Shown: positions 1 through 64,000 of the stretch, in pieces
How positions within the stretch are numbered: the first letter of the stretch is position 1
How the letters are laid out: each line of letters starts with the position of its first letter
Assembly: GCA_947646735.1 (NCBI GenBank)
Contig: CANTFK010000785.1
Location: forward strand, 248,001 to 312,000
Length of the DNA: 64,000 nucleotides
Reading direction: 5' to 3'
Source: Peronospora farinosa
Taxonomy: Eukaryota; Oomycota; Peronosporomycetes; Peronosporales; Peronosporaceae
Program-made: the position numbers and the translations under genes
Notes under the pieces: generated by a model
Told to the model about the DNA's origin: nothing
The model's input: the letters and a program-made list of their open reading frames with translations, nothing else
Databases searched by the model: none

Positions 1-68
1 CTCAGCTACGTTTATGATTGGTTGATATTACAAAAAAACTCTTCATATTATCTTTTACCAAAAAGAAA

Positions 69-3000
69 ATGGCATCATTCTCTACGGGTGTGTCGATACA
101 ATACCCTCGTAATCGATCAGCTGCTACTTTTACATCTTCTCGTCTCAATAATCAAGTAGAGTATCCATTTACCTTTCCAACAAACTCATCAACATTCTCA
201 GAGGCGCAATATCAATCCGATACTGAAGCTTATAAAGTATCTCAAGAACTTGCTTATCATTATTCGTATGCAAAAATTCGTCAATTAATTGAAGAGTTTT
301 TACGTAGAAATAATAATACGAGCTATAGTCAAGTATTGAGGTTTTTTGCAAAATATTGTCCAAGAAAAATGGAGTCAGGAACACCAGTAGCTCAAATCTC
401 AACGACAAGTTTATTATCAAGTCGACGAGGACGTGATTACAATGCTCCCGTGTTATTTCCAGAGTTTCATGCAATACCAACAGCTGCTATAATTACTGGA
501 ACTGATGCAACGTCAAGCAATTTATGGGTGGGACCTTTAATGCAAAAGCTACGACGGACATTCCCGTTGTGTCTTGTTGTGCCTCGTGATGTGACAAGTG
601 CTCGACGGTTTATTGAGTGGTTGACGGCAAGGTTGGAGAAATTATGTGCGGTGAAACACAAGGAAGAGCATTGGCTTGAAGAACTGGTAGAAAATTTTGA
701 TCTGTTGCCGTTGGATATGCCACCAGTAGCTGTAGAAAACAGCGGTCGACGGCTGACACGACACGAGCGAGTCAAGACAGCAGGATTTGCCGGTGGACTG
801 TTCGATGGTAATGTACAGGATGAAAAGAACAAACAGATGGACGATATATGCTACGACTCGATTTCGGAATCCGAGGATAGTGGAGATGATGACACTGATT
901 TTGGGTCGTCAAGGAGAGGGAAGAGTAAACGACGACGACTTGCGCCAGCGGCCTATGGGCGGTGGACAATATCGAAGCTGTTGTCGACAATTGAACGTGA
1001 TATTGATGAGCTTGTGTCGCCTACCTGTGGCAACACATGCTGTGAGTGGGTTGCTATGCTTGGTGAGCTAGTGCACGATCGACTTCAGGAAGCGCTGACT
1101 TGGGTGAAGAAATTACAAAAAAAGATGAAGAAAGCGTCTCCCGGAGCATTGCATGCTTTGATGAAGCGGTAGATTGGCTGCAGCATAAGATTGTGACGGC
1201 TCAAGATACAGCACCCAAGCTGCTGAATGCTGCACCTGATTCAAATAATCCAACTACCTCTTATATTGGCATCACGGAGATGGCGTTAGCGATAATGCTC
1301 CAACGTGTGTACCTTCAGTACGTGTCGTTTCTGGAGGAATGCACAATTGACCGAATTGCGGTCAATGATCGACGAAGAATTGTAAAGCAGAAAATGTGTA
1401 AGCACGAGAACTACTACTCCCTTGAGAGCGATGGTAAATCACAGATTCCAACGTCACCGCAGACATCTTGTACTTCTCAGCCATTTCTATTGCTGTGTAT
1501 TGAGCAACTCGAGTCGTTTTCACAACAGGTATTTGGCGATTTCTTAGAGATTTGGATACATTTCGTACGACAGCAGCAAGAAACTCATCACGCGGGTGAA
1601 AAATATAGCGGCATGTTGGGATTCGTAATTGGAGTGGCCTCGGCGACCTCACCAGCGCTACGACGTTTAGATTTGGCGGTAACCAATCGGTTGGAACTAC
1701 AATTCTTCTCTCTTGTTGACTCACGAAAGTGCTTTGACGATATACTTGAGTCGTTAGTAGTAAAAGCGAGACTACCGCTTTCATTTAGCGGTGAAGTGGT
1801 CCGAGCTATTGCGCGCCGACACCATCGTGTACCAAGCGTGCCACGTCTTTTGCATGCGCTGCGTTTCTTACTGTTTACACACTTTAGACGCTGTCCGTGG
1901 AGTTTTCTCGCACTTGCTGTAGATGACTTACCATCGTCAGGCGAATCTCCGGTCTTGGTAGCCAGTGATGTTGCATCATTGCCATACCGTGTCTCTAGTT
2001 GGATTAAGCGTCATCGTCGGAATCTAACCCGGGAAGCACAAGGAAAACCTACTGGGTGTAGTTCAGCCCTTACGTTATGGCTTGCTTCATGCAGTGCCTT
2101 CGAGCTGAGAGACTTGGAGTCACGAGTGATGTCCTCCTCGTCAGGTGTTATGGCTGCTGATGACAATTGGATTACTGTGTTGGAGACGGCAATGCTTCAT
2201 GAACGTCGCCGGCGAGCTCGCTGGCGAATGGGCTGGGACTGCTTTCGTTCTACTTGCTCGTGGCTTGACGTGCGCATTGATGGCAGCAACGAAGCAAAAC
2301 ATGATGAGCAGGAGGATCTAGCAGTGACGCACTTGGCTCTAGCACTTGAGGGCCGATTGGGGAAAGCACCACGCTTCATGGAAGTACTACGACGGCTACA
2401 ATTTTGCAGGTGGGCTTTGGTTTCTGGAATGATTGAGGATTGGCGGGCTTCTTTTCGCGTGTTCGGATCGTCTGAAGACGATGGAGAAGACTTGGAAACG
2501 AGTTTATGTGAGCTAGCAATGCTCTGTGCTTATGCAAGAACCGAAGAGACACCACCAAAGATGGAGACAGCGCTACGAAATGAACTCGTGACTGTGTTTA
2601 CAGATCGTCTAGTGAGTGCGTTATTGCATCCAGTACCTTGTTCAGTGTCTCCTGCCGATGCACTCGTGACAAATTGGACTTTGTTGACAACTGTCAATGT
2701 TCTGGAAGCGCGACTTTGTTTTAAATACTATGATAATCTTCAAAAGGTGTTACAAGATGCTGGTATTGGTGAAGACAATGATACAGCCATCCAAGTATCA
2801 TGGGTACATGATGTGGGTCTCGCGTTTTTGTTTTATCAAGAAAGTGCGGGTGCAAGATTAAGTCTTTGCGAATGGTATGAAAGTTTTGCATTGGAATTGA
2901 ATGAAGAAGCAAAAACTGTCAAGAAGAACAAGAAGAACAAAGACAAGAAGAACAATGCAATGATGGACTCGGCAATCAAATCTCGTTTTGTACGAGCACT

Positions 3001-3088
3001 TTGTACATTGCGTCATTGGGGCTTTATTAAAAGTGACGCTCCTTGTAATCAGGAGCAGGATCTGATTGAAAAGCTTGTATTTATCTAA
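69..3088 (+). CDS. ORC3: Origin recognition complex subunit 3 (ORC3)
   Basis: Subunit of the nuclear complex that marks replication origins and loads the MCM helicase. The centre of the protein (about nt 1490-1930) resembles the ORC3 core: a leader with LLCIEQLESF, then GMLGFVIGVASATSPALRRL, then a helical stretch ending in LLHALRFLLFTHFRRCPWSF. The C-terminal third has the helical, winged-helix-like character of ORC3/5 proteins. The first ATG in frame is at 69; an upstream TTG at 18 is less likely. The frame changes between 69..1172 and the 3' frame ending at 3088. The two frames overlap around 1067-1172, where a 7-A run (about 1117-1123) could hold an indel. Candidate introns ending at 1088 create a stop at the junction, so I could not settle intron against frameshift. 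A CCAAT box (inverted, 16-21) precedes the ATG. Family call is by eye, without alignment. Confidence 0.8.
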
Positions 3089-3285
3089 TTTACAGCACAA
3101 AAGGAAGGAATAGAGAGAGTTATTGACTGAATAGAGTGCATTAAAAAGTGAAAAAAGACTTTTTTTATATTGTCACAAAATAGCAGCAATAAAGCTCTTT
3201 AAATCTCCTAGTTAAAGTCGGTTTGTTTTAGCGCTCAGTCGTCACCTCGTTCAATAGCTAATTGCAATATAAAAATAGGGTTAGG

Positions 3286-3534
3286 TCAGCTATAAAATAC
3301 AGAAATGGCTTTATTTAATGTCCATTTAGAGTTCCTACCGCCCGTATTGTAATGCAGCAGCTTCTCAATAAGATCAACGTGTGTGAGCATCATCCGACGA
3401 CAGCAGTAACGCTTAAGTGACAGCTCATCCAATGCATCACGCTCCGTGTAGTCAGCACGTAGCAGACCCAAGTATGTCTCCCATTTGTTGGCCAGCACTT
3501 TGCCACACGTAAAGCAGCGCACAGGAACGATCAT
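3286..3534 (-). CDS. RPB10: RNA polymerases I, II and III shared subunit RPABC5 (RPB10)
   Basis: Small zinc-binding subunit common to all three nuclear RNA polymerases. The start [12 protein letters not shown] is the diagnostic N-terminus with the CxxC zinc half-site, and the second half-site is the CC pair in [17 protein letters not shown] follows as in other eukaryotes. I chose the ATG at 3534 because it gives the exact family start; a frame extending upstream to 3585 adds a non-conserved leader. The family is usually 64-75 residues; this reading gives 82 because about 13 extra residues follow HYNT. Either the tail is real or a donor-like GGTAGGAAC just after that point marks a missed terminal intron. 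It is divergently arranged with the gene starting at 3779. Confidence 0.93.
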
Positions 3535-3778
3535 AATTACGGTTAAAGTCAATAACTGAGTGCACCACTGCCAGTGATTGGGCACAACAACAAATGGGTA
3601 TCATTTGATTGGTTAAAAGAGAAAAACACGTTTTTATGCAAATCAAATGAATTGTTATATTTACACCAATTAAAATCGATGAAGTCGACTAGGTACGATT
3701 GTTTTGGCGAGTGGTGGGTGGATAAGAAAACAAATAACGAAGACAGGAAGAAATTGAGTGCCATCAAGGAATGTGAAC
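3535..3778. promoter_or_regulatory. Divergent promoter region between RPB10 and the 3779 gene
   Basis: This 244-bp gap separates two divergent start codons. It contains GATTGG (inverted CCAAT) near 3607-3612 followed by an A-rich tract. CCAAT boxes recur in other gaps of this window, so this is a plausible shared promoter. I see no TATA box I would defend. Confidence 0.45.
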
Positions 3779-5767
3779 ATGGCGATGACGGAAAAGCAAC
3801 AACAACATTCAAATGGCGGCTATTCGGATGAAGAGAATGTTGCGTATGTGGCCAATCAAGTTTCGTCGAAATGCACGCAGAACTCACTGAGAAATGACTT
3901 CAAAAAGGCTGGAGAAGCGGGTCAACGTGATACGGTGGAAAACAAGAATATAGCAATATTGGAAAAAGTTACGGAGATCAGTAATGACGGCAATGATAAA
4001 GAAGAGAAGCAGTTATGTAGTGAGAGTTTTACGGCTTTAGGGGGAAGCGAATTACCAGCAGGAGGCCATGAGAAGGAAATTAATGAGAAGAAGATGGAAG
4101 CAGTGGTAATGAAGGAAATTTCAGTTTCTCTGAGTCATAAATTGTTGGAGAATAAGATTGAGGAAGATGTAGAGGTAATTGGTGAGTCTGTGGAGCAGTT
4201 TGGAGCGGTAACTGACGAGGATATGAAGCAATTGACGGGATACAAGGATAAGGAGACAGTGTTGGATACCGGTAACAATAGTGCGAGTGATGAGACTATT
4301 GCAGTCATGTCGTTGGTAGATGGTAAAGCTCAATTGAAAAATGAGACGTGTGTAAACAAGGTGAAGGATATTGGCGAAAGGAATACTATTGCAGCGTCGT
4401 CAGTGCCACAGGAAAGGATGGACATTGTTATGGATGCTGTACAGATCTTAGAAGGAAAGAAAACTATGACTGATAATCGCAGCGAGGGTGGTGGTAAGAT
4501 GAATGCTGAAGACTTGTCGGTGTGGGCTGCAGGTGTCGAACTTAATAGTCTCTTACTGAAAGAGAGCAATACTGGTGAAGCATCTCGACCGAGCGGTGCT
4601 GAGGTGAAAGATGCTGTTGGTTTGATTGTCGCCACGCTTGTAGACGATGTCGTTGACTCCATGGATGCAAAGCCTGCAAAAGCTCCGAGTAGCCCAGTTT
4701 GCATGCCGCATTTAAGTGCTGATGAGGCCATGGAACTACTTGAGGCGCACCAAGGCGATGACAATGTTCTGCTTCCTGAGCACGATGAGATTGTAGACAC
4801 CGTTATGGAAGTAGAGTCGAAGAATCATGGATATCAGTGGTTTGACGAAGACGAAGAAGATGATGAGGAAATCGCACTCCATGAGACCACTGACGACGTC
4901 TTTGGTTTTGACGGCGTCGTTGACCTCCCTGGGGGTGTCACGCAAATTCTCGAGGACTACGCGAATACGAACAGTGCCGGGAGCGTAGACACGCGAATCG
5001 TTCCTGTCAACAGCAGCAGGAGCCCTAGCTTCGCGTTGTCCGGTTCGTCATCGTCTTCATCGGCTTCTTGTTGCAGCAGTGCGAGCTCTTCAGAGGACGA
5101 GAGTAAAGGTTTTGGATCAAAGAAGCGTCGTCTATCAGGAAACAATGGTCCTCGCAAGCTATTGCAGTACAAGAAACAGAAGCGCGTTCGCTCCTCGGAA
5201 CTCAGCAATTCACCTCCGAGGCGACTGAAACGCAAGCGCAAAATACCAAAGCCAGCCATTTCGTCCGAGTTTGCAGTTTTTAATTCGGAAGCAGCCGATC
5301 CGATTCTCAAGGGTTCCTACTCGGTGCGCAAGAATCGTCGCGCATGTTTTCAGGGAAATTGGGGTTTTACCGAGGAAGCTTTCCTAGATACTGAGAGCAT
5401 TAGCCCGTTCGAGTATACGTCACATGCACGCGTGCTCCAGTCGCGACGCAAAGATGATAAACGTCCTATCTCGGGCAAGTACGGAGGGTTTTTTAAGCTA
5501 CGACAGCCTAACGGAAGCTTGATCAAGGTTCGAGAAGAGCAAGTGGATTTGCAGTTCTTGCCTATGCCTTCTTCAGACGAAGAAGATGAGGATGAAGATG
5601 AGGACATGAAGGGCTACGAGAGTGATGAGAAGGATTGCGATGAAGTCGCAGCAAGCCGCTACATTGTGCTTGGCAAGGGGAAGAACTGTTTTGGTCGGTT
5701 TTTAATCCGAGGCTATCTCAGCCCCGAAAGTGGTCGACTTACGGTGAAACGCCGTTATTTGGAGTGA
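3779..5767 (+). CDS. Large acidic, low-complexity protein with basic patches, probably nuclear; function unknown
   Basis: I do not recognise this gene. The ATG at 3779 gives 662 residues; GTG at 3758 would add seven. The first 400 residues are Glu/Asp/Lys-rich and predicted disordered. A serine run (SGSSSSSSASCCSSASSS) precedes basic clusters (KKRR, KKQKR, RRLKRKRK) that look like nuclear localisation signals. The C-terminal ~150 residues are more ordered and seem to hold two related units: CFQGNWGF...FEYTS followed by GKYGGFFKLRQPNGSLIKV, then GKGKNCFGRFLIRGYLSPES and TVKRRYLE. The pattern of W/F-x-G followed by aromatic and basic strands suggests small beta modules. An acidic stretch (SSDEEDEDEDEDMKGYESDE) lies between them. 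A chromatin or transcription role is a guess from composition only. Confidence 0.75.
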   Translation: MAMTEKQQQHSNGGYSDEENVAYVANQVSSKCTQNSLRNDFKKAGEAGQRDTVENKNIAILEKVTEISNDGNDKEEKQLCSESFTALGGSELPAGGHEKEINEKKMEAVVMKEISVSLSHKLLENKIEEDVEVIGESVEQFGAVTDEDMKQLTGYKDKETVLDTGNNSASDETIAVMSLVDGKAQLKNETCVNKVKDIGERNTIAASSVPQERMDIVMDAVQILEGKKTMTDNRSEGGGKMNAEDLSVWAAGVELNSLLLKESNTGEASRPSGAEVKDAVGLIVATLVDDVVDSMDAKPAKAPSSPVCMPHLSADEAMELLEAHQGDDNVLLPEHDEIVDTVMEVESKNHGYQWFDEDEEDDEEIALHETTDDVFGFDGVVDLPGGVTQILEDYANTNSAGSVDTRIVPVNSSRSPSFALSGSSSSSSASCCSSASSSEDESKGFGSKKRRLSGNNGPRKLLQYKKQKRVRSSELSNSPPRRLKRKRKIPKPAISSEFAVFNSEAADPILKGSYSVRKNRRACFQGNWGFTEEAFLDTESISPFEYTSHARVLQSRRKDDKRPISGKYGGFFKLRQPNGSLIKVREEQVDLQFLPMPSSDEEDEDEDEDMKGYESDEKDCDEVAASRYIVLGKGKNCFGRFLIRGYLSPESGRLTVKRRYLE

Positions 5768-6198
5768 CTTGAAGTTCCAAACTATTGCAAGTGGCACGAT
5801 GTTTGGTGTCAATGTTTTTTTTAGTCGAAACCTGATGATTTGAGAGAGGAGGAAGGATTGCTATGTACAGAGAGATAACAATGAGGTAACAGGTTTAATA
5901 TTGTAAGCTTATTTTGAAGTTTGGTATTAACTAATATCAGTGGTATAATACTTGAAGTTAGTAAAATGAACCCATTCAGTAAGTGACCCTGTCAGAGCTT
6001 GATATTGACCAATCGCATTCAGTATATTCTACCATTCATCGCATTAACGTACTCTGATTCGTCGCATTAGTATTTCAAAATCAGCCAATCCGATCCTTCT
6101 CCTACTCATCGTGTCAAACATAGCGTTTTTCTCGTCAACTCTATTTACTTTCATTATTGAATTCTCCCTCTAATTCTCCCTCTATTCCCCTATTCAAG
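5768..6198. promoter_or_regulatory. Intergenic region upstream of cysteine synthase, with CCAAT boxes
   Basis: This 431-bp gap contains no gene. The first part is AT-rich 3' flank of the preceding gene. The second half carries CCAATC at 6009-6014 and 6084-6089, followed by a pyrimidine-rich stretch running into the ATG at 6199, as is usual for oomycete promoters. Confidence 0.45.
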
Positions 6199-7230
6199 AT
6201 GTTTTCTCCTTTTCTATTTGCTTCCCGTCGCATCTCGTTGCTACGTCATCACACTCGTTCACTTCACATTGCTAAAGATATGACGGAACTTATTGGAAAC
6301 ACACCATTAGTTTATTTAAATCACGTAACAGAAAATTGTTATGCTAAAATTGCAGTTAAATGTGAATTTATGGAGCCATGTGCGTCTGTTAAAGATCGTA
6401 TTGGTCTCAGTATGATCAATGATGCTGAAAAAACGGGACGACTTACAAAAGATCATCATATTATTGAACCTACTAGTGGTAATACCGGTATTGGTCTCGC
6501 TTTTGCGGCTGCTGTGCGTGGTTATAAACTCACATTAGTCATGCCTGATACCATGTCAATGGAACGTCGTATTTTGCTCAAATCATTTGGTTGTGACGTT
6601 GTCTTGACTCCTGGAGCCAAAGGAATGACTGGAGCTGTTGCTAAAGCAGAAGATTTGGTGAAAAACAAGCCCGAAAAGTCGTTAATTCTTGGTCAATTTG
6701 ATAATCCCGCTAATCCACAAATTCATTTTGAGACCACAGGTCCTGAGATTTGGCGTGATACGGACGGACTGGTTGACTTTTTTGTCTCGGGTGTCGGTAC
6801 TGGTGGTACTTTAACAGGTACAGCCCGTTATTTGAAACCGAAGAAGCCAAGTATTAAGATTGTGGCTGTTGAGCCTGAAGAGAGCCCAGTCTTATCAGGT
6901 GGAAACCCTGCACCTCACAAGATTCAAGGAATTGGTGCTGGATTTGTACCTTCAGTACTTGAACGTGATTTGATCGATGAAGTCATTACAGCCAGTAGTC
7001 CAGATGCCTTTGCTATGGCTAAACGTCTAGCTCTAGAGGAGGGAATTCTTGTTGGTCCGTCATCTGGTGCTGCCGTCGTGGCGAGTCTTGAGCTCGCAAA
7101 ACGTCCCGAAAACAAGGACAAGCTTATTGTGACCATCTTACCGAGCTTTGGTGAACGTTACCTGTCGTCGCCTCTATTTGAAAGCGAGCGTGAGTTTGCG
7201 GCCAATCTACAGACGTCGGAACTGCCGTAA
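6199..7230 (+). CDS. Cysteine synthase (O-acetylserine sulfhydrylase), probably mitochondrial
   Basis: PLP enzyme that makes cysteine from O-acetylserine and sulfide. The 343-residue protein starts at ATG 6199; an upstream TTG in frame is unlikely. Residues 1-25 ([20 protein letters not shown]) are basic and hydrophobic without acids, a good mitochondrial presequence. The fold-type II core follows: [18 protein letters not shown] with the PLP-binding lysine at residue 65; [10 protein letters not shown], the substrate loop; [11 protein letters not shown], the phosphate-binding loop; and GPSSGAA plus [10 protein letters not shown] near the C-terminus. There is no haem domain or CBS pair, so it is OASS rather than cystathionine beta-synthase. 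No introns are apparent. Confidence 0.95.
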
Positions 7231-7412
7231 GCCGTTTTTATAGTGGAAAGAGAACATGGGATGAGTTTTTTTTGAAATGGTGACCACTGTCAGTGCACAT
7301 TACGGTCTGTATACATGGTGTCCCATGTAGTTTTTGCTGCTACCAGTTTTTTAAAGTTAATCCTATGAGCTCCACGTCAAGTGTGACGTTCTGAGTTTCG
7401 TCTCAATTCATG

Positions 7413-7869
7413 TCACGTGGCTGCATTTGTGTCGGTCTTGTCCATGAAGTACATGGCTCGAGCTCGTCCTCTTTCTGCCTGGAACTTGCGTAGCTGCCGC
7501 AAGTAGTGAAATTCTCGTAGCATCGTATTGACTTCAGCATAGGTACTGCGTACAGCTTTTGCACGAGGAATTTCCATATCCGTGTCCATTACGATGGCTT
7601 CGCCTGCCCATCGTACTCCATGGGCACCTAGACAATTATGGGTCATATGGAACTTAAATTTAGAACCCATAATTTGACAATTATGGCAATTATGGTGCCC
7701 AATATTATTGTTTACCGTCGTAATTGTAAGCTACACGCAACCGCTTCATTTCATTTTCAATCACTTCACCAGCTTCTGAGCTACTGTCGTATTGGTCAGT
7801 AGATGTAGAGGGTTCACTCTCATACGCACGTAGCTGTTGACTCGTGACCCACTCACGTTTGCGGTTCAT
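7413..7869 (-). CDS. Small conserved-looking protein, probably two exons; function unknown
   Basis: I do not recognise it. From ATG 7869 a 54-codon frame (MNRKREWVTSQQLRAYESEP...) ends at a TAA at 7705. Just downstream a second frame, open from 7670 to 7413, encodes a coherent segment: HNCLGAHGVRWAGEAIVMD, then EVNTMLREFHYLRQLRKFQ, ending MYFMDKTDTNAAT. A donor-like GTAGCT or GTAAAC near the end of the first frame and an AG at TTTAAG before the second suggest one gene with a short intron, but I could not fix the exact junction. The C-terminal half looks helical and basic. Divergent from the kinase gene. Confidence 0.45.
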
Positions 7870-8338
7870 GACAGCTTTGGAACAAGAAGTTTTGCCATAA
7901 AAAAGTAAAACAAATTATAATTATTTAAGAAAAATCACAAAAGGTTTGGCATTTTCCCAAAGAAAGTGTTTTTAAAAAGGTACGTTCTTATCAGGTATCT
8001 TTTTCACTTAACCATGCACATAAAAACACGCAAATGTCGCAGGTGCGTGTTTTTTTCGTCGTTAATAAAAAAACCTTGACATACGGATGTCAATGAAGTT
8101 TAATTTAAGGTTGCATGATTAAAAAAAGTAGTTTATTAAAAAGTAATGGTTCTGATCCCACACCAGTATAAAACCTAATACCTCTTAAATCAAATCACGT
8201 ACTAAATCACCTCCAAAGGACCTAAATCAGCTCTCACCTAACGCCTTATTTCATCTCCTGTCTCATCTAATTCTTCATCTAACTACCACTAAAACCCCAC
8301 CTCGTTTCCAAATACAAACACCCCAATATATTTTTCCC
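7870..8338. other. Intergenic region upstream of the MAP kinase gene
   Basis: 469 bp without a gene. It is AT-rich, with a perfect 10-bp inverted repeat at 8022-8031 (AAAAACACGC) and 8045-8054 (GCGTGTTTTT) around a 13-nt loop. Pyrimidine-rich sequence with repeated ACC/CTAAATC motifs leads into the start of the kinase gene. Confidence 0.4.
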
Positions 8339-11300
8339 ATGGCGTTACGTTCAAGACCCATTGAATTATCAACTAAATCTTCCCCGTCGTCGTCTAATTC
8401 CACCATCATCATCATCAATTAATGATCCCTCCCATGCTCTTTCGACTTCAGTGGAATTTAGACCTCATGATGTCCCATTACGATATCATTGGGAAGGGTA
8501 TTTACAAAAATGCAGTGATTGGTTAAAACATTGGGAAACGTATTATTTTGTCTTGCGGGGTAGGTTACTCTATTGTTATTTATCCCAAGAAGATGCAAAT
8601 CGTCAGAATGCAAAATCCAAGATAAAAAAAGGCAAATTTCGTTTTTCCGACCGCGTGGCTCTTATAAAAGCGTTTAATGTCGATGAAACGTTTTTACCCG
8701 TGATTTTATCCGTGGACCAAAATGGAGGCGACTCGGGACTCAAAAAAACACAACATTCAGCGTTTCGGTTTACGGTGGCAACAGAAAAAGGACATCAATT
8801 ACATTTTCGGACCAATTCGGAAGCTAGTAAACATGTGTGGTTACAATTTATAGCCAATGGGATTGCGGATTATGAATTGACGGGGTCGTTGAAATTACAT
8901 TTGCAACATTTTCGGACAAATGTTGCGGATTTTTACAATTGTTATCAATATTTTTATACGACACTTTGTGTACGAGTGACGGCCGATGAACGGGAAGATC
9001 AGATGGAATGGCCATCATCATCATCATCATCATCATCGTCACCGTTTAAAATGGTCGATACACCAAGTACACCTGAAGTAGGATCAAGTACGGAAGAAAT
9101 GGATTATTCAAATCTTTTGGTGGGTACGAAGAAATCAATGGCTACATTTGTGCCAATTACACCTAATCAACCATTGGCCAAGACTAATGTCATTCCACCA
9201 ATGGATCACGCACTTGTGCGTTTATTTTCACTGTTAAAATCAGACGTGATTTTACGGAGTAATTATTTGCCCATGGTACCTTTTGAAGGAAAATATCGTG
9301 GTTTTAATGGAGTGCTCGAGTATTTTTCAAGATTGTCCCAGTCGGTGCAAGTGGAACAATTTATTGTCGAGAGTATTCAGATGGAAGAGAATGAAGAGCA
9401 GCATGAAAATGACAATGTTCATGTGGAACCTCGACACCGGCGGAATCGTAATCGTGTCGTTGTCATTTCTGGAAGAGAGACCATGCAGGTACGATACAAT
9501 CAAACGACATTTATGCAACAGTGGACACACAAGCTACACTTTAAGCCTGAGGATAGTGGCCGAGTAAGTCGGTGGGAGATTTTTGGCGATGTTGTGGCTT
9601 CTAGTGTGGTATTCAAAGCGCCTGGGTGCACAACGAATCTTACATTACCGTCGCTATCTGAGCGTATTCGTGAATCTGTTGTCGGCGGATATGTTGTGTC
9701 AATCCATCTAGGCCAAATTACGGATGTTCGCTCGCGGGAGCTGCAAGGAGATGAATTTTTTGTGCGCTGTTCTCTAGATACGAACGAATTTGAAGACGTG
9801 TGGCATACGGAAGCTCAGTCTCGAGCAGCTTCTCCAGTAAAATGCCCTACCGACTCGTCCGGCACCGAACTTGTGCCATCGTGGTCATACGATTATCAGC
9901 AAGAACTGTTTTTGCAGTTTGATAGACTATCGCGTGATGACAATACCGTGCTGCTTGTTGAGTGTTGTCGTAATTCAAATTACGAGGTTGTTGCTCGTAC
10001 TCATGTGAACCTCGCCAGCATTTTGAACGGCAGCACTGCTGGCAGCATCATTGGTACTAACGGAACGATTTCCAGTCTACTGATGGGGCGACGAGGTCGT
10101 AGAAAGACTATCGAAGGCGAACTGCAGAGTTACGTGCTGTCGAACGATCGCCAAAGCTTTTTTGGTAAGTTGCTACTGGGCCTCACGATATCTTCCATGT
10201 CACACCGGCCAATCTCGCAGCAATCCCCGATGTCGAGCTTTCGGGAGAGCTATAGGGATAGCTTCTGCTCAGAAGATGGTAGTGTTGTCGGTGCTGCATC
10301 TCTTCCGTCAGCACGTACGAGCTTTCGCTCGTTTACAAAAAAACAGCAGTTTACACTTCCTGGGGAGGAAATCATGCATCAGTTCGTTATTAACGGAGTG
10401 CGGTATCAGCTAGCAGAAAAGTACCGCATGGTGAAAATTGTTGGAAAGGGAACGTACGGTGAGGTGATAGCAGCAAGCGATTTTGTAAACGGCGGCACGT
10501 TTGCAATCAAGAAACTGGGTCAATTTTTGCGGCATCCGAAGGTGGCATTACTAGCCCTGCGTGAGATTAAACTAATGAGCGAGATTGGTACTCACCCCTG
10601 CCTTATGGGCTTTCACGAGCTGCAGCGACCGCTTGACTATGAACATTTTGAAGATTTGTATATCATTCAGCCACTTATGGAAACAGACCTATGCCGCATT
10701 ATTCATTCAAAGGAGAGTCTAAACGACGACCAGGTGCAATACTTTTTGTACCAAATGCTTTGTGGCATTCACTATCTACATTCTGCAGATGTGTTGCATC
10801 GCGACATTAAGCCGAGCAACATTCTCGTGAACTCGGACTGCCGACTTAAGATCTGTGATTTCGGGCTTGCGCGGCATGCCAATGATCGAGACCTTGCAGA
10901 AGGACTCTCGGAATATGTGGTTACACGGTGGTACCGTGCTCCAGAGCTTTTGCTGGCTAACGCGTACACGAAGGCAATTGATATGTGGGCAATCGGCTGC
11001 ATTTTTGCTGAGCTATTGGGGCGGCGAATCATGTTTCCAGGCACGTCGTATGTGGATCAGCTCAAAGTGATCGTAGATATTGTAGGCACGCCCACGACCT
11101 TCAGTTTCTGCGATAACCCCGTTGCGTGCCGCTACGCTGGACGCCAGTTTCTGATCCAAAGCCAGAAGGTGGCAAAAGTGGATTGGTCGCAGGTCTTTCC
11201 AGAAGCCAATCCGGACGGACTTGATCTGCTGGATCGCTTGTTACAGTTTGATCCGGCCAACCGTATCACGGCTGCCGAGGCGCTAGAGCACCCATACGTG

Positions 11301-11477
11301 AGCCAGTGGCGCAATATGCAGTTGGAGCAACCGTGTCATGCCGACGTAGCGACGAAGCTCACGCAGTTCGATTACGCTCAAGTGTCGTATGATCCGCAAA
11401 CACTAAAGGACTTACTCTATCAGGAGGTCATGAAAGCAAAGGTTCCACCTCAGGAGCAGGAAACCATTGCCGAGTAA
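8339..11477 (+). CDS. MAP kinase with N-terminal PH domain
   Basis: Signalling Ser/Thr kinase with about 1040 residues. A PH domain spans roughly residues 42-170 (HWEGYLQKCSDWLKHWETYY... ending KHVWLQFIANGI). A serine-rich linker and a middle region with C2-like strands (VVSIHLGQITDVRSREL) follow. The kinase domain lies about residues 685-985: GKGTYGEV, FAIKKL, LHRDIKPSNIL (catalytic Asp near 814), DFGLA, and the activation lip SEYVVTRWYRAPE. WYRAPE, the CMGC-type insert and DMWAIGCIFAELL identify a MAPK, but the dual phosphorylation motif is S-E-Y instead of T-x-Y. The main frame opens at 8361 without an ATG, only TTG. A strong ATG (CCCATGGCG) at 8339 lies in another frame and runs into a stop after 27 codons, so an indel or small intron near 8380-8410 is likely. 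Confidence 0.9.
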
Positions 11478-11697
11478 GCAACAAAGCAGTCCTGTACCAT
11501 GGCAATGATCCCGGACTTATCCGTGGATGCCACACTCTCGAGGATGGTGCAGGTGTGCATTCTGGAAGAGGATATCAAGGCAAGCACATAAGACAACACT
11601 CAAATAAAGAAATGTTAAATGAAAGCAAAATGCAACATGCATTGATGCATCGAGTAGACACCACAGTCGTCGCGGTAGCAAATTAACGCGATACCTC
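11478..11697. other. Gap between convergent kinase and PAT1 genes
   Basis: 220 bp between two stop codons. It includes a 30-codon frame from ATG 11499 with no family resemblance, and A-rich sequence with AATAAA-like hexamers near 11604 that could serve as a polyadenylation signal for the kinase. I see no gene here. Confidence 0.4.
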
Positions 11698-13905
11698 TTA
11701 AGTCGCTTGCTTGACGGCGGTAGCCAGCTGCACAAACAAGCCCTGCTGCTGCTCCCACTGCTGCTTGATAGTGTTCACGTGCTCAGCGTTGGCTCCTTCA
11801 GTCTCTGCTAGCTGCTGTACAGCCGATCCACCACGCTGCAAGAGTGCCTGAAGGGCCTCAGCACGCGCGCGGTTGTGAAGCACAACAGATAATGACTGCA
11901 CATCGTGGCCAGTCAACGCTCGATGGAGGCACTCGGTCAGCAATTCAGCAGGTGGCGCAGGCGGCACATAGAGCAACATGAGCACCAATGTCTGGCAAAG
12001 CCGTTCGTCACCTGCATCGTTGACATTAAGCTGGCGTCCACCGTCAGTCCGTCCGGACAAAACATAATCAACTAGAAGAGGCAAAAGGACGAAACGGGCC
12101 GACGGGTGCAACAGCGGCAGCGCACGACTCACCAGCATCTTACCCTTAGTGGCTGTCAGCATCTTTAGCAGCTGCTGTACATCACAGCTCATTACACCAG
12201 GAGATGCAGCATCATTGTCTGCATCGCTAGAGTGGGTTACATTGACACCCAACACAGCCGCTAACTCGAGCAACAACGACGTTGTCCGCGAGCGCAGTTC
12301 AACAAGCGCTGGATCCATTTCATCCTTGTTCATCGAGTGGAACTGCTGCACATTAATGCCACGGGCATCCAGCAGGTGGCGCGCGTCCTGTAGGGACAGC
12401 AAGCATTGCATTCCGCGGTCCAACTGGAGACGCAGGTTCCACGTGTCATTATTGAAAACCGAGTTGCGGCTGGCATCTTCGCTCATTCGCAAGACCTTGG
12501 CGGCCTGGGCTTCTGCAGCGACAACCTGGGCACCATGGCTTGATCCACGCACATGATTGGAGCTGGAAGCTTCACTGCTAGACTCGGCTGCCGCAAATGC
12601 AGAGGATGAGGTTGCCTTCTCACCCTCACCAGCACTGAATGGTGTGCATTCTGGATCCTCAGTATTTGTTGTGGACGATGAAGGAGGCGAACTAGCCTCT
12701 TCTGTGCCTGCGAGGTTCAGCAACTGCCTTGGGCGGTACAAACTACTCTTAGTGTTGCGTCCAAGCACGTTATACTCCGACTCCCAGTTGCGCGACTTCA
12801 CTTCGCGCTGTGCATCTCGCGGGTCAACAGATTTAACATGCTGTAGCTTCCATGAAGGAAGCGGTACCGATGGACGGCCAGGCACACCGACACGTGAGCG
12901 CTTTTGCATAAAGTTGTAGAAGTAGTAGTCATCACTGAACGGATCACTCGAGCGCATCCACTTCATCTGCTGTTGCATCACAAAGTTCACATCACGCGGC
13001 GTCATCATTTTGAAGGCAGGCGGGTGCATCTGCGGTGGCGGGTGGGGTATGCCATTGCGCCCGAACGCGCCAGAGGAACCAGGGAATGGCGGTTGCATCG
13101 GGGGAGGCGGACCATGCCCATAGTACTGCGGAGGCATCGGAGGACCACCTGGGTACATCCCCGGGTTCGGAGGACCTTGCATGTGCATTGGGCGAGGAGG
13201 TTGTTCCTGCATATGAGGCAGCGGAGGTGGCATATACTGCTGCTGCTGATGATGATTCGGGGGCGACGGTGCCGTCTGAGGCGCACCCCATGCGTTTGGC
13301 GGCTGCTTGTTCTGTGTAGGAGGCAATAGTGGATCTGGAACAGGAGGAGTCTGTGAAGGTGGAGTCTGCTTTGACGTTGAAGGTACCGAGTCGTCGTCAT
13401 CGAGGCCTAGTCCACTAAGACCCGGCACTTGATTCTCATCCAGCTCAGCATCTTGTTCCAAGCTCAAACCTGGTGGTGGAGCTCGTCCAGCAGTCGTAAG
13501 ACGACTCTTTTTCTCCATTAAATTGCCATGAAATCTCTCTTCAAGTCTCGAAAATTCCTGTTGACCTCTGGCCCATTTCAAATCTTCTAAAGGTACTTTT
13601 AGTCCAGGTGGAGCACTGAGACCAGGGGGTACAAGATTAGAAGCTTCTTCACTTGTCTCATTGTCTCCAGAGGGTGTTTTTGACTGGAAATTGCCCATAA
13701 AAATAGCAGAAAATGCGTCATTAAAGAAAAGTGACGATCCAGCGACGTCTTTGGCTTCAGTACTGCTTTCCACGGGTCCCAAGAGATCATGAGCTCGTAA
13801 ATCAGCCAAGAGTGACTCGTATTTCGTGTCGTCCACACTCCCATTTGTAAAAAAAGCTGGTAATCCGTCCATAGAAGCACCAAAAAGTGAATCTTCCGAG
13901 GCCAT
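11698..13905 (-). CDS. PAT1: PAT1-family mRNA decapping and decay factor
   Basis: Cytoplasmic P-body protein that bridges deadenylated mRNA, the Lsm1-7 ring and the decapping enzyme. The 735-residue protein from ATG 13905 has the family order. It has a short acidic N-terminus (MASEDSLFGASMDG), a long proline/glutamine/methionine-rich disordered middle (runs such as MPPPLPHMQEQPP), then the PAT1 signature with SDPFSDDYYFYNFM. A basic segment with PSWKLQHVKSVDPRDAQREV follows, and an all-helical C-terminal domain (GKMLVSRALPLLHPSARFVL). Longer open frame upstream of 13905 is hydrophobic and unlike the family; it is explained by a 5' UTR intron. Tail-to-tail with the kinase. Confidence 0.85.
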   Translation of the reverse strand: MASEDSLFGASMDGLPAFFTNGSVDDTKYESLLADLRAHDLLGPVESSTEAKDVAGSSLFFNDAFSAIFMGNFQSKTPSGDNETSEEASNLVPPGLSAPPGLKVPLEDLKWARGQQEFSRLEERFHGNLMEKKSRLTTAGRAPPPGLSLEQDAELDENQVPGLSGLGLDDDDSVPSTSKQTPPSQTPPVPDPLLPPTQNKQPPNAWGAPQTAPSPPNHHQQQQYMPPPLPHMQEQPPRPMHMQGPPNPGMYPGGPPMPPQYYGHGPPPPMQPPFPGSSGAFGRNGIPHPPPQMHPPAFKMMTPRDVNFVMQQQMKWMRSSDPFSDDYYFYNFMQKRSRVGVPGRPSVPLPSWKLQHVKSVDPRDAQREVKSRNWESEYNVLGRNTKSSLYRPRQLLNLAGTEEASSPPSSSTTNTEDPECTPFSAGEGEKATSSSAFAAAESSSEASSSNHVRGSSHGAQVVAAEAQAAKVLRMSEDASRNSVFNNDTWNLRLQLDRGMQCLLSLQDARHLLDARGINVQQFHSMNKDEMDPALVELRSRTTSLLLELAAVLGVNVTHSSDADNDAASPGVMSCDVQQLLKMLTATKGKMLVSRALPLLHPSARFVLLPLLVDYVLSGRTDGGRQLNVNDAGDERLCQTLVLMLLYVPPAPPAELLTECLHRALTGHDVQSLSVVLHNRARAEALQALLQRGGSAVQQLAETEGANAEHVNTIKQQWEQQQGLFVQLATAVKQAT

Positions 13906-13910
13906 GACAA

Positions 13911-14065
13911 CTAGGTATAGAAAAAGGTAAATTATGAATGTATTAGAAGGCATAAAGAGGTAATAATGGTATAGATCGAAAGAGGACATGATAATGAAGA
14001 GAGTGGTGTCGGTCTTATTGCCTAAAACATCGTGTGGACAGCAGGAGAGAGGTACATACACATAC
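13911..14065 (-). other. Predicted 5' UTR intron of PAT1
   Basis: On the minus strand a consensus donor CAG|GTATGTG at 14065 and an acceptor CTATACCTAG ending at 13911 bound a 155-nt segment. The acceptor lies five bases before the ATG. The segment is open in frame with PAT1, which would add an implausible hydrophobic leader if it were translated. Confidence 0.6.
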
Positions 14066-14205
14066 CTGAATTCCAAGACGTTTGTGATCTTGTCCGACGT
14101 TGGAAATGTGGAAATGAGGATTGAAAATGTTGCGCGAAAGTGAAAAGACGTTTTAACTTAGCAACTATTTTTTAGCAATAACATGGCTACATTTTATTCG
14201 CGTTA

Positions 14206-15949
14206 TTATTGCGACTTGACCGTTTTTGCGAGACGCTTCGCCTTAAAACGTTTCATTTCACGTATCAATCCCAATAGAAAAGGCAAAAGAAGAGGAGCAA
14301 GAAGTGGTGCATAGACACCCAGCATTTGCCCTTGTGGAAAATAAAGTTGACGGATCATCGTATGGTCATAATACGCAGCATTCGTCAACTCGGATGCTTG
14401 ACGGGCCATAGCCAACAAACGAGGAAGGTCCGATGCGTCCACACAAGTTTGCTGCTGTTCTTGAATGCTGTCGCACAGAATGTCCTCAAGTCGCGTAACG
14501 GCTGTCTCCACTCGCGTTTGTACTCGCTCCAGGACGCTCAGCTCCGGCAGTGCTTCCACAAGCTTCACAGTCGACTGCAATGTCTCAATTGCTGATTGCA
14601 TGAGATTGGTAAATCGTTCACGCATGACGACATCCAATTCCCAGTCAGCAATGCCATCGGCTGGCGACGGCAGAAACAAAAGTCGTTGTCTCGATGTATC
14701 GTCACTTGCCACATGCTCCTCCTCTCTTTGCCGATGCCAGAACGACGGAACGCCAAGTAATGTGCGAAACTCCGAGACAAAAAGTCCCATGACTCGCTGG
14801 AGCTCACGTTCCTTCGTTGCTGACACTGATGCAGCTGCGTCACCGGTAAATGTTTCATTGAGTGCATAAGAGTTCAAGATGACAGCAATGCCCCACCCTG
14901 GCAGCTCAAACGACGTTGCGAGGGCGTTTTCATTCTCTTTTTGACCTGCAGAACGAATATACAGCGGAGCGTGTACAAAATCAGGAAGAGCAGCCATAAA
15001 GTGAAGAACCTGCTCTCTATCCTCCAGGACGGAGGCGTCTAAAAAGTCGTTTGCGCTTTTAAACTATAACATCAAGAACGACCAGAGTCCATCAGAGTGT
15101 CATACGTCTGTCCGTTTTCACCAACAGTGCACTTACATGTTTAAGATCTTCAGCATTGATGTAAAACTTGCTTCCGTCAGCACTCGGTGTGATCTCCTTT
15201 GCCAGTCTTGCATACTGCACAACCTGCGTCTCCACTTTAAAATTGGCAACGGCTCCAACCTTCTGTACAAATCTGCCCAAATACTGGTCTACCAACGTCT
15301 GTAGATCCTCCTTCCATGGCGTCACAGGATTCTCTTTCAAAAGAGAAAACTGCAGTCGATAGTTCAGTGCTCTCCGTGCAGTCTTTGTCTTCATATTCTG
15401 CTTAACACTCGCCTCAACCAGTGGATACACATGGTTCTGCATGAGCTTTTCAATGGCAGAATGCACTGCATCTCTCATAGCCACTTTACATTGCCATGAC
15501 CACGCATGCCGGTGCTTTCCAACCATTAACAATGGAGCAGAACCTGCCAATTTCTCGTCACAAAACAAGAATACACTAAAATGCTTGTCCATTGTCGGTA
15601 TCAGCGTCTTTAGAGCGTCGTCCGTGATCTGTAGTCCTAGTTTGACTGAGTTTTGCAGCATTTCCTTCTGCTGATCATCAAGTTCCAAATGGTGTGTTAC
15701 ATACACGACATTTGAGGCACTAGAAGGCAGAGGAAACAACGATATCGCTGGACTGGAGCTGCTCAGACTGTAAATGTCGACTTGAAACGTGTCTGGACCA
15801 CCAAAACGTGACGTTTGCCACGATAATTGATGGATACGTGACACAGGAAGGTCCACACGCTCTACTTGTGTCAAATGCCATGCCATGGGTGTTATTATGA
15901 GCGTAAAGAGCACGAAGGCACCGACGATCTGCAGCCGCGTACCTGCCAT
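14206..15949 (-). CDS. PIGS: GPI transamidase component PIG-S, two exons
   Basis: ER-membrane subunit of the complex that attaches GPI anchors to proteins. Exons 15949..15137 and 15063..14206 are joined across a 73-nt intron (CAT|GTAAGT ... TTATAG|TTT, phase 0), giving 556 residues. The N-terminus has a single membrane anchor (LQIVGAFVLFTLIITPMAWH). The lumenal domain follows, with LHFMAALPDFVHAPLYI in exon 2, a close match to the family motif before the SPLYI strand, and WGIAVILNSY after it. A second membrane span lies near the C-terminus (LGVYAPLLAPLLLPFLLGL) with a basic cytosolic tail. This is the two-TM PIG-S topology. I chose ATG 15949 over an upstream TTG at 15961. Head-to-head with PEN-2. 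Confidence 0.93.
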
Positions 15950-16080
15950 GATAATTGACAAGAAATGGCAGACTTTTATCCAATCATATTATTCGACAAT
16001 ATAATTGGACAAAAATCCAATCCGGCGGTTTAGAAACGACGACTCAGTTTCTAAATTTCAGACAGTCAGCGACCAAAATA
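15950..16080. promoter_or_regulatory. Bidirectional promoter between PIG-S and PEN-2
   Basis: Only 131 bp separate the two start codons. Three CCAAT boxes occur: CCAATC at 15980-15985, ATTGG (inverted) at 16004-16008, and CCAATC at 16017-16022. Boxes in both orientations fit a shared promoter for two membrane-complex subunits. Confidence 0.6.
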
Positions 16081-16572
16081 ATGAGGAATGAACCAAACGA
16101 GTCAGTGACGGACACGCCCGTGCTGGAAGAGACATTGCGTCCTGACTCGACTGAGGGTACTGCCGACACAAATAATCGTGGCAATTTTACACGTAATTTG
16201 AACAAAGAAGCCGATGAATCCGTGGCCAAGAAGATGTTTCTAGGCGGACTAGTGTTCTTGCCATGGCTACATCTCGTCACTGTTGTTTTCTACCATAAAC
16301 AGTTTTTAGATTCGTCTATTGACGCATCTGTCACACGTTGTATGTCTAGCTACAGTACATTCTACTACATTATAGTCAAATTGCTATTGTGTGTCTGACC
16401 ATGTGTCTTGTCTCTTTATCTCGTAGGGGTGCGACGTTCGTTCTTGGGGTTTCTCTTTTGGACGGTATTGTTCATGTCATGGGTTTTAATATTCCAACTG
16501 AAGTGGAAAGAATTTGGCTGGCAGAGTCTTGTTATGGTGGTGCCAAAAGAAGATGAGAATCCAGGCTGGTGA
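16081..16572 (+). CDS. PSENEN: Gamma-secretase subunit PEN-2, two exons
   Basis: Small membrane subunit needed for presenilin endoproteolysis and gamma-secretase activity. Exon 1 is 16081..16339 and exon 2 is 16427..16572, joined across an 87-nt intron (GTATGT ... CGTAG) whose junction codon becomes TGG. The 134-residue product has a 45-residue hydrophilic N-terminus, then the family core: FLGGLVFLPWLHLVTVVF, a linker, RRSFLGFLFWTVLFMSWVLI, and a short tail WKEFGWQSL. The length beyond the N-terminal extension is like the ~100-residue animal protein. Reading straight through the intron gives a false 147-residue frame ending at 16398. ATG 16081 is used; the frame is open upstream to 15955 without an ATG. 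Confidence 0.92.
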
Positions 16573-16805
16573 ATGACCAACAACACAGGAGACAAAGAGA
16601 GACAACAGTAGCATGAGGACTCGAGATGGACACCTTTTGTCATCTCATTTTGTGCAGTATAATTTCATACAAAGCATTTTTCATGTAAAACACTTTTTCT
16701 TACCACTATCACGTAATCATGTGTAAACCACATCAATTTTGAACCCTGCCACCAAAGCACACAATAAATAAGTCATACGACGAGCTCTTCATCCTCCCCC
16801 CGTCC

Positions 16806-18120
16806 ATGACCATGAGCGCTCCAATTCTCTCCATCGATACGCAACATGAAGACATGATTGTATGCTATCTAAGCTTTCATTCTTTTCTTCTTCTTTTCCA
16901 CGTTTTTTTGCGGTTTAAAGACGATAAATTACTAAATTAAACTAATACTTTATTATTTTATGTACATTACATTAAAATAGCATGACGCTCAGTTGGATTA
17001 CTATGGCAAACGTTTAGCTACGTGTTCCTCCGATCGAACTATTAAAGTTTACGATGTTACAGGCGACGTGCAGAATAATGAACAAATTCTGACAGGGTCC
17101 GTAATAACGTAATTTGATTGAATTAGAGTCCCTTAAATTAACGTTATGTTTTTATGGTTATGGTTATTACAAATGTAGCCATGAAGGTCCCGTATGGCAA
17201 GTATCATGGGCACATCCTAAATTTGGTGTGCTATTGGCTGCCTGTTCATACGATGGCAAAGTGATTATCTACCGTGAACAGAGTTTAAACCAATGGACGC
17301 AGGCTTATGTGCATGCAATCCACGAATCTTCAGTCAATAGCATTGCCTGGGCACCACATGAATACGGACTTGCTCTTGCTTGTGCATCAGCAGATGGCAC
17401 CGTCTCTGTGCTCAGCTACTCTCGTACGTGGCAGCTGTGGTGATGACGTCATATGTCTGGATACACAAACACGGGGTTTAAAGGACTGGTGATGATGATG
17501 CTATTGTTGTGATTGTCTGCAGCTGAGGGATGGAGTGTGAGCCACTTTAAGGACAGCGCGCTAGGCTGCAATGCCGTGAGCTGGGCGCCATTCAATTCGG
17601 TAGGCTCACAGAGTCCTGCGGGTCCTATCCGTCGTGTGGTGACGGCGTCTTGTGACAAGACGATCAAGATTTGGAGCCTGACAGAAGGTGAGAAGGAATG
17701 GACGAAACAGGAGCTGAGCTCTGCTCCCGCACACAGCGATTGGGTGCGTGATGTGGCGTGGGCCCCTAGCACGGGACTGCCGGTTAACCTTATAGCCAGT
17801 TGCTCGGAGGACAAGCACGTGTACATCTGGTCGCAATCTGCAGAAGACAGCGCGTGGAAGCGTGAGCTACTGCATACCTTCGACGCACCTGTGTGGCGTG
17901 TGAGCTGGTCTGTTACCGGCAACGTGCTAGCTGTGTCTTCGGGTGATCACAAGGTGACGCTCTGGAAGGAGACGCTTGACAAGAAGTGGATGTACGTACT
18001 ATTTTGATCTTGTATCGTCATCTTCATTATACAAGACGTCTTAGATATGTGATTTGTTTTATTTGCAGTCAAATTTCGTCCGTAGACGAGGCTGGTGCCA
18101 TTCACAACAGTAACGAGTAG
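16806..18120 (+). CDS. SEC13: SEC13, WD40 protein of the COPII coat and nuclear pore, five exons
   Basis: Beta-propeller scaffold shared by the COPII cage, the nuclear-pore Y complex and the GATOR2 complex. Exons: 16806..16859, 16981..17096, 17179..17423, 17523..17991, 18069..18120; all four introns are GT-AG (121, 82, 99 and 77 nt). The product is 311 residues. It starts with the family phrase [17 protein letters not shown], then six WD repeats, e.g. [81 protein letters not shown] and [13 protein letters not shown]. It ends [11 protein letters not shown], as SEC13 proteins do. A second ATG at 16812 is also possible. The exon 4 frame continues into the intron for a few codons, so intron-free reading truncates the protein. 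Confidence 0.95.
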
Positions 18121-18402
18121 ATGCGTTGGATCATCTTGAAGAGGCTGTCGATTGCAGGTAATAAAGGCGAACTGGTTTACATTCTTTCGACTTGTCTTCT
18201 ACCTCCTGTAAATATCTGCTGGAATAGTGCGAGATCAATTTGTGTTTGGTTGGATGAGAGGTGGAAAGCATTGTTTGCATCGACAGTAAAGGCAAAAGCA
18301 CTGCAATGCGCAAGCCTAATCACGTGTTTAATGTTGTAAGTAGCTAAGTGATGTGTGTAGGCAACGCTATTAGACGTCCCGCTGCTTGCAACACCTAGCA
18401 TA

Positions 18403-19497
18403 CTAGCCGACTTGTTTATTTAGTTCTGCCACTTTTTCTTCAAAGTTGCGCGTCCACCGCCGCTGGAACTTCGCTTCGAGCGCCTGTACACACTTGTAGT
18501 GTACCTGATGTTCATGGTTATAGCTGGATAGAGTCATTTGTCGTTCCGACGAGTGTGCTTCCTCCTTTTTCCACGGTGGATCTAACGGATCCAACCTTTT
18601 GCTGATCAATGCACTACGTCTCTGCTCCACTGTCCGTAAATATCCAGCAATCCACACATCATCGACCGTCACACATACCGGTGGAATCACCGCAAGAGCT
18701 TCTACATCTGTAAAGAAACCTCGTCGATAAGCATTGCCACAGCATGCTTGCAAAATATCCACATAACGTCCATTGGGACGCATAAAGTAAGGCACATAAG
18801 CTGGTACTACACCCACTTGATGCCACATGGGAAGCATTCCCCATCCACAAACACCCAGTACATCATCTGGCTTCGCTTCAGCTTCCCACGCCAGAGAAGC
18901 CACGAGCTCTGGAGGGTATACAAAGTCGTCATCAAGTGTAATAATCAGCGTCGACGCATTGTTTTCCAGTCTCAGAGCTCCTAGCAATTTAGTGGCAGGA
19001 CCGTCATCAACACAGCGATTGATATGGACCAAAGGTGTGAGACTTGTAAGCTCCAATGGGATCTCAATCTCATCATAGGAACGTTCTGGATGTCGTTTCA
19101 TTGGTCCTGTTGGAATATTCACGTAAATTTGATCCGGTAAAAGACTTTGTTTCGTTAAAGAACGCACACTGTCCATGACTTTATCGATCCGATTTGGTGT
19201 CGTAGTAAGTGACACAACGACACGAAATAGTGGACGCCAAGGTGGCGATAGTGGTGGTCGATCATTGGCTGTACGGCCATCATAAGCCGTCGTATAAAGC
19301 GCCGTTGCAATGGGTGAGATACTGCCGTACCGTATCAATAAGAAAGTGTATCCATAACAGACACAGAGACAGATGAAAAGTAACAAAAGACGGAACAACG
19401 TAAGATGACGTAACCATGAATTCGAATATGTGGTGTGACGGGGCAGTACCGGCTGTTGCAGGAATACGCTCCACTGACGAACCATGTACGTCATCAT
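18403..19497 (-). CDS. Type II membrane glycosyltransferase-like protein
   Basis: 364 residues from ATG 19497. A basic cytosolic tail precedes one strong membrane anchor (LTLFRLLLLFICLCVCYGYTF) near residues 35-55, the topology of Golgi glycosyltransferases. The lumenal part starts a GT-A-like fold: FRVVVSLTTTPNRIDKV, then the motif LIITLDDDFVYPPEL, where the DDD would bind metal and nucleotide sugar. Later CGWGM, CCGNAYRRGFF and VCVTVDDVWIAGYL resemble acceptor-side motifs. I cannot assign a sugar specificity or CAZy family. No introns seen. Confidence 0.65.
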   Translation of the reverse strand: MMTYMVRQWSVFLQQPVLPRHTTYSNSWLRHLTLFRLLLLFICLCVCYGYTFLLIRYGSISPIATALYTTAYDGRTANDRPPLSPPWRPLFRVVVSLTTTPNRIDKVMDSVRSLTKQSLLPDQIYVNIPTGPMKRHPERSYDEIEIPLELTSLTPLVHINRCVDDGPATKLLGALRLENNASTLIITLDDDFVYPPELVASLAWEAEAKPDDVLGVCGWGMLPMWHQVGVVPAYVPYFMRPNGRYVDILQACCGNAYRRGFFTDVEALAVIPPVCVTVDDVWIAGYLRTVEQRRSALISKRLDPLDPPWKKEEAHSSERQMTLSSYNHEHQVHYKCVQALEAKFQRRWTRNFEEKVAELNKQVG

Positions 19498-19659
19498 ATA
19501 AAGGAGGAATTTCAAAAAGTGACAGGGATACTATTGGTGTTGTGTACATGTTATATGATTTATTAAAAGTTTATGCTATATATTAGTATTGCTACTTACG
19601 CGTCACTTTATCTGGCTAAAGTAATTCTAAGACTCATACCTTGGATTCTCGACACTTGG

Positions 19660-20418
19660 ATGAAGCTATTTGGACGCAAGTCAGCGGCCCCGGCGCGTAT
19701 GGGCCCCGTCGCAACAGCCGATACGATTCGTAAATTGCGTGAACAGCTCGAGTCACTTGAGAAACGTGAACTTCATATTGTTAAGAAAATTGCATTGCAA
19801 TTACAAGAAGCCAAGCACAAAAGCGCAGCAAAAGACAAACGTGGGGCGATTTTTGCATTGAAACGGAAGAAAATGTATGAGGCTGAAGTGGAAAAACTGC
19901 AGGGGGCACGTATGACGTTAGAGACACAAGTTATGACACTTGAGAGTGCACATGTGAACATGGAAACGTTCACGGCGTTACGATCTGGTGCTGAGCAAAT
20001 GAAGGCCATTCACGGCCAGATGAATGTCGACAAGGTGGACAATATTATGGACGATATTCAAGAAGAAATGGCTACAGCAGATGAAATTGGACGTGCCATC
20101 TCACAACCTCTTGGCTCACAGCTCTACGATGATGATGAGCTTGAGGACGAGCTTCGTGAAATGGAAGAGCTTGAGCTGGAAGAAAAGACACTGGAGCCTG
20201 TTGTAGCCACACCAAGAGACGCACCGGTGAAGGACAGAGCGCCAACGCTTCCAGTTGCTACTCCAACAGCTCCGTCAGCGTCTCCTGCACCGACGGCACA
20301 GTACAATTTACCAGATGTACCAACTCATACTGTCGAGTCCAAAATTAATGTGGTGGGCGACGCGGACGAAGATGAACTGGAAGCGTTGAGGAAGCTTGAA
20401 GCGTCCATGGCGCTGTAG
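19660..20418 (+). CDS. ESCRT-III subunit CHMP4/Snf7
   Basis: Filament-forming subunit of ESCRT-III in endosomal sorting and membrane scission. From ATG 19660 the 252-residue protein begins MKLFGRKS, a typical short amphipathic start. The basic helical hairpin follows (RKLREQLESLEKRELHIVKK, FALKRKKMYEAEVEKLQG, LETQVMTLESAHVNMETF), then AMKAIHGQMNVDKVDNIMDD with the Snf7 linker. An acidic C-terminal half (DDDELEDELREMEELELEE) precedes a Pro/Ala linker and a last helix (EDELEALRKLEASMAL) resembling the MIT- or Bro1-interaction helix of CHMP4. The frame is open upstream to 19573, but that leader is hydrophobic and not family-like. Confidence 0.93.
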   Translation: MKLFGRKSAAPARMGPVATADTIRKLREQLESLEKRELHIVKKIALQLQEAKHKSAAKDKRGAIFALKRKKMYEAEVEKLQGARMTLETQVMTLESAHVNMETFTALRSGAEQMKAIHGQMNVDKVDNIMDDIQEEMATADEIGRAISQPLGSQLYDDDELEDELREMEELELEEKTLEPVVATPRDAPVKDRAPTLPVATPTAPSASPAPTAQYNLPDVPTHTVESKINVVGDADEDELEALRKLEASMAL

Positions 20419-20665
20419 CAGCACAAACCAGATCGTAAGAGGAAAAGATTGATAAAGAACAAGCTTGGCAACAATGATGACAATTGCTGCATCGCTCTCA
20501 AGCTTTGCTTTCTTCACGTATGTATGGAATAAAAGAAAACGGATGCACAATTGGCAAACTGCCGTAGTAAAAGCTTTAACGCAGATGCCTGTATACGTCC
20601 ACTCGCCTTCTTCGGTCTCCTCACTGTCGTCTACCTCTTTTCACAAGAGCCCTCTTGCCTTGTAT

Positions 20666-21670
20666 CTATCTCTTGACCCATTGAAATTTCTTACGGGCCT
20701 TGGCCTGACCAGCCTTCTTTCTTTCAACCATACGCGAATCACGTGTGAGCAGACCTGCCTTTTTAAGAGCCGGACGCAATTCAGGATTGAAATTCTCCAG
20801 TGCACGAGCGATACCGTGACGCACGGCACCCGCCTGACCTGTCATCCCTCCTCCCTTCACTGTACAGTACACGTCGAATCCACCAATCTGTTCCACGACA
20901 GAAAATGGCTGAAGCACGTCTTCACGATGGGTGTCACGCACAAAATAGTCCACTAGATCCTTCTTGTTGACCTTAATGCAACCGGTAAAAGGCTGAGTAG
21001 CGGGTTTAATCCACACACGAGCCACGCTGGTCTTACGACGACCAGTACCATAAGCACGTCCCTTTGCATCAACGTTTTTTACACGAACAATCTTGTTTTT
21101 CGCCTCGTGAAAAGCGATACGTGCTGATTTTGCACGAATGGCACGCTCTTCCTCCACGCTGACCATATTACGGATCGACTGCAGCCACGTGGGAACTCCC
21201 TTGTCCGTCTTGGCGTCAATATTTCCATCAAATCCAAACCACTCTTCACCATCCTGGGCACCCCAACGCTTTTCATCAAAGAACTCGGCATTGTGAGCGA
21301 GGAAGGCGTCAAGACGGCGCCGTCGCTCATCAATTGAAATGCCTTCTTCGTCAATAGGCAGCAATTCTTCCACTTCTTCGTCTTCGTCCTCTGATTCCGA
21401 GTCACTACTATCTGAATCTGATTCCGAGTCACTACTATCTGAATCTGATTCCGAGTCACTGTCGTCTTTTGATCCAAAGAGCTGGGAGGGTTCCAGACTC
21501 CTGCTCTTTTTCTTCTTGTTCGTCACATCGCGGGGTTTATCGCTAAGAAAACGCGTACCAGGAATCAAAATAGTGTTGAAAGAAGGGCGCGTGGACGAAC
21601 ACAACGTTGTGGTTGCAGTGGGACGCACCGCACGCACCAATCGTCGCGCTGTCAGCAGCATCAACTTCAT
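20666..21670 (-). CDS. MRPS9: Mitochondrial ribosomal protein uS9m
   Basis: Small-subunit mitoribosomal protein. The 334-residue protein from ATG 21670 has a mitochondrial presequence (MKLMLLTARRLVRAVRP). The universal uS9 domain is at the C-terminus: AYGTGRRKTSVARVWI, GFDVYCTVKGGGMTGQAGAV, RHGIARALENFNPELRPAL, and the terminal RKKFQWVKR with its basic tail that reaches the decoding centre. Between them lies an unusual acidic insert of Ser/Asp/Glu repeats (SESDSDSSDSESDSDSSDSE) encoded by a 27-bp tandem repeat. The frame runs upstream to 21823 without a better start. Confidence 0.95.
   Translation of the reverse strand: MKLMLLTARRLVRAVRPTATTTLCSSTRPSFNTILIPGTRFLSDKPRDVTNKKKKSRSLEPSQLFGSKDDSDSESDSDSSDSESDSDSSDSESEDEDEEVEELLPIDEEGISIDERRRRLDAFLAHNAEFFDEKRWGAQDGEEWFGFDGNIDAKTDKGVPTWLQSIRNMVSVEEERAIRAKSARIAFHEAKNKIVRVKNVDAKGRAYGTGRRKTSVARVWIKPATQPFTGCIKVNKKDLVDYFVRDTHREDVLQPFSVVEQIGGFDVYCTVKGGGMTGQAGAVRHGIARALENFNPELRPALKKAGLLTRDSRMVERKKAGQAKARKKFQWVKR
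21393..21470 (-). repeat. 27-bp tandem repeat inside uS9m
   Basis: Two full copies (21393-21419 and 21420-21446) and a partial third encode nine-residue Ser/Asp/Glu units. Such motifs are typical casein kinase 2 sites; that function is inference. Confidence 0.85.
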
Positions 21671-22328
21671 GTCAAGGCGATGGAGCTTTTGTGTGGAGGA
21701 GACAAATGAGCTGGTTTTATTGGATGAAATACATAATGAGGTTGGAGAGGTGTTTGTTATGCTTGTAGATAGGTAGAAAATGGCTTTAAGAAATAATACA
21801 GGACTTACGGGAATTTTAGTCAAATTGCAGGAGTTATTAGTTTAAGAGTATACCATATTCAAAAATTTCATTATAAAATTAAGGTAAAGCCCTCTAATTC
21901 ATTAAAAGGGTGATAAGTTACTGCTTACATATAGCTTCACCCGTTCAAAGATATGTTTAACGATTTATAATGTGGTCACAAAAAATTCCATTTCTTATAT
22001 ATTCAGGTCTACTTTTATTAGCAAAACATCTTAATAATAGATATGATATTTACCTCCTTTTGATATTTATGCAAGGATTTAAGTAATAAGATAAAAAAAA
22101 TTATTTTCTGTATAACTTCATGTATGTGTTTAATATATTTAACTTGACAATCCAAACTGTCATATATGTAATCGTGATGCACAGGATACCACAGATGCTC
22201 CGAATACGAAAAAAGTGACGAGCTGAAATCATGATAATTTGCAATCGATCTTTGTCGCAGATAAATCTTTGTACTTCTACAGCTCAGCAACGTTTATTTT
22301 CTATTACACACTTTGGGCTGCGTAAGCA
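21671..22328. other. AT-rich intergenic region before the Copia element
   Basis: About 650 bp between the uS9m start and the Copia target duplication. It is AT-rich. A 90-codon frame on the minus strand (22018-22290) has no recognisable features and looks random. No gene identified. Confidence 0.4.
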
Positions 22329-22333
22329 TCATC

Positions 22334-22714
22334 TGTAAGAAATTGGTAGTAGTGTTGCTGCACTTGTTGCAGAAGATGTAGAAGTTAAAGTGTGATATAT
22401 TAAGCATTAACTTACCTCGTTCGCTAATACCTACCTACACATGCATGCGAAACCGACTGCAACTATACCATCTATAGTTCACATCTATCCCGCTCCGTCC
22501 CATCTGTTACGACATCTACAAGACGATGTGGTAATCTCGTCGCCTCGTCACATATGTCGCAACATCCTGGTGGTCCGACGTGGCGATATCGTCGCCTCGT
22601 CCCATCTGTCAGCACATCAAGTCTGTTTAGCCAATCAGGTACGGTTTTTACTTACTGCGTGACAGGGTATTGCCCTTGACCTTCACGACCTGTCAACAAC
22701 AATAGCTTCTGACA
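22334..22714 (-). repeat. Copia 3' LTR (left copy, 381 bp)
   Basis: Starts TGTAAGAAAT and ends CTGACA on the plus strand. It has a 54-bp segment (about 22545-22600) that the other LTR lacks, flanked by short TCGTCGCCTCGTC direct repeats. The purine tract GAAGAGGAG (minus strand) abuts its inner edge at 22715. Confidence 0.9.
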
Positions 22715-25640
22715 CTCCTCTTCAACCGTATTCGGAGGGTTCTCTAACTTGAACATCGCACGTAGGTCCCTCATCCTTGGTGCTGCCAGCGCTTTAGTCA
22801 GAAGATCAGCAATCATCTCTTCTGACCTGATGAAGCGTGGCTCAACCTCGTTTGCTTGAGCGTAGTGGCAGATGAACTTGAATCGAATGTCCACATGCTT
22901 TGCACTTGATGAGCTCTTCTCGGTCTTCAACAAGTTGATTGCGGCTTGATTATCCATCCACATTGGCATCGGCTTGACGATCTTCATGTTCAATTCGCCA
23001 AACAGTTCCTTCAAACCCAACAGCTCGCGACCAGCGTGGGATGCCGCGATGAACTCAGCTTCCATAGTGCTCAGCGACACACCCGTCTGCTTCTTGCACG
23101 CTCATGACACGACAGCACCATCCATCGTGAGAACGTATCTCGTGACTGACTTGTGGTCCGACTTGTCCGGGTCTGCATCACTCCAGCTTTCAATCTTGAT
23201 TGGGTCGTCCATACCGCGTGAGCTGTTGATGCACAACTTCAAACTCTTGGTTTCCTTCAGGTATCTTGCGACTCGTTTCGCCATTCTCCAATCCTTGGTT
23301 GTCGGCTTTTGTGAGTCTGTCGAGTCGCTCGGTGTACCGCGAAACAAATGTCCGGTCGAGTGCAACGCGCGATCTAGAGTAACCTTCCGAAGAGTGACTG
23401 GAAGGCCTTGACACTTGCATCTCCAGCTTTGGCGGTCGACTTCAGGGACTCCAAATTCTTCTCATCGACGTCATTGCATTCTTCTTCTATTGGAGATCGA
23501 ACCCCGTTAGCTGTAGCTAGTCCATGTTCCTTTAGCAGTGAATCGATGGTTACTTTTTGATCTAACACGTAGCCTTCGTTTTCGTCCAGCTTGACCCTAA
23601 GTCCAAGAAACTTGTTCAACATGCCGAGGTTCTTGATCTCGAGAGACGTCATGTCCTTGAAAAATTGTCCGAAGAGATCATTCGATGTTCCAGTCACCAG
23701 CAAATCGTCGACGTAAACACCGACGACCGTTACATCTGTGCCGGTTCGTTTGAAGTATAGACACATGTCCGTCGTGCATTGTCTGAGTCTGAAGTTTAGC
23801 TCAGTCAACTTGGAGTGTAGTAGCTTGCTCCATAATCTTCCAGCTTGTTTCAATCCGTACAAGGATTTCCTGAGCAACAGCGCGAGTTGCTTTGTCCCGT
23901 CCACTCCATGATGGGCCAAGGTGTCATCATCGACTTGCATACCGCTTGGTAGTTTCATGTATCCTTTTTTTATTGGCCTTGACGTATGCGTTCGGCACAT
24001 CGCCGTGCCGAGCCGGTACGTTCCATCTGCGTGAGAGGACCAGAATCACCTTAACTGTCCCAAGTTCCATAACTGCCGCAAAAGTCAAGGTGTAGTCGAC
24101 TCCAACCAACTGCTCGTTTCCGCATGCAACAAGTCTGGCCTTGTATAGCTAGACTTTCCCATCGGCGTCGGTCTTTGTCTTGAAGACCCATTTGTTGTGT
24201 AGTATGTGAGCGTTGTCAGGTGGAACAACAACCGCCCACACACCGTTTTCCTCCAATGCATGCAGCTCGTCCTTGATGGCCACAGCCCATTTATCCTTGC
24301 TGTCGCTCCGTACGGCCTCGCCATAGTTCCTTGTGTCTCGAACAATGTTGACCATGTCGACATTCTTGTGTATGTCTATGACATCACTTGATGTGTCTCC
24401 GTCAGTTCGACGTGACCGTGTCATGTGTGGATCACGAGTCCATCCCGATGATCTTGCCCTTGATTTGCTCGTGCCACCTTGGTCACCGAGCTCATCCTGA
24501 CCTATGGTACCATGTAACGTTTTTGTTACGTTTGTCTCTTGTATGTTATTCAACATCTCAACATTTTTCACATGTTGACTTACCATCACGACACGTTCCA
24601 TCGGTATGAAAACCCGATATCCTTTCATCTCATCACTCTTGCCGATGACGATACCTTGTTTTTCCCGAGGACCCAACGACTTGTTTGCAAGTTTTAGTGA
24701 AAAAGGTCATTTTGAAGTCGTTCGGTGCACGGTGCATGGAGATCCGAAAATCACAATGTCACTTAAGACGGGTGTCTTCTTGGTAAACATCTCAATAGGT
24801 GAGATGCCACCTTCGTTTGCCTTGGTAGGGCTTCGATTTAGGATGTATGCTGCATATTATGCAGCGTCACCCCAAAACGTTAAGGGTAACCCACTTGCAA
24901 ACACCATGATTCGCACCATGTTCATGATGGTGCGATGCATGCGTTCAGCTTCGCCATTGCTGGCCTGATTGTCACGCTCGCTCACCTGACGAGTGACACC
25001 GACTTCCTTGCAAAAAACATCCAGAGGCTTGTACTCACCTCCACCGTCTGTACGTAAAACGTGTATACGGCAATTAAATTGACGCTCAAAAGCCACCAAG
25101 AAATTCTTGAAGTGCATCGCAGCGGCATCTTTAATCTTCGCTAGGTCACCCGGCAGTAGTTCGACCTGTGGTCAAAAAAATTGACCAGGTATCGATTGCC
25201 GAGCCGATCACAGGGGGTCATAGAACCTTTTAAGTCTGAACATACCACGCCTCCGATCACGTCAATGGGCGAATTCAGCCCACTGTCCTTCCGCGATTGT
25301 CGGTTTTTTTGTCTGCTTGCCTTGTGAACAGGCTAAGCACTTGACACGCGTGGTATCAGTCAATTGGATACCAGAGGCGGAATCCCTAGCCATCTTGATG
25401 ATGGTGTCATTGGACAGGTGACCTAGACACCGATGAAAATAGGACAGGGTTCCGTGTTGCGTGTCGTTCTTTGCATGGTTTGTAATGTCTTCGACAACCG
25501 TCATGATCGCTTCTCTTGGTGACCCAAATCCACGAAAATCATCGGTCGTAATTTCATTAAAACTTCAACGACCAGTACACTGTTGATGCGATCAACATCC
25601 ATTATAGGTATCCCACCAGAATGTGATACCATGACACGCC
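22652..25640 (-). pseudogene. Copia pol remnant: integrase, reverse transcriptase, RNase H
   Basis: Pieces in several frames preserve the polyprotein order. 25504-25262: the GAG-pre-integrase zinc segment (HRCLGHLSNDTI, CLACSQGK). 25117-24857: integrase with VLRTDGGGEYK and a run ending NGEAERMHRTIMNM. 24676-24149: integrase C-terminus and start of RT. 24000-23374: RT with KSLYGLKQAGRLW and the catalytic VYVDDLLVTG near 23700. 23365-23102 and 23080-22652: the RT connection and RNase H (STMEAEFIAAS, MWMDNQAAI, KHVDIRFKFI). At least five frame breaks separate these pieces, so no polyprotein could be made. Confidence 0.88.
22715..22730 (-). other. Copia polypurine tract
   Basis: Minus strand reads GAAGAGGAG immediately before the 3' LTR, the expected plus-strand primer position. 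The RNase H reading frame continues through it and about 60 bp into the LTR. Confidence 0.7.
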
Positions 25641-25646
25641 CCCTTC

Positions 25647-27220
25647 TCAGTATTCAAGAACGCATCCCTTCAGCTCGAGTTTCCCAAACGAGATGATGTT
25701 GCACTCCAAATTGGAGGCGTATTGAACATCGAGAAGACGAATGGTCTTAGTCAATCCAAGTGCTTTGACCCGGATCATGACGCTTCCTTGTTTGGTGATC
25801 CGAAGTGGTTCACTATCCGATGCTGCAGTAAGAAATTCGGTGTTACAATCCACCGCATTTTCCAGCAAGTTCAAATCGTTAACCAGATGACGACCTGAGC
25901 CCCTGTCCAGCACCCAGTGATTTGATGAGATCGTCCGATGTCCAAAATTTTCAAGACAAAATTTGCATCTTGTTTCTTCTTGGTACCTTTTGGGAAGTTC
26001 ATCGTGAGATGCCCGGTGCTCCCACACAGGTAACACTGTTTGGGTCGTTGCGGGCCATGTTGTTTCTTGTTCCGTTCGTTTCGATTGGGTTGGTTGATCG
26101 GTTCGACGATGTTAACGACATCTCGACCGAAATGCTTCACGCGAACTTCCAGTTCCGTCGACTGAGCAAATTGGGAGAGCTCTTCATCTTGGCGAAGGTA
26201 ATCGATCCTGTTCAAATTCAGGCGAGACAACATGGTCGACCGCGTAGACGGGTCGGCATAGTGCACGATGTTGTCCAGCACGAGGTTTTCCGCACCTCCG
26301 CACGCATCGCTTACAGCGGTCAGGTACAGAAAATGCTCCGTCCATCTACGCTGAGATGACTTGGCTGCAGTAAACAGCTTCATGCTTTGGGCAGGTGTTA
26401 TCTTGGTGTTGAAGGTCTGGAGTAACCTTTGCATTGCATGCTTTAAGGTCGGACTCTCAGACCACCAAATTTCCACTTGCCACCTATAGTACTTCTGCGC
26501 CGTACCAGCGAGGTGTTGGCCGAGGACATCAACCTTCATGTCCTCAGGCCATGCGAACCCACAGGCGCGTTCCGAAAAGGCAACCTGCCGAGCAAATTCT
26601 TTCCCCCATTCAATGAAGCCACTACCAAGTCCGAGGTAGAGCTCTTTACCGTCGAAAGGCTGCAAAGCCATCTTCCTTTGACGGCCATCCGGTACACCCT
26701 GTTGTACTTGCCCAGGTTGATGTAACACCGGACCTGGCATCTGCATACCCGGGTATGCTCCCGCGGGCATGTCATGCCCATGAATTCCAGGCTCAAGTCC
26801 TTGAGCCATTCCGTGGTAGACATTGGCCTGGGCCGGCGCGTCGACCATGTGATCCCCGTCCAAAGCCGGTCGTCGGGCACCAAAGTAAGTGGCCGGCGAG
26901 ACGTTCGGTGATCGTTTAGGTGGCGGGGTACGCTCCAAAGCCTGGAGTGCTATACCGGCCCCTGAACCGAGAACCGAACCAAAGAAGCTCGTCTCCGCAG
27001 GTACCTTGCGTTGGCCACCGACTTGTCCGTGTTGGGAGAATTTCATCCTACCCATCCGCTCCGACAAATCGCCAAGCATGACGAGCATCTTGTCCAGTGC
27101 AGCCGCAAGCACTGCCGACTTTTCTTCAAGTTGGTGGTCCTTGGTCGATCCTTGACCATTAACCACCACAGCGGGTGTGGATCCTTGAGCTCCGCCGCCG
27201 TCACGATTCTTTGGGATCAT
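25647..27220 (-). pseudogene. Copia gag and protease remnant
   Basis: Gag starts MIPKNRDG at 27220, only four bases inside the 5' LTR. It continues as a Gln/Gly-rich N-terminus and a helical capsid-like region (FIEWGKEFARQVAFSE). The zinc knuckle CYLCGSTGHLTMNF has lost its last cysteine. The protease follows in another frame; the catalytic motif reads DRGSGRH where D-S/T-G is expected. Both losses suggest long inactivity. Confidence 0.82.
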
Positions 27221-27224
27221 AACC
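27206..27224 (-). other. Copia primer-binding site candidate overlapping gag ATG
   Basis: Directly inside the 5' LTR the minus strand reads GGTTATGATCCCAAAG. GGTTATG is complementary to the anticodon-loop sequence (CAUAACC) of initiator methionine tRNA, as in Drosophila copia and yeast Ty5, which prime from a half-tRNA. The ATG inside it is the gag start codon. Confidence 0.5.
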
Positions 27225-27551
27225 TGTAACAAGTTGGTAGTAGTGTTGCTGCACTTGTTGCAGAAGATGTAGAAGTTAAGATGTGATATATTAAGCATTA
27301 ACTTTCCTCGTTCGTTAACCTACCTACACATGCATGCGAAACCGACTGCAACTATACCATCTATAGTTCACATCTATCCCGCTCCGTCCCATCTGTTACG
27401 ACATCTACAAGACGATGTGGTAATCTCGTCGCCTCGTCCCATCTGTCAGCACATCAAGTCTGTTTAGCCAATCAGGTACGGTTGTTACTTACTGCGTGAC
27501 AGGGTATTGCCCTTGACCTTCACGACCTGTCAACAACAATAGCTTTTAACA
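27225..27551 (-). repeat. Copia 5' LTR (right copy, 327 bp)
   Basis: Starts TGTAACAAGT and ends TTAACA on the plus strand. Differs from the left copy by scattered substitutions and the 54-bp deletion. Confidence 0.9.
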
Positions 27552-27556
27552 TCATC

Positions 27557-28761
27557 CACATTATGTATAGTGTATCGGGGTAAGCCCGTTACATATTCGA
27601 CATTAACAATAAGCGTCAATTAAAAATATAAATATTATCTTTTCTTATAATATTGTCCTCTTGAAGTTCGAGATGCCCTTTAATTGGTTAATATAGGCCA
27701 TTATATTAACCAAGGCGCTGACCAATGTCCGATGGACGCGCGCAATGAATATAGGGCACGAAGGTAGCATACATATTTGTACTCTAATATAGTTAAGACA
27801 AGAGAGACTGATCATAGGCTATTTTGTTTGGTTAAAGAAAGACAACTGATCGTCTGTTTCTAGTGTATGTTACAGTTTTTGAAAGCATGATAGAACCGTT
27901 CAATTATCGGTTGACATGATCCAAGTGCGTGACACGTCGGTTGATTGTTTGTTCCCAAATCCTGTATCATTATTCGAAAGTAGGGTCAGAGGTCTCTTGT
28001 CTTGGGCCAATTCGATTTGTATTTTTATCATTTTTGGTATGGCCTTTTACTTTCCGTCTTTGAGGCGGTTTCAGCACGTTCGTCGACAAGTTGACCAATG
28101 GCGCCGATGGGAGGTCGAGCTGCAAGGGCTGCCTGTAGATCATCGAGAGCTGGTTGGCAGGCTTTAATGGTACCTCGCGCGGACAACCGCGCGAAGAGAG
28201 ATTATGATAGACGCCTGTACATGGCATACGAAACGGACTATCTCGCATCTTGAGTGGTGATCCGATACCAGGGGTCACAGACATGATCCAGTCCGAAATT
28301 CATCCGCGGACGTTGCGATCTTTTATTTATAGAATGGGTGGTCTGAGTAACGATACAGGTAATTGCTCGTGATACTGAATGTGTTGCTTTGATATTTCTG
28401 ACGTTGATATTGTTTTATTACCTAGGTGAAGTAGAAGATGACGTAGCTCGTGAAACTGATCATCTCACCGTAGGAGACGCCAATTGTGATGTTGGAGGCG
28501 ATGATGATCAGTTTTTAGAGAGTGACGCGGGTTTTAATACCGTGTGTAGCTCTGTTTGCGGAGTCGAAGGTGATACTGCAGGTGATGTCACAGGTAACGT
28601 CGAAGGTAAATTTTCGTTTAAGGTGATACTGCAGATGATGTCACTGGTAACGTTGAAGGTAAATTTGCGTTGATTGCGATGTCAAATTGACGGGAAAAAA
28701 TTCGCTGGAGCTACTTTTGTTGTGATACTACTACTGAAACTATAGGTGATGTCAGAGAACT
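27557..28761. other. Intergenic sequence between Copia and Gypsy blocks
   Basis: About 1.2 kb without a recognisable gene. It has two short plus-strand frames (27916-28167 and 28389-28673) of unknown meaning. The second contains a 53-bp imperfect tandem duplication (28569-28621 and 28622-28672) with the phrase GGTGATACTGCA. Its repeats look like decayed mobile DNA. Confidence 0.35.
28569..28672. repeat. 53-bp tandem duplication
   Basis: Two adjacent imperfect copies, each beginning GGTGATACTGCA and ending in a GGTAAATTT stretch. Confidence 0.75.
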
Positions 28762-28837
28762 GAAGGCGAGTTCAACTTGAGCTCCCTCCGATTTTACGAG
28801 CGCGCCGTTCGCTAAACGAACGACCGACTCTTCTCGC

Positions 28838-30121
28838 TTGCCATCCTGGCAAAGCACTCATAACTCGATGGACTCTTTTTCAGAGCCGCGAGTTTCACAA
28901 AGTTTTGTGATGCACCCGAATCCACGAGAAGGGACATTACTTGGTCATAGCCTCGTATTCGAGCGCTATAGACCAAAAGGGTTGAGGTCCGACCTTTCGG
29001 AACCTCAGGGACTATGCTACCCCATTTTTTCGATCACTCTGAACTTAGGGGTAGCTTCAAAGTCCGCGACAGTAGGGCATCCCGCCCCTACTGCGCTCCC
29101 GCATTTCCCAACCCATCTTGGGCAGGTGCTGAACCCGTGCGTCGTGCACGCTGGTTTTTCGCACCTCACTTTTGGTAGAGAGCCTTCTTGCTTGCTGCTT
29201 TGGCACCAGCAGCAAGTTTGGCATATCAGCGAGCCATCACATGGCCTTGCTTGCCGCACTTGTAGCAGACCACGTCTGCATTGCCTAACTCCATAGGACT
29301 GGCATCAGAATTCTCGGTCGGCCTGTAATAGGCTGTCGCAGAGGCGCTGTTGTAAGATTGCTCCTCAACTAAGGCAATGTCAATTGCCTCCTCCATCGTC
29401 GCTGGCACCTTTCTAAAATGAGCCTGACGCGATGGGCCGTGCCGTAGTCCGTTCATGAACTTGGTCACCTTAATGTGTTTCGGTATCGGACTCACATTAA
29501 TATGGACGCAGACAGCGAACGCATCTCCTGTAAATACTCTTGAAGAGATCGTTTCGCCTGTCGTGCTCCAAAGAAGCACGCCATAAGCAACACTTCGTTG
29601 TTAGGCGGATGGTACATGGCGCAAAATCTTTGACGTAAAGATCGTCATGATGGAAATAATGAAAACGCATCAGCGTTTGCCATAAACGCATAGTAAGCCC
29701 ACTCTAACGCTTTGCCACGCAAATTTGACATGGCATACGACACCATCCTGGTGTCGTCTTCGATGAGCTACGCCATACCGCATTGCTCCACTGCTAAAAG
29801 GCAAGGGACGATCGTATGCGGGGTAGTCCCATCAAACTTTGGAGGGTCCATCCGAATGGGCTTTGGCTGATTAGACCGTGCCGAGAGCGTCTCAACAGTT
29901 CTGTTGAGCTCCTCTTTCCGATCTTTCCCACGCAAAAAATCATCCTGAGTCTTGTTGATAGACTCAGCCGTGGCTTGGCTGTTTACCTCGGACGCGTTTC
30001 TACGCTGTACAAGCACAAACGCCTCAAATTGCTCCAACTGAGCAACATGTTGCTCAAAGGGATAATTTAAGAGGTTGGCCAGGGCTTGTTCACCAAGTCC
30101 CTTCACTAAATGCTCTGCCAA
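28838..30121 (-). pseudogene. G2 gag remnant
   Basis: Capsid-like helices (QEYLQEMRSLSAS-type region lost between frames; MNGLRHGPSRQAHFRKVP intact) and zinc knuckle CYKCGKQGHVMAR are present, with frame breaks between N-terminal and C-terminal halves. The last knuckle cysteine is not in frame. Confidence 0.8.
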
Positions 30122-30238
30122 CTTCCTATGATGTTGGGAGAGTTAAGAAAAATCACCCCAATCCACGTTAAGGGACATCCGCATTCACACGCACGCTCAG
30201 AGAGACGGGTCGTGGGAAGGACTACAAGCGCTACCAAG

Positions 30239-30642
30239 TGTAGACGGGCGTTTAGTAAACAAGCTGCCACGTACTACGCGGGCTCACACCTTCGAGCAGC
30301 GTAAGAAAGCGGTTATACCGTCTCATTTCCGCGTGCGGTGGTGGTGGTGTTGGTTGGTCGCTTAAAGCGCCGAACCAACTGTTGCCGGCCGCTTACAGCG
30401 ATCCGCGCATCGAACTTTATAACAATCACCTAGCTGCGTCACGGAAGCTGTTTCCAGACTTCCCGTGCGCAGTGAGTGTGATGCGGTATATTCAATACTG
30501 ACTTATATTCAATAGATTATAACTAAATATAAATCTAGCTTCTGATTGGTCAAATATAAGGATCGGATACGCGTCTTAAGAGCGTATCCTTACGTGCGAG
30601 CTGAAACTATAAATAAGCTCGCTGATGACGTCAGTCTATAGC
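30239..30642 (-). repeat. Partial LTR of G2, broken at 30642
   Basis: Homologous to the outer about 400 bp of the element C LTR (reverse orientation). Begins TGTAGACGGG and stops where homology ends at a point matching position about 52865 of the C LTR. The missing part of this LTR type sits inverted at 39496-39680. Confidence 0.75.
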
Positions 30643-30996
30643 TTGCGCAAACGAAATCATAGTCCCATAGCCAATATTACATGTTAAAGCGAGGCAGGTA
30701 CATATCGATGCGCCGCGATTGTTGACTTTAACTCATAACACATTTTCTCTGATCTCCACTCAGCTTGAAGATCACTAATTTAGCTAAGAAAACAGTGGAA
30801 AACTCACTTTTTGGTCCTTTTCATCTATCCTGAATTATAATATAAACCCCCAAGACAACCAACTTTCCACATATTGCTTATTCGTGTGACTTGATGACAA
30901 TCGCAAGAGCAATATACCCGTATAGGCATTATATTCGACTTAAATGAAATTGGTAGTGAATTATGATAGATATTACCGCTATTATTCGTTTTATTT
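30643..30996. other. Unique sequence between G2 and G1
   Basis: 354 bp, AT-rich, no gene seen. By the LTR-halves argument it would lie at one end of an inverted segment. Confidence 0.35.
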
Positions 30997-31600
30997 TGTA
31001 GACGGGCACTTCTACGAATTTGCCTCGTACTACGAGCACACACCTTATGCACAAGCGAGGAAGCGGTTAAACCGTCTTACCTTCGCGTGCGAGGGTGGTT
31101 AGGAGGTTGGTCGACTGCTTAAGCAGTCGTACCACCAGTTGCCTCTCGCTTAAGCGAGAGTGCAACGAACTTTTTAACAAGAAGGCACCGACGTCACGCA
31201 GAAGCTTTTCAGCTTCTCGTGCGTGGTGCGTATGTTTAAGCAAATTCAAGACTGAGCTATATTTAATTAATTATAACTAAATATATACTTAACTACTGGT
31301 TGGCTATATATATATATATATATAGATCGGATACGCGACTCTATAGAAGCGTATCCTGTCGCATGATCTTAAATCTATATTTAAGATCGCAACTGACGTC
31401 CTTCTGAGACGTCGCGATGCCTAGCTTCAAATAGCGTCATCCCTTCTCATGTGAATCCATCAATGGATATCACATTCACGAGGGTGGATCGCATTTGTGT
31501 ATCGCACCCAAGTGACAGGTCAAAAGTAATCATAGATATCTTTAGACCAAACATTAAGTATATTACTCAATGTTTACGTGTAACTAGATGCCCTGTTACA
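30997..31600 (-). repeat. G1 3' LTR (604 bp)
   Basis: TGTAGACGGG ... CCCTGTTACA. Contains two perfect palindromes, GACTGCTTAAGCAGTC and CTCTCGCTTAAGCGAGAG, within a 75-bp segment absent from the other LTR, and a (TA)n run near 31305-31324. A purine tract on the minus strand (AAAACGGGGGATGG) abuts it at 31601. Confidence 0.92.
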
Positions 31601-31616
31601 CCATCCCCCGTTTTAG
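31601..31616 (-). other. G1 polypurine tract
   Basis: Minus strand AAAACGGGGGATGG directly before the 3' LTR, as expected for plus-strand priming. Confidence 0.75.
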
Positions 31617-31706
31617 AACGAATTTTACATTTTGTAAAACATCACCTAGGAGACAGAGAGACTTGCAAGCCGTTATAAACGCGCCGTTTTAGTCTACCCA
31701 ACTCTC

Positions 31707-33156
31707 ATGCCACTGAAACGTGGTAAGGCTGATGGGTCGCCTGCAAAGGCACCCATGTAGTCCAGCACTAAGTGCACGCGCCGCGATTTATCGCAGCCGT
31801 CGCAAAGTGCTTCAGGCACTGGGGTGGATCTTCCATCTCACGATAATGTGGATGAAGATTTATCTCTCATTGTAGATTACAATGAGGCTACACCACTGCC
31901 ATCACTCAAAAGTGGCGATGAGAATAGTGCATTGATGGGACATATGTCCCCATCATTTGAGGCACCCGTCCTTGAGAAAGCATCTATGCTTCCTACAAGC
32001 GAAGGTAAAACCCCGTCGTCTGCGCCTACGAGCGCAGCGACTAAGACTGAGCACGCTACTTCGAAAGGAGTAGTCGCGACTCAGTCAGATGTGACTTCTC
32101 AAGCTGATGTCTTGACAATCCATAATGGAGAGTCAGACTCCGATAAGTGTGAGCTTAAAGCCTCCACCAAGTACACCTTCGGCCTCACTAGCCCGCCGTC
32201 GCGAGGGCGGCTACGTGAGTGGTGGCTTGCCACCAATGCCACCTCCATCTGAGTGGATGAACTCGGATGGGTCTAGCGCAGCGCTTTTGCAGCGTACAAC
32301 TATTGACGCTTACAAATTTATAGCGTCTTTCCTTTGTGGAAAAAGAAGGGCAAAGCACTTGGTCGTGCTTCCCAATTCCAGTCGTGCTGCGTTCTAACGA
32401 AACAGCCGACGACTATGAAGCTGAAATTCGGCGCCGTGTTACCTTGCATGAAAATGCAATTAAACAACGGTCGCAGCGAATCAGCTTCGCCATGAAGCGT
32501 GCGCATGAAATTTTGGGTGGTAAGCGACTCCCAATTAATTCTCGCCACGCTTCTTCTGCTAGTCCTTCCGGACCTAGCAGAAAGAAGACAGCTAGTGCTG
32601 CTTCACATAAGCAGACACCAGCCCAGTCACGTCAACGCGCAAAGCGTCCACAGGCTCCCACGAGTCAAAGCTCGTTGGGTAACCCTTCCACTGGACAAGG
32701 ATTTAGAGCTTTCGCTTCACAAACCGGTGGGCCAACAGCCTTCCAACAAGGAATCGCGTATTCCCTTTCCGTGTCCACCAACACAGGTGGCGCCCGATAG
32801 GAGCGGCGATTACGCCCACCTAATCGCGGCTGCCTATCCTGCTGCTGTTCAGTCGCAGGCTGAGTCTGCTGCTCTAAAGAGGCAGGTAGGTGGCAGATCT
32901 CGAGAGTCAAGTCTCGCGACTGACCTCGGATCTGCGCGATGTGAGGACGAGGGATCGTCAGGGGTATGGCATCCTGAAGACCTGTTTGGACATCCTAGAG
33001 CGACTGGTGATGAGAGAACCGCGTCAAGCGCGGAGTCCTCCTCGATCGCCGAGTCATCTACCGCCTCGGTCGTATGCGGGGAGCCTATCGGCTTCCTCGT
33101 CGCCTGATCGGCCGCGGCGCTCGACTCACAGTCGACGTCACCATCGGTCTCGTTAG
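31707..33156 (+). pseudogene. Antisense ORF (aORF) downstream of G1 pol
   Basis: A coding-like track on the strand opposite to gag-pol, starting at ATG 31707 (MPLKRGKADGSPAKAP) 107 bp inside the 3' LTR. An in-frame TAG at 31758 and later frame shifts break it. Pieces in order: an acidic Ser/Thr-rich N-terminus (31824-32252); GGLPPMPPPSEWMNSDGSSA and TIDAYKFIASFLCGK (to 32397); AEIRRRVTLHENAIKQRSQR and a basic Ser/Ala-rich linker (32336-32800); a coiled-coil MADLESQVSRLTSDLRDVRT; and an Arg/Ser-rich tail (32890-33156). It overlaps the integrase C-terminal tail on the other strand by up to about 308 bp. I do not recognise the family. Coherent composition across about 1.4 kb argues for a once-functional protein. 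Confidence 0.6.
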
Positions 33157-36100
33157 ACCGATGTGGATATGTGATCTCTTCTGGATCAACATACCGTTTC
33201 AGACGACCCACGTAAAATACGGGTGCGTCTTCATATACGGTGGGAGAGTGAGCCTATAATTTAGATCTCCAACTTCTTCAACTACTGTAAAGGGCCCAAT
33301 GAATCGGGGCACTATATTAGTAGTACCACCAGGTAGTACAGAAATTGCATGCTTAGGTAGGGTAGCAATACTTAATAGCACTTTGTCCCCCACACTAAAG
33401 TGTTCATTGTTTTTGCGACCATGCTGGTCTGCATATTGTTTTTGCTTGTCCTGTGCGCTTGCCATCGCGTCACGGACTTCACGTGTGATGGCTAATCGCT
33501 CATCCACAAAGCGCTGAGCTTCGCTCATACTTTTAGCATCCAGCTCGCCGATGACGCCTCCAAGAGGTCGTTCATGGGTCGACGCTGTTGATAACACTAT
33601 AGTGTCATCATCAAGGAACACAGGCATTTCTTGCCGTGCCTCCTCTGTGACACGTGACCACTGCTAAATTAGCAGTGTCACTAGGGCAACCTTGGCCCTC
33701 TTTGGCATTCGCACCGAGCGAAGTGAGGGGCCCTCCCCCACTAAGACTCGGGCTGCGTACAAACGAGACTGGCGTTCGAGGATGACGCAGTCCGTTGATG
33801 TGAAACGGTGTTTCACCCGTACTGGCGTAAACAATGTTATTAATAGCGAACTCCACGAATGTCAATTGCTTGCTCCATTCTTTGAAGGTCGCTATTGTAC
33901 GCAACATCCGCCACGACTCGATTGGCCCGTTCTGTTTGGCCATCGGTCTGGTGATGATCAGTGGTAGACATGTGGAGCTTGCTACCCAGCAGCTCAAACA
34001 CATGTCGCCAAAAACCCGACGTAAAACGCGGATCCCGGCCCGATACTATGGACTCGGGCATCCCGTGTAGTCGATACACGTGATCCAGAAACAAGAGGGC
34101 AGCCTCTTTTCCTGAGATCTTGGTGCTACATGGTGCCAAATTCACCATCTTGCTCAGTCTGTCTACAAAGACGACGAGCCCCGTCCTGCCTTTATGGTCA
34201 GGCGGTAAGCCAAACATGAAATCCAAACTGACCGACTTCCAACATTCAGTTGGAATCGGCAGTGGCTTCAGTGGCGCACTGTTTGAAGGTGCAGGCTTTA
34301 TGCGCTGACACTCTTCGCAAAAGCGAATATAGTTGGCCACCCACCGGTATAGGTGGGGCCACCAAAATTCCTCTGATACTCGTAAGAATGTCTTTTCACG
34401 GCCCAGATGCCCACTAGATGGCGAATCATGGCACTCGTGAAGTATCATAAGCTTGAGATCTGTGTTATGAGGGACATAGATTTTCAAGGGATCACAGGGT
34501 GACTGTTGATGCCATAACAGGCCATCACTGTAACTAAAGCGGTTTAGTTTCGCTTTGAGGTGCGACGGAAGGGTAACCTTTCGTCCACCAAAATGATCCA
34601 GCAGCAGGCGACAATGTTCGTCCTGACTGTAACACTCCTTTATATCTGAGGCCATTGAGCTCGTCACATGGTAGGCCTTCATGGCTGCCAATGTTGACGG
34701 CTCAACTTGTGCTTTCGCACGAGACACACTATCCTGGTGTCTTGCCTCGAAGTCTGGTCTGCGCGATAATGCGTCAGCCAAGACATTCGACTTACCCGGC
34801 TTATATTCAACTTTGAAATTAAATTCAGAGAAGAATGTTAGCCATCTCGCCATTCTCGGCGAGAGGTGCGGTGAATTTATAGCGGTCCGCAGTGATGCGT
34901 GATCCGTATACACCACAAAAGGTTCGGTGCCCAAGAGGTGCACACGAAACTTTACAAGGGCATACTTAATTGAAAGTAGCTCCTTGTCATGCACAGGGTA
35001 ATTCAGCTCTGCGGCTTTTAAAAGCCGAGACTGATAAGAAATGACACGGTCAACCCCGTTGTCATCCTTCTGCATGAGCGCGCTGCCGATTGCAAAATTG
35101 CTTGCATCACAGACGACGCTAAAAGGCTTATCCGCGTCTGGCAATACCAAGATCGGTGCCTCTACAAGAGATTGCTTCACTGAAGTGAACGCATCTTCTT
35201 GTTCCTTTGACCAAGTCCATTCTGTATCCTTTTTTAAAAGGTCAGACAATGGCTTTGTCTGCTCCGCATAATTCTTGCTGTACTTATGCAAGTAATTAGC
35301 GAGCTCAAGGAATTGGCGCAGATCCTTCACGTGTCGTGAGACTGGCCATTCCTTTACAGCCTTTACCTTTTCTGGGTCTGCTCGTACACCATGTGCACCT
35401 ACGATGCAGCCCAGTACAGGTATCTCGGGGACCCCTATTACACACTTTTGCAAGTTCACGTATAATTGGGCGTCACCCAGAGTCTGCAACACAGCGTCTA
35501 AATGAAGCTTGTGCGACTCTATCGCGCTCAGACCGTCCTCCGCCCTACTATGCACGAATACATCGTCAAAGTAATGGGGCGCGTAGGCACGGTGCTGACG
35601 CATCACGTGAGCCACCACTCGGTTGAATGTTGCCGGAGCATTTTTCAACCCTTGTGGCATCACAAGCCACTCTGCTCGATCGAGTCCGTTACTTGTACGG
35701 GCTGGCCACCAGCAGTAATGCTCTCGGGATTGTTTGGCTTTGCTGATGCAGGTATATACCGTTGTTTATGTCCTTACAGGCCGCTCGAGCGGCCCGTTTG
35801 TTCAAAAGTGCGCGGTCGCCGGAGCGACGGCGCGTGTCGTGAAGTGTGGCCCCCGTTATAACCGCTTGAACGGCTCTTCAAACTTGGAGTACGCTATCGC
35901 CTAAGCGATGACGCGTGGCATGGGGACGCCACCAGCCGGTTTATCTTCCCTTGATCTGCAGTCCGCACGACCGGTGGCCGCACGAGATGCATGCATGAGA
36001 CATGACCCCACCGACTTTGGCTCCCGCAAGGGAGGATCATCGCCAGAGTAAATATCCTTGATAAGAGGCTGAAGCTTGGACTTGACCGCGAAAATCGCTT

Positions 36101-36882
36101 GGGGTGCTTACTGCCGTTTTGGCTACATCGGTATCTTGCATGAGAACCTGATAGTAGCCATCCTTCAGATCCAACGCGGAAAAGATAGTTGACTTTCCCA
36201 TGGAATTCAACAAGGCATCTTTCCGCGGGATCGGCATTTTAGCCGGAATGGTGGCCGTGTTCAGCTTATTATAAGCATGAACCACGCGCCATCCACTTGT
36301 GGCTTTACGCACACAGAAGGTCGGGCTGCAGTGAGGCGACTTGCTCTCACGTACATGTCCCGCCTTAGTTCGCTTGTCGAAGAACTCATCGATGTAATCG
36401 ACTTTTTCCTTCGGCAACGGCCATTGCCTGGTCACACAATACTTGGTACCAGGGTCCAGGTCAATCTCGTGCCTGATGCCTCTATCGGCCGGTAGGCGGC
36501 TCGACACTTCTGCTGGAAAGACATCACGGTGTTTCCACAGAACATCATAGAACGGGCTGTCCTTCAAGACATCCCAGCCTTGAGCATCAAACCGTTTCTT
36601 CTTGTCGGTCTCCAAGACGCTCTCATCTATTGTGGATGAAGAGCAACAGTCCACCACGTTCTCTTCTGGAACTGGTGCGACTATCTCGTGGATCTTTCCT
36701 TCCATTAGTTCGGACAGGAACAGATTCCACGTCATCTCCGAGAGATTTACTATCTCCTCGGCAGATACCAAGACAAGTTGGAGCACCTCAACAGAGGATG
36801 CCTCCGGCATTTTGTCTTCGACGGCCTCGAACAACTCGTTCGTAGGTCCGTCCTCTTGGACCGAGACTGAGATAAGGGTCAC
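32849..36882 (-). pseudogene. G1 pol remnant: RT, RNase H, integrase
   Basis: 36882-36097 holds the start of the RT domain (DVFPAEVSSRLPADRGIRHE, IFSALDLKDGYYQV). The frame is broken by a foreign 424-bp segment (35673-36096). From 35663 to 33840 it resumes at MPQGLKNAPATFNRV, with the catalytic YFDDVFVHS, RNase H (VVCDASNFAIGSALMQKDD, YTDHASLRTA), the integrase zinc finger (HECHDSPSSGHLG, CEECQRIKP) and catalytic core (SLDFMFGLPPDHKGRTGLVV, VSGRDPRFTSGFW, QTDGQTERANRV). From 33627 to 33199 the C-terminal part follows (FSVGDKVLLSIATL, IVPRFIGPFTVVEEVGDLNY), then a tail (MGRLKRYVDPEE) to 32849. Confidence 0.9.
35673..36096. mobile_element. 424-bp insertion in G1 reverse transcriptase
   Basis: Compared with element C, which has uninterrupted TPSGMLWEWLVMPQG at this point, G1 has 424 bp of unrelated sequence and lost about 12 bp of RT. 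The insert contains palindromes such as CCGCTCGAGCGG, similar in style to the Gypsy LTR palindromes, so an LTR-derived fragment is possible. No terminal repeats were found. Confidence 0.6.
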
Positions 36883-37419
36883 TCATTTCGACGTGCCCTT
36901 GATCGTCTTAATACGTCTGGTGCTCGTTCTTTGAGTCACCACGACCTTTTACCTGGAAGAAGGTGTCGTTGTTGTATTAGTCAACGCACTCCTTCCAACC
37001 GGACCAGGCTCATGGCTCTATGCCAATTCTTGTGGCGCTTGACTTTCTGTCAGCCCACCATCAACTGCCACAGGCTCTAGGCTCTGTGCAGGACTATTGG
37101 ACGCATGACTATCTGTCATCGCCCCATTCACTACACCAGTGGGTAGGAATATGTGTCACCTGGCTTTCCGCCAGTGCACTTCCAACTACACCACTCCTTT
37201 CGATCTGGGTAGTTCCTGGTGTCGATTGACATACCGTCATCGCACTCTCGACTGTGTTGGACACAGCATCAGCCACATAAGCCTCTCGCAAGAGCACATC
37301 CTTTCCGGTGTCTTGCGTAGAGCTAGCGACTGTGCGTGTACGCCAGTCTATCCATGGTTGGTGTTTAGCCAATAAAGGCATGCTTAGGATGAGGTCATAC
37401 CGACTCTCCATACCTAGCA

Positions 37420-37782
37420 CTGTGAACTTCTTTTTACAAGAGAAGTTACTGAAACTGAAGGCGAGTTCAACCTGAACTCCCTCTTATTTAACGAGCGCGC
37501 CGTTCGCTAAACGAACGACCGACTCTTCTCGCTTGCCATCCTGGCAAAGCACTCATAACTCGATGGACTCTTTTTCAGAGCCGCGAGTTTCACAAAGTTT
37601 TGTGATGCACCCGAATCCACGAGAAGGGACATTACTTGGTCATAGCCTCGTATTCGAGCGCTATAGACCAAAAGGGTTGAGGTCCGACCTTTCGGAACCT
37701 CAGGGACTATGCTACCCCATTTTTTCGATCACTCTGAACTTAGGGGTAGCTTCAAAGTCCGCGACAGTAGGGCATCCCGCCC
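37420..37782 (-). pseudogene. G1 protease region
   Basis: The aspartic protease motif VDSGASQNFVKL reads intact on the minus strand near 37590-37620, followed by broken frames and the later segment VLGMESRYDLILSMPLLAKH (37420-37109 frame). Position between gag and RT fits Ty3/Gypsy order. Confidence 0.75.
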
Positions 37783-38862
37783 CTACTGCGCTCCCGCATT
37801 TCCCAACCCATCTTGGGCAGGTGCTGAACCCGTGCGTCGTGCACGCTGGTTTTTCGCACCTCCCTTCGGGTTTGGAGACCTTTTGCTGGCTGCCTTAGCA
37901 CCAGCAGCTACCTTGGCGTAGCAGCGAGCCATCATATGGCCTCGCTTGCCGCACTTGTAGCAGATCACATCTGCATTGCCTAACTCCATAGGAGTGGCAT
38001 CAGACTTCTCGGCCGACGGCCTGTTATGGGCTGTCGCAGAGGCGCTGTTGTAGGATTGCTCCTCAACTAAGGCAATGTCAATTGCCTCCTCCATCGTCGC
38101 TGGCACCTTTCTAAAATGAGCCTGACGCGATGGGCCGTGCCGTAGTCCGTTCATGAACTTGGTCACCTTAATGTGTTTCGGTATCGGACTCACATTAATA
38201 TGGACGCAGACAGCGAACGCATCTCCTGTAAATACTCTTGAAGAGATCGTTTCGCCTGTCGTGCTCCAAAGAAGCACGCCATAAGCAACACTTCGTTGTT
38301 AGGCGGTTGATACATGGCGCGAATCTTTGTCTTAAACATCGCCCATGATGGAAATGCATCAGCATTAGCCATCAGCGCAGAGTATGCCCACTCTGACGCT
38401 TTGCCACGCAAGTTGGACATGGCATACGACACCAGAATGGTGTCGTCTTCGATGAGTTGCGCCACTCCACATTGCTCCACTGTTAATAGCCAGTAAGCAA
38501 TCGTGTGAGGGCTAGCTCCATCGAACTTTGGAGGGTCCATCCGAATGGGCCTCGGTTGAGCAGGCCGGGCAGAGAGCGTCTCAACAGTTCTGTTGAGCGT
38601 CTCATTACTTGCCTGCTCAAGCCTAAGCTTATCCTGAGTCTTAGTGATGGATTCAGCGGTGGCTTGGCTGTTTACCTCGGACGCGTCGCTGTCCGAGCAC
38701 AAACGCCTCGAATTGCTCCAACTGAGCAACATGTTGCTCAGGAGGACTATGCAAGAGATTGACCAGGGCTTGTTCACCAAGTCCCTGTGCCATATGCTCT
38801 GCCAACTCCCTATGATGTTTGGAGAGGTGAGGGAAGTCACTCCAGTCCATATTAAGGACCAT
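37783..38862 (-). pseudogene. G1 gag
   Basis: Starts MVLNMDWSDFPHLSKHHREL at 38862. After a frame break in EQFEAFVLGQR it continues with PRPIRMDPPKFDG, RQAKRSLQEYLQEMRSLSA, and after a +1 break VSPIPKHIKVTKFMNGL, ending with a perfect zinc knuckle CYKCGKRGHMMARC and a basic tail. The +1 break is shared with G2 and C. Confidence 0.85.
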
Positions 38863-38906
38863 CTTAACCACACGCACGCTTAGAGAGACGGGTCGTGGGA
38901 AGGACT

Positions 38907-38921
38907 ACTAGTGCTACCAAG
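38907..38921 (-). other. G1 primer-binding site candidate
   Basis: Minus strand CTTGGTAGCACTAG directly inside the 5' LTR; the TGG start fits pairing with a tRNA CCA end. The tRNA is not identified. G2 and C carry near-identical sequence. Confidence 0.6.
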
Positions 38922-39450
38922 TGTAGACGGGCACTTCTACGAAGTTGCCTCGTACTACGAGCACACACCTTATGCACAAGCGAGGAAGCGGTTAAACCGT
39001 CTTACCTTCGCGTGCAACGAACCTCTTAACAAGAAGGCACCGACGTCACGCAGAAGCTTTTCAGCTTCTCGTGCGTGGTGCGTATGTTTAAGCAAATTCA
39101 AGACTGAGCTATATTTAATTAATTATAACTAAATATATACTTAACTACTGGTTGGCTATATATATATATATATAGATCGGATACGCGACTCTATAGAAGC
39201 GTATCCTGTCGCATGATCTTAAATCTATATTTAAGATCGCAACTAACGTCCTTCTGAGACGTCGCGATGCCTAGCTTCAACTAGCGTCATCCCTTCTCAT
39301 GTGAATCCATCAATGGATATCACATTCACGAGGGTGGATCACATTTGTGTATCGCACCCAAGTGACAGGTCAAAAGTAATCATAGATATCTTTAGACCAA
39401 ACATTAAGTATATTACTTAATGTTTACGTGTGACTAGATGCCCTGTTACA
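38922..39450 (-). repeat. G1 5' LTR (529 bp)
   Basis: TGTAGACGGG ... CCCTGTTACA, the partner of 30997-31600, lacking the 75-bp palindromic segment. Confidence 0.92.
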
Positions 39451-39495
39451 TGTTTGGTCGCCTAGCCTTGTTTGTCGCTGTCCAGATACAATCAG

Positions 39496-39680
39496 TGTAA
39501 CGGGCTAAAAGTTACACGGTTCGTTAAGTATCGAATACGTAACGGGCAGGCCTAAAAGGGTACGAGGTACCTTAGGCCTGCCACTTGGGTGCGGCACCCA
39601 CCCTCGTGAATTTGATAGTTATGGATGGATTCACATTCATCGGAGATCTCGCCAGTTGGGACTAGGCGTCAAGGTGACGC
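39496..39680 (+). repeat. Inverted partial Gypsy LTR
   Basis: Begins TGTAACGGGC and matches the first about 190 bp of the element C LTR, including GGTACGAGGTACCTTAGG and the CCAGTTGGGACT stretch. Homology ends where the G2 partial LTR homology begins. Confidence 0.75.
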
Positions 39681-40024
39681 GAGGCTCCTTCTTACAGTAT
39701 TTATATAGTCATTTATTTTTTAAGCTTTTCGATTATCATGGTCTAAACCTACCATTAAAATACTTATTTAGCTGTCGCGATTGACTCGGCTGCAAGTTGA
39801 GATGTATTAATTATCTGATTAGCATCAGGTAAGACAAGAACTTGCATTAGCCAGAAAAAGCCATGAATGTTACATCTGTCCTAAGTCAAGACACACAATA
39901 CCCATGTAATCAGATCATTAGACGGTAGTTCGTACCCTCTTGAAAGCGACAGCTAACTAAGCTACGTAAAGTCTGAGGTAGGGTATACTCTACTGTCTAA
40001 CTGTACTGAACTGTTGTCGTCGAC
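39681..40024. other. Intergenic, 3' of MPC2
   Basis: 344 bp with no gene seen; AT-rich with no recognisable repeat. Confidence 0.35.
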
Positions 40025-40390
40025 CTAAATGTCCGACTGCTTGGGGTCGTATGTAAATTTGCGGTAGAATTGCACGAATCCAGTGCCAGCCATGAAGACG
40101 TTGACAGCAAACAAGTTCCAGTTCTTGGGGGTGATGACCGTACTATAGCGCGACCAGATGAGACCTGTAGCAGTCACAGCTGTTTGCTGAGCCACCGAGA
40201 TGGTCTCGGGTGAGCGCCGCATGTCGGCGACGTTAGCAATGGAGATCGCCCACTTGATAGTCGGTGCCCAAAAGTGCACGGTAAAGGGTCCAGCAGGATG
40301 ACCCAGAAAGGCTGTGAGCTTGGGGCTATTGACCACGACTTGGTGCTCCATGATTTTCTGCTGGAGACGGGGGACAATGGACGGAAGCAT
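40025..40390 (-). CDS. MPC2: Mitochondrial pyruvate carrier subunit MPC2
   Basis: Inner-membrane subunit of the heterodimer that imports pyruvate into mitochondria. The 121-residue protein from ATG 40390 contains the family core almost continuously: FLGHPAGPFTVHFWAPTIKW, ISIANVADMRRSPETIS, QQTAVTATGLIWSRYSTVIT and PKNWNLFAVNVFMAGTGFVQ. These cover three membrane helices. A longer reading to 40465 adds a hydrophobic leader unlike the family. Confidence 0.96.
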   Translation of the reverse strand: MLPSIVPRLQQKIMEHQVVVNSPKLTAFLGHPAGPFTVHFWAPTIKWAISIANVADMRRSPETISVAQQTAVTATGLIWSRYSTVITPKNWNLFAVNVFMAGTGFVQFYRKFTYDPKQSDI

Positions 40391-40774
40391 GGAGGCGATG
40401 AAGATTGAGGAGTAAAAGTGGCTTTTTAGGAAAAAAATAAAAGACGAGAAAGATGGTTTTAACAAATAAAAAGAAAAGTGCGAGTGCGAATTGTTTATTA
40501 AATTTCAAAAAAACATTGCGAATGTCGTTAAGTTCTTCGTGTTTTTAAACCTGAAGGCCTCATATCGCCGCCGTTTGCGATAAAGATTTACGTACATCAC
40601 CATGCCCTTTATTCAACAAAACGAGCACATTGCAACATACGATAAGAGCTCAATTCAACTTGCTCCGACCTACCTTTTTCCATTCTTGCCCGTGCAATTG
40701 GCCATTTTTGGCCCGCTCCTTCCACATCCGCTACTCTGCTCGGTACACACTCCTCTTCATAAGTCACAGCCTCG

Positions 40775-41782
40775 TCACCAGTTAAATAGATAGTTCAAAA
40801 GCCGCGAGCACATGTCCTGTTGGCGCCTCGGAGGCAGCATGATGTCGGCGTCAGTAGGGTCCACCTCTACGTTCCGGGATCCCAGGCTCTGTCGTGCTTG
40901 CGCACCGAAGTAGCTAGACGTAGGTGTCTCGTTGAGGGCATTTGCGTCTCTATCAGACGAATAGCACTTTTTAACACCAACCATAATGTTGTTCGCAAGC
41001 GTTCGTCCGTCATAGCCCAGTGCCTTCTCTGCCTGCAGTCTTGTGTGGTAGCGCAGGTGCAGCCAATTGCCACCGGTGCTGCTGGAGTAGTTCACGACCT
41101 CCCCCACGGCCTGGAACTGGTGTAGGATAAAAGATTTGGCACTCGACGGGAAGCCAAACACCGTGACCCAATACTGTTTGTCCTGACCCCACTCGTCAGC
41201 ATGCACGTTTGGGTAGTACGAAGGCTGCACTGCTGCACTACGTCGAGCAGCCGCCGCCATTGCGGCCGCCTCGTCGTCGTCCACATTGTGAGATCCTGCT
41301 GCGAAGCCGACCGGATCCAGCAGCGACATCGTCGGTGGTGGTAGTATATCTTCGTCTTGAGTATTGTTGCTATTGGTAGCACCCTGAGATGATGCGTTCT
41401 TGCGTCTCCGAGTGCCCAATTTGTCCTGGTAGCTGCCACCAAAGTTAAATGGTGAGTCCTCGGGCATTTCCACGCTCTGCTGCTTGTTCCGGTTCATGGA
41501 CAAGCTCTCCGCAAAAGTCAGACGTGGTTTTCCATTAGAAAACAGCAGTGATGTCTCAGAGCGAGAGTGAGGAGTACTCTCCTTGGACTTATCGGCCTTG
41601 GGCGTCGATTGCAGAGCCGTTAAAAAAGACGGGAAGTACTCGTCTTCTTGCGCAGTAGACGTGGTTCGACTGGAAAGAGGAGACATAAGTATAAGACCAA
41701 GAATTAACAAGAAAATGAGTATGTGTGAGAGACTAGAGATAGACTGAGAGAGAGGAGAGATATTGTACCTTGCAGACGACAT
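40775..41782 (-). CDS. NUP35: Nucleoporin NUP35/Nup53, two exons
   Basis: Linker nucleoporin of the nuclear-pore inner ring. Exons 41782..41769 and 41669..40775 are joined across a 99-nt intron (AG|GTACAA ... TTTCCAG), giving 302 residues starting MSSASRTTSTAQ. The MPPN/RRM-like domain spans about residues 155-255: YWVTVFGFPSSAKSFILHQF, VGEVVNYSSSTGGNWLHLRY, QAEKALGYDGRTLANNIMVG and VKKCY. The C-terminus RLLNYLFNW resembles the amphipathic membrane-binding helix of the family. The intron length is a multiple of three without a stop, so an intron-blind reading inserts 33 residues, mostly hydrophobic (HILIFLLILGLILM). Confidence 0.92.
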   Translation of the reverse strand: MSSARYNISPLSQSISSLSHILIFLLILGLILMSPLSSRTTSTAQEDEYFPSFLTALQSTPKADKSKESTPHSRSETSLLFSNGKPRLTFAESLSMNRNKQQSVEMPEDSPFNFGGSYQDKLGTRRRKNASSQGATNSNNTQDEDILPPPTMSLLDPVGFAAGSHNVDDDEAAAMAAAARRSAAVQPSYYPNVHADEWGQDKQYWVTVFGFPSSAKSFILHQFQAVGEVVNYSSSTGGNWLHLRYHTRLQAEKALGYDGRTLANNIMVGVKKCYSSDRDANALNETPTSSYFGAQARQSLGSRNVEVDPTDADIMLPPRRQQDMCSRLLNYLFNW

Positions 41783-42600
41783 GAGGAACAAGAGGTTTCG
41801 CGCTTAATTGGTGGAGAGTTCGATTAATTCTTATCAATACAATTTAACTTTATATTTGCTACTGTTGTCAAAACAATTCAATATTCAAGCTGATATTCAT
41901 AAATTTGATTATAATTTACAGCCAAACGGAGAAAGATCAAATTTGAAATGTGCATATAGCTTTAGTTTGGGCCATAGTTGCAAGATACAGAAAATAAATT
42001 CTCTAGTTTTGGCCATCTACGTAATTTTCAGTATTTCAATTCAGTGTAATATTTCAAGTAGCGAACAAAAAGTCTTGAGAAGTGTCTTTTTAGGTTTCGC
42101 TTGACACGAATGGCTTACGCTCTACCATTTCTTCAATGTTGCGCGTTCTGACTCCGATCTGCCCACACTACCAAATTGGAATATTTACCAAAAAGGCATG
42201 ATCTGATTTGACGTCGTCAGTATCATTGCTCCAAATACGCTTTTAAAGATACTTATTCTCAATTATCAGTTTGTAACGAACGACACCTAACTATGCGTAG
42301 CATGATTGGCCCGTCGTTTTGACCGTATGCCGTGATAAAAAAAGCTTGTCACATTTTGAATGGTGAAGGGCATGTCAGCCACAACTTTAGTGTATACTTT
42401 TGCAAGCAAATTATACAATTTCTGATTGGTTCACGAGAAAGAAGGCGGTTTTCGGTCGTTTCGCGTCCCCACGTTGGGCTTCATTAAACCTCGTAACTGA
42501 GGTTTTATTTCCAACCAATTTTAATATTTATCACACTTTTAAAGACGCTGTATCACAAGCACCACTAAAACTTTTTTTATCTTTTACATACAAAAACTCA
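41783..42600. promoter_or_regulatory. Promoter region between NUP35 and cytochrome c
   Basis: 818 bp without a convincing gene. A GATTGG box (inverted CCAAT) at 42424-42429 precedes the cytochrome c start. A 98-codon frame (41808-42104) looks random. The frame of cytochrome c is open upstream to 42400 but lacks family features there. Confidence 0.4.
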
Positions 42601-42939
42601 ATGGTTGATGTAGCTGGTGGAAAAGGAGATGCTGCTAAGGGTGCGAAGATCTTCAAGACCAAATGCGCCCAGTGCCATACTTTAAACGCTGGAGGCGCCC
42701 ACAAGCAAGGCCCTAATCTTCATGGTATGATTAACCGCCAGTCTGGTCAGGCTGAAGGCTACTCGTACTCGGCTGCTAACAAGAACTCAGGCGTTACGTG
42801 GACGGATGCGACTTTGTTCGAGTACCTTTTAGCCCCTAAGAAGTATATTAAGGGCACAAAGATGGTGTTTGCTGGCTTGAAAAAGCCACAGGAGCGTCGC
42901 GATTTGATTGCGTACCTGATGGAGGCAACCAACGAATAA
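42601..42939 (+). CDS. CYC1: Cytochrome c
   Basis: Soluble electron carrier of the mitochondrial intermembrane space. 112 residues from ATG 42601 ([20 protein letters not shown]). The haem site CAQCH is intact, with GPNLHG, the region [14 protein letters not shown], and the axial Met within [14 protein letters not shown]. It ends [14 protein letters not shown]. Length and motifs are normal. The upstream open frame is hydrophobic and not conserved. Confidence 0.97.
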
Positions 42940-43550
42940 GTTTGTCGAGGAAGACGACGTGGACTGCTGCATTGGAAGCAGACGGTGACATAGGTGTCCA
43001 GAAGCTGTGAAGACTAGCAAGAAGATACTTTTGCATGACTTGATGACGGAGAGAGCTCAATGACATTGCACAGTTACGGAAGCACCTGCTTTGATGCACG
43101 TGGCACCCTAGATAATTTTTAACTGCTGAAAAGAAACGGTTATCTTTGCTTAGTACCACTAATGTCTTGATGCGTGCATGGTGTAATTTGCTGAAGCAAA
43201 GTCTAGAAGCTGCAACAGTAACAAAATGTGACACGTCAGTCACCCACACATACGTGACTGTACCAATACGTAGCAATTGCAAGTGTCTCTTGTCAACGGG
43301 TGAAATTTCATTGTTGCAATATCTGTGTCTATACATTTGTATGGTTGGTAGCACTTTGCTCTGATCGAAACGGACGGTTGAGAAGGATCGGATCGTGAGT
43401 TGTGAACAACCATGTGGTTTAGGTAAGTAACATGTGATGCTGCTGGGACTGTAACATCTAGTTGTGTGGAATTTTAATGCAATGTGAACCGATAAAAGGA
43501 ATCTTGTAGTGTGTGTTTAAGCATTTGTGTAAACGAATGATACTGAGTGC
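42940..43550. other. Gap between convergent cytochrome c and RPF1 genes
   Basis: 611 bp between two stop codons. Open frames here on both strands lack family resemblance. No gene seen. Confidence 0.4.
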
Positions 43551-44613
43551 TTACAGGTGAAATTTCCGGCGCGACGTGTCAAGCTGGTGTTGTTTGTAGA
43601 CCCACTCGTACTCGCCAAACTTGGTGTCAAATGTGCCTTCCTGCAGCCAACGCAGCTTCAACGTAAACCGAGGCCCAATCTCTTGCAGCCGTGCCTTTTT
43701 CTCGTTCTCGAATGTGTAGCGGTGATTTCGTACGAAAATGAAATCGCGCTGGTTGTGGAACGTCACGACCTGGTGACCTTCGAACTCCGGTTGATGCTCA
43801 AACAGTGAGCCCAGAAATCGGCCCACGCGGTGGCCTAGTCGCGTTGAAAAGTTGTTGAGAATCAGCTCGGGTTGATGGTTGGTGCGTCGACCACGCTCCT
43901 TAATGCTAGCCGTTAACTTGACGTTTGACACTTTAAAGAATACTGTTGGACCCTTGGGCAAACGACTGACGAGCATGCTACAAGTCGCAACAAATAAAGC
44001 AAAGTTAGTTAATATGCAGCAGTTACAAACAATTGCAGGAATCATTGTAGCTCTCAGAAATGTACCCATTGCAAATCTTGCTTTTTTCAGAGAGCACGAT
44101 CAAGTGCGTGAATTTCTTGTTACTTGCAAACTGCACAATTTCCTTTATGTCAAAGGTACCTCGTTTGTAGTAAAATGAATTGGGCATCAAGTCCATAAGG
44201 TCTTTTACAAAGTGGTATAGCTCCCCACTTGGAAATGGGCGCGTTGTAATCATAAGCTTGGGCGCTTCTTCATTAGCAAAGATGCTGGCAAACTCGTCAT
44301 CTTGCTCATCAGCATCAATTTCCTCATCACCTGTATGACTGACCATTGTCACCTCTTTCTCACGTGTATTATCAATTGTACGCGGCTCCATCTTGGGTGG
44401 TGCCTCCTCGCCCAACTCCTCGGCCTCGCGTCGACGCTTGAGCTGTGCCGCTTTCTTTGCTTCCTTTTTTTCTTTACGAAACTTTTGCATCACAGCCTGT
44501 CGTTTCATTTTGTTTTTAATATGCGACGGATTACGTCTCTCAAATGCCGGCTCATTAGTGTCGGACTTCTCGTGTCCTTCATTCTTTTTCACTCGTTTCA
44601 TTGGTGGCGTCAT
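43551..44613 (-). CDS. RPF1: Ribosome production factor 1 (RPF1), Brix domain, two exons
   Basis: Nucleolar factor needed for 60S ribosomal subunit assembly. Exons 44613..44066 and 43977..43551 are joined across an 88-nt intron (GG|GTACAT ... TTGTAG|C), giving 324 residues. The N-terminus is basic and Lys-rich ([20 protein letters not shown]). The Brix domain holds [92 protein letters not shown] and [18 protein letters not shown]. It ends [19 protein letters not shown], the family terminus. Confidence 0.96.
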
Positions 44614-44768
44614 ATTTAACTCACGACGTTTTTTTGATAATGTAAAATTTACTGACTGGCGGGAGTGAAGAGTAGTAATTAAACTAGTTTTCACTTTTAT
44701 CATTAATTTAAGGGTTAATTCTTAGATTACGTTCCATTTTAGTCATTCGGTAGATTCAAGTTCTTCAA

Positions 44769-46845
44769 ATGCGTGAGGATCAAGTGGTGAGTGGACTCAA
44801 ATTTCTTCAGCATCCGAATGTTCAGGTGAATGACCTCGTATCTCATTTTTTCTGTTGTATAAAGCTTGACACTGTCGCTTTTTTTCTTTTCTTTGCAGTC
44901 AACGCCGCTATCGGAACGTGTGTCATTCTTGGAAGGAAAAGGCATGAGCAAAGAAGAGATTCAAGAGGCCATTAAACGCCATGAAAATAGCGATACAAGA
45001 GCATTTACAGATCAATCGACGACAATCCAACAACAACAGCAGCAGATGAAGACGACACCCATGATGATGAGGGCTGCAGATACGCCCATGCATCAGATGA
45101 TACATCGTCGAGGACGATATCCTGCCTATGTTCAAGTGCTGTGGACAGTGTCGTCGCTCGTAGGTGCAGCTTCGATCCTCACATTTATATGGAACTATGC
45201 AGTACAATCAGGATACATTCCGTGGCTGGTACGTTACATATTGAAAAAGGAATTGAGGAGCGTCTTGTCTGAGCGGATTACTTCTACAATATTGTAGCGG
45301 CCAATGCCATGTCTGTTAGAAGCAGCCAAGGTACAGGCGGAAAAAGAAAAGGAAGCAAAAAAGGATGATGCACTGCTAGCTGAATTAACAAGTGTCTCAG
45401 CTGCTATTCAGAAGCAAACGGAGGAACTGGCCAAAATGAGTGTGTCGCTGGACGAAAAAGAGCGTGACTTACACAACAAGACGTTGATAAGTGCACAGAT
45501 TTCCAGCTCGCTTGCTCAGCAGGGAAATGCGCAATCAATTGCTGAGTTGAAGGCTGAGATGTCTACGCTCAAGGCTCTTTTGCTTCAAAAAAAGACAGCA
45601 AATGCTAGTGACTCGGATATAATTGACGTGGTGGTGAAGAAAAATAGTGAAGACACGGAGAAGAAAAGGTTTTTGACGACTGGAAGCGAAACTGCCTCGA
45701 CACCAAATAGTGCACCACCTGCCGTGGTCTTACAGACGGTGTCCAAGGCCGAACGCATGCAGAACGCATTAAAAAAGCTACGAACTGAGGTTAGTGAGAA
45801 AATGCTGCTTGTATATTTGCCGTACGATACCTAATATGCCGCTTCTTATGCAGAATTCGCTTGAACAACTCAAGTTGGCAGCGGGTATCCTCAGTATGTA
45901 TGTCAAGAATCTCGTCGAGGTATTGCCACCTATACATTATATAAGTCGTGTATGATGTGGTATTTGACCTCGTGCAATGCTTGCTTTAGAACCCCGATGT
46001 ACCCCGCTATCGTCGCATTGCGCTCGGTAATGCGAACTTTAAGCAAAAGATCGAGCCTCTCAAGGTAATCTTTGTCTTGCACAGTCTAAAAGTACGAGAT
46101 GTCGGTATTGAGCATTTGGTTATCCGTTCTGCAGCATCACGAAGAACTTCTCAAGTCTATTGGGTTTGAGACGTCAGGTTTCAATATGGAGTGGAAATGG
46201 TACACAGCGAGCAAAACGACAGGTGCATTCGATGAGAATATTGCCATCTTGCGTGCGATGCTGAAAGCTCTTCAATCCCTCTCAAGTCCGAATGCTTCTT
46301 CGAATCTATCGCTTGAGGAGATTGCACACACCAGTCTGGAAGATTTTTTCTCTCAGCAGACTAAGAAGAATACCGAAATGTTGACAACCACCACCAAGAC
46401 TAGCACAACTTCGTTTAACAACATCAAAGAGAAGCATTCAGCAACGCAAAGCGGCAGCAGCGCGTCACTGGGTCGTACCTCTACGAGTCTCGACGAGTTC
46501 ATGGCACGATTGGAACAGCAAACCAGCGTTGGCAATATCGCTAATGCTGACATTAGTATGACGAACCCTCTTCCGTCCTCTGCAGCGATTAACGCCAGCG
46601 ATAGCGAAGAGAAGATGCCCGTGTCGGCAAGTAGCTTGATTTCTCCGACTGTGACGGCTGGCGAGCCGTCATATCCAGAGTCATTCAAGGAAGTGATGGA
46701 TCTCATTCAAAAAGGCGAGACGGTGCCGGGTATTTGTGACATCGAAGAAAAATTGTCTGTAGATTCGAGTACATTGTTAAGCGAGCAGATGAAGGTTGAC
46801 GATACTACGACGGTAGTAAAGCCTTGGGGAAAAAGTGACGCATAG
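44769..46845 (+). CDS. PEX14: Peroxisomal import protein PEX14 with C-terminal PUB-like domain, six exons
   Basis: Peroxisome membrane docking factor for PEX5. Exons 44769..44825, 44899..45228, 45298..45789, 45854..45919, 45990..46064, 46135..46845; all introns are GT-AG, phase 0, 64-73 nt; 576 residues. The N-terminal PEX5/PEX19-binding domain is MREDQVVSGLKFLQHPNVQ followed by STPLSERVSFLEGKGMSKEE. A membrane segment (LWTVSSLVGAASILTFIWNY) and a coiled coil follow as usual. Unexpectedly, residues about 285-390 look like a PUB domain: MQNALKKLRTEN, LKLAAGILSMYVKNLVENPD, then VPRYRRIALGNANFKQKIEP, HHEELLKSIGFE and WKWY. PUB domains bind the C-terminal tail of AAA ATPases such as p97. A low-complexity tail with TTSFNN-type segments ends KPWGKSDA. 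Confidence 0.88.
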
Positions 46846-48094
46846 CTTGGAGTAGGCAAAAGGTTCATAGGATACAAAAGAACGTATATGTGTCTTACAA
46901 GTTCATAGGCACGTAATTGCGCAGACATTTCTTGTTCTTAATGATGGAGGACCTCATGTCACCAATATTTGCAAACATTTTCTTGCTAAAATGACATTTC
47001 CTGCAATGTTCTACCAACTCTCGCTCTATTTCAAGTACTGAATTGTATCGACTTTATCCGACGGTGTAAAATAGTAACGTCAATGCAAGAGAATACTATG
47101 ACAATTGCCGTATCTCAAGAGATGATAAATCGTTGTGGTTTCAACGCTACGATTCAGTCGAGCATATCGATGGGGAAAAGCCGCTTGTTTGGGGCCAGTT
47201 TTGTCCTTTGTTTTTGAGGCTGTCGCATGATTTTGCTCAGATACATTACTATTAATCAGCATCCTTATAAAGTCGATATGGTAGAAATCGACTTTTAAGG
47301 GGAAGAACTGCCAAAAATATGTGCAGAACAGTTTCTAATTGTCTTGAGCAGGATAAAGTGAGTTTGTTTTTACAATAGAAAGTCGGAATGGATTGTGGAT
47401 AAAGCCACATACTTGGAATGAAAGCTATGAATGCTTGTTTTCATTCATTTATTTCATGTAAATGTCTTGTATTTCTATTTCATTGTATGCACTAAATTGA
47501 GTTTTATTGTCTTCTGTGTCTCTTGCCAAAAGCTGCGACTGGTGGGCGTCAAGGAAGATTATAGGGATGTTTGTCTTCCTTAACGATATGGCAAGTCTGG
47601 GGCTTTTTCTTCGATACTGAAGCAAATGAGATCTGGTGAAATGAGTTTGAAGAGATGGGATGACTTTGATGAGCATGCGAGTGAGCTCTGGCCTCCGTTG
47701 TATCGGTTCGTGGCTCGATGTTTGTAATACTCGCACACATTTGGTTGCTATCGTTGTGTTGGCTGGCTCATACTATGGCGTTGTACTTGTAGCATGCATG
47801 AGGGACAGTGGTGCGTCATTTACTTGAGGTAGGTGCGTGTATAAATAATTTTTATTGTTGAGCTTTTAACGCTTTTTTACTTTTTCTAAATTGATGGCGG
47901 CATCTCGAGCTTTAGTGCTGCGTTGTTGACAGGGGGTGCTGTCGAGAAAGCGACGAGGGGACGTGTGTAGCCGCAAGCCTGTTGCTGTCTGGCGAACTCA
48001 CCGTGTCGAGCCCCTGGCTCAAAAAGGATTGGCAGCTTGTGAAGAGCCAGTCGAAAGAGGTGCCTCCCACTGCTCACTATCGCGCCGCAGCGTC
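46846..48094. other. Gap between PEX14 and the cyclin gene
   Basis: About 1.25 kb without a recognisable gene. Overlapping short minus-strand frames around 47449-47740 have no family features. The right part is 3' flank of the cyclin gene. Confidence 0.35.
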
Positions 48095-49409
48095 TTACAT
48101 GCAGTACTTCATCTTCTTTCCGGAACAAAACATGTTTTCGGCATCCTTACCGCGTTTGCGCGCAACGACTTTTCCACTGCTCGCCGCTCGCATTGCTGCA
48201 GTGCTTCCCAACAACTTGTCAGCACTTGATCTATCGTTGGCAATAGGGAAACTGTCCAGCAGCAATGCGGGCGCCGCAGGAACCTGCGCGACCTCGCGGA
48301 GGCTTTCCTTACTATCCTTGACATGCAACTTGACGTCGTGGTCAAAGTCGTGGTCAGACGGTGATCGGCCTTGGCTATTACCACACTCCGGAGACGTCAC
48401 GCACGCAGCGGAGTCCATCGGCGAAGATACCATGGGCGACGAGTGTTCTAGCACCACGACGTCCAATTCTACGAACGACGCGGGGCTCTCGACCGGCTTT
48501 GGTGGATGAAACAAATAGACTAACTTCGACAATCCAGCTGCAAGCACGTTCGTTTTGATGTACGGCGCCGTGTAAGCGTTGAGCAAGTAGCGAGCCGCAT
48601 CTAGACAAATGGAGGAGAACAGAGCTTTCTTTAACAATTGCCAGCACCATATACAAGAGAACAATGTTCACAAGCATGGCAATACCTTGCAAGGTATGAA
48701 GAGGAGTCGTCAACGCACTCCACCATGGCTGGCCATTAACAGTACACAAATCCTCTGGCACGTAGCTCTCGTAGAGGCCCGCTAGGTACACTGCACCAGC
48801 TGCCAGTTCCACCGACTCAAGTCGTAAACACGCCACCGTATAGGCACTGTCATTCAAAAAAGACCACGCCACTTGCTTGATCTTGCTGCTCTGGACCTTA
48901 GCCTCCTGTTCACTCAGATGCTGTAGACGCACCACCTTGTCTACCTTCTCGTTAATGTACTTGTACGGATGCGTCAGTGTCAGCTCGTACGTTAAATTGT
49001 GTAAAACTACACCCTCCATCGAGATGATCTTGCTCGCAATAACTTGCGGTTCGTGCTTCTGAATAGCAAACACCTGGTCTTTCTCCACAATTTTGCGTAC
49101 AGCAATGTATTCCTTGGCAACGTAACCAATCTTCTTCGGGCTTTCTTCAGCCTTAGAGCCAAGTAGTACACATGCAGCTGCAACCAAAAACTTGTCGTAG
49201 CGTACAAGTGACTGCCGCATGTAAAAGCGATGAAGGAAATTGTCTGCACTGATCTGAGCAAGCTTCGGCAAGTCCAAAGCCTTTGCCATCTTCTCAATAA
49301 AGTCACAGGCGTTACGACGAAAGATAAGCTCGTCTGCGTACTTCATGCCATCACGTATCGAAGGCGTAGAGCGCATCTCCTGCTCGGTAAAAATCCAATC
49401 GCTCGTCAT
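48095..49409 (-). CDS. Cyclin K/T-type transcriptional cyclin, two exons
   Basis: Partner of a CDK9/12-type kinase that phosphorylates RNA polymerase II. Exons 49409..48686 and 48600..48095 are joined across an 85-nt intron (CAAG|GTATTG ... GTCTAG|AT), giving 409 residues. The start MTSDWIFTEQEMRSTPSIRD matches the family opening. Cyclin box 1 follows (FIEKMAKALDLPKLAQISAD, FLHRFYMRQS, KFLVAAACVLLGSKAEESPK) and box 2 (EGVVLHNLTYELTLTHPYKY, AWSFLNDSAYTVACLRL, LAAGAVYLAGLYESY). The C-terminal extension is Ser/Asp-rich. Whether it is K or T is not resolved. Confidence 0.88.
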
Positions 49410-51952
49410 GTTCTTTCCTGTTTGTGATGTTTTGTGTACAATGAATGGGGTTGTTGTGTATTTTGAAGGCAATTGACTGCAGTATAACAGCCATAGAAAG
49501 AATAACGTCATATACCGCCCCCTTCTTTTTAACTATTTACGGTATGGTTTTTACCTGCAAAAAATGATATCCGTCTTATACGGGAATGCCTAGAACAAGC
49601 TCAGAGGCGATGGTCCGGTGGTGATGAGAGCTGCTGTGAGTGTTGCCGTCGGGCTAGTGAAGTACTACGACTGTCCTGCCTCTACTACTTCGCTGTTTAT
49701 GCTATTCAAGGGGTATCGAGTCACTCAAGTCGCTGTCCTGCTAAAGTAAATGACGGCGTGCGCACTCTCTCTCGAAAAGCGCAATTCTTTTCTTTTCCCT
49801 CAGCTGCCACGCGGCTTTTCTTCGCGTTTTGCCCTAATGAATTGCAAATGAATTGCAAATAAATTGTCAAAGAATTGCAAAACGAGTGGTTAGAACGTCT
49901 CGGAAACTTTATATCTTGTTTTTTGTATCGACTGCAGGAAACGGCTCTTAGGACGGGTGAAATTAACGATAAAATATACATTCAGTATTATTCACCCAGC
50001 CGACATGCCAGAGAACGTTCTAGATTCGGGAGCTGAAAAACGTACGCACTGGCTCTTTACGTGCAATTCTCGTTTACCGTAAACCAAAATTAGTCACTTA
50101 AAGTCACAATTTACTGAAGTAACAATATAGACATGTTTTACGTCAGCTTCGATCAAAGCTTGCCCGTATACTGGATGCAAAATGAGTGTGATACATGCAA
50201 CGCAGACTACAGGGAAACGTAAAGCGACGCAATAAATCAATTATAAACGGCTCAAAAGCGATGTTTGTAGCATAATAAAGCACAATTGCATTGGTCATCC
50301 ATTGTCTTCTCTTGTTGCATAATAATGCATTCAATACGAAATTTTGTCCTCGACGTCAATCAAGAGTGCAATACAGTTTAGTCCTTCCGTGGTGGTGTCA
50401 GACAATAGTTAGCTAAATTCCATGAATTTTCCGCTGCTTTTGTTAGCAAAGCCTGATGTACAACTCCGTGTTTAATTAATTTTTGGAGCGAATACTTGGA
50501 ACATTTAAGTCTCCACAAATTCTACTTCCCAATAATGGCATAAGAGCAACAACGGTCAAGCGACAAAGGCCTTTAAAGAGCCGGCATTTTACCTTGGGTT
50601 TGCGTCCCTCATAACGGGGTCAAGGTTGAAAAAGGAAGGTCTTACCTCCGCTGGGGGGGGGGGGTGCGCGCGTGCAAACCTGACGGGGAGCAATAGGCAC
50701 GAAGTCCCGAGATGTGGGACGTCGACAAACACTCGACAATAAGGTATTGAGAATTTGCTGTCCTTCTCCGTTCCGCCTTGTAGTTACCGACCCGTTCGCC
50801 GAGCACGAATTTCGGTCCCACGAATCGAACTCCCGTAGAACGTGGATTAGTCCATTCTGATTCATGTCCAGGGATGGCCGTCTGGGTAGCCGGTCTGGTA
50901 TCCGGCCTCATTTACAAGGCGCCTCAGGTTGGTCAAACGGTCCCACGTGCTCTTTTGGAGTGCCCCCCGTAAAGCCCGTCGGATTACACCAGCAGAAGGA
51001 GCTAGTGCATAGGAGAACGACGTAGTTATGGCAAAACATCAGGGGATTTCCATTACAAACGACATAATATAAATAATTATAAAGATTTAATAGACACCTT
51101 GATCATCATCATGTCTCCACATTTCACTGCAGTGATGGATACCCATCTGAGTTTTGATAGGGTTATGAGGTCAAGCATGGAAGTCGGCTTGAAAGAAACC
51201 GAAGCCGATAAATATACTTGAAAAATCAGATCGGCGAAGACTGGAAGACCTATGCTGACTTTCAAGTAAAAATGGTAGCAATAGTAAGCGCTGATATATT
51301 TAAAGAATTTTGTGGACAGGGTAATCAATCGAGGCGATGTTTTTGTAAGTGACAGCTTTCGTTAGCTCCAGATGCTGATGCGCCACTGTCAATTGCTTCT
51401 CCGACGAGAGGTTAAGCACAAGCCGATTAAGGCAACGCATGATAGGACCGTCGGAGCTTTCGATTTCTGTAGCAGATTGGCGACAAGATGCCCGCACCAG
51501 AGATGTGAACGATTCTGATGTGTGTAATGACAATAAGAATGAACGACTTGAGCCAACACGATTTGTCGCTTTGTGGCGGCACCTCGACAAATGAAGTTAA
51601 CGTCGGGTGAAGATGCAATTATTAACTTGCTGGTGTATAACCGATGTAGTTGAACTTGCAGTATGTATGAGGGCAATGGTTTACTTTGTGAGACGAAGTT
51701 TGAGTCTTTGAAGTCGCCAATATAGTATAGCGCAGACCCAACACAGTTGGCCGTCCGGAGTACTCACTCCTTTAGCAGCTCGATAAGATTTCAATATCCG
51801 ACGCACTAAAAGGATTGAAACGACTAACGGATCGTTGGCCAATCGTTATGGACCATTATAAAACCAAACCTACGCATTAGTGTCCGGCTTTTGCTCAAGC
51901 AATTTGGATGACGATCACTGTAAAACATGCCGGGCTTCTGGTAAGAATTAAT
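49410..51952. other. Gene-poor region
   Basis: 2.5 kb with no gene I can support. It has short AATTGCAAAT repeats at about 49838-49882, a 12-G run at 50653-50664, and minus-strand frames (50620-50911 and 51300-51676) that may be decayed transposon but match nothing I recognise. Confidence 0.35.
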
Positions 51953-52350
51953 TCGTTAGCGAATATTAGATTGGACAGGTTATCACGACGTTGAGGTTCA
52001 AGTGCAAGACCTGTTACAGGTAAAGAGCGACGACATCTGATTGGCCAGACTGGTGACATGTGGGATAAGGGCTGCCGGATGTCACGTCGGACCATCGCAT
52101 AGTGATGGGTAGACCAGGTGGGACATCACATGGTGATGGGCGGGACCGAGCGTACCGAGAACGACCGCGACGTGGTATAGCTGCAGTAACGCACGGTTTG
52201 CATGTGGTAGTAGAGAAATTAACACCAAACATATTTCCCACTTTCATTATTAAACAATTTGTGCAAACGTGCATTCAACCACCTACAACCAACATAATTG
52301 TCCTTCCTCTCATGTTGCTTGGGTTCAATATCTATAAAAAGAGGTAATTA
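51953..52350 (+). repeat. Probable solo Copia LTR
   Basis: The order of motifs resembles the Copia LTR above read from its U3 end: a TTGGACAGGT-like start, CACGACGTTGAGGTTCAAGT, CTGTTACAGGTAAAG, CTGATTGGCCAGACT, then a transcribed-like end with CTATAAAAAG. Sequence identity is partial, so it would be another subfamily. Ends are approximate. Confidence 0.4.
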
Positions 52351-52675
52351 CAACTATAGTTAAGCACATGTGTGAAATTCTCTGGACAGCTAGAGGTTAT
52401 AAGCATTAAGCTCATTCAGGCAGTCTATATGAATCGAGTCGATTCAATTATCTATGGTAAATTTATTGGTTACGGCAGTCTGCATCCTACTTCTATGATG
52501 GGAAGCATTTATCGTAGCATTTACCGCCTAGTTTTTGGTGATCGAAAAAATGCTCAATGAAATTTAATTAACTGTACACATTGAGCAGCGTTTCTCCATG
52601 TAATAAAGCTTGAGTGGGTCTCATTATCACTGCAACTGACTATCTCACTAATAAAGAGCGACATCCCTGCAGTAT

Positions 52676-53019
52676 TGTAACGAGCTAAAAGTTACTCGGT
52701 TCGTATCGAATACTAACGGGCAGGCCTAAAAGGGTACGAGGTACCTTAGGACTGCTATTTGGGTATGGCACATTCATGTGGCCTACCCTTGTGAATGTAA
52801 TGTCCATGGATGGATTCACATTCACCGGGGATGACGCCAGTTGGGACTGGGCGTCATGGTGACGCTTCAGACAAACGTCATCAGCGAGCTTAATAATATA
52901 TTTTACGCTCGCACGTAAGGATACGATGTTAAAGAGACGCGTATCTAATCTTTTTTATTTCACCAATCAGTAGTTTGATTTATATTTAGTTAATTTTTAT
53001 ATAATCTAAGTCAGTCTTG
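52676..53019 (+). repeat. Element C 5' LTR, left part
   Basis: Starts TGTAACGAGC; includes the first LINE target-site copy TAAGTCAGTCTTG at 53007-53019. Continues at 56169. Confidence 0.85.
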
Positions 53020-53139
53020 GCATCCGTCAGTCTTTGACGGGTCTCTCCCTCAACTCACTTCTCTCTAATTTCTCTCACCCCCAGCCGCCAGCCAAGCCGC
53101 CACGACGCACGCAGCCACGCACGAAGCATTCTCGCCATC

Positions 53140-53900
53140 TTCGCTTAGGTAAGTTTAATGTCCAGTCCATTGGTTCCCAGCGTAAGCAGCATGAGACCCT
53201 TCCACGAGACCTGTCGACGTACAAAATCGACGTCTTAGGGATCTAAGAAACTCGTATTGCTTTCCAAAGTGAGCAAAAGACCGGTACGTATCATCTCCTG
53301 ACACTCCCATGCTCCAAACGTGCATAGAATTGGTTTTGCGATTGCTCCCCATTTACGCAGGTTTCTTTACCGATACTGGGCCCAATCTGACTGAGTTTTA
53401 GTTCTCCAACTACGTCTACCTAAGGCTCAACGAGTGAACATTGTCAACGTATATGCATCCCATAGCGGATATCCTGTTAAAGCAGTTGACAGCTTTTACG
53501 TTGACCTGACCACAGCGCTCTCTCGGCTCCCCCAACGCGACACGACATAAATTCTTGGTGACTTTAACGCAAAATTTGGATAACGTCGCGAACATGAATC
53601 ATTTCTTGGGCAATGGGGCCGTGGTCGACGGAATCGCAACGGCCACATTTCGCCTCTTTCTGTGACGCTAACGAGTTTTTCATTACCAACACAGCTTTCA
53701 GAAAACGCGCGCGCAACATCACGACATGGACACTCCGACTCAAAACCCACTGCATCTTTGGGACAAAAATGCCTACATTATCTGCAGCCAACGGACAAAG
53801 ACATTATGCAGCAACGCGCAATTCTCACACCGTCGGATCACAAGCTTGTCACGCTCGACTTCGATCTCAGCGCTCTACGCGGACTACGCCGACGTCAAGA
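53140..53900 (+). pseudogene. LINE endonuclease remnant
   Basis: Motifs of APE-type endonuclease occur in changing frames: FNVQSIGSQRKQHETL, YKIDVLGI followed by a stop then ETRI, LGDFNAKFG, and LTPSDHKLVTLDFDLS. The catalytic Glu, Asp-Asn and Asp-His positions are recognisable but interrupted. Confidence 0.75.
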
Positions 53901-54439
53901 ACAAGTGCGATCTAGCGACGCTGAAACGCGCTTAGCGACACATCTCCTCGTCCGCGACAGCAAGTATCGCACCCTGTATCGACAACTTCTTGCGTACAAC
54001 CTTGCTGATTTACCGCATCAACGGACAACCTCGGACCAACGCTGGACAAGTATACTTTACTCTGCGCTAGAGGCTGAGGTAGACTCAGTTGGCTACATGC
54101 CGCTCGTCAGGTATACTAAAGAGGTGGAACCCGAGCTTTCCCGCCTCTCGTACGAACAACGTCAACTTCGGCAGCTCATCTACAATGACCATAGGCAATA
54201 CGTCAAGGCTTACGTCTCAGACGAAATCGACTTCTTCACCGGATTCGAGATCGCAGCAAAGCTCTCGCTAGAGCTTTCATCGACGAGAAACTCACCACTA
54301 TCGAACAGTCAAGCCATTCGGCTCAAATGTTCGAAGCCACGCGAGCCCTTTTTCGACGGCGCTCACCATTAACCTCGTTGTGTAACCCCACAGGTAGATA
54401 CATTCTCAGTTGCGAAGAAGCAGGTACGAAGATCAAGCA

Positions 54440-56155
54440 ACACCTTTAAGAACAATTCTCGGACCCCACGCGCTCTACCGTCGCCGACGACGGATTCAAG
54501 CGCCCTCTGGACAACCCGATCACCGCGTACGAGCTCGAATGCGCGTTCCGCTGCTTACGTAACGGACGCGCAACGGGCCCGAATTGCATTCCTGCCGAGT
54601 TACTCAAGTATGGATCAGAGCTATTAGCTCAACCTCTCGCCGACATCATCAATCATGGACTTACAACAGGAGGCAACATTCACCTGGGCGACGGGAGTTC
54701 TTCTTGGAATACCCAAGCCAAATAAGCCGGCTGGCCGATGCGCTAGCCTCCGACCCATCGTCCTACTCAACAGCATCCGTAAGGCAATGTTATTGGTGGT
54801 GCTTCGTCGCATCTCCCCCAAGGTCGAAGAATATTTGTCCCCGCACCAAAGTGGGTTCAGACCCTGTCGCAGCACTGCTGATGCAGTGTGGGATCACAGG
54901 TGGATAGCAGCACGCGCTCAGAGATACAAAGAACGATTTCATATTCTTGGGATCGACCTCTCACGTGCTTTTGACACCGTCAACCGTGACAAACTTATCT
55001 CCGTACTCAAGACAATTCTCGATAATGACGAAATTCGGCTGATCCGGCTACTTCTTCGAGACACAATGCTCTCCCTCCGACTCGGCAAATGCCTGCTTTC
55101 ACCATTTAAGAGCAATACAGGTACTCTTCAAGGTGACTCAATTTCCCCCGTTCTATTTGTTGTATACCTCGAAGCAGCTTTACGAGATCTTGCCGAGCGA
55201 CTCGACGTACCCCACGATCCTATCGCTGACATGATCGTGTACGCCGATGACGCCGACTTTGTTTGCCGAAGCGCCGAAATTGCTATACTGTTCGAAACTG
55301 GAGCCCCTGCCATCCTGTCCAAATGGTCACTTCAGATGAACACGTTCAAGACCGAACACACCATCGTACAACGCAGCCTAACCGCGCAGTCCAATCGAAT
55401 TACACGTGCCAAAGATGAAGAGTGGCTATTACGCGCAAATTAGGTTCTCTCCTCGGCGACGCCGAGGACGTATCCCGTTGTAAAAGTTTAGCGACTGCCG
55501 CACTCCACCGCATGTGGAAAGTTTGGCTCCGGCCATCGAAGACTTCGAAATCTACGCGCCTTCGCCTCTACAAATGCTACGTATTGTCGATACTCCTTTA
55601 GAACTGCGGGACCTGGGCCCTTACCAATTCCGTGCTACACACCCTCGAATATTTCCATCGTCAGCAGCTGCGCAAAGTGATCGGAGTACTTTATCCAGCC
55701 ACGATTTCCAATGACAAGCTTTACGCTCGTACCGAAACCCAGCCGCTCCGATATCACTTGCTTCGCTGCCGATGGAGCCTTTTTGGTCACATCCTCCGCA
55801 GAACTGCCGACATATTGCATACCGCTTCATGGCAGCTTACTTTACTCCTAGTGAGACCGGCAAATGGAGAGGCAGACACCGACTTACGCTACCAATGGTC
55901 CTCGATGCCGACCTTCAAAAACTTTCTGCAGGACACCGGCTTCAACGTGCTCCAGACTTGTACCTCCTTCGCCTCTGTGCACAGGATCTTGCAGCCTGGA
56001 CGGACTTAACCGAGGCGCTTATAGCGAACGCGCTGCTTAGTGGACCCTGGCCGAGAGAAGAGAACTGTAGAGAACGAGAGATAACTCGACGCATGCGGAA
56101 GTTGAGCCAATTTTGTGTCAAGACGGCTCGCGAAACGCGTTCACATACATACACA
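54440..56155 (+). pseudogene. LINE reverse transcriptase remnant
   Basis: The frame 54655-55443 includes ASLRPIVLLNSIRKAML, SPHQSGFRPCRSTADAVWDH, HILGIDLSRAFDTVNRDKL, GTLQGDSISPVLFVVYLEAA and the catalytic MIVYADDADFV near 55236. Further on, in other frames, comes the LINE C-terminal segment with CRWSLFGHILRRT. Stop codons occur at 55441 and later. Confidence 0.88.
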
Positions 56156-56168
56156 TAAGTCAGTCTTG

Positions 56169-56381
56169 AATTTACTACATCACACTCACTGCGCACGGGA
56201 AATCTGGAAACAGCTTCCGTGATGCAACTAGGAACTTGATTTAAAGTTCGTTACGCGGACCGCCTTAAGCGGCCGGCCAACACCACCGCACGCGGATGTA
56301 AGACGGTCTAAACGCTTCCTCGCTCGTGCTTGAAGGAGTGTGATAGTAGCACGTGGTTACTTCTTGAAGTGCCCGTCTACA
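56169..56381 (+). repeat. Element C 5' LTR, right part
   Basis: Continues the LTR after the LINE and ends CCCGTCTACA at 56381. Contains the palindrome-like ACCGCCTTAAGCGG of this LTR family. Confidence 0.85.
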
Positions 56382-56399
56382 CTTGGTAGCACTTGTTGG
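56382..56399 (+). other. Element C primer-binding site candidate
   Basis: CTTGGTAGCACTTG directly after the LTR, matching the sites of G1 and G2. Confidence 0.6.
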
Positions 56400-56579
56400 T
56401 CCTTTCGACGACCTGAATCTCTCAGCATGGGTGTGAGTGGGAATGGGCACCAATATGGGTTAGGGCCAATTCCATCACCTCTCTTAGTATCATAGTGAGT
56501 TGTCTGAGCGTTTGGTTCAATGACTTTAATGAACAAGCCTTGGCCCATGTATTGGAATGTCCTTCTAAGTAACATGTTG

Positions 56580-57512
56580 CTAAGCTGGAGCAGTCTGAGG
56601 CGTTTGTGCTCGGACAGCGTAGAAATGCGTCCGAGGCAAATAGCCAAGCCACTGATTCCATTTATATGACTCAGGATAATCTTTTGCGTGAGCAAGCTCG
56701 GAATGAGACGCTCTCAGCCCGGCCTAATCAGCCAAGGCCCATTCGGATGGACCCTCCGAAATTTGATGGGACTTCCTCACATACGATTGTCCACTGACTT
56801 ATAGCAGTGGAGCAATGAGGTATGGCGCATCTCATCGAAGACGACACCAGGATGGTGTCGTATGCCATGTCAAATCTGCGTGGCAAAGCGTCAGAGTAGG
56901 CTTACTCTGCGCTTATGGCAAACGCTGATGCGTTTTCATTATTTCCATCATGAAGATCTTTAAGTCAAAGATTCTCGCCATATACCTGCCGCCTAACAAT
57001 GAAGTGTTACTTCAGGCGCGCTTCTTTGGAGCACGACAGGCGAATCGATCTCTGCAAAAGTATGTGGAGGAGATGCGTTCACTGTCTGCGTCCATATTAA
57101 TGTGGGTCCGATACCGAAACACATTAAGGTGCCAACGTTCATGAACGGACTAAGTCACGGGCCATCGCGTCAGGCCTTTCTTAGAAAGGTGCCAAAGACG
57201 ATGGAGGGGGCAATTGATATTGCATTGGTTGAGGAGCAATCATACTACAGTGCCTCGTCGACAGCTTATTTTAAGCCGTCGGCCGAGAGGTTTAATGCCA
57301 CTCCAATGGAGCTAGGCAATGTAGACGTGGTCTGCTACAAGTACGGCAAGATCGGCCATATGATGGCTCTCTGCTATGCCAAACTTTCTGCTGGTGCCAA
57401 GGCAGCAAGTAAGAAGGCTCCCTACTTGAATGGATGTGCGAAAAGCCAGTGTGCACGACGCACGGGTTCATCACCTGCCCAAGATGGGTCGGGAAATGCG
57501 GGAGCGCAGTAG
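56580..57512 (+). pseudogene. Element C gag remnant
   Basis: Frames from 56606, 56950 and 57102 give RPIRMDPPKFDGTSSHTI, EEMRSLSASILMWV and, after the shared +1 break, MGPIPKHIKVPTFMNGLSHG. The zinc knuckle reads CYKYGKIGHMMALC, so its second cysteine is lost. Confidence 0.8.
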
Positions 57513-57599
57513 GGGCGGGATGCCCTACTGTCGCGGACTCTGAAGCTACCCCCTATGTTCAAAGCTATCGAACAAATGGGAAGCATAGTCCCTGAGGTA

Positions 57600-60250
57600 C
57601 CGAAAGGTCGGACCTCAACCTTTTAGGTCTATAGCGCTCTAGTACGAGGCTATGACCAAGTAATGCCCCTTATAGTTGATTCGGGCGCATCACAGAATGT
57701 CGCTAAACTTGCGGCTCTGAAAAAGAGCCCGGTGAGTTATGAGTCGCTTTGCCAGGATGGCAAGCGAGAAGAGGCGACCATTCAATTAGCGAACAGCGCT
57801 CTCGTGAAATCGGAGGGAGCATTAGTGTATTCTCTTATATAAAGAAGTTCACAGTGCTAGGTATGGAGAGTCCGTATGACTTCATCCTAGGCATTCCTTG
57901 GTTGGCTAAACACCAACGATGAATTGACTGGCGTACACGCACAGTCGCTAGTTCTATGCAAGGCACCGGAAAGGATGAGATCTTGGGAGAGGCTTATGTG
58001 GCTGATGCTGTGTCCAACACAGTCGAGGGTGCGATGACGGTATGCCAATTGACACTAGGTTCTACCCAGCTCGTTGAGCCTGGAGTATTGGGAAGTGTTC
58101 TGACAAAAAGTCAGGTGACACATATTCCTATCCAGGTCGAAAAGACTGGTGTAGTGAATGGGGCGATGACAGATAGTCATGCGTCCAATAGTCCTGCACA
58201 GAGCCGAGAGCCTGTGGCAGTTGATGGTGGGATGACAGGAAGTCAAGCGCCACAAGAATCGGCATAGAGCCATGAGCCTGGTGCGGTTGGAAGGAGTGCG
58301 TTGACTAATACAACAACGACACCTTCTTCCAGGTCAAAGGTCGTGGTGACTCAAAGAACGAGCACCAGACGTATTAAGACGATCAAGGGCACGTCGAAAT
58401 GAGTGACCCTTATCTCAGTCTCGGTCCAAGAGGACGGACCTACGAACGAGTTGTTCGAGGCCGTCGAAGACAAAATGCCGGAGGCATCCTCTGTTGAGGT
58501 GCTCCAACTTGTCTTGGTATCTGCCGAGGAGATAGTAAATCTCTCGGAGATGACGTGGGATCGGTTCCTGTCCGAACTAAAGGAAGGAAAGATCCACGAG
58601 ATAGTCGCATCAGTTTCAGAAGAGAACGTGGTGGACTGTTGCTCTTCGTCCACAATGGACAAGACTGCCTTAAACACTGACAAAAAGAAACGGTACGGTG
58701 CTCAAGGCTGGGAAGCCTTGGAGGACAGCCTGTTCTATGATGTTCTGTGGAAATACCGTGATGTGTTTCCAGCAGAAGTTCCGAGCCGCCTACCGGCCGA
58801 TAGGGGCATCAGGCACGAAATTGACCTGGAACCTGGCACCAAGTATTGTGTGACCAGGCAATGTCCGTTTCCGAAGCAACAAGTCGATTGCATCGATGAG
58901 GACTTCGAAAAGCAAGCCAAGGCGGGAGAACAAGTCGCCTCACTGTATCCCGACCTTCTGTGTGCGTAAAGCAACAGGTGAATGGCGCGTGGTTCATGCT
59001 TATAATTAGCTGAACACGGCCACCATCCCGGCTCAAACACCGATCCCGCGGAAAGATGTTTTGTTGAATTCCATGGGAAAGTCAACTATCTTTTCCGCGT
59101 TGGATCTGAAGGATGGCTACTATCAGGTTCTCATGAGAGATACCGATGTAGCCAAAACGGCAGTAAGCACCCCAAGCGGTATGCTGTGGGAGTGGCTTGT
59201 GATGCCACAAGGGTTGAAAAATGCTCCGGCAACATTCAACCGAGTGGTGGCTCACGTGATGCGTCAGCACCGTGCCTACGCGCCCCATTACTTTGACGAT
59301 GTATTCGTGCATAGTAGGGTGGAGGACGGTCTGAGCGCGATAGAGTCTCACAAGCGTCATTTAGACGCTATGTTGCAGACTATGGGTGACGCCCAATTAT
59401 ACGTGTACTTGCGGAAGTGCGTGATAGGGGTTCCCGCGATACCTGTACTGGGCTGCATCGTAGGTGCACATGGTGTACGAGCAGACCAAGAAAAGGTCAA
59501 GGCTATCAAGGAATGCCCAGTCCCACGACATGTGAAGGATCTGCGCCAATTCCTTGGGCTCTCTAATTACTTGCATAAGTACAACAAGAGTTATGTGGAG
59601 CGGACTAAGCCATTGTCTGACCTTTTGAAAAAGGATACAAAATGTACTTGGTCAAAGGAGCAAGAAGATGCGTTCACTTCAGTGAAGCAATCTCTTGTAG
59701 AGGCACCGGTCTTGGCATTGCCAGACGCGGATAAGCCCTTTAGCGTCGTCTGCGATGCAAGCAATTTTGCAATTGGCAGCGCGCTCATGCAGAAGGATGA
59801 CAACGGGGTTGACCGTGTCATATCTTATCAGTCTTGGCTTTTAAAAGCTGCCGAGCTGAATTACCCTGTGCATGACAAAGAGCTACTTTCAATCAAGTAT
59901 GCTCTTGTAAAGTTTCGGGTGCACCTCTTGGGCACCGAACCTTTTGTGGTTTATACGGATCACGCATCACTGCGGACCGCTATAAATTCACCGCAACCCT
60001 CACCGAGAATGGCGAGATGGCTAACATTCTTCTCTGAATTTAATTTCAAAGTTGAATATAAGCCGGGTAAGTCGAAATTTCTTGGCTGACTCGTTATCGT
60101 GCAGACCAAACTTCAAGGGAATGCGCCTAGAAAAATGTGTCGCGTGCAAAAGCACAAGTTGAGTCGTCAACATTGGCATCCATGAAGGCCTACCATGTGA
60201 CGAGCTCAATGGCCTTCGATATAAAGAAGTGCTACGGTCAATCGAACACA
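57600..60250 (+). pseudogene. Element C protease, RT and RNase H
   Basis: Protease motif VDSGASQNVAKL near 57676 has the catalytic D-S-G. A linker frame 58403-58969 matches the G1 RT leader (LPADRGIRHEIDLEPGTKY). From 59061 to 60089 RT and RNase H are open: IFSALDLKDGYYQVLM, PSGMLWEWLVMPQG, APHYFDDVFVHS, DASNFAIGSALMQKDD, YTDHASLRTAINS. The frame ends PGKSKFLG with a frameshift, and coding-like sequence fades by about 60250. Confidence 0.88.
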
Positions 60251-62115
60251 TTTGCGATGAGGGCAACATCAGCGATGTCCAACCTCACCTTTAACACTTA
60301 AAACAGGTGTTTCAAGTTATGCGAGACAACAAGTTGTATGCGAATCTTAAGCAGTGTGTCTTTTGTGCACCGGAAATTTCGGTGCTGGGTTGCTATGTGA
60401 GTAAATCGGGACTTCGAGCTGACCCAGAGAAGGTATCGCCCATCTTTTCTCGGCCCACACCCAAGAACCCTACGGAGTTTCGCCAGTGTCTCAGCTTGGC
60501 TAATAATTTGCATAAGTTTTCGAATCTTAATGCTGGTTCTATTTAGCCTTTGTCGTCACTCTTGAAGAAAAACGGCCACGTGGTTGTGGCGTCCCGAGCA
60601 CCAAGCAGCCTTCGAAGCAGTGAAGAAGTGCGTGGCGTCATCGCCAATGCTGGTCCTACCAGACGACTCCAAGCCGTTCCACGTGGTATGCGATGATAGT
60701 GATTTCGCAATCGGATGTGCCCTCACGCAAAATTAATGATGAGGGTCGTGAGCTATCAGTCGCGACAGATGAAGTCAGCTGAGGACTATCCGGTTCACGA
60801 CAAGGAGTTGCTAGCGATGCGCTACGCACACTTCATGTTTCGCGTGCATCTGCTCGGTGGTCGTACATTTGCTTTGTATACCGACCATACATTTCTGCGC
60901 ACAGCAATGAAAATTCCACACCTGTACCAACGGATGGCACGATGGCTTTCATTCTTCTCTGAGTATAACTTCGTATAACATTATTTACAAGCCAGGCAAG
61001 ACCAATATTTTTCGCCAATGCTCTGTCATGACGCCCCGACTACAATCCTCGGACTGCGCTGAGTCGTCAGACGACTGATGACGAGAATAATGATGATCGA
61101 TGTGCAATGTGCGTATTGCTGAATTTAACTCGGGTCACACGCGAGCTGTGCTAATTCGACAAGATCGTCGCGGCTGACGAAATGATCCAGATTACGCAAA
61201 TATTATTGCCTATATGAGTGCTTCCAGTGAGGTGCACTGGAAGCTCTATCACGAATCAAGCGTGATCATATTCATCGATACAGCTTAGACGAGGATTTGT
61301 TTCTGCTAAAACATCGATTTAATTCGATGCTTCTCGCACGGTGATTGCCAACGACATGGGTTGCGTTCTCAAGTCATTCACAAGTACCACCAATTCCCGG
61401 AACGCGGACATATAGGCCTCGAAAAGAGTTCTTCGGCTGTGTCTCGGGACTTGTGATGGCCCCACATGTATAAGTGGGTACGCAACTGGATCCGAACGTG
61501 CGAAATCTGCCAGCGAGTAAAGCCAGCTCTATCGTCGCAGGATCCCCTGCGGCCGTTGCCGACTGCAGCTGAGGCCTGGCGTTCAGTTTCGATGGACTTC
61601 ATCTTCGGGATCGCGCCCGATAGTAAAGATCGAGCGGGTATTCTGGATTTTGTGGACCGATTCAGCAAGATGACACACCTAGTGCCTGCTCACGCTACGA
61701 TCACCGAGGTATAGACCGCGTTCCACTTCATTGACGCGGTGTTCCGTCATCACGGAATGCCCGAAAATATTGTTTCGGAGCGTGATCCGCAATTCACATC
61801 CGCATTTTGGACGTTGCTGTTCGAGCTTCTCGGTACGAAGGTGCATATGTCGACAGCGGCCCATCCGGTAACGGTTTGATCATTTGGAAACGGATGAGGA
61901 AACCGAGCGCGTGGATTGGATCCTCGAAGAGGATCTTGAAAGTTTTGCTAATTCATTCAAGAGTTGGAAGTGCACTCTTATTAATTGCTGAGTTCGCACT
62001 CAACAATGCCGTACATGCGTCAGCAGCTTAACGCCATTTTTCTGAATTCGGCTCTCTACCCTCGAGCTCCTACTTTTCTTGACGTACCCACTGCACCTTG
62101 TAGATCCGATCTTAG

Positions 62116-62443
62116 TGTAACGGGGTGTACCGTTACACAATTAGGTATAGTTAATTTCATATTACATAAGTAGTTATATGCTACACCCGAGATAACGGGT
62201 GTAGCCATTCATATCTCATTTTGCAGGTAAGTCAGAATCAGTCTCGTTATTTGCCATTAGGAGAAAGATCTGTAGTTAAGTGGTTCCCATGAGTTTGGTA
62301 ACCACTCGTGCTTAGTCTAAAAACATAAAAATATAATAATTAGAGTTGAAACTTACCTCAGCACGCTAGTTACTGCGTGCTCCCTTACGCTTCCTCGTAA
62401 GACCTATTGTGTGTGTAAGTACCGGAGCTTTAGCCCCGTTACA
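62116..62443 (+). repeat. LTR inside element D pol (328 bp)
   Basis: TGTAACGGGG at 62116 and CCCCGTTACA ending at 62443 form a perfect 10-bp terminal inverted repeat. D integrase sequence lies on both sides, so this is most simply a solo LTR of another insertion. No clear target duplication (CTTAG against CTAGG). Confidence 0.65.
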
Positions 62444-62715
62444 CTAGGGGAATGACAGTGCTTAACAAGGATCAATTACTCGCGCCTAGGTTCGTAATAC
62501 TGATACCCTGAGACCTTCGGTCGAGAGCAACACACAATCACCTTCTATAAACATGCTAATGTTTTAATCTCCATGTTGTCAGCATTCTATTCCTGCTTGT
62601 ACACTGCAGACTGAGCGTATAAACTAGGTGTTGGCTTGACGTTGGGGTATTGGATATAAATCAGCCATGTCATCAATTGGTAGCGCCGACTCAATCGGAG
62701 CGTAGTTGGTAGTAA
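62444..62715. other. Unassigned sequence between the solo LTR and the end of D pol
   Basis: 272 bp that I cannot assign to pol or to the LTR. It may be further insertion debris. Confidence 0.3.
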
Positions 62716-62994
62716 GTGCACGCTTACCCGAAGATGGGTCAACCAATGTCTGCGCGTTGCATTGAGCTGACGGGGACGCCACGTCGCGTGGCGTGGCGTC
62801 GAAGCAACAGTCTTCGCCTTAGATCGGGTTATTACATTCGCACTCCAAGAATAGCGAGCTTCACTCTCGCGCCCGATTCATCGGTTCATTTAAGGTTCTG
62901 AAGGCGATTGGTGATGCTTACACACTGGAATTTCCCTCTTCGTTGCGACTTCACCCGACGCTATACGTCGGGCGGCCAGAAGAATATCGACCGT

Positions 62995-63991
62995 CTACGC
63001 TTCACGAATTGGTTTTGATGCTAAGTTGAGGGGTCTGAAGGTCAAAAAGTCTTCCCATCGTGCTCGACGCGCCGATGACATCGGGCACGGTTGCGTTCCC
63101 GTCTGTTCATGAGCAAGGACCTGGCGTTTAAGAACCCTTATCCGCTCGAACAAATTACGGTTCGACTGCCTTATCTCGTTCGCGGTCTTCTCCGCCTGTG
63201 CAGCACGCTCAAGGGCAGCCTCAGCTTCCAGCTGAGCATCGGCAGCCTTATTTACGGCCTAATCAACAATCTCCTGGGAAAATAGGACGCCAGCATTACC
63301 GTCGCGAGGGCCCACAACTGCCTGTGGATGTGGAACGACAGATACGCTGGATTTTAACCCGCATTTGGGTCACAAGAACCCTCCTCGAGTGGGCTCATGA
63401 GAAGCGCGCGTTTCCATCCGCTCGCAGGTACCGAGTACGCTAACTTGGATTCCCTCCCGAGAAGGATACATGGGAACCGCGTTCCTCTCTCCTTTGTGAC
63501 GTTCCAGATGTTGTTTAGTCGTACGAGACCATGAAGTCGGGATATTACGATGCGAGCGCGAGCACGAACGCACTCGTGACAAACGAGAACGGTAAGGCGA
63601 CCCAAGCCGTCGAAAACGAGGAATATAACGTGAACGAGAACGAGAACGTCGTGGTGAATACATATCATCACGACTACGAGGCGAGAACCGCGCAGCAGGA
63701 CGGCATGCGAACATGTCGCCGCCCTGCGTTGATTGGGTTCAGCGGAGATCAGCTCCGCTGCCGAGAGTGGTGCTGCCAGCGAGGCGCACCACGAATAACT
63801 ACGCTTCTCCGTTCTCTCAGACTTTGCTCATACTTCGCTATCCAGCTTCGTTCACTTAAGCTAAGTGGACGCCCAGCGATGTGTCGTCTCCAGTCGTCAT
63901 GAGTTGGACGAGGCATCGAGGTGCAAGATTGGCATCCTTCGTTGACATTACGAAAGCAGAGGCGGTCCTCATTCCAAACATTATCACACAT
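62995..63991 (-). pseudogene. Antisense ORF remnant downstream of D pol
   Basis: On the strand opposite to D pol, coding-like pieces run from the right edge to a TAG at 62995. They include MPRPTHDDWRRHIAGRPLSL (from 63916), an Arg/Ser-rich part (DDMYSPRRSRSRSRYIPRFR, 63714-63370), then VVGPRDGNAGVLFSQEIVD, a stop, and a coiled coil (NKAADAQLEAEAALERAAQA, FERIRVLKRQVLAHEQT). The last codons overlap the end of pol by about 30 bp. The start would lie beyond the window. Its strand, position and coiled-coil plus Arg/Ser composition parallel the G1 antisense ORF, although the order of the two parts differs and I see no direct sequence match. Confidence 0.5.
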
Positions 63992-64000
63992 AGCGCACCG

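What the first reader, a model, noticed from the sequence alone, without database searches (positions are those of the whole stretch)
44769..46845. PEX14 fused to a PUB-like domain
After a normal PEX14 N-terminal domain, membrane segment and coiled coil, exons 3-6 encode a segment with PUB hallmarks (a helix, KNLVENPDVPRYRRIALGNA, then HHEELLKSIGFE and WKWY). PUB domains in known proteins dock on the C-terminal tail of p97/CDC48. A docking-complex protein carrying its own AAA-ATPase adaptor could couple cargo import to receptor extraction by PEX1/PEX6 or CDC48. I do not know of this architecture being described for PEX14. The join is supported by five phase-0 GT-AG introns within one gene.
Basis: partly seen in the sequence, partly recalled or inferred. 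Interest (0 to 1): 0.75.

Follow-up and report, generated by a model that had tools for sequence, protein, structure and literature searches.

The report
Peroxisome docking protein with PUB domain
In downy mildews, their water-mold relatives and brown algae, the protein that docks cargo receptors at the peroxisome carries an extra PUB domain, a module that in other proteins grips the tail of the protein-extracting motor Cdc48/p97, which suggests a built-in link between peroxisomal import and protein extraction.

The parts
44769..44825 (+). exon 1 of the PEX14 gene (residues 1-19)
   Evidence: splice model
44899..45228 (+). exon 2 (residues 20-129)
   Evidence: splice model
45298..45789 (+). 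exon 3 (residues 130-293)
   Evidence: splice model
45854..45919 (+). exon 4 (residues 294-315), 66 nt, phase 0 on both sides; carries pocket residues Y309 and N312
45990..46064 (+). exon 5 (residues 316-340), 75 nt, phase 0 on both sides; carries pocket residues Y322, A326 and N329
46135..46845 (+). exon 6 (residues 341-576 and stop)
   Evidence: splice model
44772..44979 (+). Pex14_N domain, residues 2-46 (interrupted by intron 1); expected to bind WxxxF/Y motifs of PEX5
45124..45210 (+). hydrophobic helix, residues 95-123, presumed membrane segment
   Evidence: helix 95-123 in the model of P0001; hydrophobic by inspection, no TM program run
45322..45612 (+). long helix, residues 138-234, presumed coiled coil
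   Evidence: helix 138-234 in the model of P0001; no coiled-coil program run
45751..46308 (+). PUB domain, residues 281-398 (interrupted by introns 3-5)
46669..46776 (+). PEX39-type KPWE domain, residues 519-554
   Evidence: PF17733 E 1.1e-9; only match in the genome scan
46819..46830 (+). KPWG, the PEX7-binding [R/K]PWE-type motif (residues 569-572), with Gly in place of Glu
   Evidence: KPW present in 27 of 31 aligned relatives

Best explanation
This is the only PEX14 gene that a family scan found in a downy mildew close to Peronospora effusa. Its product is expected to sit in the peroxisomal membrane with the PEX5-binding domain first, then a membrane helix and a long coiled coil, then a PUB domain, then a PEX39-type KPWE domain that handles PEX7. 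By the topology published for human PEX14 and for the plant PEX14-PEX39 fusion, everything after the membrane helix is in the cytosol. The PUB pocket (Y309, N312, Y322, N329) most likely grips the acidic C-terminal tail of Cdc48 (here ...ADADEEDLYS) and so keeps the extraction motor at the import site, where it could pull ubiquitinated receptors or stalled cargo from the membrane, while the KPWE domain resets PEX7. Shown here by computation: gene model, three domains, predicted PUB fold, conservation, core pocket residues, the Cdc48 tail, and a single PF17733 match in the genome. Inferred: topology, binding, recruitment and the extraction role. The lost basic gate residue (A326) predicts weaker or altered tail binding than in PNGase.
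For: Splice model; Pfam; PDB sequence matches to PNGase-PUB 1.3e-5 and UBXD1-PUB 3.8e-5; Foldseek and VIA-align to PUB structures, PNGase first; pLDDT 91-97 over residues 281-390. PUB is about as conserved as the PEX14 N-domain among Peronosporales/Pythiales and Saprolegniales: mean identity to P0001 86% and 56% for PUB, 82% and 54% for Pex14_N, against 33-46% and 3-11% for the three linkers. N312 in 30 of 31 aligned relatives, Y322 and N329 in 31 of 31, Y309 in 27 of 31; the YxxN(x)9Y core and the conserved Asn are what PNGase and UBXD1 use to hold p97's Tyr805 and C-terminus (PMC6995525, passages). K335, at the place of PNGase R64/UBXD1 R207, is K or R in 29 of 31 and residue 324 is basic in 31 of 31. 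CDC48 tail EEDLYS. Arabidopsis CDC48A works at the peroxisomal membrane on PEX5, there through PUX10 (PMC13411790, a commentary read whole; the study itself not seen).
Against: The K/RxxN feature shared by PNGase, UBXD1 and HOIP, which binds the free carboxylate of p97, is AxxN, SxxN or TxxN in 31 of 31 aligned PEX14-PUBs, and mutating PNGase R55 is reported to abolish p97 binding, although UBXD1 K198E costs only 3.5-fold. In the four brown-algal rows the first Tyr is Leu; [quoted passage not shown] In P0070 N312 is Met. In brown algae PUB is less conserved (38%) than Pex14_N (57%). No binding, localisation or expression data exist here. Seven other PUB loci in the genome could serve Cdc48.
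Confidence: 0.5

Rival explanations
1. The PUB domain reads an internal PUB-interacting motif of another peroxisomal or ubiquitin-handling protein rather than the free tail of Cdc48. The missing basic gate leaves the pocket open to ligands that continue beyond the Tyr.
For: Gate residue is Ala/Ser/Thr in 31 of 31. PNGase R55A gains binding to the internal OTULIN motif (43 uM; PMC4017264, passages). By a small alignment and by eye, five of the seven other PUB loci in this genome (L002, L003, L004, L006, L007) keep Arg at the gate, L001 has Asn and L005 Pro.
Against: No candidate ligand was found; internal motifs in other peroxins were not searched systematically (a motif scan covered only the 31 PEX14 rows and hit EEFY in two). 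Basic residue 324 lies two residues before the gate and may compensate.
Confidence: 0.22
2. The PUB domain has left PIM binding and binds a folded partner, as SPATA2-PUB does with CYLD, or ubiquitin or a ubiquitin-like domain, as reported for the far face of PNGase-PUB.
For: Four of four brown-algal rows lack the first pocket Tyr; SPATA2 precedent; PNGase-PUB second surface (PMC4017264 passage).
Against: In 24 of 24 rows that I class as oomycete (P0029 and P0037 by similarity), and in unnamed P0054 and P0071, the Tyr-Asn-Tyr core is intact, which a non-PIM domain would not need.
Confidence: 0.13
3. The PUB domain is the membrane tether for PEX1/PEX6, in place of PEX26, PEX15 or APEM9, which are reported from animals, fungi and plants.
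For: PEX26 is described as present only in Metazoa and Fungi, with PEX15 and APEM9 as counterparts (PMC8172628, passages); the Pex26 family gave no match in this genome.
Against: The PEX6 candidate ends KLRKQYSSR and the PEX1 candidate ends IAHQRTALA, neither a hydrophobic-Tyr tail (last exons read by eye). The Pex26 search had a silent control, so that absence is weak.
Confidence: 0.1
4. Gene-model artefact: two neighbouring genes wrongly joined.
For: Two relatives' gene models skip exon 5 (P0033) or exons 4 and 5 (P0040).
Against: All three domains together in 43 of 55 relatives across oomycetes and Ectocarpus, and contigs without room for five introns (P0037, P0029).
Confidence: 0.02

Closest known systems
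PEX14 (peroxin-14) of the docking complex
   Same: Pex14_N domain, hydrophobic helix, long helix in that order
   Different: carries a PUB domain and a KPWE domain in the C-terminal half
PEX14-PEX39 fusion of non-opisthokonts
   Same: PF17733/KPWE domain at the C-terminus; fusion outside opisthokonts is published (PMC12339391 passage; plants, PMC12173945 passage)
   Different: PUB domain lies between the coiled coil and the KPWE domain; fourth motif residue is Gly in the window
PUB domain of PNGase (NGLY1)
   Different: Ala in place of Arg55; sits in a presumed membrane peroxin rather than a deglycosylase
PUB domain of UBXD1 (UBXN6)
   Different: Ala in place of Lys198; no UBX domain among the Pfam matches
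PUB domains of HOIP and SPATA2
   Different: HOIP pocket motif is YxxN(x)6PxY and has Lys99 at the gate; SPATA2 lacks the first Tyr
Arabidopsis CDC48A-PUX10 at peroxisomes
   Same: brings Cdc48 to the peroxisomal membrane (PMC13411790)
   Different: uses a separate UBX protein, not a domain of PEX14

Membership tests
PEX14 | Pex14_N domain | tested here: met
PEX14 | membrane helix and coiled coil after the N-domain | tested here: inconclusive
   helices 95-123 and 138-234 in the model of P0001; no TM or coiled-coil program run
PEX14 | binds PEX5, sits in the peroxisomal membrane | not testable with these tools
   needs bench work
PUB domain (PF09409) | profile score above curated cut-off | tested here: met
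   54.9 bits, cut-off 34.3
PUB domain (PF09409) | PUB fold | tested here: met
   the first 20 rows of VIA-align are all PUB-bearing chains
p97-tail-binding PUB | YxxN(x)9Y pocket core and the conserved Asn | tested here: met
   Y309, N312, Y322, N329
p97-tail-binding PUB | basic residue of the K/RxxN motif | tested here: not met
   A326; Ala 26, Ser 4, Thr 1 of 31. So it is not filed as a p97-tail-binding PUB, only as probably working like one
p97-tail-binding PUB | binds Cdc48/p97 C-terminus | not testable with these tools
   a partner tail EEDLYS exists
PEX39 / KPWE domain (PF17733) | profile score above curated cut-off | tested here: met
   38.6 bits, cut-off 27
PEX39 / KPWE domain (PF17733) | [R/K]PWE motif | tested here: inconclusive
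   KPWG here; of 31 relatives 22 have KPWE, 2 KPWG, 3 KPWA/S/Q, 4 none. E62A is the least impaired single mutant of human PEX39
PEX26-type tether of PEX1/PEX6 | Pex26 profile match | tested here: not met
   no Pex26 among the matches of this protein up to E 1

The most novel reading that the evidence does not exclude
PEX14 of oomycetes and brown algae is a three-in-one import-and-recycling hub: it docks PEX5, resets PEX7 through its PEX39 domain, and recruits an AAA motor through a PUB domain whose gate was already open in the common ancestor of these lineages. It would make Cdc48, rather than PEX1/PEX6 alone, a standing part of their peroxisomal import machinery and could explain why no PEX26-type tether is reported from them.
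Probability: 0.2. Interest if true: 0.8.

Novelty: new variant of a known kind. Interest (0 to 1): 0.6.

Why it matters
How Cdc48 and PEX1/PEX6 share the work at the peroxisome is open; a 2026 commentary asks whether cofactors other than PUX10 work with CDC48A there. A docking protein with its own Cdc48-adaptor-like domain, found from oomycetes to brown algae, is a ready-made system to test whether docking and extraction are physically coupled, and its PUB pocket differs from the best-studied ones at one telling position. It also adds a domain to the published PEX14-PEX39 fusion.

Tried and rejected
Two genes wrongly joined: rejected. PEX1/PEX6 as the obvious PUB partner: not supported. Only five two-domain AAA reading frames were followed to a stop (L013, L014, L015, L016, L024), and only CDC48 (L013) ends in a hydrophobic-Tyr tail; one search listed 27 AAA matches, so most were not followed. 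L016 and L024 end in exons read by eye without a splice model. PEX6 (L016) was named because PEX6 entries match it across both ATPase modules (residues 224-693), although p97 entries score higher. PEX26: no match, but the control was silent, so nothing follows. PEX13: only a sub-threshold match, not pursued. Weak Pfam hits to DUF3000, Fes1 and DUF6303 are below their cut-offs. The three protein searches scored only about 8,000 candidates each, chosen by shared words and length, so absence from diatoms, alveolates, Rhizaria or plants was not tested. In the VIA-align table low-Z rows such as Timeless_PAB and gasdermin are not taken as kin.

I considered exon skipping as an isoform switch: exons 4 and 5 are symmetric and carry the pocket, and two relatives' models skip them, but these may be annotation errors.

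Full report
What is there. Pfam finds Pex14_N (2-46, E 1.8e-12), PUB (297-356, E 8.1e-15) and KPWE_dom (519-554, E 1.1e-9), each above its curated cut-off. The window lies in an assembly of 46.85 Mb in 274 contigs; the closest protein is 98% identical, from Peronospora effusa, so I take the organism to be a downy mildew close to it. In that assembly this is the only Pex14_N locus above the cut-off (three weaker matches lie below it) and the only KPWE locus. The six-frame scans ignore introns, and the PUB of this gene, split over four exons, did not appear among the seven PUB loci, so absence from a scan is weak evidence.

The join is real. Of 55 relatives, 43 carry all three Pfam domains and 51 carry PUB (precomputed domains). 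The four without PUB are P0033, P0040, P0045 and P0053: P0033 lacks exon 5 and P0040 exons 4 and 5, P0053 looks like a partial model with introns retained (sequences), and I did not read P0045. P0037 (553 aa, contig 1,678 nt) and P0029 (586 aa, contig 2,052 nt) run through every junction (sequences) in contigs too short to hold five introns of this size; I infer cDNA. The protein searches go by shared words and scored about 8,000 candidates each.

Pocket. Published work places p97 Tyr805 between two Tyr of a YxxN(x)9Y motif, with a conserved Asn (N201 UBXD1, N58 PNGase) near the terminal carboxylate (PMC6995525, passages). Here these are Y309, N312, Y322 and N329. In the 31 rows (P0001 standing for the window): Y309 27 (Leu in the four rows P0055, P0064, P0067, P0068), N312 30, Y322 31, N329 31. 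The rim residue matching UBXD1 R207 is Lys or Arg in 29 of 31. The exception is the K/RxxN basic residue: Ala 26, Ser 4, Thr 1. Loss of Arg55 is reported to abolish p97 binding in PNGase, a change at UBXD1 K198 costs 3.5-fold, and PNGase R55A admits an internal motif (PMC4017264, passages). So the pocket is p97-like at its core and open at its gate. Among the seven other PUB loci, compared by a small alignment of six and by eye for L007, none shows the full Tyr-Asn-Tyr core (L005 and L007 are incomplete pieces), and five have Arg at the gate.

Partners. CDC48 (L013, above the CDC48 cut-off) ends ADADEEDLYS, like the human TEDNDDDLYG quoted in PMC6995525. The PEX6 candidate ends KLRKQYSSR and the PEX1 candidate, found by its PEX-1N domain, ends IAHQRTALA; both ends were read by eye.

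Topology and the third domain. [quoted passage not shown] By that logic PUB and KPWE face the cytosol. PEX39 uses [R/K]PWE to bind PEX7, and outside opisthokonts PEX39-related sequence is fused to PEX14 (PMC12339391, passages). The window motif is KPWG; 27 of 31 rows have KPW, 22 of them KPWE. A table in PMC3178647 marks P. infestans as having PEX7 and a PTS2 thiolase (passage, header partly cut).

Age and constraint. The three-domain form occurs in Peronosporales, Pythiales and Saprolegniales (the orders are my knowledge, the species names come from the call) and in brown algae, Ectocarpus and Laminaria. The simplest reading is an origin before oomycetes and brown algae parted; no tree was built. 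Mean identity of PUB to P0001 is 86% in 18 Peronosporales/Pythiales rows and 56% in four Saprolegniales, close to Pex14_N (82%, 54%) and far above the three linkers (33-46%, 3-11%); the membrane region (88%, 18%) and the coil (70%, 20%) fall off faster; in four brown-algal rows PUB falls to 38% against 57% for Pex14_N. P0047, in the alignment, was left out of these group means. P0029, P0037 and P0067, whose sources name no organism, were placed in their groups by similarity.

What is known. No paper among the 5.39 million held has PEX14 together with 'PUB domain' or 'PUG domain'. The comparative study that included P. infestans lists only Pex14_N for PEX14 and does not contain the word PUB in its main text (PMC8172628, passages). 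The Nannochloropsis paper has no PUB in its main text (PMC7710942). The PEX39 paper's main text has no PUB either, but its Extended Data Fig. 1a has grey boxes for extra domains in some taxa, which I could not see. Two broader searches (the latter listing 10 of 53 papers) showed nothing by title or abstract, and two papers were not opened. Most subscription papers and preprints were not searched.

Verdict. A real, conserved variant of PEX14. That it docks Cdc48 is the best guess at about 0.5; the open gate and the brown-algal Leu are the main reasons for doubt.

Noticed in passing
window 45854-46064: Exons 4 and 5 are symmetric (66 and 75 nt, phase 0) and together encode the core ligand-pocket residues; gene models of Phytophthora ramorum (P0033) and P. 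lilii (P0040) skip one or both, so a PUB-less isoform by exon skipping is conceivable.
   Followed up: partly
P0070, P0071 (sources name no organism): Proteins with PUB and, in P0070, Pex14_N but no KPW motif and no KPWE domain match. If these lineages lack the PTS2 route, the PUB role would be independent of PEX7. P0071 lacks a Pex14_N match.
   Followed up: partly
L001:1414-2925 (-): A thioredoxin-UBA-PUB protein in the same genome whose PUB shares the stretch YVKNLVE with PEX14 and is the best BLAST match among the other PUB loci.
   Followed up: partly
window 44026-44721 (-): Open frame starting close upstream on the other strand; by memory it resembles ribosome production factor 1 (Brix family), but Pfam gave no match for this stretch. 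A shared short promoter region is possible.
   Followed up: partly
window 48381-49532 (-): Cyclin gene downstream (Cyclin_N E 8.5e-11).
   Followed up: no
G000 (PF04088 scan): PEX13 has no match above its cut-off in this genome; introns or divergence may hide it.
   Followed up: no
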